Made by a program: the position numbers and the translations under genes. From Pseudomonas sp. NC02 (GTDB lineage: Bacteria > Pseudomonadota > Gammaproteobacteria > Pseudomonadales > Pseudomonadaceae): a DNA stretch of 64,000 nt. The stretch covers positions 6,138,001 to 6,202,000 of the forward strand of contig NZ_CP025624.1 of assembly GCF_002874965.1 (NCBI RefSeq), read 5' to 3'. Shown one piece after another: positions 1-64,000 of this stretch; positions within the stretch are counted from its first letter, which is position 1, and every line of letters starts with the position of its first letter. The notes beneath the pieces are model-generated. The model was not told the DNA's origin and did no database searches. It was given only the letters and a program-made list of their open reading frames with translations.

Positions 1-251
1 ATGACCGCGCCCAGGGCGATGATCGCCGCGTATTCACCCTGCTGTGCAACTTTCTGCGCAACCAGTGGAATTTCGAAGGCGCCAGGAGCGCGGATGATAG
101 TGATGTCGCTTTCGCTCACACCGTGGCGAACCAGGGCATCCACGGCACCGCTTACCAGGCTTTCAACCACGAAGCTGTTGAAGCGGCCAACCACCAGGGC
201 ATAGCGGCCTTTGGGGGCGATGAAGGTACCTTCGATGGTCTTCAGGGTCAT
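1..251 (-). CDS. ribH: 6,7-dimethyl-8-ribityllumazine synthase, N-terminal part (cut by window edge)
   Basis: Penultimate step of riboflavin synthesis: condenses 5-amino-6-ribitylaminouracil with dihydroxybutanone phosphate to give lumazine. About 83 codons are visible from an ATG at 249-251. They include the GRFNSF segment near residue 22 and the GAFEIP segment near residue 58, both hallmarks of lumazine synthase. The 3' end lies outside the window. It is the last visible gene of the nrdR-ribD-ribE-ribBA-ribH cluster, 90 bases after ribBA. That spacer holds a GC-rich hairpin (274-296) and no recognisable FMN riboswitch. Confidence 0.95.
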
Positions 252-273
252 TCGACAAATCTCTTAAAGAGCC

Positions 274-296
274 GGGACGCGCTTAGTGCGCGCCCC
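274..296 (-). other. GC-rich hairpin between ribBA and ribH
   Basis: An imperfect inverted repeat (GGGACGCGC / GCGCGCCCC on the plus strand) in the ribBA-ribH spacer. There is no T tract right after it on the minus strand, so it is more likely an mRNA stability or attenuation element than a terminator. Function is inferred only. Confidence 0.4.
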
Positions 297-341
297 TCAG
301 TGATATTTGAACCGCGAACAAGGGGCAAACAACGCCGGCCT

Positions 342-1433
342 TTATTCGGAGGGCACGTATTCTACTACTTCCAGGTCGAAACCGGATATGGCATTAAATT
401 TCATTGGCGCACTCATCAGGCGCATTTTGCGCACGCCCAGGTCCCGCAGGATCTGCGAACCGGCCCCGACGATGCTGTAGGTGGTCGGTTTTTTCACCGG
501 CGCGTGGTCGGCGGTTTCGCGGATATGCGCCAGCAGCACGTCGCCATCCAGCGGATGGCCCAGCAGCAATACAACACCGCTGCCGGCCTCGGACACCGCG
601 GACATCGCGGCCCGCAGGCTCCAGCGCCCCGGCTGCTTGACCATCAGCAGGTCGCGCAGCGGGTCCATGTTGTGCACCCGCACCAGGGTCGGCTCTTCAG
701 CGCAGATGGTGCCCAGGGTCAGGGCCATGTGCACGTCGCCTTCCACGGAATCGCGATAGGTCACCAGGTTGAACTGGCCCAGTTCGCTGTCCAGCGGCTG
801 CTCGGCAATCCGCTGAACGGTACGTTCGTGGATCATCCGGTAGTGGATCAGGTCGGCAATGGTGCCGATCTTGATGTTGTGCAGCGCGGCAAATTCTTCC
901 AGCTCGGCGCGACGGGACATGGTGCCGTCGTCGTTCATCACTTCGCAGATCACACCGCTCGGCTCGAAACCGGCCATGCGCGCCAGGTCGCAGGCCGCTT
1001 CGGTGTGGCCGGCGCGAGCCAGGGTGCCACCCGGCTGGGCCATCAGCGGGAAGATGTGGCCCGGGCTGACGATGTCTTCGGCCTTGGCGTCTTTCGCGGC
1101 AGCGGCTTGTACGGTGCGGGCGCGGTCAGCAGCGGAGATGCCAGTGGTGACACCGGTGGTGGCTTCGATGGACACGGTGAACTTGGTGCCAAACCCGGAA
1201 CCATTGCGCGGCGCCATCAACGGCAGCTTCAGCAGCTCGCAGCGCTCGCGGCTCATCGGCATGCAGATCAGGCCACGGGCGTGCTTGGCCATGAAGTTGA
1301 TGTGTTCCGGCTGGCAGCACTCGGCGGCCATGATCAGGTCGCCTTCGTTCTCGCGGTCTTCGTCATCCATGAGGATGACCATCTTGCCTTGGCGGATGTC
1401 TTCAACCAGTTCTTCGATGCTGTTGAGCGCCAC
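342..1433 (-). CDS. ribBA: 3,4-dihydroxy-2-butanone 4-phosphate synthase with degenerate GTP cyclohydrolase II-like domain
   Basis: 363 aa. The N-terminal domain (about residues 1-200) is a DHBP synthase, which makes the four-carbon unit of riboflavin from ribulose 5-phosphate. The acidic metal and substrate loop DDEDRENEGD is at residues 23-32, and a GHTEA segment follows further on. The C-terminal domain aligns with GTP cyclohydrolase II but lacks the zinc cysteines (no DCG motif) and the RQEGR-type catalytic segment. Cyclohydrolase activity is therefore doubtful, and a separate ribA would be needed elsewhere. Start is GTG (1431-1433) behind an AGGGGG ribosome-binding site. It follows ribE by 16 bases. 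Confidence 0.93.
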   Translation of the reverse strand: MALNSIEELVEDIRQGKMVILMDDEDRENEGDLIMAAECCQPEHINFMAKHARGLICMPMSRERCELLKLPLMAPRNGSGFGTKFTVSIEATTGVTTGISAADRARTVQAAAAKDAKAEDIVSPGHIFPLMAQPGGTLARAGHTEAACDLARMAGFEPSGVICEVMNDDGTMSRRAELEEFAALHNIKIGTIADLIHYRMIHERTVQRIAEQPLDSELGQFNLVTYRDSVEGDVHMALTLGTICAEEPTLVRVHNMDPLRDLLMVKQPGRWSLRAAMSAVSEAGSGVVLLLGHPLDGDVLLAHIRETADHAPVKKPTTYSIVGAGSQILRDLGVRKMRLMSAPMKFNAISGFDLEVVEYVPSE

Positions 1434-1449
1434 GCGGCACCCCCTTGGG

Positions 1450-2127
1450 TCAGGATTTAAGGTAGCCGTTAGCGGCTAAAAAACTTTCAGTGATGTTCCC
1501 GGCGGGCCCTTGAAGAGAGTCAGACTCTGCGGCCTTATCGCCCAACAACAGGCGCTCCAGGTAACGGGCAAGCAAGTCCACTTCCAGGTTCACCCGGCGA
1601 CCCGGCTGGTACGACGCCATGATGGTTTCGCTCAGGGTGTGGGGAATGATGGTCAGTTCAAATTCGGCGCCATTCACGGCGTTCACGGTCAGGCTGGTGC
1701 CGTCGACGGTGATCGAGCCTTTGTGGGCGATGTACTTGGCCAGCTCTTTCGGTGCGCGAATGCGAAATTCCACGGCACGCGCGTTTTCGCTGCGGGCAAC
1801 CACTTCGCCGACCCCGTCGACGTGGCCGCTGACCAGGTGCCCACCGAGGCGGGTGGTCGGCGTCAGGGCTTTTTCCAGGTTCACCGGGCTGCCGCTCTTG
1901 AGGTCGTTCATCGCGGTGCAGTCCAGGGTTTCCCGGCTGACATCGGCGGCAAAGCCGTTGCCAGGCAACTCGATGACGGTCAGGCACACACCGCTGACGG
2001 CGATGCTGTCGCCCAGTTTGACGTCGCTCAGGTCGAGCTTGCCGGTTTCAACCAGCAGGCGTACATCGCCGCCTTTTGGGGTCATTGCACGGATGCTGCC
2101 GATGGATTCGATAATGCCGGTGAACAT
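1450..2127 (-). CDS. ribE: riboflavin synthase (alpha subunit)
   Basis: 225 aa; converts two lumazine molecules to riboflavin plus the pyrimidine precursor. It begins with the family signature MFTGIIE and shows the internal duplication of the family: GVCLTV in the first barrel and DGTSLTV in the second. The frame stays open about 170 bases further upstream, but the ATG at 2125-2127 gives the conserved N terminus and has GGAGAA upstream. It lies 34 bases after ribD in the same direction, so the cluster is probably one transcript. Confidence 0.95.
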   Translation of the reverse strand: MFTGIIESIGSIRAMTPKGGDVRLLVETGKLDLSDVKLGDSIAVSGVCLTVIELPGNGFAADVSRETLDCTAMNDLKSGSPVNLEKALTPTTRLGGHLVSGHVDGVGEVVARSENARAVEFRIRAPKELAKYIAHKGSITVDGTSLTVNAVNGAEFELTIIPHTLSETIMASYQPGRRVNLEVDLLARYLERLLLGDKAAESDSLQGPAGNITESFLAANGYLKS

Positions 2128-2161
2128 GCCGTTCTCCTGAAGACGTGGCGCAGGCCGGGAA

Positions 2162-3298
2162 TTATACGCTCGCTGATGGCAGAGGGATGGCAGTGACTCT
2201 CCAGTCATCGCCAACAGCGCGCATTTCAGTGATCTTGAGTTGGGGGGCGTCGGCCAGTTTCTCAAGCGGCCAGTCCAGCAAAGGCCGGGCGGCAGAGCCA
2301 AGAAACTTGCCGGCGACGAATATCACGTACTCGTCCACCAGCCCTTGCTGGGCGAAGGCACCCGCCAGGCTTGGGCCGGCTTCCACCAACACTTCGTTGA
2401 CACCACGGGCCGCCAGGGCCACCAGCGCGGAACGCAGGTCGACCTGGCCGTCGACACCCGGCACCACCAGGCACTCGGGGCCTGTGGGGTACTGGTTGTC
2501 CGGCGTCACGCAGGTGATGACCAGCGCGGGGCCAGCCTTGAAGAACGGCGCATTCAGCGGCACCCGCAGGCGGCCGTCGATCAGCACACGCAGCGGCGGA
2601 CGGGACATCGCCAGGGCGGTGGTTTCTTCATCCAGGCCCAGTTCGGCGGCGCGCACGGTCAGGCGAGCACCATCGGCCAGCACCGTGTCGGCGCCGGTCA
2701 GCACCACACTGGCCTGGGCACGCAGGCGCTGCACAGCGGCACGGGCGGCCGGGCCGGTGATCCATTGGCTTTCGCCGTTGGCCATCGCGGTGCGACCGTC
2801 CAGGCTCATGGCCAACTTGACCCGCACAAACGGCAGGCCATGCTCCATGCGCTTGAGAAAGCCCGGGTTAAGCGCCCGCGCTTCGTTTTCCAGCAAGCCG
2901 CTGTGGGTCTCGATCCCGGCCTGGGCCAGGCGGCGCATGCCACGCCCGGCGACTTCCGGGTTCGGGTCCTGCATTGCCGCAACCACACGGGCCAGGCCGG
3001 CATTCACCAAGGCATCGGCGCAGGGCGGTGTGTGCCCGTGGTGGCTGCACGGTTCAAGGGTCACGTAGGCCGTGGCGCCCCGGGCTTTGTCGCCCGCTGC
3101 CCGCAGGGCATGGACTTCCGCATGGGGTTCGCCGGTGCGCACGTGCCAGCCTTCGCCGACAACCTGCCCGTCACGCACGATCACGCAGCCAACCCGGGGG
3201 TTGGGGTGGGTGGTGTACAGGCCCTTGCGCGCCAATTCCAGGGCACGGGCCATGTAATGGGCGTCGAGTACCGCTTGTTCTGCCGAAGGTGGGTTCAT
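2162..3298 (-). CDS. ribD: bifunctional diaminohydroxyphosphoribosylaminopyrimidine deaminase / 5-amino-6-(5-phosphoribosylamino)uracil reductase
   Basis: 378 aa, usual length. The N-terminal cytidine-deaminase-like domain has the zinc site H59-A-E61 and C84...C93 ([11 protein letters not shown]). The C-terminal reductase domain (about 150-370) belongs to the RibD/dihydrofolate-reductase-like fold. It performs the second and third steps of the pyrimidine branch of riboflavin synthesis. Its ATG overlaps the TGA of nrdR (ATGA), implying translational coupling. Confidence 0.96.
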
Positions 3299-3765
3299 TC
3301 TTTTACCGGCTCACGGGCCAGGCGGTCGATCTCTTCGCGGAACTCGTTGAGGTCCTGGAAGCGTCGATACACCGAGGCGAAACGGATATAGGCGACTTCG
3401 TCGAGCTTTTGCAGCTCGCCCATCACCAGTTCTCCAACCACCAGGGATTTGACTTCGCGCTCGCCGGTGGCGCGCAGCTTGTGCTTGATATGCACCAGTG
3501 CCGCTTCCAGCCGCTCGACACTCACCGGGCGTTTTTCCAGGGCGCGCTGCATTCCGGCGCGCAGTTTTTCTTCGTCGAAAGGCTGGCGACTGCCGTCGGT
3601 CTTGATCAGACGTGGCAATACCAGTTCGGCGGTTTCGAAGGTGGTGAAACGTTCACCGCAGCCAGAGGCCAGGCATTCACGCCGGCGACGCACCTGTTCG
3701 CCCTCGGCGACCAGACGCGAGTCAATGACCTTGGTGTCGTTGGCACCGCAGAAGGGACAGTGCAT
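3295..3765 (-). CDS. nrdR: transcriptional repressor NrdR
   Basis: 156 aa; zinc-ribbon plus ATP-cone repressor of ribonucleotide reductase genes. The first knuckle is C3-x2-C6. The second reads CLASGC, i.e. C-x4-C, whereas family members I recall have C-x2-C (CLAC or CLVC). The ATP-cone begins near residue 48 ([16 protein letters not shown]). The frame extends 56 codons further upstream, but the ATG at 3763-3765 gives the canonical MHCPFCG start. First gene of the rib cluster; the NrdR-rib linkage is common in bacteria. Confidence 0.95.
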
Positions 3766-3904
3766 GGTGGCAGGCAACAAAAAATGGGAGGGCCATGGTA
3801 GCGCATCCCTGTGGCAAGACAAGCCATAGCCTTTACGGTATATAGGCTGACTATTATGTTTCATATTTTTTAAGCCACGGATTTTGTCCTTTCTGGAGCC
3901 GTAC

Positions 3905-4363
3905 ATGCAGTTACGACCACTTGTTTTGCTCACGTTGCTCGGTTTTCTGGTCGCCTGCAGCAGCCATGCCCCAAAACCTGCGGCGCCGGCTCCGGCACCG
4001 CAACAAGAGAAAAAACTGCCGGGCGTGGAAGAAGATCTTGGCCCGTTGCCCGCCTACCAGCGTGAAGTCAGCGGCCAATTGAACGGTATACCGGCGGGTG
4101 CCGAAGTCGAACTGGCGCTGCTGGTGATCGACGACCGTTCGCGCCCGCAACAACTGCTGGCCAGCAGCGTGCTGATCGGCAACAACAAGCCCCTGGCCTT
4201 CCGCCTGCGCTTCAACCCGCAAGCGTTCCCGGCGGGCGGGCGCGTTGAATTGCGTGGTCGCGCCAGCCAGTCCGGCCAGTTGATCCTGCACCTGCCGCCG
4301 GTGCGCATCACCCAGGCGATCACCCAGACCACCGGGCCGCTGCAACTCGTTCCCGCACCATGA
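3905..4363 (+). CDS. YbaY/YscW-family lipoprotein
   Basis: 152 aa. A signal peptide ([16 protein letters not shown]) ends in a lipobox with the lipidated cysteine near residue 19, followed by a Pro/Ala-rich linker and one beta-rich YbaY domain ([18 protein letters not shown] onward). The family includes outer-membrane lipoproteins and the YscW pilotin; no specific role is established here. The ATG at 3905 is chosen because it places the signal peptide at the N terminus. Its TGA overlaps the next gene's ATG. Confidence 0.85.
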
Positions 4364-5013
4364 CGCCACCGCTGGGCCTGCAACGCGCACTGAGCGAACT
4401 GATCGGCGACGCCAAACTGGTGCCCTGCCCGCTGCCGGGCACCGAGTTGTCGCTGTGGTTACTGGACGCCGACAACATGGACCGCGCCTTCAGCCCCGAA
4501 GAAACCCGGCGCATCCTGCATGAGCCGCCGTACTGGAGCTTTTGCTGGGCCAGTGGCCTGGCGCTGGCGCGATACCTGGCGGCCAACCCCGAGTGGGTCG
4601 CGGGTAAGCGGGTGCTGGATTTCGGCGCAGGTTCGGGTGTTGCCGGGATTGCCGCGGTAAAGGCCGGAGCGCTGGAAGTGGTGGCGTGCGACCTGGATCC
4701 GCTGGCCCTGGCTGCCTGCCGGGCGAATGCCGAACTCAACGGCGTAACACTGGGCTATTCAGAAGACTTCTTCACCGAAGCCGACCGGTTTGACCTGATC
4801 CTGGTCGCCGATGTGCTGTACGACCGGGCGAACCTGCCGCTGCTGGATCAATTCCTGACACGCGGCCGCGAAGCGCTGGTCGCCGATTCCCGGGTTCGGG
4901 ACTTCCAGCACCCGGAGTATCAGCGCCTGGGTATCCTCGACGCCCTGACACTGCCCGACCTGGCCGAGCCGTGGGAGTTTCGCAAGGTGAGCCTGTACCA
5001 TTCGCGGCGATAG
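4360..5013 (+). CDS. class I SAM-dependent methyltransferase (ETFB/NNMT-type lysine methyltransferase-like)
   Basis: 217 aa. The Rossmann motif I VLDFGAGSGVAG is near residue 85, an acidic SAM ribose-binding segment (VACDLDP) follows, and LILVADVLYD is the motif IV region. The pattern resembles the small protein-lysine methyltransferases of the METTL20/ETFB group. The substrate is unknown. Start overlaps the lipoprotein stop by four bases (ATGA), so the two are co-translated. Confidence 0.8.
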   Translation: MTPPLGLQRALSELIGDAKLVPCPLPGTELSLWLLDADNMDRAFSPEETRRILHEPPYWSFCWASGLALARYLAANPEWVAGKRVLDFGAGSGVAGIAAVKAGALEVVACDLDPLALAACRANAELNGVTLGYSEDFFTEADRFDLILVADVLYDRANLPLLDQFLTRGREALVADSRVRDFQHPEYQRLGILDALTLPDLAEPWEFRKVSLYHSRR

Positions 5014-5166
5014 TCGCGCCTATCAAACCCGCAAATCTCCAGTAACAGATGGGCTAAGACAGTCTTCAGCGTAGCGTGGAAAATGGCCGCCTCTCGCACG
5101 CTACCTGGACGACCAAACGGTATGCCAACCCCCCGATTTGCATCCGTCGCCTCTTGCTCAAAAAGC

Positions 5167-5195
5167 TTGCAAACGTTACCGCTACTGCCTAATCT
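5167..5195 (+). promoter_or_regulatory. putative sigma70 promoter of the small RNA unit ahead of the Abi gene
   Basis: TTGCAA at 5168-5173, a 17-base spacer and TAATCT at 5191-5196 give a moderate -35/-10 pair (bounds approximate to one base). It would start a transcript near 5202, only about 60 bases before a terminator. Both boxes are imperfect, so this is a prediction. Confidence 0.4.
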
Positions 5196-5199
5196 TTGC

Positions 5200-5264
5200 C
5201 GCAATACACCCGCCATGCCTCTGGTCGCGCAAGTGACTAAGCACAAATTGTGCGGGTTTTTTAT
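5200..5264 (+). ncRNA. putative small structured RNA upstream of the Abi HEPN gene
   Basis: A compact unit in the 269-base gap between the methyltransferase gene and the abi gene. It has an upstream promoter-like pair, about 65 transcribed bases, and a terminator-like end (inverted repeat GCACAA-A-TTGTGC at 5241-5253, then GGGTTTTTT). ACCCGC at 5208-5213 can pair with GCGGGT at 5252-5257, competing with the terminator stem and allowing a pseudoknot-like fold. The layout (short RNA with a terminator, then a HEPN toxin gene) fits RNA antitoxin arrangements. No homology search was possible. Confidence 0.45.
5241..5262 (+). terminator. terminator-like hairpin directly before the abi start
   Basis: Perfect 6-base inverted repeat GCACAA/TTGTGC around one A, then GGG and six T residues (5257-5262). 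The short loop means 4-5 stem pairs would really form. The T tract ends only 20 bases before the abi ATG, so read-through or attenuation would control the toxin gene. Confidence 0.6.
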
Positions 5265-5282
5265 GCCTGGCGTTTTTTGGGC

Positions 5283-6284
5283 ATGAGAACGTTCGACAAA
5301 CCTGCCATTGATGTTCCCTCCCAGATAGAACTGCTCAAACAACGTGGCTTGCTCATTCAAGATGAAGCCCGTGCGCAGTGTTTCTTGCAGTCCGTCAGTT
5401 TTTTCCGATTGAGCCCCTACATGCGCCCTTTTCAGCAATCGGGGGATGTCGATCATCGATTTCGCGATGGCACAGGTTTTCGTCAGTTAACTCGACTCTA
5501 CGACTTTGACCGCAGGCTTCGATTGTTGAGCATGGATGCCATTGAACGCGTGGAAATAGCGACCCGCTCGATGATCAGTAACCATATGGGGCCCAACTAT
5601 GGCAGCCATTGGTATACCGATATCGGAATGTTTCAACAGGCATTTGACCACCAACGCCTACTCGCAACATTGCAGTCCAAGCAATGTGCCGCTATCCGAG
5701 ACTATGAGCGCGAATGCCTGCGAATAGATCGGTTGCAAGCCGAAAGCGGTCGCAAAGCGCATCTCAAACGCCAGAGAGCAAAAGAGAGTTACGCCCGACA
5801 CTACCCCACCACCTACGACCAACCACCACTCATGCCCGGCTGGGCAATGCTGGAAGAACTCACACTCGGCGACCTGTCCCATCTCTACAAAGGCTTGGCC
5901 AGGGATTCAGACAAGAAGGCTATCGCCAGACGCCTGGAACTCCCCGCCCCTTTGATGCAGTCCTGGCTGCACACCTTGACCACTATTCGTAACATCTGCG
6001 CACACCATGCGCGAATGTGGAATCGAGAATTGGGCATTCGCCCAGAACTGCCCAAAAAAGCCAACTTTCCGTGGCCCAGGCACCTTATTCATCCGGGCAC
6101 TCATGCCCGTATGTTCGCAGCACTCTGCATCCTTAATCACCTAATGCATAAAGTGTGTCCACACGCTCAGTGGGACCGGCGCCTGCGTCAACTGACTGAG
6201 GAATTTCCCGATGTCAGCCTCAAAGCGATGGGTTTTCCTCAAGACTGGTACCAGGACCCTTTCTGGCATCCTGTACGCGCTTAA
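5283..6284 (+). CDS. Abi family (Abi_2/AbiF-like) HEPN protein, probable abortive-infection RNase
   Basis: 333 aa. The N terminus (KPAIDVPSQIELLKQRGL, then FLQSVSFFRLSPYMRPF) is the Abi_2 signature. A HEPN Rx4H motif is visible at R236-N-I-C-A-H241, followed by H242 and W246, matching the RNase active site of HEPN proteins. Family members act in phage-triggered growth arrest. The ATG at 5283 is preferred over the upstream-extended frame (5250), which would run through the terminator T tract; no good Shine-Dalgarno precedes it. One sampled line is about 53% GC, lower than its neighbours. It separates genes that are adjacent in related genomes, suggesting insertion. Confidence 0.85.
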   Translation: MRTFDKPAIDVPSQIELLKQRGLLIQDEARAQCFLQSVSFFRLSPYMRPFQQSGDVDHRFRDGTGFRQLTRLYDFDRRLRLLSMDAIERVEIATRSMISNHMGPNYGSHWYTDIGMFQQAFDHQRLLATLQSKQCAAIRDYERECLRIDRLQAESGRKAHLKRQRAKESYARHYPTTYDQPPLMPGWAMLEELTLGDLSHLYKGLARDSDKKAIARRLELPAPLMQSWLHTLTTIRNICAHHARMWNRELGIRPELPKKANFPWPRHLIHPGTHARMFAALCILNHLMHKVCPHAQWDRRLRQLTEEFPDVSLKAMGFPQDWYQDPFWHPVRA

Positions 6285-6356
6285 TCGCGGCATAGCTTCC
6301 GGTCGCCTCCTCCAGTCTTTATAGTTGCCCCATTCCTGCTTTCTTCGAGATTCCCC

Positions 6357-7229
6357 ATGAGTGAGCCCACGCCGTACATCTTCGATGCCACCACCGCCAC
6401 CTTCGATCAGGCGGTGATCCAGAACTCCTTCGAAAAACCCGTGCTGGTGGATTTCTGGGCCGAGTGGTGCGCGCCGTGCAAGGCGTTGATGCCGATGCTC
6501 GCGCAGATTGCCGAGAGTTATCAGGGTGAGTTGCTGCTGGCCAAGGTCGATTGCGATGCCGAGCCGGACGTGGTCTCGCGCTTTGGCATTCGCAGCCTGC
6601 CGACCGTGGTGCTGTTCAAGGATGGCCAGCCAGTGGATGGGTTTGCCGGTGCGCAGCCTGAATCCGCCGTGCGCGCGATGCTGGAGCCCCATGTGCAGAT
6701 GCCACCACCGGCGGCTGCCGATCCACTGGAGCAGGCCCAGGCGCTGTTTGCCGAAGGCCGTATCACCGACGCCGAGGCCGTGCTGGTCACCCTGCTTGGC
6801 GAAGACAACACCAACGCCGCCGCGCTGATCCTGTACGCACGCTGCCTGGCCGAGCGCGGTGAACTGGGCGAAGCGCAAACCGTGCTCGACGCCGTCAAGA
6901 GCGATGATCACAAGGCCGCACTGGCCGGCGCCAAGGCGCAGATCACTTTCCTGCGCCAGGCCGCCGACCTGCCGGACGCCGCAGACCTGAAAGCCCGCCT
7001 GGCGCAAAACCCGCAGGATGACGAGGCGGTGTATCAACTGGCCGTGCAACAACTGGCGCGCCAGCAATACGACGCCGCGCTGGATGGCTTACTCAAGCTG
7101 TTCATCCGCAACCGCAGCTACAGCGAGGGCCTGCCCCACAAGACGCTGTTGCAGGTGTTCGAACTGCTCGGCAACGATCACCCGCTGGTCACCGTGTACC
7201 GCCGCAAGCTGTTCGCCGCGCTGTATTAA
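6357..7229 (+). CDS. cnoX: thioredoxin-TPR co-chaperone CnoX (YbbN)
   Basis: 290 aa. A thioredoxin domain (1-110) carries the active site W37-CAPC, and the C-terminal half (about 120-290) is made of TPR-like helices. This is the CnoX/YbbN architecture: a holdase that protects clients from oxidation and hands them to GroEL. E. coli CnoX lacks the two-cysteine site; here both cysteines (C38, C41) are present, so thiol-disulfide exchange is possible. Own ATG at 6357, 72 bases after the abi gene. Confidence 0.9.
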   Translation: MSEPTPYIFDATTATFDQAVIQNSFEKPVLVDFWAEWCAPCKALMPMLAQIAESYQGELLLAKVDCDAEPDVVSRFGIRSLPTVVLFKDGQPVDGFAGAQPESAVRAMLEPHVQMPPPAAADPLEQAQALFAEGRITDAEAVLVTLLGEDNTNAAALILYARCLAERGELGEAQTVLDAVKSDDHKAALAGAKAQITFLRQAADLPDAADLKARLAQNPQDDEAVYQLAVQQLARQQYDAALDGLLKLFIRNRSYSEGLPHKTLLQVFELLGNDHPLVTVYRRKLFAALY

Positions 7230-7232
7230 GCC

Positions 7233-7580
7233 TTACTCGATCCAGCTGTACAGCGGCGTATCCCCGCCGCTGGCTACCTTGACCTTGGCGCTATGGCGCA
7301 GGCGCACCAGCAGGCGCTTGCCCGCCGAGGCGCTGCCGGCCAGGCCTTCCAGCTGATCAAGCAATTCCAGGCCGTTGAGTTGCCCGGCCTTGCGCAGCAA
7401 ATCCTGGGCGGCCTGCCACAGGCTCTCGTCCAGGTTACCCGCGGCCGGCGCCACCACGGGCTCGGCACTCGGCGGTTTGCTGGCCTGCAACTGCGCGCCC
7501 AGCCGGGCCCAGTCGCCGTCATCCAGCTCCAGGGTCAAGTCCACCGGCAGGTCACCGACGGTTCCACGAATTCTCAACAT
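7233..7580 (-). CDS. hypothetical protein (Pseudomonas-conserved type)
   Basis: 115 aa, ATG at 7578-7580. No domain recognised. It starts with a beta-like segment (LRIRGTVGDLPVDLTLEL), has a Pro/Ala linker and a helical middle part, and shows no signal peptide or membrane segment. It converges on cnoX with three bases between the stop codons and diverges from the zinc-type operon, whose operator lies 85 bases from its start. Confidence 0.65.
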   Translation of the reverse strand: MLRIRGTVGDLPVDLTLELDDGDWARLGAQLQASKPPSAEPVVAPAAGNLDESLWQAAQDLLRKAGQLNGLELLDQLEGLAGSASAGKRLLVRLRHSAKVKVASGGDTPLYSWIE

Positions 7581-7664
7581 CGCACTTACTCCCGCACTTT
7601 TCTGACGAGCATGCTCCCACGCGTCTTGCGCTACGCCAAGCAGGCGGTCAAACTCCTCGCAAAA

Positions 7665-7686
7665 TTGTTATAAGATCACATAACAA
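7665..7686 (+). promoter_or_regulatory. Zur-like operator palindrome
   Basis: TTGTTAT-N8-ATAACAA, a perfect 7-base inverted repeat, with core GTTATAAGATCACATAAC. It closely resembles enterobacterial Zur boxes (TGTTATAATATCACA type). It lies 30 bases upstream of the DUF2796 gene and between two divergent genes. Regulation by Zur and zinc repression are inferred from the motif and from the gene products. Confidence 0.7.
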
Positions 7687-7715
7687 AACTTTCATCTTTG
7701 TCCGGGAGCTCCACC

Positions 7716-8327
7716 ATGCGCCGTTTGCTGCTCGCTTTGCCGTTTGCCCTGTTGCCACTGGCCATCGCCCAGGCTGCCGACGAGCACGACCATGATCACG
7801 AGCACGGCAGCCTCGGTGCCCACGAACACGGCGTGGGTCGCCTCAACGCGGTGCTCGACGGCCAGGCCCTGGAGCTGGAACTGGACAGCCCGGCGATGAA
7901 CCTGGTGGGCTTCGAACATCTCGCCACCACCCCTGCCGATAAAGCCAAGGTCGCCGCCGCCCGTAAGCAACTGGAGCAACCCTTGGTGCTGTTCAGCCTG
8001 CCCAAGGCCGCCGGTTGCGTGATCAGCACCCAGGAACTGAACAGCCCGCTGTTCGGCGACAAGCCTGAAGCCGACCACGATGAAGACGATGACGACCACG
8101 CCACCGATGGCAAAGGCGCCGCCGCCCACGAACATCACCACGACCACAGCGAAATCCACGCTCACTACCAGTTCACCTGCGCCACGCCGACCGCGCTGAG
8201 CAACCTCGACCTGACCCAGGTGTTCAAGACCTTCCCCGCCACCCAGAAAATTCAGGTACAACTCATTGGCCCGAGCGGCCAGCAGGGTGTGGAAGCGACG
8301 GCCACAGCAGCCACCCTGAAATTCTGA
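7716..8327 (+). CDS. DUF2796 (ZrgA-like) histidine-rich periplasmic metal-binding protein
   Basis: 203 aa. A signal peptide (MRRLLLALPFALLPLAIAQA) is followed by EHDHDHEHGSLGAHEHGVG and a second His/Asp cluster near residues 115-150 (DHDEDDDDHA, HEHHHDHSE), both likely zinc ligands. DUF2796 members such as Vibrio ZrgA serve zinc acquisition. From memory, the equivalent P. aeruginosa locus PA4063-PA4066 is zinc-repressed, which fits the upstream palindrome. The ATG at 7716 is chosen over the open frame upstream because it starts the signal peptide. Confidence 0.88.
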   Translation: MRRLLLALPFALLPLAIAQAADEHDHDHEHGSLGAHEHGVGRLNAVLDGQALELELDSPAMNLVGFEHLATTPADKAKVAAARKQLEQPLVLFSLPKAAGCVISTQELNSPLFGDKPEADHDEDDDDHATDGKGAAAHEHHHDHSEIHAHYQFTCATPTALSNLDLTQVFKTFPATQKIQVQLIGPSGQQGVEATATAATLKF

Positions 8328-8342
8328 TGTAAACACCACACT

Positions 8343-8427
8343 GTAGGAGCTGGCTTGCCTGCGATGCAGACGCCGCGGTGCTCCAGAAACACCGCGGTGA
8401 TGCCATCGCAGGCAAGCCAGCTCCTAC
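8343..8427. repeat. REP doublet (REPIN), GTAGGAGCTGGCTTGCCTG type
   Basis: A 23-base repeat at 8343-8365 recurs as its exact inverse at 8405-8427. Between them is a further hairpin CCGCGGTG...CACCGCGG (about 8373-8397). It sits inside the putative zinc operon, between the His-rich protein gene and the ABC ATPase gene. Confidence 0.9.
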
Positions 8428-8475
8428 CGTTGATCGGTGTCATCATCCAAATCGAGCCAGACCACTGACCTCCCT

Positions 8476-9186
8476 ATGACCCAAGCACTTATCGAACTGT
8501 CTGACCTGGGCTTCAATTGGCCCGGTCACCCACAGTTGCTGGACATCCCCACGTTCCGCCTGGAGCCGGGGGAAACCCTGTTCCTCAAGGGCCCCAGCGG
8601 CAGTGGCAAGACCACCCTGCTGGGCCTGTTGGGCGGTGTGCAAAAGCCCAGCCGCGGCAGCATTCGCCTGCTGGGCCAGGAGCTGACCGAACTCTCGGCC
8701 GGCGCCCGCGACCGTTTCCGGGTCGACCACACCGGCTACATCTTCCAGCAGTTCAACCTGTTGCCGTTTCTCTCGGTGCGCGAGAACGTCGAGTTGCCCT
8801 GCCACTTTTCAACGTTACGGGCGCAGCGGGCAATCCAGCGTCACGGCAGCGTCGACCAGGCTGCCGCGACCTTGCTCGCCCACCTGGGCCTGAAGGACAA
8901 GAGCCTGCTGGAGCGCCGCGCCGACTCCCTGTCCATCGGCCAGCAACAACGGGTGGCCGCTGCCCGTGCGCTGATCGGCCAGCCGGAGCTGGTGATCGCC
9001 GACGAGCCGACCTCGGCCCTGGACTACGACGCCCGGGAAGCCTTCATTCAGTTGCTGTTCGCCGAATGCCGCGAAGCAGGCGCCAGCCTGTTGTTCGTCA
9101 GCCATGACCAGAGCCTGGCGCCGCTGTTCGACCGCAACCTGTCGCTGGCCGAACTCAATCGCGCCGCCACGCCCGCAGAGGTTTGA
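8476..9186 (+). CDS. ABC transporter ATP-binding protein (LolD/MacB-like)
   Basis: 236 aa. Walker A GPSGSGKTT at 39-47, Q-loop in IFQQFNLLPF, signature LSIGQQQRVA and Walker B LVIADEPTSALD are all intact. It pairs with the FtsX-like permease that starts two bases after its stop. This LolD/MacB-type pairing usually moves lipoproteins or drives periplasmic proteins rather than forming a classical importer, so its exact part in metal handling is open. The ATG at 8476 starts the conserved domain. Confidence 0.9.
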   Translation: MTQALIELSDLGFNWPGHPQLLDIPTFRLEPGETLFLKGPSGSGKTTLLGLLGGVQKPSRGSIRLLGQELTELSAGARDRFRVDHTGYIFQQFNLLPFLSVRENVELPCHFSTLRAQRAIQRHGSVDQAAATLLAHLGLKDKSLLERRADSLSIGQQQRVAAARALIGQPELVIADEPTSALDYDAREAFIQLLFAECREAGASLLFVSHDQSLAPLFDRNLSLAELNRAATPAEV

Positions 9187-9187
9187 G

Positions 9188-10453
9188 ATGTATTTGTTTC
9201 GACTAGCCATGGCCAGCCTGGCTAACCGCCGCTTTACCGCGATACTCACCGCCTTCGCCATCGCCCTGTCGGTGTGCCTGTTGCTGGCGGTGGAACGGGT
9301 ACGCACCGAAGCCCGCGCCAGCTTCGCCAGCACCATCAGCGGCACCGACCTGATCGTCGGCGCGCGTTCCGGCTCGGTGAATTTGCTGCTGTATTCAGTG
9401 TTCCGCATCGGCAACGCCACCAACAACATTCGCTGGGACAGCTACGAGCACTTCGCGGCCAACCCGCAGGTGAAATGGGCGATCCCGATTTCCCTCGGCG
9501 ACTCCCACCGTGGCTACCGCGTGATGGGCACCAACGAATCCTATTTCGAACACTACCAATACGGCCGCCGGCAGAACCTGGAACTGGCCAGCGGTCGCGC
9601 CTTCGCCACCGATCCATTCGAAGTGGTGCTCGGCGCCGAAGTGGCCGACGCGCTGCATTACAAGCTCGGCGACAAGCTGGTGCTGGCCCACGGCGTGGCG
9701 GTGGTCAGCCTGGTCAAGCACGATGACAAGCCGTTCACCGTGGTCGGCATTCTCAAGCGCACCGGCACTCCGGTGGACCGCACACTGCATATCAGCCTCG
9801 GCGGCATGGAAGCGATTCACATCGACTGGCACAACGGCGTACCGGCCCAGGGCAAAGGTCGGATCAGCGCCGATCAGGCCCGCAACATGGACCTGACGCC
9901 ACAAGCCATCACCGCGTTCATGCTCGGTTTGAACAACAAGATTTCCACCTTCGCCCTGCAACGGGAGATCAACGAGTTCCGTGGCGAGCCGATGCTGGCG
10001 ATCCTGCCGGGCGTGGCGCTGCAAGAGCTGTGGAGCATGATGGGCACGGCTGAAAAAGCGCTGTTCGTGATCTCGCTGTTCGTGGTGCTGACCGGCTTGA
10101 TCGGCATGCTCACCGCGATCCTCACCAGCCTCAACGAGCGCCGCCGGGAAATGGCAATCCTGCGTTCGGTGGGCGCGCGGCCCTGGCACATTGCGACCTT
10201 GCTGATCTTCGAAGCTTTCGCCCTGGCATTGTCGGGCGTGATCGCCGGCGTCGGGCTGCTGTATGTGTGCATCGCCGCGTCGCGCGGGTATTTGCAGGCC
10301 AATTACGGCCTGGACCTGCCGCTGTCGTTGCCGAGCGAATATGAATGGACTTTGTTGGGCGGTATTCTCGTCGCAGCCCTGCTGATGGGCAGCGTGCCGG
10401 CCTGGCGCGCCTACCGGCAATCGTTGGCCGACGGCCTGTCGATACGTTTATGA
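9188..10453 (+). CDS. FtsX/MacB-like ABC transporter permease
   Basis: 421 aa. One N-terminal transmembrane helix (TAILTAFAIALSVCLLLAV) is followed by a large periplasmic MacB-core-type domain (about 45-280). Three C-terminal helices form the FtsX module, with a cytoplasmic segment SLNERRREMAILRSVGARP typical of this family for contact with the ATPase. Starts two bases after the ATPase gene; its TGA overlaps the next ATG. Confidence 0.9.
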   Translation: MYLFRLAMASLANRRFTAILTAFAIALSVCLLLAVERVRTEARASFASTISGTDLIVGARSGSVNLLLYSVFRIGNATNNIRWDSYEHFAANPQVKWAIPISLGDSHRGYRVMGTNESYFEHYQYGRRQNLELASGRAFATDPFEVVLGAEVADALHYKLGDKLVLAHGVAVVSLVKHDDKPFTVVGILKRTGTPVDRTLHISLGGMEAIHIDWHNGVPAQGKGRISADQARNMDLTPQAITAFMLGLNNKISTFALQREINEFRGEPMLAILPGVALQELWSMMGTAEKALFVISLFVVLTGLIGMLTAILTSLNERRREMAILRSVGARPWHIATLLIFEAFALALSGVIAGVGLLYVCIAASRGYLQANYGLDLPLSLPSEYEWTLLGGILVAALLMGSVPAWRAYRQSLADGLSIRL

Positions 10454-10986
10454 GGAAGCTGTTGATGCGTCGCGCCGTGCTCGCACTGTTACTGCTGGTG
10501 GCCCTGCCCGTGTGGGCTGAAGACCAGCCCAAGGACCTGTCGTGGCAGGAGATGATCCCGCCGGACGCGCCGCCGGAAATCCCCAACATGAAACCGCTGC
10601 ACGACTTGTCGGGCATGGCCGATGCGTTGTCGGTGGAGTCAGCGCCGGCCGCCAAGCAGGACCTGCCCAACGCGCCGGTCGTACAAAGCCTGGACGGCAA
10701 GCACATCCGCCTGCCGGGTTATATCGTGCCGCTGGAAGTCAGCGAGGAAGGCCGCACCACGGAGTTCCTGCTGGTGCCGTATTTCGGCGCCTGCATTCAC
10801 GTGCCGCCACCGCCGTCGAACCAGATCGTGCATGTCAAAAGCGAAGTCGGCGTGAAGCTCGACGAGTTGTATCAGCCGTACTGGATCGAAGGCCAGATGC
10901 AGGTCAAACCGTCCAGCAGTGAACTGGCCGATGCCGGCTACCAGATGGATGCCGACAAGATCTATGTGTACGAGTTGCAGGAATAA
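10450..10986 (+). CDS. DUF3299 secreted protein
   Basis: 178 aa. Signal peptide (RRAVLALLLLVALPVWA), then a DUF3299 domain: HIRLPGYIVPLE, EFLLVPYFGACIHVPPPPSN. The domain carries one Cys/His pair (C...H) that could bind metal; that is speculation. ATGA overlap with the permease gene shows it belongs to the same operon. A second possible start lies at 10465 (MRRAVL). Confidence 0.82.
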   Translation: MRKLLMRRAVLALLLLVALPVWAEDQPKDLSWQEMIPPDAPPEIPNMKPLHDLSGMADALSVESAPAAKQDLPNAPVVQSLDGKHIRLPGYIVPLEVSEEGRTTEFLLVPYFGACIHVPPPPSNQIVHVKSEVGVKLDELYQPYWIEGQMQVKPSSSELADAGYQMDADKIYVYELQE

Positions 10987-11004
10987 CCCGTGATTGCGCT
11001 TTCA

Positions 11005-11018
11005 TTGAGCTGAGTCAA
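11005..11018 (+). promoter_or_regulatory. ANR/FNR-like half-conserved box upstream of oprG
   Basis: TTGAG-CTGA-GTCAA keeps the TTGA...TCAA arms of the ANR consensus TTGAT-N4-ATCAA with one change per half. It lies 65 bases before the start codon. In P. aeruginosa oprG responds to anaerobiosis through ANR (established knowledge, from memory). Confidence 0.45.
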
Positions 11019-11082
11019 AAGCTCGAACGTTACGATCTTTACCATTGGACACAAGCAATTAATAACGTCCTTTGGAGCTCCC

Positions 11083-11781
11083 ATGAACAAGTCCCTGCTC
11101 GGCGCGTCGCTTGTCGCGCTCGCCCTCGTCGCCCCTGTTGCCCACGCTCACGAAGCGGGTGACATCCTGATTCGCGCCGGTGCCATCACCGTCAACCCGA
11201 AAGCGGACAGCAGCAGTGTCAAGGTTGACCAGGGCCCGCTGGCCGGGACCAACCTGGGCGGCAAGGCGACCATGAGCAGCGACACCCAGCTGGGCTTGAA
11301 CTTCGCCTACATGTTCACCAGCCACTGGGGTATCGAATTGCTGGCGGCCACACCGTTCGAGCACGATGTGAAGATCAAGAACACCGCCCTGGGCGCTGCC
11401 AACGGCAAGCTCGGTACGCTGAAGCACCTGCCACCGACCCTGAGCGTCGTGTACTACCCGCTGGACAGCAAGTCGGTATTCCAACCGTACATCGGCGCCG
11501 GTATCAACTACACCTGGATCTACGACGAGCACGTCGGCAGCCGCGCCGAGCAGGCCGGCTTCAGCAACTTCAAGGCGGAAAACTCCTGGGGTTGGGCCGC
11601 GCAGATCGGTGCGGACTACATGATCAACGACAAGTGGATGATCAACGCCCAGGCGCGCTACATCGACATCAGCACCAAGGCCACCGTGGACAACAACGCC
11701 CTGGGCCAGGGCACCCGGGCCAAGGTTAATGTGGATGTTGATCCGATGGTGTACATGGTCGGTATTGGCTACAAGTTCTAG
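11083..11781 (+). CDS. oprG: OmpW-family outer membrane protein OprG
   Basis: 232 aa. Signal peptide ends at AHA (about residue 22), followed by an eight-stranded barrel of the OmpW family ending in the C-terminal aromatic YKF. Typical segments are HEAGDILIRAGAITVNP at the start and LPPTLSVVYYP in the middle. OprG is a small outer-membrane channel for hydrophobic or small amino-acid-like molecules. Its position after the DUF2796-ABC-DUF3299 operon matches P. aeruginosa PA4063-PA4067. Own promoter region and terminator. Confidence 0.92.
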   Translation: MNKSLLGASLVALALVAPVAHAHEAGDILIRAGAITVNPKADSSSVKVDQGPLAGTNLGGKATMSSDTQLGLNFAYMFTSHWGIELLAATPFEHDVKIKNTALGAANGKLGTLKHLPPTLSVVYYPLDSKSVFQPYIGAGINYTWIYDEHVGSRAEQAGFSNFKAENSWGWAAQIGADYMINDKWMINAQARYIDISTKATVDNNALGQGTRAKVNVDVDPMVYMVGIGYKF

Positions 11782-11790
11782 GTTCTACCC

Positions 11791-11818
11791 AAAGGCCCTG
11801 TTGTACAGGGCCTTTTTT
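11791..11818 (+). terminator. rho-independent terminator of oprG
   Basis: AAAGGCCCTG-TTGTA-CAGGGCCTTTTTT, ten bases after the oprG stop codon. Confidence 0.92.
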
Positions 11819-11880
11819 GTGAGGCTTCCCCTGGAGGCAAGCGCCAATCAGAAGCCAGGCACACGCCCGTGTGCTGCGAG

Positions 11881-12243
11881 TCAGGCTTCAGCCAGGAGCT
11901 GGCGAACTTCAGCAATGACCACGTCAATGTTGAACGGCTTATTCAACACTGCATTGAACAAGTCCGACCGCTCCATACCAATATGGGCCTGGGCTCCGCT
12001 GATCAGGATGATGGGCAAGTGATTGACTGCCGGTAGCGCGCGGACAGCTTCGGCAAACTCCTGGCCATCCATGACCGGCATCATGAAGTCGGTGATGATC
12101 AACGCTGGCCGCTCGCGCTCCAGGACCTCGAGTGCTTTCTGGCCATTGCTCGCTTTTACGACCATGTACCCCTCATCCTCCAGCGCATAGCCGAGAATGT
12201 CAGCGATCAAATACTCGTCGTCGACGACCAGGATGGTGGTCAT
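11881..12243 (-). CDS. single-domain response regulator (CheY-like)
   Basis: 120 aa, receiver domain only. Acidic pocket D8-D9, phospho-acceptor D52, switch S82 and conserved K102 are all present. With no output domain it probably acts by protein contact. It follows the KaiC-like gene by six bases on the same strand, so they are co-transcribed. The cognate kinase is not in the window; only a decayed kinase fragment remains upstream. Confidence 0.9.
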   Translation of the reverse strand: MTTILVVDDEYLIADILGYALEDEGYMVVKASNGQKALEVLERERPALIITDFMMPVMDGQEFAEAVRALPAVNHLPIILISGAQAHIGMERSDLFNAVLNKPFNIDVVIAEVRQLLAEA

Positions 12244-12249
12244 GTCAGT

Positions 12250-13710
12250 TCAACCCGAATCAGAGACTTTGGACGTTGAGCCCGGCAGCGAAGAATCATT
12301 AGGGACCGCCAACGCATTTCTTGATGCCTTCTTCAGGTCAACGCCGTTTTCATGGATTACCACTTCAAGAAGCGAAGGATCGTAGAAGCTGTCTCGTACC
12401 TTAAGAATCGAAAGCATTCTTCTTAGTTCAGATTGAATCTCGAAGAAACGCATCAGCATCAGGTTATCGACAATACTGGAGAGGTCCGGGGTTGGAGAGC
12501 TGACCTCCGAACCAAAAACGTCACGCATCTCCCATGAGGCAAACACCGTTACGCCACGGGCACGAAGCTCGCTCATCAAGGCGCTGTAGAAATCAGTGAT
12601 ACGAGCCGGGTTTGTCGACACCCGGGTCATGCCGCTCAAGCTGTCGATGAACAGGCGCTTGATGCCCTTTTCCTCAACCATTTTCAGCAGCCGTGCGCCG
12701 AGACCGTCGATCAGGCCTTCTGTGGTGGGTTGCCAGGCAATACTCAGCGCACCACTTTCTTCCATACCCTTGATATCAATCCCCAGCGATTGGCCTTTGA
12801 GACGTAACCGCTGCGGGCTTTCATAAAAACCGAAATGCAGGCCCGGCGCGTCCACTGTCGACTCTGCGAGAAACCTGAGCCCCAGCGTGGTCTTCCCGAC
12901 GCCGGAAGGCCCCATGACGAGGGTAACGGAAGAGCTGTGCAGGCCACCGCCGATGATGGCGTCCAGCGAACCGATGCCGCTGGTGATACGCGTCAGATCG
13001 GCACTGTCAGGTAAAGACGGATGGCTGTAGAGGCTTTCCAGACGCGGATAAACCACCAGGCCATCGTCGGTAATTTCACACTCGTGCAGTCCGGTCAGTG
13101 CACCACTGCCTCGAGTTTTGCGCAGGTGAATACGGCGCACCGAACGGCTGCCGTGAAGCTCTTCACCCATCTCGATCACACCATCAACCATGGTGTGCTC
13201 GGGACTGCCGTCGTCCAACCGGGAACTGGTGAGAAACAGCACCGTACAACCGGCGAACGCGGCGTGCCCTTGCAGCTCGGAAATGAATTTTTTGGTGTCG
13301 ATGGGCGAGTCAGCCTTGGAGCGTGCATTGAGCAAGCCGTCGACCACTAACACGGTGGCCTTCTGACGACTGATCTCACGCCGAAGCAGCTTGACCACTT
13401 CATCGAGACCTTCGTTCTCAAGGGTGTCAAACGCACTGACGAACTGAATCTCGGCTCCCACCCGGGAAGCATCAAAGAAGTTCAGGGTCGAGAGGAACTG
13501 AAATAAACGGTCGTGGGATTCGGCCAGCAACGTGGCAACCAGTACACGGCCCCCATTGCGCGCATGGTTAAACCCCAGCTGATTGGCGAGGATCGTTTTA
13601 CCGGATCCCGGGCGCCCCTGGATGATGTAGGAGGCACCTGCGACTAGCCCACCCTTGAGCAGAGCATCCAGCCCTTCTATTCCGCTTTGAAGGCGATTTA
13701 GCTTTTCCAC
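12250..13710 (-). CDS. KaiC-like double-domain ATPase
   Basis: 486 aa, two RecA-like KaiC domains. Walker A at 32-39 (GRPGSGKT) and 267-274 (GPSGVGKT); candidate catalytic glutamates at E64 and E297; Walker B aspartates at D124 and D356. KaiC relatives outside cyanobacteria work in stress and signalling and often pair with histidine kinases or receivers, as here. No kaiA or kaiB is nearby. The C-terminal tail (about 450-486) is divergent. Start is GTG at 13708-13710. Confidence 0.88.
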   Translation of the reverse strand: MEKLNRLQSGIEGLDALLKGGLVAGASYIIQGRPGSGKTILANQLGFNHARNGGRVLVATLLAESHDRLFQFLSTLNFFDASRVGAEIQFVSAFDTLENEGLDEVVKLLRREISRQKATVLVVDGLLNARSKADSPIDTKKFISELQGHAAFAGCTVLFLTSSRLDDGSPEHTMVDGVIEMGEELHGSRSVRRIHLRKTRGSGALTGLHECEITDDGLVVYPRLESLYSHPSLPDSADLTRITSGIGSLDAIIGGGLHSSSVTLVMGPSGVGKTTLGLRFLAESTVDAPGLHFGFYESPQRLRLKGQSLGIDIKGMEESGALSIAWQPTTEGLIDGLGARLLKMVEEKGIKRLFIDSLSGMTRVSTNPARITDFYSALMSELRARGVTVFASWEMRDVFGSEVSSPTPDLSSIVDNLMLMRFFEIQSELRRMLSILKVRDSFYDPSLLEVVIHENGVDLKKASRNALAVPNDSSLPGSTSKVSDSG

Positions 13711-13791
13711 AATGCAACCCTGATGTGAACAACAGGCTCTTGAGCCGAAGGTTTACGATGCTAACTCCATTTGTTCAAACGGGCTATCCAC

Positions 13792-13923
13792 TCAGTCGTT
13801 CAAGCGCGGGCCATATACCTGGCTGAGTCCCAACCCAGTTCCCTGGCCATTGTCTGTGATAGAGACGGCAATGTAACTTCCGTTCATAAGGGGATAACCA
13901 TTGAACGCCGGGATAAGGTCCAT
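13792..13923 (-). pseudogene. remnant of a histidine kinase ATPase domain
   Basis: A 43-codon open stretch ends in SYIAVSITDNGQG directly joined to TGLGLSQVYG. These are the G1 and G2 boxes of a HATPase_c domain, but the roughly 25-30 residues normally between them (with the F box) are missing. Upstream codons show no dimerisation or sensor domain. It reads toward the KaiC-like gene, so the ancestral order was probably kinase, KaiC-like ATPase, receiver. The rest of the 13711-14060 gap shows nothing else apart from the terminator. Confidence 0.72.
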
Positions 13924-14031
13924 CGACTCAACACAGATGACCGCCCGCACCAAAGGTTTCAAATTTTTCGCAGGCCGCTGCGCATCCGGCTGGCCAACAC
14001 CTATCACGTGTAATCGTCCGTGCACTGCCAC

Positions 14032-14062
14032 AAAAAAGGCGCCTGTTTCAGGCGCCTTTTTT
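14032..14062. terminator. bidirectional terminator downstream of the NAD-epimerase-like gene
   Basis: AAAAAAGGCGCCTG-TTT-CAGGCGCCTTTTTT, symmetrical, with runs of A and T on both sides. The stop codon of the 14061-14951 gene overlaps its T tract. Confidence 0.9.
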
Positions 14063-14951
14063 ATGTTTGACCGTGTCGATAGAACCGGTCGAGCAACGCC
14101 GGCAGCCCGGCCCGCCATGCCCGTGGCTTGATGCCGAAGGTGTGGAGGATTTTCTTGCAGGCCAGCACCGCGTGTTGCGGCTCGTCGGCTGCATCCGGAC
14201 GGGCGGCGTGGGCCTGGGCGGTCGGCGCTTCCACGGCCAGCGGGTGGAAGTTGCGCGCTTCGGTCAGGATCGCCTGCCCCAGCGCCAGCGGGGTAGTCGC
14301 TTCGTGGCCGGCATAGTGATAAGTGCCCCACAACGGCGCGGCGCAATCCAGTTGCTTAAGCACCGAAATGATCACCCGCGCGGCATCGTCCACCGGCGTC
14401 GGGTTGCCCCGGCGGTCGTCGGCCATCAGCAGTTCGTCAGGTTTTTCGGCACGGGCCAGGAAGCGCCCGAGGGTGCCGTCGACGCTGTCATCCAGCAGCC
14501 AGCCGAAACGCAACAGCACGTGCTGCGGGCAGGTGGCGCGTACGCTCTGCTCGATGCGCCACAACGCCTGGCCTCGCAGGCCCAAGGGCACGGGTTCGTC
14601 TTTTTCGCTGTAGGCGGTGGCGCGGGAGCCGTCGAACACCCGGTAGCTGGACGGTTGCAGCAGGGTGATGCTGTGGTGCTGGCACAGTTCAGCCAGGCGC
14701 TCGATCGCATATTCCTGGGCGGCCAGGCGTGTCTCGCTGACCGTCTCCGCCTGAAACCAGTCGAAGTAATAGGCGAGATTGATCAAGGCATCGGGACGGG
14801 TGTCGTCGAGCAGTTGCGTGAGGCTCGCGGCATCCCAGCCGTCTTGGGGCGGGCGCGGGGCGAGGAAACCGATGTCTTCCTCCGCACCGAGGCGAATCAG
14901 CGCCTGCCCGAGGGCATTCCCGCCGCCCAGTAACATAAGGCGCATTCGCAT
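14061..14951 (-). CDS. sugar-nucleotide reductase-like protein (dTDP-4-dehydrorhamnose reductase family)
   Basis: 296 aa. Glycine-rich Rossmann start MLLGGGNALGQALIRLGAEE, then PDALINLAYYFDWFQ and SSYRVFDGS, corresponding to the RmlD-type fold. No rml operon surrounds it, so a role in dTDP-rhamnose synthesis is not supported; it is a stand-alone short-chain reductase/epimerase. In P. aeruginosa a homologue sits near oprG. The MRMRLML start at 14951 is chosen; an ATG two codons later is possible. Confidence 0.78.
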   Translation of the reverse strand: MRMRLMLLGGGNALGQALIRLGAEEDIGFLAPRPPQDGWDAASLTQLLDDTRPDALINLAYYFDWFQAETVSETRLAAQEYAIERLAELCQHHSITLLQPSSYRVFDGSRATAYSEKDEPVPLGLRGQALWRIEQSVRATCPQHVLLRFGWLLDDSVDGTLGRFLARAEKPDELLMADDRRGNPTPVDDAARVIISVLKQLDCAAPLWGTYHYAGHEATTPLALGQAILTEARNFHPLAVEAPTAQAHAARPDAADEPQHAVLACKKILHTFGIKPRAWRAGLPALLDRFYRHGQT

Positions 14952-15123
14952 AGATTGAGCAGGCCCGGTCTGTTTGGAACGATGGTTATTATCGACAGGC
15001 TTGTGAGCCATGCCGTTGGCATTTGCCAGAATCGTTGCATTTTGCGGGTTTGTAGCGCAACCGTCACTTATAAAGTGCGCCGCCGATTGCGGCCGGGGGG
15101 TTTAGGTAGAGAGAGCCTTTTTA

Positions 15124-15303
15124 TGGCCAGGGAGCATGCAGTGGCTAGGGAGCTTGCTGTGGCGAGGGAGCTTGCTCCCGCTGGAGTGCGCAGCGCTCCC
15201 GCTTTTTTGGGGCCGCTACGCAGCCCAGCGGGAGCAAGCTCCCTCGCCACTGCAAGCTCCCTCGCCACAACAAGCTCCCTTACCGCAGCAAGATCCCTCA
15301 CCA
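15124..15303. repeat. expanded REP: 18-bp units in inverted tandem arrays
   Basis: A REP doublet (TGGCGAGGGAGCTTGCTCCC type at 15160-15184 and its inverse at 15225-15249) is extended outward by tandem 18-base half-units. On the left are two (15124-15141, 15142-15159: TGGCTAGGGAGCTTGCTG type). On the right are three (15250-15267, 15268-15285, 15286-15303: CTGCAAGCTCCCTCGCCA type, decaying outward). The whole block can fold into a long hairpin. It fills most of the 14952-15357 intergenic gap; the remaining bases (14952-15120) show no gene. Confidence 0.88.
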
Positions 15304-15357
15304 CAGGGAATGCATCCCGGGGTTGCAAGTTGCCAGGGCCGGCCGCATAAATTGGGG

Positions 15358-19638
<4,281 letters not shown>

Positions 19639-19663
19639 CTTGTGCAGCGCCCGTAATGACGCC

Positions 19664-19745
19664 TTCGCGAGCAAGCCCGCTCCCACATTTGACCGCATTC
19701 CAAGGGTGGAACCGTATCGAATGTGGGAGCGGGCTTGCTCGCGAA
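19664..19745. repeat. REP doublet (REPIN), TTCGCGAGCAAGCCCGCTCC type
   Basis: A 26-base element (19664-19689) and its exact inverse (19720-19745) between the converging lhr and MscS-type genes. Confidence 0.92.
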
Positions 19746-19769
19746 GAGGCCGGCGGCCTCAACACAAAA

Positions 19770-21884
19770 CTATTGGGTTCTTGGCTGCTCAGTGAGCACC
19801 ACCGACGAAGGCACTTCTTCCTCCGGCTCATCCACCTGCTGCCCGACCCGCTGCGGCAGCATCACCTGCTGTGGATAAGTTTGCGCGAAGTGAACAAAGG
19901 CACAGTTATCCACAAGCTTTTTCAAGCGCTGGTTAAACGCGCGGCTCACCGCATATTGCCCGCCCGACACCGTGCGGAACTGCGCCGTCAGCACCACGCC
20001 GTTGAGGTCCATCTTGTCGACGCCAAATACCTCCAGCGGCCCTTGCAGGTTGTACTTGAGGAACACGTCGTCGCGGATCGACTGCCCCGCCTCGCGAATC
20101 AGTTCCACGGCCTTGTCGACATCGGTGTCGTAGGTGAACTGCACCGAGAAGAACGCATAGGCGAATTGCCGCGACTGGTTGGTGACGGCCTTGATCTGCC
20201 CGAACGGCACCGAATGCACAAAGCCCTTGCCGTCCCGCAGGCGCAGGGTACGGATGGTCAGCCCCTCGACGGTACCGGCGTGGCCGGAGTCGAGCACCAC
20301 CCAATCGCCAATCGACAGGGTGTCTTCGATGATGATGAACAGCCCGGTGATTACATCCTGCACCAGTTGCTGGGAGCCAAAACCAATGGCCAGGCCCACC
20401 ACCCCTGCACCCGCCAGCAGCGGTGCGACGTTGATCCCCAGGTTGGCCATGGTGGTGATCGCGCAGATCACCACCAGGATGATTTTCACTGCGTTGCGCA
20501 GCAGTGGCAGGATGGTTTTCACCCGCGTGCTGGGCTGGCGGCTGGAGCGTTTGTTGACCGGGGGTTTCAATGCTTCCTGAATCGCCGTGTCGAGCACCAC
20601 CCAGAACAGCCAGGTCACCAGCAGGATCAAACCGATGCTGCTCAGGGAATCACTGATGGCCCGGCCCACGGAGTTGCGCTGGGCAAACTCAAACAGCGAA
20701 ACGCCCCAGATACGCCCGAGGATTTCGATAAAGGCGATGGCCATCACGATGCGCAACAGCGCGTGCAGCAGGCTGAGGAAACGTTCCTTGTAGGCACTGC
20801 TGCGCTGCACCGCCACCGTGCTGCGGGACTGGAACAGGTGCTGCAACACGGTGCTGAGAAACACCGTGCCGATCAGCAGGATCGTGGTGAACAGTGCGCA
20901 GCGCAGGGCTTTCTGGCTGTCGTCGCCGGCGCCGATCAGGTTGATCGCCGACACCAGCACCATCAATAGAATCGGCCAATACCACAAGCCGGAAAACACC
21001 CGCAGGGATTGCTGCACCGCCGGGTGTTTCAAGCGCTGGGCCAGGGGCCGGTTGCGGATCAAATGCGCCACCGGACGGCGCAGGCGAATCACCAGCATGC
21101 CGAAGATCACCGAGGCAAACAGCCCGGTGAAGATCGCGACGCTGGCGGTGATATTGCCCCCCAGTTGGCGGGCGATCTGTGGGCTGGTCAGCGCATCGCT
21201 GAGGGCGGCAAGGAAGCCGATCAGGAACAGCGGCTTGGGGCAGTAGTCCCGAATAATCTGCACCGCCGGGCGCTTGTGGCCGACGTTGAACATGACGATC
21301 ACGCACAACAGGATCGAGGTGGAGAAAATGCCGCTGCTGGTGGCGTAGGCAAAACACAGCGCCAGCGCACGGCCCACCGAGGTGGGCAGGAAGTGGCTGA
21401 CGTAGAGCGTCAATGGCAGGCAGATAAGCGCCGGTATCGTGTAGGGAATCAGGTAACCCAGCAACGCCTGGAGGCGCTGGCGAGGTGCGATATGCCGCTG
21501 CAGGCTCAGGCGCTTGACGATAAAGCGCCCCAGCAGGGTCAGCGCGGCGAACGCGCCGATCCACACCCCGGACAACAACAGGAAATCCCCGGCCACGCTC
21601 CATGAGGAACGTTCGGACGGCTGGTTGACCAGCTTGTCCACCTCATCCGCCGCCCGGTCGGCCCGCAGCCGCCAGGCGTCGACCAGGTTCTGGTTGAGGT
21701 CGAGTTTGTCCTGCACATCATCGATGCTGGAGCTGATGGCGCCGAGCAGGCCGCCTTCTACCAACAGTTCCGGCTGGGCCGGGGCGGCAGGCGCTGGAGC
21801 CGCGGGGGCGGTGGCCGCTTGCAGCGCGCCGCTGCCGCAGAACAGCAGCGTGCCGAGCAGTAGCACAGTCTTTAAATTCAACAA
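19770..21884 (-). CDS. large MscS-family mechanosensitive channel (YbiO-like)
   Basis: 704 aa from a TTG start. Signal-peptide-like N terminus (LKTVLLLGTLLFCGSGALQA), an Ala/Pro stretch, about ten membrane segments, then the MscS core: pore helix LAGAGVVGLAIGFGSQQLVQ near residue 520 followed by the beta domain (IGDWVVLDSGHAGTVEGLTI). It releases solutes on osmotic downshock. The start is uncertain: an AAGGAG site lies nine bases before TTG (21882-21884), which gives a clean signal peptide; the frame is open 33 codons further upstream. Confidence 0.86.
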   Translation of the reverse strand: MLNLKTVLLLGTLLFCGSGALQAATAPAAPAPAAPAQPELLVEGGLLGAISSSIDDVQDKLDLNQNLVDAWRLRADRAADEVDKLVNQPSERSSWSVAGDFLLLSGVWIGAFAALTLLGRFIVKRLSLQRHIAPRQRLQALLGYLIPYTIPALICLPLTLYVSHFLPTSVGRALALCFAYATSSGIFSTSILLCVIVMFNVGHKRPAVQIIRDYCPKPLFLIGFLAALSDALTSPQIARQLGGNITASVAIFTGLFASVIFGMLVIRLRRPVAHLIRNRPLAQRLKHPAVQQSLRVFSGLWYWPILLMVLVSAINLIGAGDDSQKALRCALFTTILLIGTVFLSTVLQHLFQSRSTVAVQRSSAYKERFLSLLHALLRIVMAIAFIEILGRIWGVSLFEFAQRNSVGRAISDSLSSIGLILLVTWLFWVVLDTAIQEALKPPVNKRSSRQPSTRVKTILPLLRNAVKIILVVICAITTMANLGINVAPLLAGAGVVGLAIGFGSQQLVQDVITGLFIIIEDTLSIGDWVVLDSGHAGTVEGLTIRTLRLRDGKGFVHSVPFGQIKAVTNQSRQFAYAFFSVQFTYDTDVDKAVELIREAGQSIRDDVFLKYNLQGPLEVFGVDKMDLNGVVLTAQFRTVSGGQYAVSRAFNQRLKKLVDNCAFVHFAQTYPQQVMLPQRVGQQVDEPEEEVPSSVVLTEQPRTQ

Positions 21885-22061
21885 AACACCGGGCTCCTTC
21901 AGAAGGGTCTGTAAGGAACTGACGGGTTTGACGCCTGATCGTTCCCCGTAGACTTCGATCCGTGCGCCCCAGGCAAATATCAAATGCCAATACCTGTCTT
22001 TTTCCGCACAAGCCGAACCCCGAGACTGCGCTCCTGATTGAAACCCACCGGAGTTGCAGCC

Positions 22062-23264
22062 ATGCCCATTGCCTTGCTCGCGCTGACCCTCAGCGCTTTT
22101 GCCATCGGGACGACCGAGTTCGTCATCGTTGGCCTGTTACCCACCATCGGCGCCGACCTGGGTGTCGACTTGCCGTCCGCCGGCCTGCTGGTCAGCCTCT
22201 ACGCCCTGGGCGTGGCCATCGGCGCTCCGGTACTCACCGCCCTCACCGGCAAAGTGCCACGCAAACTGCTGTTGTTGTCGCTGATGGTGCTGTTCACCCT
22301 CGGCAACCTGCTGGCCTGGCAAGCGCCGAGTTATGAGTCCCTGGTACTGGCACGGATCGTCACCGGCCTGGCCCACGGGGTGTTCTTCTCGATTGGCTCC
22401 ACGATCGCCACAAGCCTGGTGCCGAAGGAAAAAGCCGCCAGCGCGATTGCCATCATGTTTACCGGCCTGACCGTCGCGTTGGTGACCGGTGTGCCACTGG
22501 GGACGTTTATCGGCCAGCACTTCGGCTGGCGCGAAACCTTCCTCGCCGTCTCGGCCCTGGGCTTGATCGCGTTTATCGGCAGCCTGCTCTACGTACCGAA
22601 AAACATCGCCCACAGCAAACCCGCGTCACTGTTGCAACAACTGCAAGTATTAAAACAACCACGGCTGCTGCTGGTGTACGCCATGACGGCGGTGGGTTAC
22701 GGCGGCTCGTTCATCGCGTTCACCTACCTGGCGCCGATCCTTCAGGACATCTCCGGCTTCAGCGCCGGCACCGTCAGCCTGGTGTTGCTGGTGTATGGCA
22801 TCTCGGTGGCCATCGGTAATATCTGGGGCGGCAAGCTGGCCGACAAACGCGGCCCGATCAGCGCCCTGAAAATCATCTTTGCCCTGCTCGCCGCTGTGTT
22901 GTTCGTACTGACCTTCACCGCGGGTAATCCATGGCTGGCCCTGGCCACTGTGCTGGTGTGGGGCGCGGTCGCTTTCGGCAACGTGCCGGGCTTGCAGGTG
23001 TATGTGGTGCGCCAGGCGGAACATCACACGCCGAATGCGGTGGACGTGGCCTCGGGCCTGAACATCGCGGCGTTCAACTTGGGGATTGCCGGTGGCGCGT
23101 GGGCCGGCGGCCTGATCGTCGCCCACATGGGCTTGATCCACACGGCGTGGATTGGCGGTTCGGTGGTGTTGGTGGCCTTGGCGCTGACGGCCTGGAGCGG
23201 GCGCCTTGACCGGCTGGGGCCGGTGTATGCCGAGAGCTCGACCCGGGTGGTTGGCGGGCACTGA
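22062..23264 (+). CDS. MFS efflux transporter, AraJ/YdhP (DHA1) type
   Basis: 400 aa, about 12 transmembrane segments. The N-terminal FAIGTTEFVIVGLLP stretch is typical of the AraJ/YdhP/purine-ribonucleoside exporter group, and the loop 2-3 region reads GKVPRKLLLL. The substrate is unknown; relatives export sugars, purines or drugs. The ATG at 22062 has GGAG eight bases upstream and begins the first helix. Divergent from the MscS-type gene; a REPIN follows. Confidence 0.85.
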   Translation: MPIALLALTLSAFAIGTTEFVIVGLLPTIGADLGVDLPSAGLLVSLYALGVAIGAPVLTALTGKVPRKLLLLSLMVLFTLGNLLAWQAPSYESLVLARIVTGLAHGVFFSIGSTIATSLVPKEKAASAIAIMFTGLTVALVTGVPLGTFIGQHFGWRETFLAVSALGLIAFIGSLLYVPKNIAHSKPASLLQQLQVLKQPRLLLVYAMTAVGYGGSFIAFTYLAPILQDISGFSAGTVSLVLLVYGISVAIGNIWGGKLADKRGPISALKIIFALLAAVLFVLTFTAGNPWLALATVLVWGAVAFGNVPGLQVYVVRQAEHHTPNAVDVASGLNIAAFNLGIAGGAWAGGLIVAHMGLIHTAWIGGSVVLVALALTAWSGRLDRLGPVYAESSTRVVGGH

Positions 23265-23285
23265 TCCCGCAGCGATAAAGAACCC

Positions 23286-23379
23286 AATGTGGGAGCGGGC
23301 TTGCTCGCGAAAGCGGTGTGTCAGTCAACAGAGATATCGACTGACCCACCGCTTTCGCGAGCAAGCCCGCTCCCACATT
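23286..23379. repeat. REP doublet (REPIN) with 33-base arms
   Basis: AATGTGGGAGCGGGCTTGCT... (23286-23318) and its inverse (23347-23379). The central part adds TCAGTC/GACTGA (23321-23344). Same family as the 19664-19745 element in longer form; lies between the MFS and DUF72 genes. Confidence 0.92.
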
Positions 23380-23477
23380 TTGAGAGGTGCCGTCTGTAGG
23401 ACCGTCGAAACTTTCTCCCGATCCTCACAGTCATCCAAAAACGGAGGTCACCACACAGTTAACCCACGGGAGTCATC

Positions 23478-24404
23478 ATGGCCGCGATTCATATCGGCAT
23501 TTCCGGCTGGCGCTACACGCCCTGGCGGGGGGATTTCTACCCCGAGGGCCTGACCCAGAAGCGCGAGCTGCAGTTTGCCTCACGGGCGGTCAACAGCATC
23601 GAGATCAACGGCTCGTTCTACGCGCTGCAAACACCCAAGCGCTACGCCGAGTGGTATGGCGACACGCCTGAAGGGTTTGTGTTCAGCGTCAAGGCGCCGC
23701 GCTATATCACGCATATCCTGCGGTTGCGGGAGGTGCACAAGCCGATGGCGAATTTCTTCGCCTCCGGGGTGCTGGAACTCAAGGAAAAGCTCGGGCCGAT
23801 CCTCTGGCAGTTCCCGCCCAGTTTCAAATTCGACCCGCCGTTGTTTGAAGCCTTTCTCGCCGAATTACCCACTACTACCCAGCAGGCCGCCGCCCTCGCC
23901 CGCGAGCATGAGCCGCGCCTGAACGGCAAGGCGAGCCTGCAAGCCCACGGTAAAAAGCCGCTGCGCCATGCGGTGGAGATTCGCCACAAGAGTTTCGCCG
24001 TGCCGGAATTTGTCGAGATGCTCGACAAGCACGGCGTGGCCCTGGTGGTGGCGGACACAGCCGGCAAGTGGCCCTACCTGGAAGACGTCACGGCCAACTT
24101 TGTGTACCTGCGCCTGCATGGGGACAAAGCGCTGTATGCCAGCGGCTATACGCCCGAAGCGCTCAAGCGCTGGGGCGATCGCATCGAACGCTGGAGCCAC
24201 GGCAAACAACCCGCCGATGCACAGTTGATCGACCCGAAGCACAAACCCCGCGCCCGCAAGCAACGCGAGGTGTTTTGCTATTTCGATAACGACATCAAGG
24301 TGCGCGCGCCCTTCGATGCGCGCCAATTACTGCAGCGTTTTGGCCTGGACCGGGCACTGGCCACCGAACCCGGCAAGTTGCCGGACACGGGGGTGCTGTC
24401 ATGA
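23478..24404 (+). CDS. DUF72 (YecE-like) TIM-barrel protein
   Basis: 308 aa. Signature IHIGISGWRYTPWRGDFYP at the N terminus, then SIEINGSFYALQ and FVFSVKAPRYITH, all typical of DUF72, a TIM-barrel family without an assigned activity. ATG at 23478 with GGGAG upstream. Its TGA overlaps the next ATG, so it heads a four-gene operon with the YbhP-, ClsB- and YbhN-like genes. Confidence 0.9.
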   Translation: MAAIHIGISGWRYTPWRGDFYPEGLTQKRELQFASRAVNSIEINGSFYALQTPKRYAEWYGDTPEGFVFSVKAPRYITHILRLREVHKPMANFFASGVLELKEKLGPILWQFPPSFKFDPPLFEAFLAELPTTTQQAAALAREHEPRLNGKASLQAHGKKPLRHAVEIRHKSFAVPEFVEMLDKHGVALVVADTAGKWPYLEDVTANFVYLRLHGDKALYASGYTPEALKRWGDRIERWSHGKQPADAQLIDPKHKPRARKQREVFCYFDNDIKVRAPFDARQLLQRFGLDRALATEPGKLPDTGVLS

Positions 24405-25177
24405 CCCATCCGGAACTGATGCCAACCACGCCCACCGAAACCATCACCCGCTTCAGGGTGCTGACGGTCAATACCCACAAGGGCTTCACCGCGCTCAACC
24501 GGCGCTTCATATTGCCCGAGTTGCGGGAGGCGATTCGCAGTGTGGCCGCCGACGTGGTGTTCCTTCAGGAAATCCACGGCACCCATGAACGCCACCCCAA
24601 GCGCTACAGTAACTGGCCGAGCATGCCGCAATACGAGTTCCTCGCCGACAGTATCTGGCCGCAATACGCCTACGGTCGCAACGCGGTGTATCCCCATGGC
24701 GACCACGGTAATGCGTTGCTGTCGAAATTCCAGATCATCCGCTACGACAATCTCGACATCTCCCAGAGCGGCCACGAAAGCCGCGGGCTGCTGCATTGCG
24801 TGCTGCGCTTGCCGGGCAACGTGCAGGACGTGCATGCCATCTGCGTGCACCTGGGACTGCGGGAAGTCCATCGCCAGCAGCAACTGCGCCTGATCGCGCA
24901 GCGGGTCGCCGAGATTCCCGCCGACGCGCCGGTGATTATCGCCGGTGATTTCAATGACTGGCGCCAGCGCGCCGATCTCGCCCACTGCGGGCTGCGGGAA
25001 GTGTTTATCGAAACCCACGGCAAGCCGGCCCGCACCTTCCCGGCGCGCCTGCCGCTGCTGCCGCTGGACCGCATCTATGTGCGCAACCTCAAGGTGCATC
25101 AGCCCCAAGTCCTGACCAGCCGCCCGTGGTCACACTTGTCGGACCATGCGCCGCTGTCGGTGGAGATCGAGTTATGA
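24401..25177 (+). CDS. endonuclease/exonuclease/phosphatase family protein (YbhP-like)
   Basis: 258 aa. EEP fold motifs in order: TVNTHKG, VVFLQEIHG (metal-binding Glu), HLGLREVHRQQQ, GDFNDW and SHLSDHAPL (catalytic Asp-His). The family cleaves phosphodiesters in nucleic acids or lipids. It lies directly before clsB and the ybhN-like gene, the same order as E. coli ybhP-clsB-ybhN, which suggests a membrane-lipid role. Both ends overlap neighbours (ATGA). Confidence 0.9.
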   Translation: MTHPELMPTTPTETITRFRVLTVNTHKGFTALNRRFILPELREAIRSVAADVVFLQEIHGTHERHPKRYSNWPSMPQYEFLADSIWPQYAYGRNAVYPHGDHGNALLSKFQIIRYDNLDISQSGHESRGLLHCVLRLPGNVQDVHAICVHLGLREVHRQQQLRLIAQRVAEIPADAPVIIAGDFNDWRQRADLAHCGLREVFIETHGKPARTFPARLPLLPLDRIYVRNLKVHQPQVLTSRPWSHLSDHAPLSVEIEL

Positions 25178-26472
25178 ACAGCGCACCACTGGAAAAGGTC
25201 GCGGTGGAACACATCGCGACCGACCAACCGCCGGACGATGCCGTGGCCCGGGACCTGGATTACGGCTGGCAGAGCGGTAACCAGATCGAGTTGCTGGAGA
25301 ACGGCGAGGCCTACTTTCCCAAAGTGTTCGAGGCGATGCGCCACGCCCAGCGGGAGATCTTGCTGGAGACCTTTATTCTTTTCGAAGACAAGGTCGGCCA
25401 CGAGCTCAAAGGCATTTTGATCGAGGCGGCGCAGCGTGGCGTCAAGGTCGTCGCCAGCCTCGATGGCTTTGGTTGTGGTGAGCTGACACCGGGGTTTCTC
25501 AGCGAATTGAGCCAGGCCGGCGTGACCGTGCAGATGTTCGACCCGGCGAGCAAGACATTGGGTTTTCGCACCAACTGGTTTCGCCGCCTGCACCGCAAGA
25601 TTGTGGTGGTGGATGCCAGTGTGGCGTTTATCGGCGGGATCAATTTCTCGGCGGATCACCTGGGGGATTTCGGCCCCGAGGCCAAGCAGGATTATGCCGT
25701 GCAGGTGCAGGGCCCGGCAGTCGCCGACCTGCATCATTTCGCCCTCGCACAAAGTGGCCGGCGTGTGCGCAAGCGGCGCGGCTGGCGGCGCGAGCAACGC
25801 CCGTCGCCATGGGCTGCCGGGGAAGGCGATGGCCTGGTTCGGCTGATCTACCGGGACAACCTGCAACACCGTACCGATATCGAAGAGGCCTACCTGCACG
25901 CCCTGCGCAAGGCCGAGCGGCGGGTGGTGATCGCCAACGCCTATTTCTTTCCCGGCTACCGCCTGCTGCGGGAAATTCGTAATGCCGCGCGGCGCGGCGT
26001 GCACGTGCAGTTGATCATGCAGGGCCAGCCGGATGTGCTGCTGGCCAAGCTGGCGGCACGCATGCTCTATGACTATTTGCTCAAGGAAGGCGTGGTGATC
26101 CACGAGTACTGCCAGCGTCCGTTGCACGGCAAGGTGGCGCTGGTGGATGAAGAGTGGAGCACGGTGGGTTCGAGCAATCTCGACCCGCTGAGCCTGTCGC
26201 TGAACCTGGAGGCGAATGTGCTGGTTCGTGATCGTGGCTTCAACCAGCAGTTGTTCGAGCGCCTGGGATATCTGAGCCAGAACCACTGCAAGACCATGCC
26301 GGAAAACCGCGCGCCTCGCGGCTGGTTCTGGCGGGTGACCGTGGGTTTCGTGGTGTTCCATGTGCTGCGGCATTTTCCGTCGTGGACCGGCTGGTTGCCG
26401 GCCCACAAGCCGAGGTTGAAACCCTTCGTTCTTGAGGAGCGTGCGGATCATGACCCAAGCTCGCATCGCTGA
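25174..26472 (+). CDS. clsB: cardiolipin synthase B
   Basis: 432 aa phospholipase-D superfamily enzyme. Two complete HKD motifs: H140-K142-D147 followed by GGIN, and H318-K320-D325 followed by GSSNLD. It makes cardiolipin (ClsB can also use other phosphatidyl acceptors). A basic segment (RRVRKRRGWRREQR) around 196-209 could contact the membrane. ATG overlaps the upstream TGA; its 3' end overlaps the next gene. Confidence 0.92.
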   Translation: MNSAPLEKVAVEHIATDQPPDDAVARDLDYGWQSGNQIELLENGEAYFPKVFEAMRHAQREILLETFILFEDKVGHELKGILIEAAQRGVKVVASLDGFGCGELTPGFLSELSQAGVTVQMFDPASKTLGFRTNWFRRLHRKIVVVDASVAFIGGINFSADHLGDFGPEAKQDYAVQVQGPAVADLHHFALAQSGRRVRKRRGWRREQRPSPWAAGEGDGLVRLIYRDNLQHRTDIEEAYLHALRKAERRVVIANAYFFPGYRLLREIRNAARRGVHVQLIMQGQPDVLLAKLAARMLYDYLLKEGVVIHEYCQRPLHGKVALVDEEWSTVGSSNLDPLSLSLNLEANVLVRDRGFNQQLFERLGYLSQNHCKTMPENRAPRGWFWRVTVGFVVFHVLRHFPSWTGWLPAHKPRLKPFVLEERADHDPSSHR

Positions 26473-27430
26473 AGAAAGCGCTCGCCCCGGCTTCTTGAAA
26501 CGCTGGAAAAAACCGCTGACGGTAGTGTTTTTCCTGGCGCTGATCGTGTTGTTCACCCTGCTCGCCCGGCGTATCGACTGGAGCGAAGTGCTCGACACCC
26601 TGGGCGACTTCAAGCTGCGCACGCTGCTCATCGCGGGTGCGCTGACCCTGTGCAGTTTCCTGGTGTATTCGTGCTTCGACCTGATCGGCCGCACCTACAT
26701 CCGCCAGCCGTTGGGCTGGAAGCAGATTTTGCCGGTGGGCATCATCAGCTATGCGTTCAACCTCAACCTGAGCGCGTGGGTAGGTGGCATCGCCATGCGC
26801 TATCGGTTGTATTCCCGACTCGGGGTGAGCAACGGGAACATCGCGAAGATCCTCGGCTTGAGCCTGGCCACCAACTGGTTCGGCTACATGGCGATCGCCG
26901 GCGCGGTATTCAGCAGCGGGCTGGTGACATTGCCGCCGGGGTGGAAGCTCAGCAGCGGTGCGTTGCAAGGCGTCGGCGTGCTGTTGGTACTGGCGAGCCT
27001 GGGTTACCTGCTGGCCTGTCGCTTGTCGAAAAAGCGCGCATGGTCGATACGCGGGATTGAAATCAGCCTGCCGTCGCTGCGCATGGCAGTGTTGCAGTTG
27101 GCGCTCGGCGCGCTGAACTGGTCGCTGATGGCAGCGGTGATTTTTACCCTGCTGCCCAAGCAACTGGATTACCCCGTGGTGCTCGGGGTGTTGCTGATCA
27201 GCAGCATTGCCGGGGTGGTCACGCATATCCCGGCAGGGCTGGGTGTGCTGGAGGCAGTGTTCATTGCCTTGCTGCAGCACGAAGCGTCCCGCGGCAGTCT
27301 GCTCGCGGGGCTGATCGCCTACCGCGCAATCTACTTCATCCTGCCGTTGCTGGTGGCCCTGGTGATGTACCTCGCGGTCGAAGCCAAGGCCAAGGCGTTG
27401 CGCGTGAAGAAAACGCCTACGACTGGATGA
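26450..27430 (+). CDS. YbhN/UPF0104-family integral membrane protein
   Basis: 326 aa, about eight transmembrane helices, of the family related to the flippase domain of lysyl-phosphatidylglycerol synthases (ITHIPAGLGVLEAVF-like segment near residue 265). A basic N terminus (LKRWKKP) precedes helix one. It probably moves or inserts lipids together with ClsB; this is inferred from linkage. The ATG at 26450 is 12 bases after GAGGAG; an in-frame GTG at 26441 is an alternative. Overlaps clsB by 23 bases and the converging hydrolase gene by 14. Confidence 0.84.
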   Translation: MTQARIAEESARPGFLKRWKKPLTVVFFLALIVLFTLLARRIDWSEVLDTLGDFKLRTLLIAGALTLCSFLVYSCFDLIGRTYIRQPLGWKQILPVGIISYAFNLNLSAWVGGIAMRYRLYSRLGVSNGNIAKILGLSLATNWFGYMAIAGAVFSSGLVTLPPGWKLSSGALQGVGVLLVLASLGYLLACRLSKKRAWSIRGIEISLPSLRMAVLQLALGALNWSLMAAVIFTLLPKQLDYPVVLGVLLISSIAGVVTHIPAGLGVLEAVFIALLQHEASRGSLLAGLIAYRAIYFILPLLVALVMYLAVEAKAKALRVKKTPTTG

Positions 27431-28169
27431 TGCTCAAGCGCTCGCCCACCACCATCTCGGTAATCCAGTCCACCAGGATCGAGGTGTAGGCCTGCTGGGA
27501 AACCGGATCACTCAGGGAATGATCCGCACCGTCGATAATCCGGTGAGTCAGCGAATGCGTCTGCTGGCAGGCGGCGCGGTAGCTCATGATGGTGGCATGG
27601 GGCACGTGGTCGTCGGTCTCCGACTCCACGATCAACACATCACCGGTAAACGCCGCGCATGCATGCAGGGCGCGATTGGTTTCGGCGTGCACAAAGGTGC
27701 CGCGATAATCCATCAGGTCGGCTTTATCGAGGTCGCGCTTGGGCTTGAGCCATTCCTGGTCGCGGTACAGCGCCGGCACCCGCAAAGCCAGCCAGCGCAC
27801 GGGGCGCAGCGAAGTGAGGATGGCGGCCAGGTAACCGCCGTAGCTGGTGCCCACCACCGCCACCGCCGAGGTGTCGATGGCCGGGTGTGACAACAGGCGG
27901 TCGTAGGCCGCGAGCAGGTCGCGCAGGTTGTCTTCGCGGGTGACGCGGGATAACGGAATGCCGTTGCCGGCATGGCCACGCAGGTCGAATGTAAGGCATA
28001 CACAACCGAGCCCGGCGATACCCTTGGCGCGTTCCAGGTCACGCTCCTGGCTCCCGCCCCAGCCGTGCACAAACAACACCCCCGGTACTTTCGATTTGGG
28101 ACTGAGGAAGGTCCCGCTCATCTGTTCGTCGTCGATATCAATGGCAATGGTTTCGCTTCTAGCCGTCAT
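27417..28169 (-). CDS. alpha/beta hydrolase
   Basis: 250 aa, no signal peptide. FVHGWGGSQ (oxyanion region), nucleophile elbow GTSYGG with the serine near residue 110, an acid in ESETDDHVP and the histidine in GADHSLSD complete the catalytic triad. It resembles S9-type or dienelactone-hydrolase-like esterases; substrate unknown. It overlaps the DUF3182 gene by 11 bases, so the two are translated from one message. Confidence 0.85.
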   Translation of the reverse strand: MTARSETIAIDIDDEQMSGTFLSPKSKVPGVLFVHGWGGSQERDLERAKGIAGLGCVCLTFDLRGHAGNGIPLSRVTREDNLRDLLAAYDRLLSHPAIDTSAVAVVGTSYGGYLAAILTSLRPVRWLALRVPALYRDQEWLKPKRDLDKADLMDYRGTFVHAETNRALHACAAFTGDVLIVESETDDHVPHATIMSYRAACQQTHSLTHRIIDGADHSLSDPVSQQAYTSILVDWITEMVVGERLSIIQS

Positions 28170-29268
28170 AGGATTTGACCGTCACGTACTTGAGAAGAAA
28201 GTCGCTGTTTTCTGCCGGGCCCCGGTACACCTCGATCGCGTCAGCCGGCAGCGGCTGATCGACGTAGGTTTCTACCGACGAGACATAAATCGCCCGCAGC
28301 CCGGGATTGTTGACGAAGCTTTGCAGCGCCGCGACTTCCGCGCTGCTGGCCCCGCCCATGCGCCAGGACTGCTCCAGCACGCCGCTGCGGCGTTGGCCGT
28401 CGCTGTCCAGGCCCTGGGCGATGTCGTAATTGCGCCGCGAGGCGTAGAACCCGGGATAGGCCTCATCCGCCGCGTTATCGAAGGCCTGCGCTTGCTGGAT
28501 GGCCAGGCGCACGTCAGCGGGCAGGTCGAGCTTGAGCAGGTCTTCGTAGTAGCCCTGGACCACCAACAGGTTGGAACCACCATAGACCTCTTCGCCCTGC
28601 CCGTCCCGGGTCAGGTATTGATCGCCGCAGTAGCTGATGACGTGATCGCCGATAAAGCTCTGGCCGACACTGTGGGTGACCACGTCGCGCAGGTCCTGCT
28701 CCAGCACCACGCCGTCGCTGAACAATTGCGCCGCATCAGGGCGCGCGAGGATGGCGTCGAACTCGTCGAGGCTGCGGATCACTTCCTGGCCTCGACCGGC
28801 GCAGGCATGCACAGGCTTGAGACGGATCGGCCCGGTGTACAGCAAATGGGTCGCCGCCGGCCGCGCATCTTCCAGGGCGTGCACACTCAACCCATCCAGC
28901 ACCACATTGCGGATGCGCTCGGAAAAAAGCGGCGACCAGCCTTCGGGCGCAACCGCGTTTTTATTCAGCAAACCGTGGCTGATGGCCTTGGTGCAGATGA
29001 AATCGTGATCGACGTAGCCGCCCCACAAATCCTCAGGGCCTTTGACGCCGAATTGCCGCGCCTGGGCCGCGCCGACCAGCGTCTGAGTGGGCAATAGATA
29101 GAGGTCGCGCCCACTGTGCAGCTCAGGGTTATAGCTGCCGCCATATTTGAGCCCGAGGACGTGCGCCAGCCAACGGGCCAGGGCGCGGTTGGTCTCCACT
29201 TCGTGCAATGGCGCTTGCGGACGGATTGAATGCGCCACCACGATTTTTTTGCGATTTGTCGGGGTCAT
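28159..29268 (-). CDS. DUF3182 family protein (ATP-grasp-like)
   Basis: 369 aa. The middle part (RLKPVHACAGRGQEVI, VVLEQDL, DGQGEEVYGGSNLL) looks like an ATP-grasp fold with a carboxylate-binding loop; DUF3182 has no known substrate. ATG at 29266-29268 with AGGGGGA upstream; the open frame before it adds 18 residues without a ribosome site. Coupled to the downstream hydrolase. The 171-base gap behind it (29269-29439) shows no feature. Confidence 0.8.
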   Translation of the reverse strand: MTPTNRKKIVVAHSIRPQAPLHEVETNRALARWLAHVLGLKYGGSYNPELHSGRDLYLLPTQTLVGAAQARQFGVKGPEDLWGGYVDHDFICTKAISHGLLNKNAVAPEGWSPLFSERIRNVVLDGLSVHALEDARPAATHLLYTGPIRLKPVHACAGRGQEVIRSLDEFDAILARPDAAQLFSDGVVLEQDLRDVVTHSVGQSFIGDHVISYCGDQYLTRDGQGEEVYGGSNLLVVQGYYEDLLKLDLPADVRLAIQQAQAFDNAADEAYPGFYASRRNYDIAQGLDSDGQRRSGVLEQSWRMGGASSAEVAALQSFVNNPGLRAIYVSSVETYVDQPLPADAIEVYRGPAENSDFLLKYVTVKSYDG

Positions 29269-29439
29269 GCGTCCCCCTTGGCTCTGCTGCCATGTGTGTA
29301 AGGAAACGGTAGCAGGGATCAAGCCAAGGCGGCGTTTGTTTAAACGCGCGGGGAATCAATCAGTTGCGGGAAAAGCGATAGCACTTGGCCTGTTTTATTC
29401 TGCACGAAGTGCTCGAGGTGTCGCGGCGTTCTGCACGAT

Positions 29440-30420
29440 TCAGGCTTGCGCCTTGGTGGGCGTCACGCCGAAACGGCTGCGGTAATCACTTGGCGCCAGC
29501 CCGGTGATTTTCTTGAAGGTGGCGCGGAAGGCGCCGGGGTCCTGGTAACCCACGGTCCAGGCAATGTGATCAATGGTGCCGTTGGTGAACTCCAGCATCT
29601 GCCGCGCCTTACCCACTCGCAGGTGCTGGCAGTATTCGGTGGGTTTCAAACCGGTGGCGGCGCGGAACCGTCGCAGGAAGGTGCGTTCCTCAAGTCCCGC
29701 CTCCTGCGCCATGGCAGCCAACGAAACATCCACCGCACCGCTGGCCTGCAGCCAATGTTGCACCTTGAGAATCGCAGCGTCGCCATGGGCAAGGATCGGC
29801 GCAAAGTTACTGCCGCATTCACTGGCGCTGTCGCTGTGTTCGATCACCAGGAAACGCGCGGTGCTGGCAGCGATGCTCGGGCCGAGCAAACGGTCCACCT
29901 GGCGCAGGCCCAATTCGGACCAGGCCATGAGGCCGGCGGTGGTGATCAAGTCGCCGTCGTCGACGATGGGTTTGTCGGCTTCCAGGCGAATCGCCGGATA
30001 ACGGGCGGCGAAGGTTTTCGCCGACGTCCAGTGCGTGGTGGCGCTGCGACCGTCCAACAGGCCGCTTTCCGCCATCAGGATCGAACCTACGCACACCCCG
30101 CCCAGAATGGTCCCGGAGCGATGTTGCTGGCGCAGCCAATCCAGCAATTCGGCGGACGCCTGGCCCTCGGAAAAGCCGGCAATGGAGGGTGGAATCAGCA
30201 AGGCCGTCAACCTATCCCCGCTACCGGGCTCGCTATCGAATACACGGGCCGGCGCACCGCCTGTTTCAGCCTGCCAATGGCTGATGCGCAGGGACGGCAG
30301 TTGCTCGGACTGATGCTCGGTCGCAATCCGGTTGGCGACCGCGAACAGGTCGGTCAAGCCATGCACGGCGGCCATTTGCGCACCGCTGTAGATCAGCACG
30401 CCGAGTTCGACGATCGCCAT
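29440..30420 (-). CDS. GlxA-type AraC-family transcriptional regulator
   Basis: 326 aa. N-terminal DJ-1/PfpI-like domain (about 1-190) with GGVCVGSILMAESGLLDG, where the cysteine sits at the usual elbow. C-terminal AraC double helix-turn-helix (about 225-320: SLAAMAQEAGLEERTFLRRF, then HIAWTVGYQDPGAFRATFKK). Divergent from the isochorismatase-like gene 95 bases away, which it likely controls. The ATG at 30418-30420 is taken; the frame is open 12 codons further. Confidence 0.9.
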   Translation of the reverse strand: MAIVELGVLIYSGAQMAAVHGLTDLFAVANRIATEHQSEQLPSLRISHWQAETGGAPARVFDSEPGSGDRLTALLIPPSIAGFSEGQASAELLDWLRQQHRSGTILGGVCVGSILMAESGLLDGRSATTHWTSAKTFAARYPAIRLEADKPIVDDGDLITTAGLMAWSELGLRQVDRLLGPSIAASTARFLVIEHSDSASECGSNFAPILAHGDAAILKVQHWLQASGAVDVSLAAMAQEAGLEERTFLRRFRAATGLKPTEYCQHLRVGKARQMLEFTNGTIDHIAWTVGYQDPGAFRATFKKITGLAPSDYRSRFGVTPTKAQA

Positions 30421-30515
30421 TGTCAGTTTTCCCTCTGTTATTGTCGGTGCGGCCAATCCCCAGGCGTCACGCCAGCCAGGATACTGGACGCATCAACCCT
30501 CACAAGGAAACCAAC

Positions 30516-31067
30516 ATGGCCAAGCAAGCGCTCATCCTAATCGATATCCAGAACGACTACTTCCCCCAGGGCAAGTGGCCGCTAGACGGAGTGGACGCGG
30601 CGGCAGACAAGGCGCAGCAAGTGCTACAGGCATTTCGCCAGGCAGGCGATACGGTGATTCACGTACGCCACGAATTCACCTCCGACGATGCCCCCTTCTT
30701 CACCCCGGGCTCGGAAGGTGCACACCTGCACCCCAAGGTGCTGAACCAGGCCGACGAGCCGGTGGTGCTCAAGCATTTCGTCAATGCGTTCCGCGAAACC
30801 AACCTGCGGGCCCTGCTGGAACAACGCAGCATCACCGAACTGGTGGTGGTGGGCAGCATGAGCCATATGTGCATCGACGGCGTGGTGCGCGCCGCGTCGG
30901 ACCTGGGCTACAGCGTGACCGTGATCCACGATGCCTGCGCCACGCGGGACCTGGAATTCAATGGCAGCGTCGTGCCGGCAGCCCAGGTGCATGCGGCGTT
31001 TATGTCGTCGCTGGGGTTTGCTTATGCGAGCGTGGTATCGGCGGAACAGTTCTTGTCCGCCGATTGA
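30516..31067 (+). CDS. isochorismatase-like cysteine hydrolase
   Basis: 183 aa. Catalytic aspartate in LILIDIQNDYF (D9), lysine in VLKHFVNAF and cysteine in GSMSHMCIDG give the Asp-Lys-Cys triad of the family (nicotinamidase, isochorismatase, N-carbamoyl hydrolases). The substrate cannot be told. ATG at 30516 with AAGGAAA upstream. Transcribed divergently from the GlxA-type regulator. Confidence 0.9.
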   Translation: MAKQALILIDIQNDYFPQGKWPLDGVDAAADKAQQVLQAFRQAGDTVIHVRHEFTSDDAPFFTPGSEGAHLHPKVLNQADEPVVLKHFVNAFRETNLRALLEQRSITELVVVGSMSHMCIDGVVRAASDLGYSVTVIHDACATRDLEFNGSVVPAAQVHAAFMSSLGFAYASVVSAEQFLSAD

Positions 31068-31079
31068 CCTTCTCCGCGC

Positions 31080-31841
31080 TTACCGGGTAGCGATGATGAA
31101 CAGGCGCGGAAACGGCAGCAACACAGTGCCATCGGCCAGCGCTGGATAAGCCTTGGTGATCCGCGCCAGGTACTCGTCGAGGAAGGCGTTCCTTTCTGAC
31201 TCGGTCAGGGGCGCCAGGAATGGACGCAACGCCGAACCCTTGAACCACTCCACCACCGCGGCGGAACCTGCCAGCGGATGGTGGTAAGTGGTGCGCCATA
31301 CATCCACGGTGGAACAGTGTTGGCTCAGCAACTCAAAGTAGTAGCTCGCGGTATGGCGTTCATTGTGTTTGACGCTGCCGATCTTTGCGGCCCACGGGCC
31401 GTCCGCCGCGACTTCCCGCGCCAGCTTGTGGGCCGGCTCGTCAAGATTGTCGGGCGTCTGCACCGCCAGGGTGCCGCCGGAGGTCAGTTGATTGACTAAA
31501 TGCGGATACAGCGTGGCGTGATCAGGCAGCCATTGCAGCGACGCATTGGCGAGGATGACGTCGAATTTCTGCGCCGGGTTCCAGGCGCCAATATCAGCCA
31601 ATTCGAAGTTCAACGCGGGCAGGCGCTTGCGGGCGTCGACCAGCATGTCATCGGAACTGTCCATGCCGGTGACCACTGCCTGCGGAAAGCGATCAGCCAG
31701 GACTTCAGTCGAATTGCCCGGGCCGCAACCCAGGTCGACGGCGGTGCGCACATCACCCTCAGGGATGGCCGCTACCAGATCCCGGACGGGACGAGTGCGC
31801 TGTTGTTCGAACATCGAGTATTGCTTGGCTGACCAGGTCAT
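31080..31841 (-). CDS. tam: trans-aconitate 2-methyltransferase
   Basis: 253 aa. SAM site VDLGCGPGNSTEVLADRFP near residues 34-52, then GMDSSDDML and NASLQWLPDH, both typical of Tam. It methylates trans-aconitate, a damage product that inhibits aconitase. Converges with the isochorismatase-like gene (12 bases) and diverges from the LysR gene. Confidence 0.9.
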   Translation of the reverse strand: MTWSAKQYSMFEQQRTRPVRDLVAAIPEGDVRTAVDLGCGPGNSTEVLADRFPQAVVTGMDSSDDMLVDARKRLPALNFELADIGAWNPAQKFDVILANASLQWLPDHATLYPHLVNQLTSGGTLAVQTPDNLDEPAHKLAREVAADGPWAAKIGSVKHNERHTASYYFELLSQHCSTVDVWRTTYHHPLAGSAAVVEWFKGSALRPFLAPLTESERNAFLDEYLARITKAYPALADGTVLLPFPRLFIIATR

Positions 31842-31944
31842 TGCGGCATTCCTTCTTCTGTGAGGAGTGAGGACAGCCTAAATCTTGTGATCCATGAGAA
31901 CAAATGCCAGGATTGATCATCTCCCATACCTGAAAAGTATTCCT

Positions 31945-32853
31945 ATGCTGGAACTCAGGCAGCTCAGGGCCTTCGTCGCGATTGCCGAAGAAGGCTATAT
32001 CACCCGCGCGGCAGAACGACTGGGCATGCAGCAACCGCCGCTGACCCGCCTGTTGCAAAGTCTTGAAGCCGAGTTGGGTGTGGTGCTGATGGAGCGCCTG
32101 CCACGAGGCGTGCGCCCGACCACTGCGGGGCTGGCCTTGCTGGAGGAGGCGCGGCATATCTTGGCCGGCGTCGATGGTGTGGCCGACATTGTGCGCCGCG
32201 CCGCCCGAGGTGAACGCGGACGCCTGGCGATTGGTTTCACCAGCTCCGCCGCCTTGCATCCGTTTGTGCCCAGCGTACTGCGCCTGTTTCGGGAAACCTT
32301 TGTCGGCGTTTCAGTGGTACTGGAAGAAGCCGGTACCGGTGAACTGCTGGACGCGTTGCTGCACGAAAAGCTCGACGCGGCGTTCATTCGCTCGCCGCTG
32401 AGCGGGACGCAGGCGTTGCAGGACCAGCCAATTCTGGTAGAGCCAATGTTGCTGGCGCTCCCTACCGATCATCCACTGGCTATCAACCCGTCGACGCCGC
32501 TGCCATTGGCGGCATTGGCCACCGAGGCGTTTGTGCTGTATCGCCGCCGGGTGGGGCTTGGGTTGTATGACGCGATTCTGGTGGCGTGTCGAGAAGCGGG
32601 TTTCAGCCCGCAGGTTGTGCAAGAGGCGCCGCGCATGACGGCGACGTTGAGCCTGGTGGCTGCGGGGCTTGGGGTTTCGATTGTGCCTGCCTCAATGCAA
32701 CGGTTGCGGGGCGACGGGATTGTTTATCGGGAGCTTTCGGAGTGCCGGAGCCTGGTGGCGCCGTTGCACCTGGCTACCCGGGTAGGTGATACGTCGTCGG
32801 TATTGGAGAGGTTTCGGGAGTTGGTGGTGAGCGCCGCTTCTACTGACGTTTAG
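31945..32853 (+). CDS. LysR-family transcriptional regulator
   Basis: 302 aa. N-terminal winged helix-turn-helix (LRQLRAFVAIAEEGYITRAA, then LTRLLQSLEAELG) and a periplasmic-binding-protein-like effector domain (about 90-295) of the BenM/CatM-like subgroup. Divergent from tam, which may be its target. The ATG at 31945 starts the conserved MLELRQLRAF; the frame is open 17 codons upstream. A strong terminator follows. Confidence 0.9.
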   Translation: MLELRQLRAFVAIAEEGYITRAAERLGMQQPPLTRLLQSLEAELGVVLMERLPRGVRPTTAGLALLEEARHILAGVDGVADIVRRAARGERGRLAIGFTSSAALHPFVPSVLRLFRETFVGVSVVLEEAGTGELLDALLHEKLDAAFIRSPLSGTQALQDQPILVEPMLLALPTDHPLAINPSTPLPLAALATEAFVLYRRRVGLGLYDAILVACREAGFSPQVVQEAPRMTATLSLVAAGLGVSIVPASMQRLRGDGIVYRELSECRSLVAPLHLATRVGDTSSVLERFRELVVSAASTDV

Positions 32854-32874
32854 CGGATTGCCGTGTCCGCAATG

Positions 32875-32907
32875 AAAAACCCCCGGGGCCAAGGCCACCG
32901 GGGGTTT
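32875..32907. terminator. bidirectional terminator between the LysR gene and ssb
   Basis: AAAAACCCCCGG...CCGGGGGTTTT with a GGCC-rich loop. It serves the converging LysR and ssb genes; T or A runs on both sides. Confidence 0.9.
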
Positions 32908-32944
32908 TCTGGTGTTACGCGACAGTTCTGGGTCTCAAGCGACC

Positions 32945-33463
32945 TTAGAACGGAATATCGTCATCAAAGCTGTCGAAGTCGGCTGCCGGCTGAGGAGCGG
33001 CCTGCTGTGGCGCTGGACGCGACTCACGCTGTGGCTGCTGGGTTGGCTGCGGACGGGACTGCTGCTGTGGACGCGGTGCCGAGTTGGACATGCCGCCCTG
33101 GCCCTGTTGGTCGCCCTGTGGACGGCCGCCCAGCAGTTGCATGGTGCCTTGCATGTCGACCACGATTTCAGTGGTGTAACGCTTGATGCCGTCTTTTTCC
33201 CACTCGCGGGTTTGCAGCTTGCCTTCGATGTAGACCTGCGAACCTTTGCGCAGGTATTCACCGGCGATCTCTGCAACCTTGCCGAACATCGACACACGGT
33301 GCCATTCGGTTTTCTCGACCTTCTGGCCGGTTTGCTTGTCGGTCCACTGCTCGCTGGTCGCCAGACTCAGGTTGGTCACGGCGTTACCGTTCGGCAAGTA
33401 GCGAACTTCGGGATCCTGGCCGCATGTACCGACCAATATGACTTTGTTAACCCCACGGGCCAT
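32945..33463 (-). CDS. ssb: single-stranded DNA-binding protein
   Basis: 172 aa. OB fold (about 1-110: [19 protein letters not shown]), a Gln/Pro-rich flexible linker, and the acidic partner-binding tip DDDIPF at the end. Coats single-stranded DNA and recruits replication and repair proteins. Nine bases after the MFS gene, with GGAG before its ATG. Confidence 0.97.
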
Positions 33464-33472
33464 AACGTTCTC

Positions 33473-34867
33473 CTAGGCTGGGCGCGCTGTCGGCACTGGG
33501 TTGACCAGTTGCTCGAGCGTCGCGCGATCCAATAATTCGGTGTCCAATTTGATGTAAATGGCCGCCTCTTCAGCAACCACGACTGCATCTGTTACCCCAA
33601 CGACGGCCTTCAGGCGCTCTACCAGACCGGCTTCACGAATCGCTTCGGGCGATAACGGCAGACGCAGGCTTGTGACGTATGGGGGTTCGCGCATGGTAAC
33701 AGCAAAGGCCAGCCAAAGTGCAGCCAGCCCGGCGCATCCAAGGAACACAACCGACAAACCGCCATGCTGGAACATCCAGCCGCCCATGATCCCGCCCAGT
33801 GCAGAACCGAGGAACTGGCTGGTGGAATACACGCCCATCGCCGTGCCTTTGCCGCCGGCCGGTGAAACCTTACTGATCAGCGAAGGCAGTGAAGCCTCCA
33901 GCAGGTTGAACGCGGTGAAGAACACCACCGTGCCGATCACCAGCGCCCGCAGGCTGTCGCCGAACTGCCAGAAGAATAGCTCAGTGAGCATCAATGTCGC
34001 GACGGCGCCCAGCAGAACTCGTTTCATTTTGCGTTTCTTCTCGCCATAGATGATGAACGGGATCATGGCGAAGAACGAAATCAGCAGCGCGGTCAGGTAC
34101 ACCCACCAGTGCTGCTCCTTGGGCAGCCCGGCTTTTTGTACCAGGGCCAGGGGCAAGGCGACGAAGCTGCACATCAGCATTGCGTGTAATACGAAGATAC
34201 CCAAATCCAGGCGCAACAGGTCCGGGTGCTTGAGTGTCGGCAGCAATGCCTGCTTGGCGACGCCCGACTCACGGTGCTGCAACGGCCCCGTGGAATGCGG
34301 AACCATGAAGGCGACGATCACGATGCCGAACAGCGCCATGCCACCCGTCGCCAGGAACAGGCCGTGCAAGCCGAACGCGCGGGTCAGCAGCGGGCCGACT
34401 ACCATCGCCACGGCGAACGAAAGACCGATGGTCATGCCGATCATCGCCATGGCCTTGGTACGGTGTTGTTCGCGGGTCAGGTCGGAGAGCAGTGCCATGA
34501 CGGCGGCGGAAATCGCGCCGGCGCCTTGCAGGACGCGTCCGGCGATCACGCCCCAGATAGAGTCGGCATTGGCCGCAAGCACACTGCCCAGGGCGAAGAC
34601 GATCAGGCCGAGGTAGATCACCGGCCGGCGGCCGATGCGGTCGGAAATGACGCCGAACGGAATCTGAAACAGCGCCTGGGTCAGGCCATAGGCGCCAATC
34701 GCCAGGCCGATCAGGGCCGGGGTCGCTCCTGCGAGATCCATTCCATAGGTTGCCAGCACCGGCAACACCATAAACATGCCAAGCATACGGAATGCGAACA
34801 CCAGGGCCAGACCGCTTGCTGCGCGGGTCTCGCTGCCACTCATGCGTTCGCTGTGGGGATCGTGCAT
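33473..34867 (-). CDS. MFS transporter with C-terminal YAM-like domain (YajR type)
   Basis: 464 aa. About 12 membrane helices (from [20 protein letters not shown]) with the loop motif [15 protein letters not shown] cytoplasmic ferredoxin-like domain at the C terminus (about 390-455: [20 protein letters not shown]) is the YAM domain of YajR. Drug or metabolite export is likely; the substrate is unknown. It lies between ssb and uvrA, an order found in other Pseudomonas. Confidence 0.87.
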
Positions 34868-34979
34868 GGATAAACCTCGTGTGAACCGGCGGCGATTCTA
34901 CCAGTCCCATCGATTGAGAGGGTATATGCGGCGGTTTGCCGCGCAGCTTTCATGTAAGGCTGCACCCGGCACTTTGACA

Positions 34980-34995
34980 GTGTATATTCATCCAG
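34980..34995 (+). promoter_or_regulatory. LexA (SOS) box-like site upstream of uvrA
   Basis: GTGTATATTCATCCAG matches the gammaproteobacterial LexA pattern CTG-TATATNNATN-CAG except for the first base. It directly follows a TTGACA element (34974-34979), 51 bases before the uvrA start, fitting damage-inducible uvrA. Confidence 0.6.
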
Positions 34996-35045
34996 TCTTT
35001 AGCCGTATACTCCTGCATTATTTACGCCCGCCGTGCGAGGCCATC

Positions 35046-37880
<2,835 letters not shown>

Positions 37881-37895
37881 TTGTTCAGCCCCACG

Positions 37896-37934
37896 AAAAA
37901 GCCCCTGTCACCGTGTAAGTGACAGGGGCTTTTT
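37896..37934. terminator. bidirectional terminator between uvrA and bfr
   Basis: AAAAAGCCCCTGTCAC...GTGACAGGGGCTTTTT, a strong GC stem with A and T runs, shared by the converging genes. Confidence 0.95.
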
Positions 37935-37948
37935 AGTAGCTGGAGGAA

Positions 37949-38413
37949 TCAGAACTGCGATTGCAGGTAATTCTCCAGGCCAATCAGCTTGATCAGGCCC
38001 AACTGCTTTTCCAGCCAGTAGGTGTGATCTTCTTCGGTGTCATTCAACTGCACCCGCAGGATTTCCCGCGTGACGTAGTCGTTGTGCTGCTCGCAGAGCT
38101 CAATGCCCTTGCAGAGCGCGGCACGGACCTTGTACTCAAGGCGCAAGTCGCTGGCGAGCATCTCAGGCACCGTGGTGCCGGTATCCAGGTCGTCGGGACG
38201 CATACGGGGCGTGCCTTCGAGCATCAGGATACGGCGCATCAGTGCGTCGGCGTGCTGTGCCTCTTCTTCCATTTCATGGTTGATACGCTCGTAGAGCTCG
38301 GTAAAGCCCCAGTCTTCGTACATCCGCGAGTGAATGAAATATTGGTCACGAGCTGCCAGTTCGCCCGTCAGCAACGTGTTGAGGTAATCGATTACGTCGG
38401 GGTGACCTTGCAT
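37949..38413 (-). CDS. bfr: bacterioferritin-like ferritin (BfrA/FtnA type)
   Basis: 154 aa four-helix iron store. Ferroxidase ligands are visible as E18, E47 with E51-x2-H54, and EEDH near residue 127. The equivalent P. aeruginosa gene PA4235 was called bfrA and later treated as ftnA (from memory); a heme-ligand methionine would be M48 here and is uncertain. ATG at 38411-38413. Next to katA, linking iron storage and peroxide removal. Confidence 0.92.
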
Positions 38414-38525
38414 CGCCCTACATCTCCCTGCTTGAAAGCCTGTAGTTTGAACCATGATGACCCGGAGGTCACGGGACCAACGGCAGAAAAGTGAAGATTT
38501 CCGGTGAAAAGTAGCTTAAATAACG

Positions 38526-38551
38526 CAAAAACCGCCCAAATGAGGGCGGTT
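38526..38551 (-). terminator. terminator of katA
   Basis: On the minus strand AACCGCCCTCATTTGGGCGG is followed by TTTTTG. It lies 18 bases beyond the katA stop. Confidence 0.9.
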
Positions 38552-38568
38552 CTGCTTATCGTTTAGAG

Positions 38569-40017
38569 TCAGTTCAGCGATACACCCAGTGCAGATGCGA
38601 TCCCTTCTCCATAAGCCGGGTCGGCCTTGAAGAAGTACTGCAACTGGCGCTGCACCACGTCGCTGGAAACACCCGCCATTGCGCCGGCGATATTGTTGAT
38701 CAGCAGGGCTTTCTGCTCATCGTTCATCAGGCGGAACAGCGCACCGGCATGGCTGTAGTAGTCGGTATCTTCGCGGTGATCGTAACGATCAGCCGCACCG
38801 CTCAGGGCCAAGGCTGGCTCGGCGTACTGAGGAGCCTGCTTCGGCGCATCGGCGTAGCTGTTTGGCTCGTAATTGGGGGCCGCACCACCATTGGAGCCGA
38901 ATGCCATCGAACCATCACGCTGGTAGCTGTTGACCGGGCTGCGTGGCGCATTCACCGGCAGTTGCTGGTGATTGGTACCTACGCGGTAGCGATGGGCATC
39001 GGCGTAAGCGAACACGCGCCCTTGCAGCATGCGGTCTGGCGACAGGCCAACACCCGGGACCATGTTGCTTGGACCGAAAGCCGCCTGTTCAACTTCAGCG
39101 AAGTAGTTCAGCGGGTTGCGGTTCAGTTCCAGCTCACCCACTTCGATCAGCGGGAACTCTTTCTGCGACCAGGTCTTGGTCACGTCGAACGGGTTTTCGT
39201 AGTGAGCGTTGGCCTGGGCCTCAGTCATGATCTGAATGCACACGCGCCATTTCGGGAAGTCACCACGCTCAATAGCACCGAACAGATCGCGCTGAGCGTA
39301 ATCAGGGTCGGTACCGGCCAGGCGTGCAGCGTCAGCCGGCGCCAGGTTCTTGATACCTTGCTTGGTCTTGTAGTGCCACTTCACCCAGTGGCGCTCGCCT
39401 TTGGCGTTAATCAAGCTGTAGGTGTGACTGCCGAAGCCGTGCATGTGACGGTAGCCGTCCGGGATGCCACGGTCCGAAAACAGGATGGTGACCTGGTGCA
39501 GCGCCTCAGGGGAGTGCGACCAGAAGTCCCACATCATCTGTGCACTTTTCAGGTTGCTTTGCGGCAGGCGCTTTTGGGTGTGGATAAAGTCGGGAAACTT
39601 CAGCGGGTCGCGAATGAAGAACACCGGGGTGTTGTTACCAACGATGTCCCAGTTGCCTTCTTCGGTGTAGAACTTCAACGCGAAACCACGCGGGTCGCGC
39701 TCAGTATCAGCCGAACCACGCTCGCCACCCACCGTGGAGAAGCGCAGGAAAGTCGGAGTTTGCTTGCCCACAGAATCGAACAGCTTGGCGCTGGTGTACT
39801 GCGTGATGTCTTGAGTGACGGTGAAGGTACCGTAAGCGCCCGAGCCTTTGGCGTGTACACGACGCTCAGGAATGTTTTCACGGTTGAAGTGAGCGAGCTT
39901 CTCGATCAGGTGAAAGTCGTCGAGCAGCAGCGGGCCGCGTGGACCGGCGGAACGGGAATTCTGGTTATCCGCGACAGGTGCGCCGCTGGCGGTAGTAAGG
40001 GTTTTATTCTGGCTCAT
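38569..40017 (-). CDS. katA: monofunctional heme catalase KatA
   Basis: 482 aa, small-subunit catalase. Distal H55 ([10 protein letters not shown]), N128/N129 (GNNTPVFF) and the proximal heme tyrosine Y338 ([11 protein letters not shown]) are intact. No signal peptide, so cytoplasmic. The ATG at 40015-40017 has GAGGA nine bases upstream; a TTG two codons earlier could extend it. The 248-base gap before it holds the rplQ terminator and no clear OxyR site. Confidence 0.96.
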
Positions 40018-40220
40018 GCTCAATCTTCCTCAGGTCAGTCTTGGAACTGCCGGCTAATCGGCTTGGAGCGATTATTGACCAGGAAGATGACACCATCAAA
40101 TTTATTAAATCATGCCAACCGATAGAAATTAACTAACGATACATCCGAACGGATATCAAAAGTTGCTGCACGGGATGAACGTGTATTCGCTCGAGGTAAT
40201 TCCAGTTTTCCAACGCGCAC

Positions 40221-40246
40221 AAAAAACCGGGCACTAGGCCCGGTTC
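40221..40246 (-). terminator. terminator of the alpha operon after rplQ
   Basis: Minus strand: ACCGGGCCTAGTGCCCGG followed by TTTTTT, 20 bases past the rplQ stop. It ends the ribosomal cluster. Confidence 0.92.
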
Positions 40247-40265
40247 TTCGTTACAGACTGACGTC

Positions 40266-40652
40266 TTACTCAGCGGATACAGCTTCACCGCCAACTGGAC
40301 GATCGATCAGCTCAACGTACGCCATAGGCGCGTTGTCACCAGCGCGGAAACCGCACTTGAGGATGCGCAGGTAGCCACCCTCACGGGTAGCGTAACGCTT
40401 GCCCAGGTCGTTGAAGAGCTTACCAACGATAGCTTTCGAACGAGTACGGTCGAAAGCCAGACGGCGGTTAGCCAGGCTGTCTGTCTTGGCCAAAGTAATC
40501 AGCGGCTCAGCAACGCGACGCAGTTCTTTAGCTTTCGGCAGTGTAGTTTTGATCAGCTCGTGCTCGAACAGCGACACCGCCATGTTCTGGAACATAGCCT
40601 TACGGTGCGAGCTGGTACGGCTCAGGTGACGACCACTTTTACGATGACGCAT
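40266..40652 (-). CDS. rplQ: 50S ribosomal protein L17
   Basis: 128 aa. Starts [20 protein letters not shown], the L17 signature. Last gene of the alpha operon, 41 bases after rpoA. The acidic C-terminal tail (GGEAVSAE) is short. Confidence 0.98.
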
Positions 40653-40693
40653 GGTTCATTCCTTACCAAACTCACGTTCGGTGATTACGACGA

Positions 40694-41695
40694 TCAGGCA
40701 GTCGCCTTGTCGTCCTTCTTAAGACTTGCAGGCGGCCAGTTGTCGAGGCGCATGCCGAGGGACAGACCGCGGGAGGCCAGAACGTCCTTGATTTCAGTCA
40801 AGGATTTCTTGCCCAGGTTCGGAGTCTTCAACAGTTCTACTTCGGTGCGCTGAATCAGATCACCGATGTAGTAAATGTTTTCCGCCTTAAGGCAGTTAGC
40901 CGAACGTACAGTCAGTTCCAGATCGTCAACCGGGCGAAGCAGGATCGGATCGATCTCGTCTTCCTGCTCGATTACCACTGGTTCGCTGTCACCCTTGAGG
41001 TCGACGAACGCAGCCAACTGCTGTTGCAGAATGGTTGCAGCGCGGCGGATAGCCTCTTCAGGATCCAGAGTACCGTTGGTTTCCAGATCAATAACCAGCT
41101 TGTCCAGGTTAGTACGCTGTTCGACACGGGCGTTTTCCACCACGTATGCGATACGGCGAACCGGGCTGAACGAAGAGTCGAGCTGCAAGCGACCAATGCT
41201 GCGGCTTTCGTCTTCATCGCTCTGACGCGAGTCGGCCGGTTCATAACCACGACCACGAGCTACGGTGAGCTTCATGTTCAGGGCGCCGTTAGACGCCAGG
41301 TTAGCGATTACGTGATCGGGATTAACGATCTCGACATCATGATCCAGCTGAATATCGGCAGCGGTAACCACCCCCGAACCCTTCTTCGACAAGGTCAGCG
41401 TAACTTCGTCACGGCCGTGCAGCTTGATAGCCAGACCTTTAAGGTTCAACAGGATTTCAATTACGTCTTCCTGTACACCTTCGATGGCGCTGTACTCGTG
41501 GAGCACACCGTCAATCTCGGCCTCGACTACTGCACAGCCGGGCATTGAGGACAACAGGATGCGGCGCAGCGCGTTGCCCAGGGTGTGGCCAAAACCACGC
41601 TCGAGAGGCTCGAGAGTGATCTTGGCGCGGGTTGGACTGACAACCTGCACATCAATGTGACGGGGTGTCAGGAACTCATTTACCGAAATCTGCAT
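40694..41695 (-). CDS. rpoA: RNA polymerase alpha subunit
   Basis: 333 aa. N-terminal dimerisation and assembly domain ([20 protein letters not shown] near residue 31) and C-terminal domain (about 250-325: [24 protein letters not shown] region) that binds UP elements and activators. Lies between rpsD and rplQ as in other gammaproteobacteria. Confidence 0.98.
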
Positions 41696-41717
41696 GGATG
41701 CACCTATTTTCTAGCCC

Positions 41718-42338
41718 TTACTTGGAGTAGAGCTCGACAATCAGGCTTTCGTTGATGTCGGCGGACAGATCACTGCGAGCAGGAACGTTCTTGAAAACGC
41801 CCGACTTCTTCTCAGTGTCTACTTCTACCCATTCTACGCGGCCACGTTGGGCACACAGATCGAGAGCTTGGACAATGCGAAGTTGATTTTTTGCTTTCTC
41901 GCGAATCGCGACCACGTCACCAGCACGAACCTGGTACGACGGGACGTTAACGGTTTGGCCGTTTACGCTGACGGATTTGTGCGATACCAGCTGACGGGAT
42001 TCGGCACGAGTCGAACCAAAGCCCATACGGTATACAACGTTGTCCAGACGGCATTCGAGCAGTTGCAGCAGGTTTTCACCGGTTGCACCTTTCTTGCCAG
42101 CAGCTTCTTTGTAGTAGCCGCTGAACTGACGCTCGAGAACGCCGTAGATACGACGGACCTTCTGCTTTTCACGCAGTTGGGTGCCGTAGTCGGACTGGCG
42201 ACCGCGGCGTTGGCCGTGGATACCAGGTGCTGCTTCAATGTTGCACTTCGATTCGATCGCGCGCACGCCGCTCTTCAGAAAGAGATCGGTGCCTTCACGA
42301 CGAGCGAGTTTGCATTTTGGACCAATGTAACGAGCCAT
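41718..42338 (-). CDS. rpsD: 30S ribosomal protein S4
   Basis: 206 aa. Starts [16 protein letters not shown]4 RNA-binding domain around 95-155. Only two of the four zinc-ribbon cysteines are present (C9, C32), so it is the zinc-free form. In enterobacteria S4 represses the alpha operon by binding a pseudoknot in its leader; the short leader here was not shown to fold that way. Confidence 0.98.
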
Positions 42339-42356
42339 TCTTTACAATCTCCTGGA

Positions 42357-42746
42357 TTACACGCGGCGCTTCTTCGGCGGACGGCACCCGTTGTGCGGGA
42401 TTGGCGTCACGTCGGTGATGCTGGCGATCTTATAGCCACAGCCGTTCAATGCACGGACAGCAGACTCACGACCTGGACCTGGACCTTTGACGTTGACGTC
42501 GAGGTTTTTCAGGCCATATTCCAGCGCAGCTTGACCAGCACGTTCAGCAGCTACTTGAGCAGCAAACGGGGTGGACTTGCGGGAACCGCGGAAACCCGAA
42601 CCACCGGAGGTAGCCCAAGAAAGCGCGTTACCTTGACGGTCGGTGATGGTCACGATTGTGTTGTTAAAAGATGCATGGATGTGGGCGATGCCATCAACCA
42701 CTGTCTTTTTAACTTTTTTACGAGGACGAGCAGCAGGTTTTGCCAT
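42357..42746 (-). CDS. rpsK: 30S ribosomal protein S11
   Basis: 129 aa. Lysine- and arginine-rich N terminus ([18 protein letters not shown]), then [16 protein letters not shown] and the C-terminal [11 protein letters not shown], all classical S11. Platform protein of the small subunit. Confidence 0.98.
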
Positions 42747-42776
42747 GATTAATTTCCTGTCGATTCGCGTGGGCGA

Positions 42777-43133
42777 TTACTTGCGGATCGGCTTACGCGG
42801 ACCTTTACGGGTACGCGCGTTAGTCTTGGTACGCTGACCGCGTACTGGAAGACCACGACGATGACGCAGACCACGGTAGCAACCGAGGTCCATCAAACGC
42901 TTGATTTTCATGTTGATTTCGCGACGCAGGTCACCTTCAGTGGTGAACTTCGCCACTTCGCCACGCAACAGCTCAATCTGCTCGTCGCTCAGATCCTTGA
43001 TCTTTGCGGCTGGGTTTACCCCAGTATCTGCGCAAATTTTCTGCGCAGTAGTGCGACCAACACCATAGATGTAGGTCAGCGAGATAACAGTGTGCTTGTT
43101 ATCTGGAATGTTAACGCCTGCAATACGGGCCAT
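42777..43133 (-). CDS. rpsM: 30S ribosomal protein S13
   Basis: 118 aa. [20 protein letters not shown] start and basic tail [20 protein letters not shown]. Head protein that contacts the P-site tRNA and L5. First gene behind the alpha promoter. Confidence 0.98.
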
Positions 43134-43192
43134 TCAGTGGGACTCCAATTGACAGCTACCTACGCCCCGGAAGCCAAGAAATAGGGCGCGAG

Positions 43193-43221
43193 ATAATATC
43201 GCTGTAATAACAAATAATCAA
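43193..43221 (-). promoter_or_regulatory. sigma70-type promoter of the alpha block (rpsM-rplQ)
   Basis: Minus strand TTGATT (43216-43221), 17-base spacer, TATTAT (43193-43198). Predicted start near 43186 gives a leader of about 50 bases before rpsM. Spacing is optimal and both boxes are close to consensus. Confidence 0.7.
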
Positions 43222-43245
43222 CCCGGCAGCGCACTAGCTGCCGGG
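43222..43245 (-). terminator. terminator-like hairpin between rpmJ and rpsM
   Basis: CCCGGCAGC-N6-GCTGCCGGG, a nine-pair stem. On the minus strand it is followed by TTGATTATTTGTTATT, a mixed U-rich tail, so termination may be partial. The -35 box of the alpha promoter begins at the next base. Confidence 0.65.
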
Positions 43246-43262
43246 CTTCAAGCGGATCACAC

Positions 43263-43379
43263 TCAGCCTTGGCGCTGTTTGTGACGCGGTTCCGCGCTGC
43301 AAATTACTCGAACAACACCTTCGCGGCGAATAATCTTGCAGTTACGGCACAGCTTTTTCACCGATGCACGAACTTTCAT
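43263..43379 (-). CDS. rpmJ: 50S ribosomal protein L36
   Basis: 38 aa ([20 protein letters not shown]...). The zinc ligands C11, C14, C27 and H32 are present, so this is the zinc-binding form, the kind some bacteria replace with a zinc-free paralogue under zinc starvation. Follows secY by 27 bases. Confidence 0.97.
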
Positions 43380-43406
43380 CACCAACTCCTCGAACCTTAT
43401 GGGTAC

Positions 43407-44735
43407 TCAGCGCAACATGCCGCTGCCGTAACCCTTCAGGTTGGCTTTCTTCATCAGGGATTCGTACTGGTGCGAAACGAGGTGCGATTGTACTTGGGAC
43501 ATGAAGTCCATCACAACCACGACGACGATCAGCAACGAGGTCCCGCCAAGGTAGAACGGAACGTTTGCTGCAACCACCAGGAACTGGGGCAACAGGCAGA
43601 CGGCCGTCATATATAGAGCACCGAACATGGTCAAGCGAGTCAGAACGCCATCAATGTAGCGCGCAGACTGCTCACCTGGACGAATACCCGGAATAAAGGC
43701 ACCGGACTTCTTCAGGTTTTCCGCTACGTCTTTCGGATTGAACATCAACGCCGTATAGAAGAAGCAGAAGAAAATAATCCCTGCACTAAACAGCAGAATA
43801 TTCAACGGCTGACCAGGAGCGATCGACTGCGAGATGTCCTGCAACCAGCCCATACCTTCAGACTGACCGAACCAGGCACCCAACGAAGCCGGAAACAGCA
43901 AAATGCTGCTCGCGAAAATGGCAGGAATAACCCCGGCCATGTTCACTTTCAGCGGCAGGTGGCTGGTCTGCGCGGCAAAGACCTTGCGGCCCTGCTGACG
44001 CTTGGCGTAGTGAACAGCAATACGACGCTGGCCACGCTCAATGAACACCACAAAACCGATAATCGCTACTGCCAACAAACCGATGGCAACCAGGGCGAAG
44101 ATATTGATATCACCCTGACGTGCAGACTCGAAAGACTGCCCAATCGCTCTCGGAAGACCGGCAACGATACCTGCGAAAATCAACATCGAGATACCGTTAC
44201 CAACACCACGCTCAGTAATCTGCTCACCCAGCCACATCATGAACATCGCACCAGCCACAAATGTGGATACCGCGACGAAATGGAAGCCAAAGTCACCAGT
44301 GAACGCAACACCCTGCCCGGCCAGGCCAACGGACATGCCGATAGCCTGGACCAGGGCGAGGATGACAGTGCCGTAGCGGGTGTACTGGCTTATCTTGCGA
44401 CGGCCAGCTTCACCTTCCTTCTTCAACTGCTCCAACTGCGGACTGACGGCGGTCATCAGTTGCATGATGATCGATGCCGAGATGTACGGCATGATCCCCA
44501 GTGCAAAGATGCTCATCCGTTCCAGCGCGCCGCCGGAAAACATGTTGAACAAGCTAAGAATGGTCCCCTCATTCTGTCGAAACAGGTCTGCGAGTCGGTC
44601 CGGGTTGATACCTGGAACCGGGATGTGTGCGCCTATTCGGTAGACGATAATCGCCAGGAACAGAAAACGCAGACGAGCCCAAAGTTCAGACATACCGCCT
44701 TTGCCGAGCGCTGAGAGAGCACCTTGCTTAGCCAT
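43407..44735 (-). CDS. secY: preprotein translocase subunit SecY
   Basis: 442 aa, ten transmembrane helices forming the protein-conducting channel of the inner membrane. Helix 1 [20 protein letters not shown], a plug-like region after it, and the cytoplasmic loop [20 protein letters not shown] before TM9 are conserved. Its ATG directly abuts the rplO stop. Confidence 0.98.
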
Positions 44736-45173
44736 TTATTCCTCGAACTTGCCGCCAGCTGCTTCGATAGCCGAACGCGCACCTTTGGTGGCGCCGATTC
44801 CCTTGCCGATAGTGACAGCGCGAGTCACTTCACCGGACAGCATGATTTTCACACGCTGTACGTTGACGTTGATCACGTTGGCATCTTTCAGGGTCTGCAC
44901 GGTAACGATGTCGCCTTCCACTTTGGCCAGCTCGGACAGACGCACTTCTGCGCGGTCCATGGCTTTCAGGGAAACGAAACCGAACTTCGGCAGGCGACGA
45001 TGCAGCGGCTGTTGACCGCCTTCAAAGCCTGGAGCGATGGTGCCACCGGAGCGGGAGGACTGACCTTTGTGGCCACGGCCACCGGTCTTGCCCAAACCAC
45101 TACCGATACCACGGCCCGGACGATGCTTTTCGCGACGGGAACCCGGCGCTGGACTCAGATCATTGAGTTTCAT
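44736..45173 (-). CDS. rplO: 50S ribosomal protein L15
   Basis: 145 aa. Starts [20 protein letters not shown], with a Gly/Arg-rich N-terminal extension that threads into 23S rRNA. The frame is open six codons upstream; the ATG at 45171-45173 is the conserved start. Confidence 0.98.
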
Positions 45174-45177
45174 CGAA

Positions 45178-45354
45178 TTAACCCTCGACACGCAGCATGT
45201 AGTAAGCCTTGTTGATCATCCCGCGATTCTCGGGAGTATCAAGTACTTCTACAGTGTGACCGATGCGACGCAGACCCAAACCCTTAACGCACAATTTGTG
45301 GTTAGGGATGCGGCCGGTCATGCTTTTGATCAGCGTTACTTTAACGGTAGCCAT
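45178..45354 (-). CDS. rpmD: 50S ribosomal protein L30
   Basis: 58 aa, read from ATG at 45352-45354: [20 protein letters not shown], ending YYMLRVEG. Short-form bacterial L30. Two bases from rpsE and four from rplO. Confidence 0.97.
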
Positions 45355-45356
45355 GA

Positions 45357-45857
45357 TCAGAAGATCTCCTTGACGCTTTTGCCACGCTTGGCGGCAATGG
45401 ATTCAGGAGACTGCATTGCTTTCAAACCCTTGAAAGTGGCGTGAACCACGTTCACCGGGTTAGTCGAGCCGTAGCACTTGGCCAGAACGTTCTGAACGCC
45501 AGCAACTTCGAGGACAGCACGCATAGCGCCGCCAGCGATGATACCGGTACCTTCAGAGGCAGGCTGCATGTACACCTTCGAAGCGCCGTGAGCGGACTTC
45601 ATTGCGTACTGCAGAGTAGTGCCGTTCAGATCAACTTGGATCATGTTGCGACGAGCAGCTTCCATTGCCTTCTGGATCGCAGCAGGCACTTCACGTGACT
45701 TGCCACGGCCGAAGCCAACGCGCCCTTTACCATCACCTACCACGGTCAACGCGGTGAAAGTGAAGATACGGCCGCCTTTAACGGTTTTGGCTACGCGGTT
45801 AACTTGAACCAGCTTCTCAATGTAGCCTTCGTCGCGCTTTTGGTCGTTATTTGACAT
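45357..45857 (-). CDS. rpsE: 30S ribosomal protein S5
   Basis: 166 aa. Double-stranded RNA-binding N-terminal domain ([20 protein letters not shown]) and C-terminal domain with [21 protein letters not shown] sequence. The loop [11 protein letters not shown], where spectinomycin-resistance changes usually fall, looks like wild type. Confidence 0.98.
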
Positions 45858-45860
45858 AAC

Positions 45861-46211
45861 TTAGAACTCCAGCCCAGCTTCACGAGCAGCATCAGCCAGC
45901 GCTTTCACGCGGCCGTGGTACTTGAAGCCAGAGCGGTCGAAAGCCACTTGCGAGACGCCGGCGGCCTTAGCACGCGTAGCGACCAGCTGGCCAACCTTAG
46001 TGGCCGCGTCGATGTTGCCAGTGGCACCATCACGCAGTTCTTTATCCAAAGTCGAGGCGCTTGCCAGGACTTTGTTGCCGTCGGCCGAGATGACCTGGGC
46101 GTAGATGTGCTGCGACGAGCGGAACACGCAGAGACGCACGACTTCGAGTTCGTGCATTTTCAGGCGTGCTTTGCGAGCGCGACGCAGTCGAGTAACTTTT
46201 TTGTCGGTCAT
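45861..46211 (-). CDS. rplR: 50S ribosomal protein L18
   Basis: 116 aa. Basic N terminus ([17 protein letters not shown]) and the 5S-rRNA-binding fold ending [20 protein letters not shown]. Helps dock 5S rRNA with L5. Three bases between it and rpsE. Confidence 0.98.
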
Positions 46212-46221
46212 TTGCTATGCC

Positions 46222-46755
46222 CTACTTCTTCTTGGCTTCTTTACGACGGACGACTTCGTCCGCGTAGCGCACACCTTTGCCTTTGTACGGCTCTGGTGGA
46301 CGGAAGTCGCGGATCTCAGCGGCCACCTGACCTACCAGCTGCTTATCAATACCCTTGATCAGGATATCGGTTTGGCTAGGGGTCTCAGCGGTGATGCCTT
46401 CCGGCAGTTCGTAATCCACTGGGTGCGAGAAGCCAAGGGCCAGGTTCAGAACCGTGCCTTTTGCTTGCGCTTTGTAACCAACACCGACCAGCTGGAGCTT
46501 GCGCTCGAAGCCTTGGCTTACGCCTTGGACCATGTTGTTTACCAACGCACGAGTGGTACCGGCCATTGCGCGAGTTTGTTGATCGCCATTGCGAGCAGCG
46601 AAACGCAGCTCACCAGCTTCTTCAACGATCTCAACGGACGAATGGATGTTCAGTTCCAGAGTGCCCTTGGCACCCTTCACCGAAAGCTGTTGGCCTGCGA
46701 ATTTTACTTCGACACCGGCTGGCAGCTTAACGGGGTTCTTAGCGACGCGTGACAT
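46222..46755 (-). CDS. rplF: 50S ribosomal protein L6
   Basis: 177 aa. Start [20 protein letters not shown] and the C-terminal signature [14 protein letters not shown]. Lies near the factor-binding site. Twelve bases after rpsH. Confidence 0.98.
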
Positions 46756-46767
46756 GCTTATCCCCCC

Positions 46768-47160
46768 TTAGAACACAGTGCAAAGAACTTCGCCGCCGAC
46801 ACCGGCAGCGCGCGCAGCACGATCCGTCATCACACCTTTGTTGGTGGAGACGATAGACACACCGAGACCGCCACGAACTTTTGGCAGATCATCAACGGAC
46901 TTGTACTGACGCAGGCCTGGACGGCTAACGCGCTTCACTTCTTCGATGACCGGACGGCCTTCGAAGTACTTCAGCTCGATGGACAGCAGTGGTTTGATTT
47001 CGCTGCTGATCTGATAACCCGCAATGTAGCCTTCGTCTTTCAGGACTTTGGCAACAGCAACCTTCAACGTGGAAGATGGCATGCTTACGACGGACTTTTC
47101 AGCCATCTGGGCATTACGGATACGAGTTAGCATGTCCGCTAACGGGTCCTGCATACTCAT
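46768..47160 (-). CDS. rpsH: 30S ribosomal protein S8
   Basis: 130 aa. [20 protein letters not shown] start and [20 protein letters not shown] near the end. In E. coli S8 represses the spc operon by binding its mRNA. Here the 208-base gap in front of it carries a hairpin and a promoter, so S8 starts its own transcript. TAGGAG precedes the ATG. Confidence 0.98.
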
Positions 47161-47257
47161 GGCTAGACGCTCCTAATACAAAAAAATTAGCCTTGCGGCC
47201 ATTACGTGTCGCCGAGAATCTCCGAGCACAAAACACACGGGCTCAGGCGAGCCGCGT

Positions 47258-47286
47258 ATTTTAGACACACTCCGGAAATGAAACAA
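47258..47286 (-). promoter_or_regulatory. internal sigma70-type promoter ahead of rpsH
   Basis: Minus strand TTGTTT (47281-47286), 17-base spacer, TAAAAT (47258-47263). Start near 47251 gives a leader of about 90 bases. The leader contains CTAAT-TTTTTTG-TATTAG just before the ribosome site, a possible weak hairpin. Confidence 0.6.
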
Positions 47287-47305
47287 GCCCCAAAAGGGGC
47301 TTGTT
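47282..47305 (-). terminator. terminator-like hairpin in the rpsN-rpsH gap
   Basis: AACAAGCCCC-AAAA-GGGGCTTGTT, ten perfect pairs. On the minus strand it is followed by TCATTT, a poor U tract, so it may only attenuate. Its 3' arm contains the -35 box of the rpsH promoter. Confidence 0.6.
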
Positions 47306-47368
47306 CCAGATTCTAGGCCACCGGCGGTCAGTATCTTGCGATCCTGGCCACCGAGACTTCGAAAGTAC

Positions 47369-47674
47369 TTACCAGCTGGCTTTAACCAGACCTGGTACGT
47401 CACCACGCATTGCCGCTTCACGCAGTTTGTTACGGCCGAGGCCGAACTTGCGGTAAACGCCGTGTGGACGACCGGTCAGGCGGCAGCGGTTACGCATGCG
47501 CGAAGCGCTTGCGTCACGTGGCTGCTTCTGCAGAGCAACTGTAGCTTCCCAACGTGCTTCTGGACTTGCGTTCAGATCAACGATGATTGCTTTCAGTGCT
47601 GCACGCTTCTTGGCGTACTTGGCAACCGTGAGCTGACGTTTCAGCTCGCGGTTTTTCATGCTCATCTTGGCCAT
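47369..47674 (-). CDS. rpsN: 30S ribosomal protein S14
   Basis: 101 aa, the long zinc-free form (no CxxC pairs), ending [20 protein letters not shown]. The ATG at 47672-47674 gives [11 protein letters not shown]; the longer open frame upstream is not conserved. Thirteen bases after rplE. Confidence 0.97.
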
Positions 47675-47687
47675 GGTCCTACTCCAA

Positions 47688-48227
47688 TCAGTTGCGGAAC
47701 GGGAATTTGAACGCACGCAGCAGAGCGCGGCCTTCATCATCGTTCTTGGCAGTGGTGGTCAGGGTGATGTCCAGACCGCGGAGAGCATCGATCTTGTCGT
47801 AGTCGATTTCCGGGAAGATGATCTGCTCTTTAACGCCCATGCTGTAGTTACCACGACCATCGAAGGACTTGGCATTCAGGCCGCGGAAGTCGCGGACCCG
47901 AGGCAGGGAGATCGACAGCAGACGATCCAGGAATTCGTACATACGCTCACGGCGCAGAGTCACTTTGACGCCGATCGGCCATCCTTCACGGACTTTAAAG
48001 CCAGCGATGGATTTACGAGCGTAGGTCACAACGACTTTTTGGCCGGTGATCTTTTCCAGGTCAGCAACAGCGTGCTCGATGACTTTTTTGTCGCCGATCG
48101 CTTCGCCCAGACCCATGTTCAGGGTGATTTTGGTAACGCGCGGAACTTCCATCACGTTCGAAAGCTTAAGTTCTTCCTTAAGTTTCGGTGCGATTTCCTT
48201 CCGGTAAATCTCTTTTAGTCGTGCCAT
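47688..48227 (-). CDS. rplE: 50S ribosomal protein L5
   Basis: 179 aa. [20 protein letters not shown] start, [11 protein letters not shown] and the C-terminal [20 protein letters not shown]. Binds 5S rRNA in the central protuberance. Confidence 0.98.
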
Positions 48228-48247
48228 GGTCTTCTACCTAGCAGTGT

Positions 48248-48562
48248 TCAAGCATCAACCGCTTTTTGGGTCGACTTGAAGACACGAATTTTCTTACCTT
48301 CTTCTACTTTGAAACCAACGCGGTCAGCCTTGTTGGTTTCGCCGTTGAAGATGGCGACGTTAGAAGCGTGCAGTGGCGCTTCTTTCTCGACGATACCGCC
48401 TTGTACGCCCGACATCGGGTTAGGCTTGGTATGACGCTTGACCAGGTTCAGACCACTAACGACCAGACGGTCATCAGCAAGAACCTTCAGCACCTTACCG
48501 CGCTTACCTTTGTCTTTGCCGGCGATCACGATGATCTCGTCGTCACGACGAATCTTTTGCAT
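48248..48562 (-). CDS. rplX: 50S ribosomal protein L24
   Basis: 104 aa. KOW motif in [20 protein letters not shown]. Early assembly protein near the exit tunnel. Confidence 0.98.
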
Positions 48563-48573
48563 GTCGGATCTCC

Positions 48574-48942
48574 TTACAGCACTTCTGGGGCGAGCGAGAC
48601 GATCTTCATGAACTTCTCAGTACGAAGTTCACGGGTCACTGGCCCAAAGATACGGGTGCCGATCGGCTCTTGCTTGTTGTTCAGAAGAACAGCAGCGTTG
48701 CCATCAAAGCGGATAATGGAGCCATCTGCACGGCGTACGCCGTGACGAGTGCGGACTACAACAGCAGTCATCACTTGGCCTTTTTTCACTTTACCGCGAG
48801 GAATTGCTTCCTTCACGGTAACTTTGATGATGTCACCGATACCAGCGTAACGACGATGGGAGCCACCCAGCACCTTGATGCACATAACGCGGCGTGCGCC
48901 GCTGTTATCGGCCACATCGAGCATGGATTGAGTCTGAATCAT
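48574..48942 (-). CDS. rplN: 50S ribosomal protein L14
   Basis: 122 aa. Starts [20 protein letters not shown] and ends [19 protein letters not shown]. Twenty-three bases separate it from rpsQ; I see no promoter there, so the S10 and spc blocks seem to be one transcript. Confidence 0.98.
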
Positions 48943-48965
48943 ATAATTTCTCCGACCCCTAGTCC

Positions 48966-49232
48966 TTAGACTTCCACAGCGCGTTCGAGAACATCAACCA
49001 GGGCCCAAGACTTGGTCTTGGCCAACGGACGAGTTTCACGAATAGTGACTTTGTCGCCGATGTGGCACTGGTTGGTTTCGTCGTGCGCGTGCAGCTTAGT
49101 CGAACGCTTAACGTATTTACCGTAGATCGGGTGCTTAACGCGACGCTCGATCAAAACGGTGATGGTTTTGTCCATCTTGTCGCTGACAACACGGCCAGTC
49201 AGCGTACGGACAGTCTTTTCGGCTTCAGCCAT
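48966..49232 (-). CDS. rpsQ: 30S ribosomal protein S17
   Basis: 88 aa. [20 protein letters not shown] and the [12 protein letters not shown] signature. The ATG at 49230-49232 (MAEAEKTV) is taken as the start. Two bases after rpmC. Confidence 0.98.
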
Positions 49233-49234
49233 GA

Positions 49235-49426
49235 TCACTTACCTGCCTGCTGGTTGAGCACAGTCTTCACGCGAGCAATGTCACGCTTAACTTGCGAGAG
49301 CAGATGAGACTGCCCCAACTGGCCAGTTGCTTTCTGCATACGCAGATTGAACTGGTCGCGCAGCAGGCCGAGCAGTTGCTCGTTCAGCTGCTGTGCGGAT
49401 TTTTCACGAAGTTCATTCGCTTTCAT
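49235..49426 (-). CDS. rpmC: 50S ribosomal protein L29
   Basis: 63 aa helical hairpin: [24 protein letters not shown] one codon upstream could also start. The ATG overlaps the rplP stop by one base (TGATG-like junction). Sits at the tunnel exit beside L23. Confidence 0.97.
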
Positions 49427-49839
49427 CACATCACCGTCCGTTTAACAAAGGAGGTGGCGAGCGGCAGCTTTGCAGCAGCCAGGGCGAAAGCCTCACGCGC
49501 CAGCTCTTCAGTAACACCCTCGATTTCATACAGGACTTTGCCTGGCTGAATCTGGGCAACCCAATATTCCACGTTACCCTTACCTTTACCCATCCGAACT
49601 TCGAGGGGCTTTTTGGAGATAGGCTTGTCCGGGAATACACGGATCCAGATCTTGCCGCCACGTTTAACGTGACGGGTCAGTGCACGACGCGCTGACTCGA
49701 TCTGACGAGCGGTGAGACGACCACGAGCTACAGACTTCAGCGCATATTCGCCGAAGCTGACTTTGCTACCGCGCTGAGCCAGACCACGGTTGTGGCCTGT
49801 CATCTGCTTGCGGAACTTCGTACGCTTTGGTTGCAACAT
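49426..49839 (-). CDS. rplP: 50S ribosomal protein L16
   Basis: 137 aa. [19 protein letters not shown] start and [20 protein letters not shown]. Contacts the A-site tRNA; the arginine in the segment after it (near residue 82) is the site hydroxylated by YcfD in E. coli. Confidence 0.98.
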
Positions 49840-49851
49840 TTGGCGTACCCC

Positions 49852-50538
49852 TTACTTAGCAGCTTTTTTACGAGGCGCTGGTGCTTGTGGTTTCAGTTCT
49901 TCTTGGCGACCACCAATTACTTCGCCTTTGAAGATCCAAACCTTTACACCGATCACACCGTAGGTGGTGTGAGCTTCGTAGTTGGCATAGTCGATGTCGG
50001 CACGCAGGGTGTGCAGTGGCACACGACCTTCGCGATACCATTCAGTACGTGCGATTTCAGCACCGCCGAGACGACCGCTCACTTGGATTTTGATGCCTTT
50101 GGCACCAATGCGCATGGCGTTCTGTACTGCGCGCTTCATAGCGCGACGGAACATAACGCGACGCTCCAGCTGCTGAGCTACGCTCTGCGCAACCAGCATA
50201 CCGTCGAGCTCCGGCTTGCGGATCTCTTCGATATTGATGTGCACAGGCACACCCATTTGCTTGGTCAGGTCCTGACGCAGTTTCTCAACATCTTCACCTT
50301 TCTTCCCGATAACGATACCTGGACGAGCGGTGTGGATGGTGATACGTGCAGTTTGAGCAGGACGATGGATATCGATACGGCTCACGGACGCGCTTTTTAG
50401 TTTGTCTTGGAGATACTCACGCACCTTCAGATCAGCGAACAAGTAGTCCGCATAAGTCCGACCGTCTGCGTACCAGACGGAGGTGTGCTCCTTGACGATT
50501 CCCAGGCGAATGCCAATGGGATGTACTTTCTGACCCAT
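49852..50538 (-). CDS. rpsC: 30S ribosomal protein S3
   Basis: 228 aa. [18 protein letters not shown] start, KH domain with [22 protein letters not shown] GxxG loop near 60-75, and a basic C-terminal tail (PRKKAAK). Lines the mRNA entry channel. The conserved ATG at 50536-50538 is taken; the frame extends upstream. Confidence 0.98.
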
Positions 50539-50551
50539 CTCTTCGACTCCG

Positions 50552-50884
50552 TTACTTGTCAGCAACCTTGACAGTGATATGGCAAGACCGCTTGACGATG
50601 CGATCAGCTCGGCCTTTGGCACGAGGCATGATGCGCTTCAGCGAACGCCCTTCGTTGACGAAAACGGTGCTGACCTTCAGGTCATCAACGTCTGCGCCTT
50701 CGTTGTGCTCGGCGTTGGCTACGGCCGACTCCAGCACTTTCTTGATGATCTCGGCGGCTTTCTTACTGCTGAAAGCCAACAGGTTGAGCGCTTCGCCCAC
50801 CTTCTTCCCGCGGATCTGGTCGGCGACCAAGCGGGCTTTCTGGGCGGAGATTCGAGCGCCCGACAACTTAGCGGCTACTTCCAT
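50552..50884 (-). CDS. rplV: 50S ribosomal protein L22
   Basis: 110 aa. [20 protein letters not shown] start and the hairpin region [20 protein letters not shown], which reaches into the exit tunnel near the macrolide site; no insertion or deletion is seen there. Confidence 0.98.
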
Positions 50885-50897
50885 CGTTCCTTACCCC

Positions 50898-51173
50898 TTA
50901 ACGCTTGGCTTTCTTGTCTGCCACGTGCCCACGATATGTGCGGGTACCGGCAAACTCGCCTAGTTTGTGGCCGACCATGTCTTCGTTCACGAGAACTGGA
51001 ACATGTTGACGACCGTTATGCACTGCAATGGTCAGACCGACCATTTGTGGCAGGATCATCGAACGACGCGACCAGGTTTTCACCGGTTTGCGATCGTTCT
51101 TTTCCGCCGCCACTTCGATCTTCTTCAGTAGGTGAAGATCAATAAAAGGACCTTTTTTCAGAGAACGTGGCAC
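50898..51173 (-). CDS. rpsS: 30S ribosomal protein S19
   Basis: 91 aa. [20 protein letters not shown] start from a GTG codon (51171-51173). Head protein forming a complex with S13. Confidence 0.97.
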
Positions 51174-51189
51174 TGTCGTATCCCTCTAT

Positions 51190-52014
51190 TTACTTGCGAC
51201 GACGGACGATCATTTTGTCGGTACGCTTATTACCACGAGTCTTCGCGCCCTTAGTCGGGAAGCCCCATGGCGATACCGGATGACGACCACCAGAGGTACG
51301 ACCTTCACCACCACCGTGTGGGTGGTCAACCGGGTTCATGGCAACACCACGAACGGTTGGGCGAACGCCACGCCAGCGTTTAGCACCAGCTTTACCCAGC
51401 GAACGCAGGCTGTGCTCGGAGTTCGAGACTTCGCCCAGGGTCGCACGGCATTCAGCCAATACTTTACGCATTTCACCAGAGCGCAGACGCAGGGTCACGT
51501 AGACACCTTCACGAGCGATCAGCTGAGCCGAAGCACCAGCGGAACGAGCGATTTGCGCGCCTTTACCCGGTTTCAATTCGATGCCGTGTACGGTGCTACC
51601 AACTGGAATGTTGCGCAGTTGCAGAGCGTTGCCCGGCTTGATCGGTGCCAAAGCACCTGCGATCAGCTGGTCACCAGCACTCACGCCTTTAGGGGCGATG
51701 ATGTAGCGACGCTCGCCATCTGCGTACAGCAGCAGAGCGATGTGAGCAGTACGGTTTGGATCGTATTCGATACGCTCGACAGTGGCAGCGATGCCATCTT
51801 TGTCGTTGCGACGGAAGTCGACCAGACGATAATGCTGCTTATGGCCACCACCGATGTGACGAGTGGTAATACGACCATTGTTGTTACGACCACCAGTCTT
51901 CGATTTCTTCTCGAGCAGCGGTGCGTGAGGAGCGCCTTTATGCAGCTCCTGGTTGACCACCTTGACCACAAAACGGCGGCCAGGGGAAGTCGGTTTGCAT
52001 TTAACGATTGCCAT
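51190..52014 (-). CDS. rplB: 50S ribosomal protein L2
   Basis: 274 aa. [20 protein letters not shown] start; C-terminal [18 protein letters not shown] carries the conserved histidine close to the peptidyl transferase centre. Confidence 0.98.
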
Positions 52015-52028
52015 GATGCACCCCTTCC

Positions 52029-52328
52029 TTACTCAGCACTGCTGCTGAAATCGAGATCTTGGCCTGGCTGAAGGGAGATAACTGCCTTCTTCCAGTCATT
52101 ACGCTTGCCCAGACCGCGAGCAGTGCGCTTGCTCTTACCCAGAACATTCAGGGTAGTAACACGCTCTACTTTCACGCTGAACAGGCTTTCGACGGCCTTC
52201 TTGATTTCCAGCTTGGTTGCGTCAGTTGCAACCTTGAAAACGAACTGGCCTTTCTTGTCAGCCAGAACCGTAGCCTTTTCGGAAACGTGCGGGCCAAGCA
52301 GAACTTTAAATACGCGTTCCTGGTTCAT
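52029..52328 (-). CDS. rplW: 50S ribosomal protein L23
   Basis: 99 aa. Tunnel-exit protein and docking site for trigger factor and [23 protein letters not shown] start. Its ATG overlaps the rplD stop by four bases. Confidence 0.98.
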
Positions 52329-52927
52329 CCCAGCAGCTCCTCGAATTTCTTCACGGCCGACACGGTGATCAACACCTTGTCGTATGCGATCAGACTAACT
52401 GGATCGGAACCTTGCACGTCACGTACATCAACGTGTGGCAGGTTGCGAGCAGCCAGGTACAGGTTCTGATCAACAGCTTCAGACACGATCAGGACGTCAG
52501 TCAGGCCCATGCCGTTCAGCTTGTTCAGCAGATCTTTGGTTTTCGGCGCTTCAACAGCGAAGTCCTGAACCACGACCAGACGATCAGTACGCACGAGTTC
52601 AGCAAGGATGGAGCGCAGTGCTGCGCGATACATCTTCTTGTTGAGCTTCTGGGTGTGATCCTGTGGACGTGCTGCAAAAGTGGTACCGCCGCCACGCCAG
52701 ATTGGGCTACGGATAGTACCGGCACGAGCGCGGCCAGTACCTTTCTGACGCCAAGGGCGCTTACCGCCACCACGAACGTCGGAACGGGTCTTTTGCTGCT
52801 TGCTACCTTGACGGCCGCCGGCCATGTAGGCCACGACTGCTTGGTGAACCAGCGTCTCGTTGAATTCGCCGCCAAATGTCAGTTCGGAAACTTCGATCGC
52901 TTGAGCGTCATTTACGTTTAATTGCAT
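52325..52927 (-). CDS. rplD: 50S ribosomal protein L4
   Basis: 200 aa. The loop with [20 protein letters not shown] (near 45-65) enters the exit tunnel. In E. coli L4 represses the S10 operon through a long leader; the leader here is only about 55 bases, so that control is unlikely in the same form. Confidence 0.98.
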
Positions 52928-52939
52928 GTCAGCTTCCCC

Positions 52940-53575
52940 TTAACCGCGAGCCTTGGCCGCTGGACGTACAACCAGGTTGCCGCCAGTAGCGCCAGGAACA
53001 GCACCCTTGACCAACAACAGATTGCGTTCAGCGTCGACGCGCACTACTTCGAGGGACTGCACGGTCACGCGCTCAGCGCCCATATGACCGGACATTTTTT
53101 TGCCCTTGAATACACGACCAGGAGTCTGGCACTGGCCAATAGAGCCCGGGACGCGGTGGGAAACGGAGTTACCGTGAGTGTTGTCTTGGCCACGGAAATT
53201 CCAACGCTTGATCGTACCCTGGAAGCCTTTACCCTTGGACTGACCGGTTACATCAACCAGTTGACCAGCGGCGAAGATTTCAGCGTTGATCAGATCGCCA
53301 GCCTGGTAGTCGCCGTCTTCAAGACGGAACTCCATGACAGTACGACCAGCTGCAACGTTTGCTTTAGCGAAGTGACCTGCTTGAGCAGCAGTCACACGCG
53401 AAGCACGACGCTCGCCGACAGTGACTTGCACTGCACGATAGCCATCGGTTTCTTCAGTTTTAAACTGGGTGACGCGATTCGGTTCGATCTCAATGACCGT
53501 GACCGGAATGGAGACACCTTCTTCGGTGAAAATACGGGTCATACCGCATTTACGACCGACTACACCAATAGTCAT
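52940..53575 (-). CDS. rplC: 50S ribosomal protein L3
   Basis: 211 aa. Start [20 protein letters not shown] at the ATG 53573-53575. The [19 protein letters not shown] loop reaches the peptidyl transferase centre and holds the glutamine methylated by PrmB in E. coli (GQCQ). The 81-base gap to rpsJ holds nothing notable. Confidence 0.98.
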
Positions 53576-53656
53576 GTTGTAAACCTCATGAGTGTACGGG
53601 GCTTTCACCCGCTATGGCCGCCCATTTCAGAGCGTTACACGACTAAGACCCAAGTC

Positions 53657-53968
53657 TTAGCCGAGGCTGATCTGTACTTCCACACCGGCCGCCAGATCAA
53701 GCTTCATAAGTGCATCAACGGTTTTATCCGTTGGCAGGACGATGTCCAGCACGCGCTTATGAGTACGGATCTCGTACTGGTCACGCGCGTCTTTGTTGAC
53801 GTGCGGGGAGACCAGAACGGTGAACCGCTCTTTACGGGTAGGCAGTGGAATTGGACCACGCACTTGAGCACCAGTACGTTTCGCGGTTTCCACGATTTCC
53901 TGGGTGGATTGGTCGATCAGTTTGTGGTCAAAAGCCTTCAACCTGATACGAATTTGCTGATTTGCCAT
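53657..53968 (-). CDS. rpsJ: 30S ribosomal protein S10 (NusE)
   Basis: 103 aa. [20 protein letters not shown] start; also the NusE partner of NusB in antitermination. First gene of the S10 block, behind its own promoter. Confidence 0.98.
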
Positions 53969-54030
53969 TGGATTTCAGACTCCGGCTGCTATTCCCAGCG
54001 AGCGCAACACGCCCGTTAAAAGGAGGCGCA

Positions 54031-54059
54031 ATTCTATAGACGCCCCATATGGGTGTCAA
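54031..54059 (-). promoter_or_regulatory. S10 block promoter (rpsJ)
   Basis: Minus strand TTGACA (54054-54059), 17-base spacer, TAGAAT (54031-54036): a near-consensus sigma70 promoter, directly after the tuf terminator. Predicted start near 54024. Confidence 0.85.
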
Positions 54060-54065
54060 CTCAAT

Positions 54066-54095
54066 AAAAAAGCCCCCGCTGAGCGGGGGCTTTTT
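54066..54095 (-). terminator. terminator of tuf
   Basis: AAAAAGCCCCCGCTCAGCGGGGGCTTTTTT read on the minus strand (two strong arms, TTTTTT tail), 15 bases beyond the tuf stop. Ends the str block. Confidence 0.95.
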
Positions 54096-54109
54096 CAAGT
54101 CATCACTTA

Positions 54110-55303
54110 TTAAGCGATGATTTTGGCTACGACGCCAGCGCCGACGGTACGACCGCCTTCACGGATAGCGAAACGCAGACCATCTTCCATTGCGATGGTT
54201 TTGATCAGGGTGACAACCATTTTGATGTTGTCGCCTGGCATTACCATTTCAACGCCTTCCGGCAGTTCGCAGTTACCGGTCACGTCAGTGGTCCGGAAGT
54301 AGAACTGTGGACGGTAGCCTTTGAAGAACGGAGTGTGACGACCGCCTTCTTCTTTGCTCAACACGTACACTTCAGCTTCGAAGGTAGTGTGCGGCTTAAC
54401 CGAACCTGGCTTGACCAGAACCTGGCCACGCTCAACGTCGTCACGCTTGGTACCACGCAGCAGAACGCCGCAGTTCTCGCCTGCACGACCTTCGTCGAGC
54501 AGTTTACGGAACATTTCAACACCGGTGCAGGTGGTGACGGTAGTGTCACGCAGACCAACGATTTCCAGTGGATCTTGAACCTTAACGATACCGCGCTCGA
54601 TACGACCAGTCACAACAGTACCACGACCGGAGATCGAGAATACGTCTTCGATTGGCATCAGGAACGGCTTGTCGATAACACGAACTGGATCTGGGATGTA
54701 GCTGTCCAGAGTCTCAACCAGTTTACGAACGGCAGTGGTGCCCATTTCGTTGTCGTCAAGACCGTCCAGAGCCATACGAGCAGAACCGATGATGATCGGA
54801 GTGTCGTCGCCCGGGAAGTCGTAAGTGCTCAGCAGATCGCGCACTTCCATCTCAACCAGTTCCAGCAGCTCAGCGTCGTCTACCAGGTCAGCCTTGTTCA
54901 GGAAAACCACGATGTACGGAACGCCTACCTGACGGGACAGCAGGATGTGCTCACGGGTTTGTGGCATCGGACCATCAGCGGCCGAGCAAACCAGGATCGC
55001 GCCGTCCATCTGGGCAGCACCGGTGATCATGTTCTTCACATAGTCAGCGTGACCTGGGCAGTCAACGTGAGCGTAGTGACGGATCAGCGAGTTGTACTCA
55101 ACGTGCGCGGTGTTGATGGTGATACCACGAGCTTTTTCTTCTGGTGCGCTGTCGATCTTGTCGAAGTCAACACGAGCCGAACCGAAAACTTCGGAGCAGA
55201 CGCGAGTCAGAGCAGCGGTCAGAGTGGTTTTACCGTGGTCAACGTGGCCGATAGTGCCAACGTTTACGTGCGGTAGGGAACGATCAAATTTTTCTTTAGC
55301 CAC
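54110..55303 (-). CDS. tuf: elongation factor Tu
   Basis: 397 aa. GTPase that brings aminoacyl-tRNA to the ribosome. P-loop GHVDHGKTT near residue 19, DCPGHADY (G3) and NKAD (G4) present; threonines and histidine of switch II intact. Start codon is GTG (55301-55303). Pseudomonas usually has a second tuf upstream near secE, outside this window. Thirty bases after fusA. Confidence 0.98.
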
Positions 55304-55333
55304 GACAATTAACTCCTTGCCTAAAGGACTGAA

Positions 55334-57439
55334 TCAGCCTTGTTTTTTGGATACAGTTTCAGCGATGTGCGCCGGAGCTGTGTTGTATTTTTTGAATTCC
55401 ATAGAGTAGCTTGCGCGACCCTGAGACATGGAACGAACGTCGGTCGCATAACCGAACATCTCGCCCAACGGAACCTCGGCACGAATCACTTTGCCGGAAA
55501 CCGTATCTTCCATACCCAAGATCATGCCGCGACGACGGTTAAGGTCGCCCATCACGTCACCCATGTAGTCTTCAGGCGTAACGACTTCTACTGCCATGAT
55601 TGGCTCAAGCAACTCACCACCGCCCTTCTGGGCCAGTTGCTTGGTAGCCATGGAAGCAGCCACCTTAAACGCCATCTCGTTGGAGTCGACGTCGTGGTAA
55701 GAACCGTCAAAAACGGTCGCCTTCAGGCCGATGAGCGGATAGCCGGCAACAACACCGTTCTTCATCTGCTCTTCGATACCCTTCTGGATAGCCGGGATGT
55801 ATTCCTTAGGAACAACACCGCCCACTACTTCGTTCACGAATTGCAGACCTTCCTGACCTTCATCAGCAGGAGCAAAACGGATCCAGCAATGGCCGAACTG
55901 GCCACGACCGCCGGACTGACGAACGAATTTGCCTTCGATTTCGCAGTTCTTCGTGATGCGCTCACGATAGGAAACCTGAGGCTTACCGATGTTGGCTTCG
56001 ACGTTGAACTCACGGCGCATCCGGTCAACCAGGATGTCCAGGTGAAGCTCGCCCATGCCGGAGATGATCGTTTGACCAGTCTCTTCATCAGTCTTGACGC
56101 GGAAAGATGGATCTTCCTGAGCAAGCTTGCCCAGAGCGATACCCATTTTTTCCTGGTCATCCTTGGTCTTAGGCTCAACGGCAACCGAAATAACCGGCTC
56201 CGGGAAGTCCATGCGAACCAGGATGATTGGCTTGGCAGCGTCGCACAAGGTCTCACCAGTGGTGACGTCCTTCATGCCGATCAGGGCCGCGATGTCACCA
56301 GCGCGCACTTCCTTGATCTCTTCACGGGCGTTTGCGTGCATTTGCACCATACGACCCACACGCTCTTTCTTGCCTTTAACCGAGTTGATCACGCCGTCGC
56401 CGGAGGCCAACACGCCCGAGTAAACGCGGACGAAGGTCAAAGTACCCACGAATGGGTCAGTAGCGATCTTGAACGCCAGAGCCGAGAACGGCTCGCTGTC
56501 ATCGGCGTGACGCTCCATCTCTTCTTCCTCGTTATCAGGGTTGGTACCCTTGATAGCAGGAATGTCGGTTGGAGCAGGCAGGTAGTCGATAACGGCGTCG
56601 AGAACCAGGGGAACACCCTTGTTCTTGAAGGAAGAACCGCAAACAGCCAGAACGATCTCACCAGCGATAGTACGCTGACGCAGAGCGGCCTTGATTTCCA
56701 CGTTGGTGAGTTCTTCACCTTCGAGGTACTTGTTCATCAGCTCTTCGCTGGCTTCGGCAGCAGCCTCAACCATGTTGTTACGCCACTCGTCAGCCAGCTC
56801 CTGCAGTTCTGCAGGGATAGGCTTACGAACAGGAACCATGCCTTTGTCAGCGTCATTCCAGTAAACAGCTTCCATGTTGATCAGATCGATCTGACCCTGG
56901 AAGTTGTCTTCGGAACCGATAGCCAACTGGATTGGCACCGGAGTGTGACCCAGACGCTGTTTGATCTGACCGATCACGCGCAGGAAGTTGGCACCAGCAC
57001 GGTCCATCTTGTTTACGTAAACAAGACGTGGAACGCCGTACTTGTTGGCCTGACGCCATACGGTTTCCGACTGAGGCTCAACACCCGAAGTACCGCAGAA
57101 CACAACGACAGCGCCGTCGAGTACACGCAGGGAACGCTCAACTTCAATGGTGAAGTCTACGTGGCCCGGGGTATCGATTACGTTGAAGCGGTGCTCGTCC
57201 TTGTACTGCTTCTCGGAACCTTTCCAGAAGGCGGTAATAGCAGCAGAAGTAATGGTAATACCACGCTCCTGCTCCTGAACCATCCAGTCTGTGGTCGCGG
57301 CGCCGTCATGCACCTCGCCCATTTTGTGACTTTTGCCGGTGTAAAACAGTACGCGCTCGGTGGTGGTGGTTTTACCAGCATCCACGTGAGCAACGATACC
57401 GATGTTACGGTAGCGGCTAATCGGAGTAGTACGAGCCAT
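55334..57439 (-). CDS. fusA: elongation factor G
   Basis: 701 aa. Translocase GTPase: AHVDAGKTT (G1), DTPGHVDFT (G3), NKMD (G4); domain IV carries GGRGQFGH. Pseudomonas also often has a second EF-G (fusA2) elsewhere; this is the str-operon copy. Follows rpsG by 30 bases. Confidence 0.98.
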
Positions 57440-57469
57440 AAAGCCCTCGCAAAATTAGTGAAGCTAGAA

Positions 57470-57961
<492 letters not shown>

Positions 57962-58058
57962 TCAGGTTCGCTCGGAATCGGTGCCCTTTCGGGACGCCTC
58001 CGACCTTACTCTTATCGACTCAGAAAATAAGATGATTCAGTTTTACAAAAAGCCGCTA

Positions 58059-58430
58059 CTACTTAGGCTTCTTGGTACCGTACTTCGAACGACCCTGGTT
58101 ACGACCTTTAACGCCGGAAGTATCCAAGGAGCCGCGTACGGTGTGGTAACGAACACCTGGCAAGTCTTTTACACGACCGCCGCGGATCAGTACCACGCTG
58201 TGCTCTTGCAGGTTGTGACCTTCACCGCCGATGTACGAGGAAACCTCGAAACCGTTGGTCAGGCGCACACGGCATACTTTACGCAGTGCCGAGTTAGGTT
58301 TTTTCGGCGTAGTGGTATACACGCGAGTGCATACGCCACGACGTTGCGGGCAGTTCTGCAGCGCAGGCACGTCGGATTTCTCGACGATACGCTTACGCGG
58401 CTGACGTACCAGCTGGTTGATAGTTGCCAT
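58059..58430 (-). CDS. rpsL: 30S ribosomal protein S12
   Basis: 123 aa. [20 protein letters not shown] start. K43 (TTPKKPNSA) and K88 (GGRVKDLPG), the classical streptomycin-resistance positions, are both lysine, so the wild-type (sensitive) state is predicted. The conserved PNSA loop aspartate D89 (methylthiolated in E. coli) is present. First gene of the str block. Confidence 0.98.
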
Positions 58431-58484
58431 CTACTAGCTCCACTGTTGTCTTGCGACGCTATTGTCTTGCAAGAAAAGCAAAAT

Positions 58485-58504
58485 GGCAGGAACGAATTCC
58501 CGCC
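58485..58504 (-). other. UUCG-capped hairpin in the rpsL leader
   Basis: On the minus strand GGCGGGAA-TTCG-TTCCTGCC, an eight-pair stem (one G-U) with a very stable UUCG tetraloop, followed by ATTTTGCTTTTC. It lies downstream of the promoter and 54 bases before the rpsL ATG. Two copies of GCAAGACAA follow it. Confidence 0.7.
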
Positions 58505-58521
58505 AAATTTAGGGGTACAAG

Positions 58522-58550
58522 AGTCTAAAGAGGATCTTGTCCCCAGTCAA
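58522..58550 (-). promoter_or_regulatory. str block promoter (rpsL-rpsG-fusA-tuf)
   Basis: Minus strand TTGACT (58545-58550), 17-base spacer, TAGACT (58522-58527). Predicted start near 58515 gives a leader of about 85 bases. The upstream part of the rpoC-rpsL gap (58551-58646) shows no canonical terminator, so read-through from rpoC may also feed these genes. Confidence 0.75.
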
Positions 58551-58646
58551 GGCAAGGCCCCGACCTCCCCTTCCATCGAACCGGGACAAATCTGTCTCGA
58601 TCCGACGAACGGGGCTGCCAGGGCCCGGTCTTATTTACCGCAGAAC

Positions 58647-61600
58647 TCAGTTACCGCTTGAGTTCAGCGCTTCGGTCAGTGCAGCTTCCACTTCACTGGC
58701 GCTTACGCGCAACGGCTTGTCGAGTTCACGGCGACGCTTACGCTCGCTGTGGTAGGCCAAACCGGTACCGGCCGGGATCAGACGACCCACAACCACGTTT
58801 TCTTTCAGGCCGCGCAGGTAATCGCGCTTGCCGGTTACCGCTGCTTCGGTCAGTACGCGAGTGGTCTCCTGGAAGGAGGCCGCCGAGATGAACGACTCAG
58901 TGGACAACGACGCCTTGGTGATACCCAGCAACACACGAGTGAACTTGGAAACGAATTTCTCGTCGTTCGCCAGGCGCTCGTTCTCTACCAGTACGTGAGT
59001 CAGTTCCATCTGGTCGCCCTTGATGAAACTCGAATCGCCGGATTCAGCGATTTCAACTTTACGCAGCATCTGACGCAGGATGGTCTCGATGTGCTTATCG
59101 TTGATCTTCACGCCTTGCAGACGGTAAACGTCCTGGATCTCGTTAACGATGTACTTGGCCAGCGCACTCACACCCAGCAGACGCAGGATGTCGTGTGGAT
59201 CGCTCGGGCCGTCGGAGATAACTTCGCCGCGGTTTACCTGTTCGCCTTCGAAGACGTTCAGGTGACGCCACTTCGGAATCAGCTCTTCGTACGGATCGCT
59301 ACCGTCGTTCGGGGTGATAACCAGGCGGCGCTTGCCCTTGGTCTCTTTACCGAACGCGATGGTGCCGCTGACTTCAGCCAGAATCGACGCTTCTTTCGGA
59401 CGACGAGCTTCGAACAAGTCGGCAACACGCGGCAGACCACCGGTGATGTCACGGGTCTTCGAAGTTTCTTGCGGGATACGAGCGATAACATCACCGATCG
59501 CGATCTTCGCACCATCCGCAACACCGACCAGGGCGTTGGCTGGCAGGAAGTACTGAGCGATAACGTCAGTGCCTGGCAGCAACAGATCCTTGCCGTTGTC
59601 ATCAACCATCTTCACGGCAGGACGGATATCTTTGCCTGCAGCTGGACGGTCTTTGGCGTCGAGTACTTCAATGTTGGTCATACCGGTCAATTCGTCAGTC
59701 TGACGCTTGATCGTGATGCCTTCTTCCATGCCCACGTAGGTCACGGTACCTTTCATTTCGGTAACGATTGGGTGAGTGTGCGGATCCCACTTGGCCACGA
59801 TTGCGCCAGCGTCGACCTTGTCACCTTCTTTAACCGAAATCACAGCACCGTAAGGCAGCTTGTAACGCTCGCGCTCACGACCGTAGTCATCAGCGATTGC
59901 CAGCTCACCGGAACGGGACACAGCAACCAAGTGGCCATCCACTCGCTCAACGTGCTTCAGGTTGTGCAGACGGACGGTACCGCCATTCTTCACCTGAACG
60001 CTGTCGGCTGCGGAGGTCCGGCTTGCCGCACCACCGATGTGGAACGTACGCATGGTCAGCTGGGTACCCGGCTCACCGATGGACTGGGCAGCGATAACGC
60101 CGACCGCTTCACCGATGTTCACCTGGTGACCACGAGCCAAGTCACGGCCGTAGCACTTGGCACAAATGCCGTAGCGGGTTTCGCAGCTGATCGGCGAGCG
60201 AACAATCACTTCGTCGATGCTGTTGAGTTCGATGAACTCGACCCACTTCTCGTCTACCAGGGTGCCGGCAGGAACGATGACTTCCTCGGTACCTGGCTTG
60301 AATACGTCACGGGCGATTACTCGACCCAGTACGCGCTCACCCAACGGTTCTACAACGTCGCCGCCTTCGATGTGCGGAGTCATCAGCAGACCGTGTTCGG
60401 TGCCGCAGTCAACTTCAGTCACAACCAAGTCTTGCGCAACGTCTACCAGACGACGAGTCAGGTAACCGGAGTTAGCGGTTTTCAACGCGGTATCCGCCAG
60501 ACCTTTACGAGCACCGTGAGTCGAGATGAAGTACTGAAGTACGCTCAAACCTTCACGGAAGTTCGCAGTAATCGGCGTTTCGATGATGGAACCGTCCGGC
60601 TTGGCCATCAGGCCACGCATACCGGCGAGCTGACGGATCTGCGCAGCAGAACCCCGTGCGCCCGAGTCGGCCATCATGTACATCGAGTTGAACGACTCTT
60701 GATCGACTTCCACGCCATGACGGTCGATAACACGCTCTTTCGAGAGGTTCGACATCATCGCCTTCGACACTTCGTCGTTGGCCTTGGACCAAAGGTCGAT
60801 CACTTTGTTGTACTTCTCGCCCTGGGTTACCAGGCCGGAGGCGTACTGGCTTTCGATCTCTTTCACTTCATCGGTGGCAGCACCGATGATGGCGGCTTTC
60901 TCGTCCGGGATAACGAAGTCGTTAACACCGATGGAAACGCCGGAAATGGTCGAATAAGCAAAACCGGTGTACATCAACTGGTCAGCGAAGATAACGGTCT
61001 CTTTCAAACCAACCACGCGGTAGCACTGGTTGATCAGCTTGGAGATCGCCTTTTTCTTCATTGGCTGGTTGACCACGTCGTACGACAGGCCAGGTGGAAC
61101 AACCTGGAACAGCAGCGCACGGCCGACAGTGGTGTCGACGATACGGGTGTTCTTGACGCTGCCACCGTCACGATCGTTGATGGTTTCGTGGATGCGGACT
61201 TTAACCTTGGCGTGCAGTGCGGCTTCGCCGGCACGGAACACACGGTCAACTTCCTGCAGATCCGCGAACACACGACCTTCGCCCTTGGCGTTGATCGCTT
61301 CACGAGTCATGTAGTACAGACCCAATACAACGTCCTGCGACGGAACGATGATTGGCTCACCGTTGGCTGGCGACAGAATGTTGTTGGTCGACATCATCAA
61401 CGCACGCGCTTCCAGCTGGGCTTCCAGCGTCAGCGGTACGTGCACGGCCATTTGGTCGCCGTCGAAGTCGGCGTTGTACGCAGCACAGACCAGCGGGTGC
61501 AGCTGGATAGCCTTACCTTCGATCAGTACTGGTTCAAACGCCTGGATACCCAGACGGTGAAGGGTCGGTGCACGGTTGAGGAGAACCGGGTGTTCACGGA

Positions 61601-62846
61601 TCACTTCAGCGAGAACGTCCCAAACCTCTGGCAGCTCGCGCTCGACCATTTTCTTGGCAGCTTTGATGGTGGTCGCGAGACCACGCATTTCCAGCTTGCC
61701 GAAAATGAACGGCTTGAACAGCTCGAGAGCCATCTTCTTCGGCAGACCACACTGGTGCAGACGCAGGGTCGGGCCTACGGTAATTACCGAACGACCGGAG
61801 TAGTCAACACGCTTACCGAGCAAGTTCTGACGGAAACGACCCTGCTTACCCTTGATCATGTCAGCCAGGGATTTCAGAGGACGCTTGTTCGAACCGGTGA
61901 TAGCGCGGCCACGACGACCGTTGTCGAGCAGGGCATCGACAGCTTCCTGCAACATACGCTTTTCGTTGCGCACGATGATGTCCGGAGCGGACAGGTCGAG
62001 CAGACGCTTCAAGCGGTTGTTACGGTTGATCACGCGACGGTACAGGTCGTTGAGGTCGGAAGTCGCGAAGCGACCACCATCCAACGGTACCAGCGGACGC
62101 AGGTCTGGCGGCAGAACCGGCAGAACGGTCAGCACCATCCACTCTGGCAAGTTGCCGGAACCCTGGAAGGCTTCCATCAACTTCAGACGCTTGGACAGTT
62201 TCTTGATCTTGGTTTCGGAGTTGGTTTGCGGAATTTCTTCACGCAGACGGCCAATCTCGTGTTCCAGGTCGATAGCGTGCAGCAGTTCGCGGACAGCTTC
62301 GGCACCCATGCGGGCATCGAAATCGTCGCCGAACTCTTCCAGCGCTTCGAAATACTGCTCGTCGTTCAGCAGCTGACCCTTTTCAAGGGTGGTCATGCCT
62401 GGATCGATAACGACATAGCTCTCGAAGTAGAGAACGCGTTCGATATCACGCAGGGTCATGTCCATCAGCAAGCCGATACGGGACGGCAGTGATTTCAGGA
62501 ACCAGATGTGGGCAACCGGCGAAGCCAGCTCGATGTGCGCCATGCGCTCACGACGAACCTTGGCCAGTGCAACTTCAACGCCGCACTTCTCGCAGATCAC
62601 ACCACGGTGCTTCAAGCGCTTGTACTTACCGCACAGGCACTCGTAATCCTTTACCGGGCCAAAGATCTTGGCGCAGAACAGGCCGTCACGCTCTGGTTTG
62701 AACGTACGGTAGTTGATGGTTTCCGGCTTTTTAACTTCACCGAACGACCACGAACGGATCATCTCAGGCGATGCCAACCCAATACGGATGGCGTCGAACT
62801 CTTCGACTTGACCCTGGTTTTTCAGCAAATTCAGTAGGTCTTTCAA
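58647..62846 (-). CDS. rpoC: RNA polymerase beta' subunit
   Basis: 1399 aa. N-terminal zinc module ([20 protein letters not shown] near 70-88), catalytic magnesium loop NADFDGD near 460, trigger-loop and second zinc region ([15 protein letters not shown] near 815-890). Start codon is TTG (62844-62846), preceded by AGGAGG at good spacing. Intact, no internal stop. Follows rpoB by 64 bases. Confidence 0.98.
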
Positions 62847-62910
62847 GGCCTTTCCTCCTGGCGGAGCAGAGAGCGGGCTAAACAGCCCCGCTCTCGATTC
62901 GCGTCACGTG

Positions 62911-64000
<1,090 letters not shown>

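Follow-up and report, generated by a model that had tools for sequence, protein, structure and literature searches.

What is the short stretch upstream of the Abi_2 gene that lies between a methyltransferase gene and cnoX in Pseudomonas sp. NC02, and does it form a functional pair with that gene? The locus is part of the window, that is, the whole stretch of 64,000 nucleotides analysed here (contig NZ_CP025624.1, positions 6,138,001 to 6,202,000), for which a first-pass annotation had proposed an RNA-antitoxin abortive infection system. We conclude that the locus is very probably an AbiF-type, type III-like toxin-antitoxin defence module, in which a HEPN RNase would be held inactive by a co-transcribed abiF RNA. 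Its features, in window coordinates and all on the forward strand, are as follows.

5014-6356, +, gap from the methyltransferase gene to cnoX that holds the cassette (synteny)
5167-5172, +, predicted -35 element TTGCAA of the RNA/abiF promoter (conservation)
5190-5195, +, predicted -10 element TAATCT, 17 nt after the -35 element (conservation)
5202-5262, +, predicted abiF-type RNA of about 60 nt, its 5′ end placed from the -10 element and its 3′ end from the T tract
5208-5214, +, 5′ arm of the outer helix; 5208-5213 pair with 5252-5257, and C5214 with G5250
5216-5218, +, 5′ arm of the inner helix, UGC, pairing with GCA at 5241-5243
5222-5239, +, apical hairpin formed by 5222-5228 and 5233-5239 around a GCAA loop; it exceeds the Rfam consensus in length
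5244-5249, +, single-stranded CAAAUU bulge, better conserved than any other unpaired part
5250-5257, +, 3′ arm of the outer helix, with G5250, bulged U5251 and 5252-5257 (Rfam, folding and covariation)
5257-5262, +, T6 tract, predicted intrinsic terminator together with the outer stem, ending 20 bases before the ATG
5283-6284, +, abiF/Abi_2 toxin gene, 333 aa (profile and structure-chain sequence matches)
5988-6005, +, HEPN RNase motif RNICAH (residues 236-241, with R236 and H241; alignment)

The toxin gene encodes an Abi_2 protein with a HEPN motif

The product of 5283-6284 matches the Pfam family Abi_2 (PF07751) with 174.7 bits against a curated cut-off of 25.6 (E 3.1e-51) and the AbiD profile of PADLOC with an E value of 2.2e-66, while a search of NCBIfam with the same product gave no match. 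The sole solved relative recovered by sequence was the 'Abi family protein' chain of PDB entry 8vz6 (E 5.4e-49, in two stretches covering most of the length), an entry that a review identifies as the PbAbiF-ncRNA complex (PMC12737573). R236 and H241 of the window protein align with R210 and H215 of this chain, and in an alignment of 27 proteins, which includes the window protein and excludes five short frames, the arginine of the RxxxxH motif is found in all 27 and the histidine in 26. By its profile match and its RxxxxH motif the protein belongs to PF07751, and the HEPN-bearing Abi_2 protein of the first-pass annotation is confirmed. Judged from sequence, it is probably a HEPN RNase toxin, its activity and toxicity being predictions. 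The genome (one contig, 6.89 Mb) holds one Abi_2 gene and a single place that matches the RNA core pattern.

The upstream RNA has the architecture of abiF RNA

A permissive Rfam scan of positions 4900-6500 (4227 families, 1601 bases) placed a match to the abiF RNA (RF03085) at 5209-5257, with 33.1 bits and an E value of 0.0011. The gathering cut-off of the family is 37 bits, and we therefore call the RNA abiF-type rather than a formal member; scanned at gathering level, the window yielded two ribosomal-protein leaders and nothing else. The alignment spans the whole model (positions 1-37) without a non-standard pair, and its apical insert is 18 versus 7; it is because of this apical helix, longer than the consensus, that the RNA scores under the cut-off. 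The outer stem, the inner GC stem and the CAAAU bulge of the family are all present in the consensus order, upstream of abiF and on the same strand. Searching the whole genome with RF03085 returned no match, but neither did 14 control genomes, so this search shows little.

Folding alone recovers the Rfam structure plus the apical helix, a nested three-helix hairpin with a minimum free energy of -22.1 kcal/mol (z -2.72; 2 of 200 shuffles equally low), and additionally pairs A5215 with U5249. The complementarity of ACCCGC (5208-5213) and GCGGGT (5252-5257) that had been remarked on earlier is exact. The pseudoknot or switch suggested on that basis was rejected: the two stretches form the outer helix of a single nested hairpin, on which the minimum free energy structure, the centroid and the covariation all agree. 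The review cited above states that a bulge of PbAbiFr is inhibitory to the AbiF RNase (PMC12737573).

Conservation and covariation beside abiF

The RNA element lies upstream of the gene in 24 of 31 homologue loci. It is absent from the other seven, namely L021 (a short frame), L029 and the Bacteroidota loci L024-L026, L028 and L030; in the Bacteroidota loci, a different hairpin-like stretch precedes the gene by eye, and permissive Rfam scans of four of them did not recognise it (L030 was scanned at gathering level only). An alignment of 25 gammaproteobacterial sequences, 22 of them distinct, was used to assess covariation. Across the 22, 98.4% of cells are standard pairs, and 6 of the 17 pairs show double-sided changes, with 24 cells changed on both sides against a shuffle mean of 5.0 (0 of 500 shuffles as high). 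Of five covariation measures, four exceed all 500 shuffles and the remaining one exceeds 498, and pairing falls to 22-44% when the partner is slid by 1-3 columns. The first-pass annotation had named in advance a lack of conservation and covariation next to Abi_2 genes as part of what would refute it; as far as sequence goes, the fold turned out to be both conserved and covarying.

The changes are unevenly spread. All seven outer pairs are invariant in this alignment, and the changes fall in the inner helix, where UA in 17 sequences is replaced by AU in 5, and in the apical helix, where five of seven pairs change on both sides. Compensatory changes of the outer helix occur in phage relatives and, by eye, in an Acinetobacter plasmid copy. 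The CAAAT of the bulge is invariant in 25 of 25 sequences. Among 19 Pseudomonas loci that align without gaps, the RNA cores (5208-5222 and 5241-5262) have 35 of 37 bases invariant and the apical helix only 4 of 18, and the distance from the motif to the ATG is 74 nt in every one.

Since the apical part is the most variable, and the HEPN domains of AbiD/F are related to Cas13 (PMC12165695), it might be thought to serve as the guide of a Cas13-like, RNA-guided RNase. We regard this as extremely unlikely: the apical part varies as compensating pairs and is thus a helix with no exposed guide, so that the variable single-stranded guide of Cas13 has no counterpart in the window RNA, and a review describes AbiF as having no RNA-targeting specificity (PMC12948488).

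Predicted promoter and terminator, and the start codon region

The promoter pair that had been put at 5168-5196 survives as a conserved pair at 5167-5172 and 5190-5195, although a scan for the sigma-70 consensus found no site. In the gapless Pseudomonas loci, seven of the eight bases at 5167-5174 are invariant, against 0 of 78 far upstream, and four of the seven at 5190-5196. A match of at least 5/6 to TATAAT occurs upstream of 21 of 51 toxin-linked loci compared with 6 of 255 control windows, and 19 of these 21 matches stand at the same distance as in the window, 14 nt before CCGCC. The conserved sequence elements would fit the order promoter, RNA, terminator and toxin, but the negative consensus scan leaves the promoter a candidate.

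At the other end, the T6 tract stands as annotated, 20 bases before the ATG, with five of its six columns invariant in the 25-sequence alignment and the sixth at least 90% conserved. The small GCACAAATTGTGC hairpin that had been joined to it is incompatible with the conserved fold. Considered as a terminator, it was one of 3 terminator-like sites versus 2.4 in shuffles, and it was kept only as a probably incidental alternative; the outer stem itself runs into the T6 tract. A further candidate pairing, AUGCC/GGCAU (5263-5268 with 5279-5284), lies around the start codon; it is paired in 99 of 114 cells, and in at most 61 when slid, but has no double-sided change, and for this reason we do not claim a start-codon hairpin. 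By eye, there is no clear Shine-Dalgarno sequence before the abiF ATG.

The position of the T6 tract and the candidate start-codon pairing would also suit an RNA that is a cis-acting leader only, an attenuator or terminator that limits the transcription of abiF and does not act in trans as an antitoxin, and RCd22 of Clostridioides difficile does repress abiF in cis (PMC12373285). RCd22, however, also acts in trans and binds AbiF (PMC12373285). A plain attenuator needs no invariant unpaired CAAAU bulge, the start-codon hairpin lacks double-sided change and, as set out below, phages bear the hairpin without any abiF gene for it to control. A leader of this kind is therefore improbable.

Genomic context and distribution in Pseudomonas

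Twelve loci of the genus were fetched with the methyltransferase end, that of the window included. The gap between the methyltransferase gene and cnoX measures 43-192 bp in ten of them, the empty sites. The two that contain the cassette have gaps of 1346 and 1340 bp (the second, L185, is on the same contig as L003), and the insert is filled by the RNA and the abiF gene. The earlier proposal of an insertion at this point is upheld. By tblastn, the methyltransferase gene lies just upstream of the cassette in 23 of 61 loci (31 homologue loci plus 30 RNA-pattern loci), or 18 distinct ones, as five of the 23 were fetched twice.

Three distinct syntenic loci, L022 (242 aa), L027 (171 aa; fetched again as L167) and L164, have a shortened toxin frame beside an intact RNA core, as it should be if loss of the RNA cannot come before that of the toxin. 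They also raise the thought that the window locus has decayed into a relic, its RNA left beside an AbiF gene that no longer works; this we hold to be highly improbable, as the window frame is open over its full length, its HEPN motif is present and its RNA is intact.

Among 398 genomes of the genus, the RNA core pattern was found in 51 (52 places), whereas the reversed pattern gave none, and Abi_2 was found in 99. Abi_2 or a fragment of it follows on the same strand within 355 bp at 36 of the 52 RNA places (within 200 bp at 34), and 16 have no Abi_2 within 355 bp downstream; at 6 of the 30 fetched places, tblastn detected no trace of AbiF within 1.5 kb of the RNA. With Abi_2 in 99 genomes against 36 adjoining RNA places, many Abi_2 genes must have another RNA or none, and most Abi_2 genes of the genus are without exactly this RNA pattern alongside.

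Proposed mechanism and relation to known systems

The closest experimental case is the AbiFCd-RCd22 pair of C. difficile, in which one promoter gives rise to an RNA that ends at a terminator and, less often, to an mRNA made by read-through (PMC12373285). RCd22 carries the abiF RNA motif and is the RNA antitoxin of AbiF by direct binding; its neutralisation of AbiF operates in cis and in trans and requires the stems, and the toxicity of AbiFCd requires both the R and the H of the motif (PMC12373285). RNA-protein binding, neutralisation, RNase activity and termination with read-through are carried over to the window from such relatives. By this analogy, the promoter at 5167-5195 would produce an abiF RNA of about 60 nt, folded as a three-helix hairpin and usually ending at the T6 tract (5257-5262), and occasional read-through past it would produce the abiF mRNA. 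The RNA would bind the AbiF HEPN dimer near the RxxxxH groove, keeping the RNase off, with the unpaired CAAAU bulge and the CU(C/A) loop as the presumed contact nucleotides. When a phage halts host transcription, the short-lived RNA would be lost first, freeing AbiF to cut single-stranded RNA and arrest the cell; we infer this trigger from type III systems in general, and an antiphage role in this bacterium would follow the same reasoning.

The window pair resembles PbAbiF-AbiFr (8vz6) and AbiFCd-RCd22 in its homologous toxin with the same RxxxxH motif, its same-strand upstream hairpin RNA with the Rfam stems and CAAAU bulge, and the predicted terminator before the gene. It differs in that RCd22 consists of two motifs and the window RNA of one hairpin copy, and in its longer apical helix relative to the RF03085 consensus; compared with PbAbiF and AbiFCd, it is chromosomal and lies between housekeeping genes. 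Its proposed logic is that of the type III systems ToxIN, CptIN and TenpIN, an RNase toxin with an upstream RNA antitoxin and a terminator with read-through. The toxin fold of those systems is unrelated to HEPN and their antitoxins are tandem pseudoknot repeats, whereas the window has a HEPN toxin and one nested hairpin. AbiD1 of Lactococcus lactis also belongs to the Abi_2 superfamily; its 5′ region is structured, and a short upstream transcript terminates early (PMC12373285). Unlike our reading of the window, the account in PMC12373285 has it under translational control activated by a phage protein and describes no RNA antitoxin for it.

Orphan abiF RNAs in viral contigs

The RNA core was also detected in at least 221 viral contigs, mostly without AbiF. 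These form two sets: a strict core pattern matched 13 IMG/VR contigs and a relaxed one 102, the 13 included (set 1), and a short-loop core with the outer stem left unspecified gave at least 120 matches, corresponding to 119 new loci, 118 usable places and 81 distinct RNAs (set 2). Reversed patterns gave no viral match for either set, and chance was accordingly rejected as the origin of the cores.

Abi_2 (E ≤ 0.001) was found in 9 of the 102 whole records of set 1 (2/13, 4/50 and 3/39), and tblastn with the homologues, mostly gammaproteobacterial and Bacteroidota proteins, placed AbiF directly after the RNA in 10 of the 102 loci; viral contigs may be fragments. The other 92 loci represent 59 distinct RNAs, counts that include four loci not judgeable because the record ends close to the RNA (L053, L072 and L113 within 60 nt, L096 within 120 nt). 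The record of L072 visibly begins an AbiF frame. For set 2, among the matches listed, tblastn found AbiF at 0 of 119 loci and Abi_2 was found in 0 of 50 whole records taken from them.

The orphan RNAs keep their pairing. In set 1, all 59 RNAs have complementary bases at the inner pair (45 AU, 14 UA), and 56 of them do at the next outer pair (CG 42, UA 11, GC 2, GU 1), both being positions that the pattern leaves free; the apical parts are more stable than their own shuffles by a mean z of -2.1 in 40 orphan RNAs and -2.5 in 38 toxin-linked ones. Among the set-2 matches listed, every one of the 81 RNAs has a complementary inner pair (49 AU, 32 UA), and at least six of seven outer-stem pairs form in 78% of own arms, 30% of mixed arms and 2% of random DNA. 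An alignment of these 81 RNAs from the matches listed gave a covariation score of 0.474 against 0.164 in shuffles and 176 double-sided cells against 57.4 (0 of 500 as high for both), while one of the five measures, how many pairs carry a double-sided change, did not exceed the shuffles (9 versus 8.1; 130 of 500 as high). A good -10 element precedes 16 of 67 orphans, compared with 16 of 330 control windows, suggesting that some orphans, not all, have a promoter of their own.

The Prevotella locus L030 has a short-loop abiF RNA (50 bits) before what is by eye a RhuM-like gene, not abiF, an arrangement that may point to other partners of abiF RNA.

Orphan abiF RNAs in named phages

Named phages were sought by BLAST with orphan and window RNAs, and 15 phage regions were examined. 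RF03085 matched at E ≤ 0.5 in 13 of them, ten over the cut-off (Acj61 58.0 bits, S-SZBM1 55.7, S-CREM1 52.2, CRP-143 50.8, T7-Ah 50.7, PZL-Ah8 50.1, CGphi29 50.1, Redno2 47.5, Lolly9 45.3 and PT2 44.4) and three below it (VH-5 35.1, Mimi 33.0 and PS-1 30.6); PS-1 is counted despite its own E value of 0.12 because it has an exact set-1 core. The other two, Vibrio phage p16 and Rhizobium phage RHEph01, were rejected as not abiF, their matches lying inside ORFs and without an Rfam hit. Abi_2 was found in 0 of the 13 records. In 12 phages (PS-1 excluded), the outer arms pair at 6.75 of 8 positions with their own partner and at 5.36 with foreign ones, a modest difference. The RNA lies between the connector and scaffold genes in T7-like Aeromonas phages and between the scaffold and capsid genes in CRP-143. 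Toxin-less abiF RNAs occur in cyanophages, mycobacteriophages, Pseudomonas phages and members of the T7-like and T4-like groups, both of which are obligately lytic.

The abiF RNA of S-CREM1 is already published, with its function unconfirmed (PMC9964418, repeated by the review PMC12197685), and PMC9964418 mentions three bacteriophage genomes in Rfam with the abiF motif. These two publications are the only earlier mentions of phage abiF RNAs in the portion of the literature searched.

BLAST of phages with the RNAs of L035, L077 and the window returned mostly short pieces. In one such search, 216 of 219 records were Vibrio, with the matches listed spanning 18 bases, and these were dropped. Further matches listed include 53 Mycobacterium records, one Stenotrophomonas record, Aeromonas PZL-Ah152, Erwinia Phobos, Hafnia Pocitis76, Bordetella PHB09 and a Streptococcus satellite phage.

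Association with tRNA genes and the decoy reading

Many set-2 RNAs stand next to tRNA genes. Among the matches listed, a tRNA gene lies within 300 nt of 71 of 118 RNAs, on the same strand in 70, compared with 449 of 2360 random positions, and at 59 of 118 places the CAAAY core is followed on the same strand by a tRNA beginning 5-20 nt further on. With each distinct RNA counted once (84 under the key used, again among the matches listed), this holds for 36 of 84, at 10-16 nt, or 2-8 nt past the stem. Arg-TCT is the following tRNA in 25 of these 36 set-2 RNAs from the matches listed, and other tRNAs follow in other groups; the 25 Arg-TCT cases share upstream sequence and so probably belong to one phage group. 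In S-SZBM1, S-CREM1 and Lolly9, 4 nt separate the Rfam match from the tRNA. In set 1, a tRNA is near 5 of 92 RNAs, against 13 of 1840 random positions. Several places scored as not adjacent show, by eye, a tRNA-like sequence that ARAGORN did not call.

On balance, we lean towards the reading that phages of many unrelated groups, obligately lytic ones included, captured the AbiF antitoxin RNA without the toxin as a counter-defence decoy, which in one branch sits a few nucleotides before a tRNA and would be released by RNase P. We read the orphans as decoys because the toxin is absent, the unpaired core is kept and compensatory change is strong. RNase P release is suggested by the placement of the hairpin just before the tRNA: a cut at the tRNA 5′ end would free the mature decoy, and the tRNAs released alongside could replace ones cut by the toxin. 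The nearest precedent is the pseudo-ToxI of PhiTE, an antitoxin RNA copied by the phage, which thereby evades abortive infection (PMC3475682). As with mimics of this kind, the orphan phage RNAs are putative antitoxin RNAs present where the toxin is absent, bearing in mind that viral contigs may be fragments; unlike pseudo-ToxI, they have a decoy function that is a proposal, and they are single hairpins, many of them directly before tRNA genes.

Alternatively, the orphan RNAs could bind another phage or host protein, act as a tRNA-processing element or regulate phage genes. That they are just phage terminators we consider less plausible, given that the core preserves its unpaired letters. Much of this core was, however, demanded by the search patterns, and PZL-Ah8, PT2 and CGphi29 have CACUUU or CACUCU in place of the CAAAU bulge, which counts against strict conservation.

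The window adds to Pseudomonas an AbiF-RNA pair that is compact and intact and whose RNA falls short of the Rfam cut-off. If the orphan phage RNAs are decoys, RNA mimicry would be a widespread answer to the RNase family regarded as ancestral to Cas13.

Other predicted structured elements in the window

A possible hairpin, pairing 5263-5268 with 5279-5284, would cover the abiF start codon; these arms are retained in most loci, with no compensatory changes. Rfam matched two ordinary ribosomal-protein leaders in the window:

43101-43196 (-), Alpha_RBS
58430-58565 (-), rpsL_pseudo leader

Hairpin-like elements at Bacteroidota loci

In the Bacteroidota loci L024, L025, L026 and L030, the Abi_2 match has just upstream of it another conserved, hairpin-like sequence, CCACCACGC...AGGGTGG, unlike the element in the window. 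It had no Rfam match at a permissive threshold in L024-L026 or at the gathering threshold in L030. L030, from a Prevotella MAG, also carries a short-loop abiF RNA, directly upstream not of abiF but of a gene that by eye looks RhuM-like:

L030 2367-2402, short-loop abiF RNA (50 bits)
L030 2218-3129 (+), ORF of RhuM type by eye

abiF-type RNAs without the toxin gene

In the Pseudomonas loci L145, L146, L150, L152, L155 and L162, tblastn over a 1.5 kb range detected no AbiF trace beside the RNA.

In phage contigs L046, L050, L081, L107 and L137 and their relatives, the sequence on either side of the RNA resembles that in Pseudomonas phage PS-1; these contigs have the RNA core in common, but their apical arms differ considerably.

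Many phages encode abiF-type RNAs, most with no Abi_2 gene (viral contigs L033-L134 and L196-L314; named phages L137, L138 and L171-L181). A phage tRNA gene, frequently Arg-TCT, begins a few nucleotides 3' of the orphan hairpin in L197, L199, L207, L212 and others. Orphan hairpins just before a tRNA gene include:

L176 1002-1043
L177 1002-1043
L178 996-1038

Possibly, these phage RNAs act as decoy antitoxins, copies of the antitoxin RNA made by phages that do not carry the toxin.
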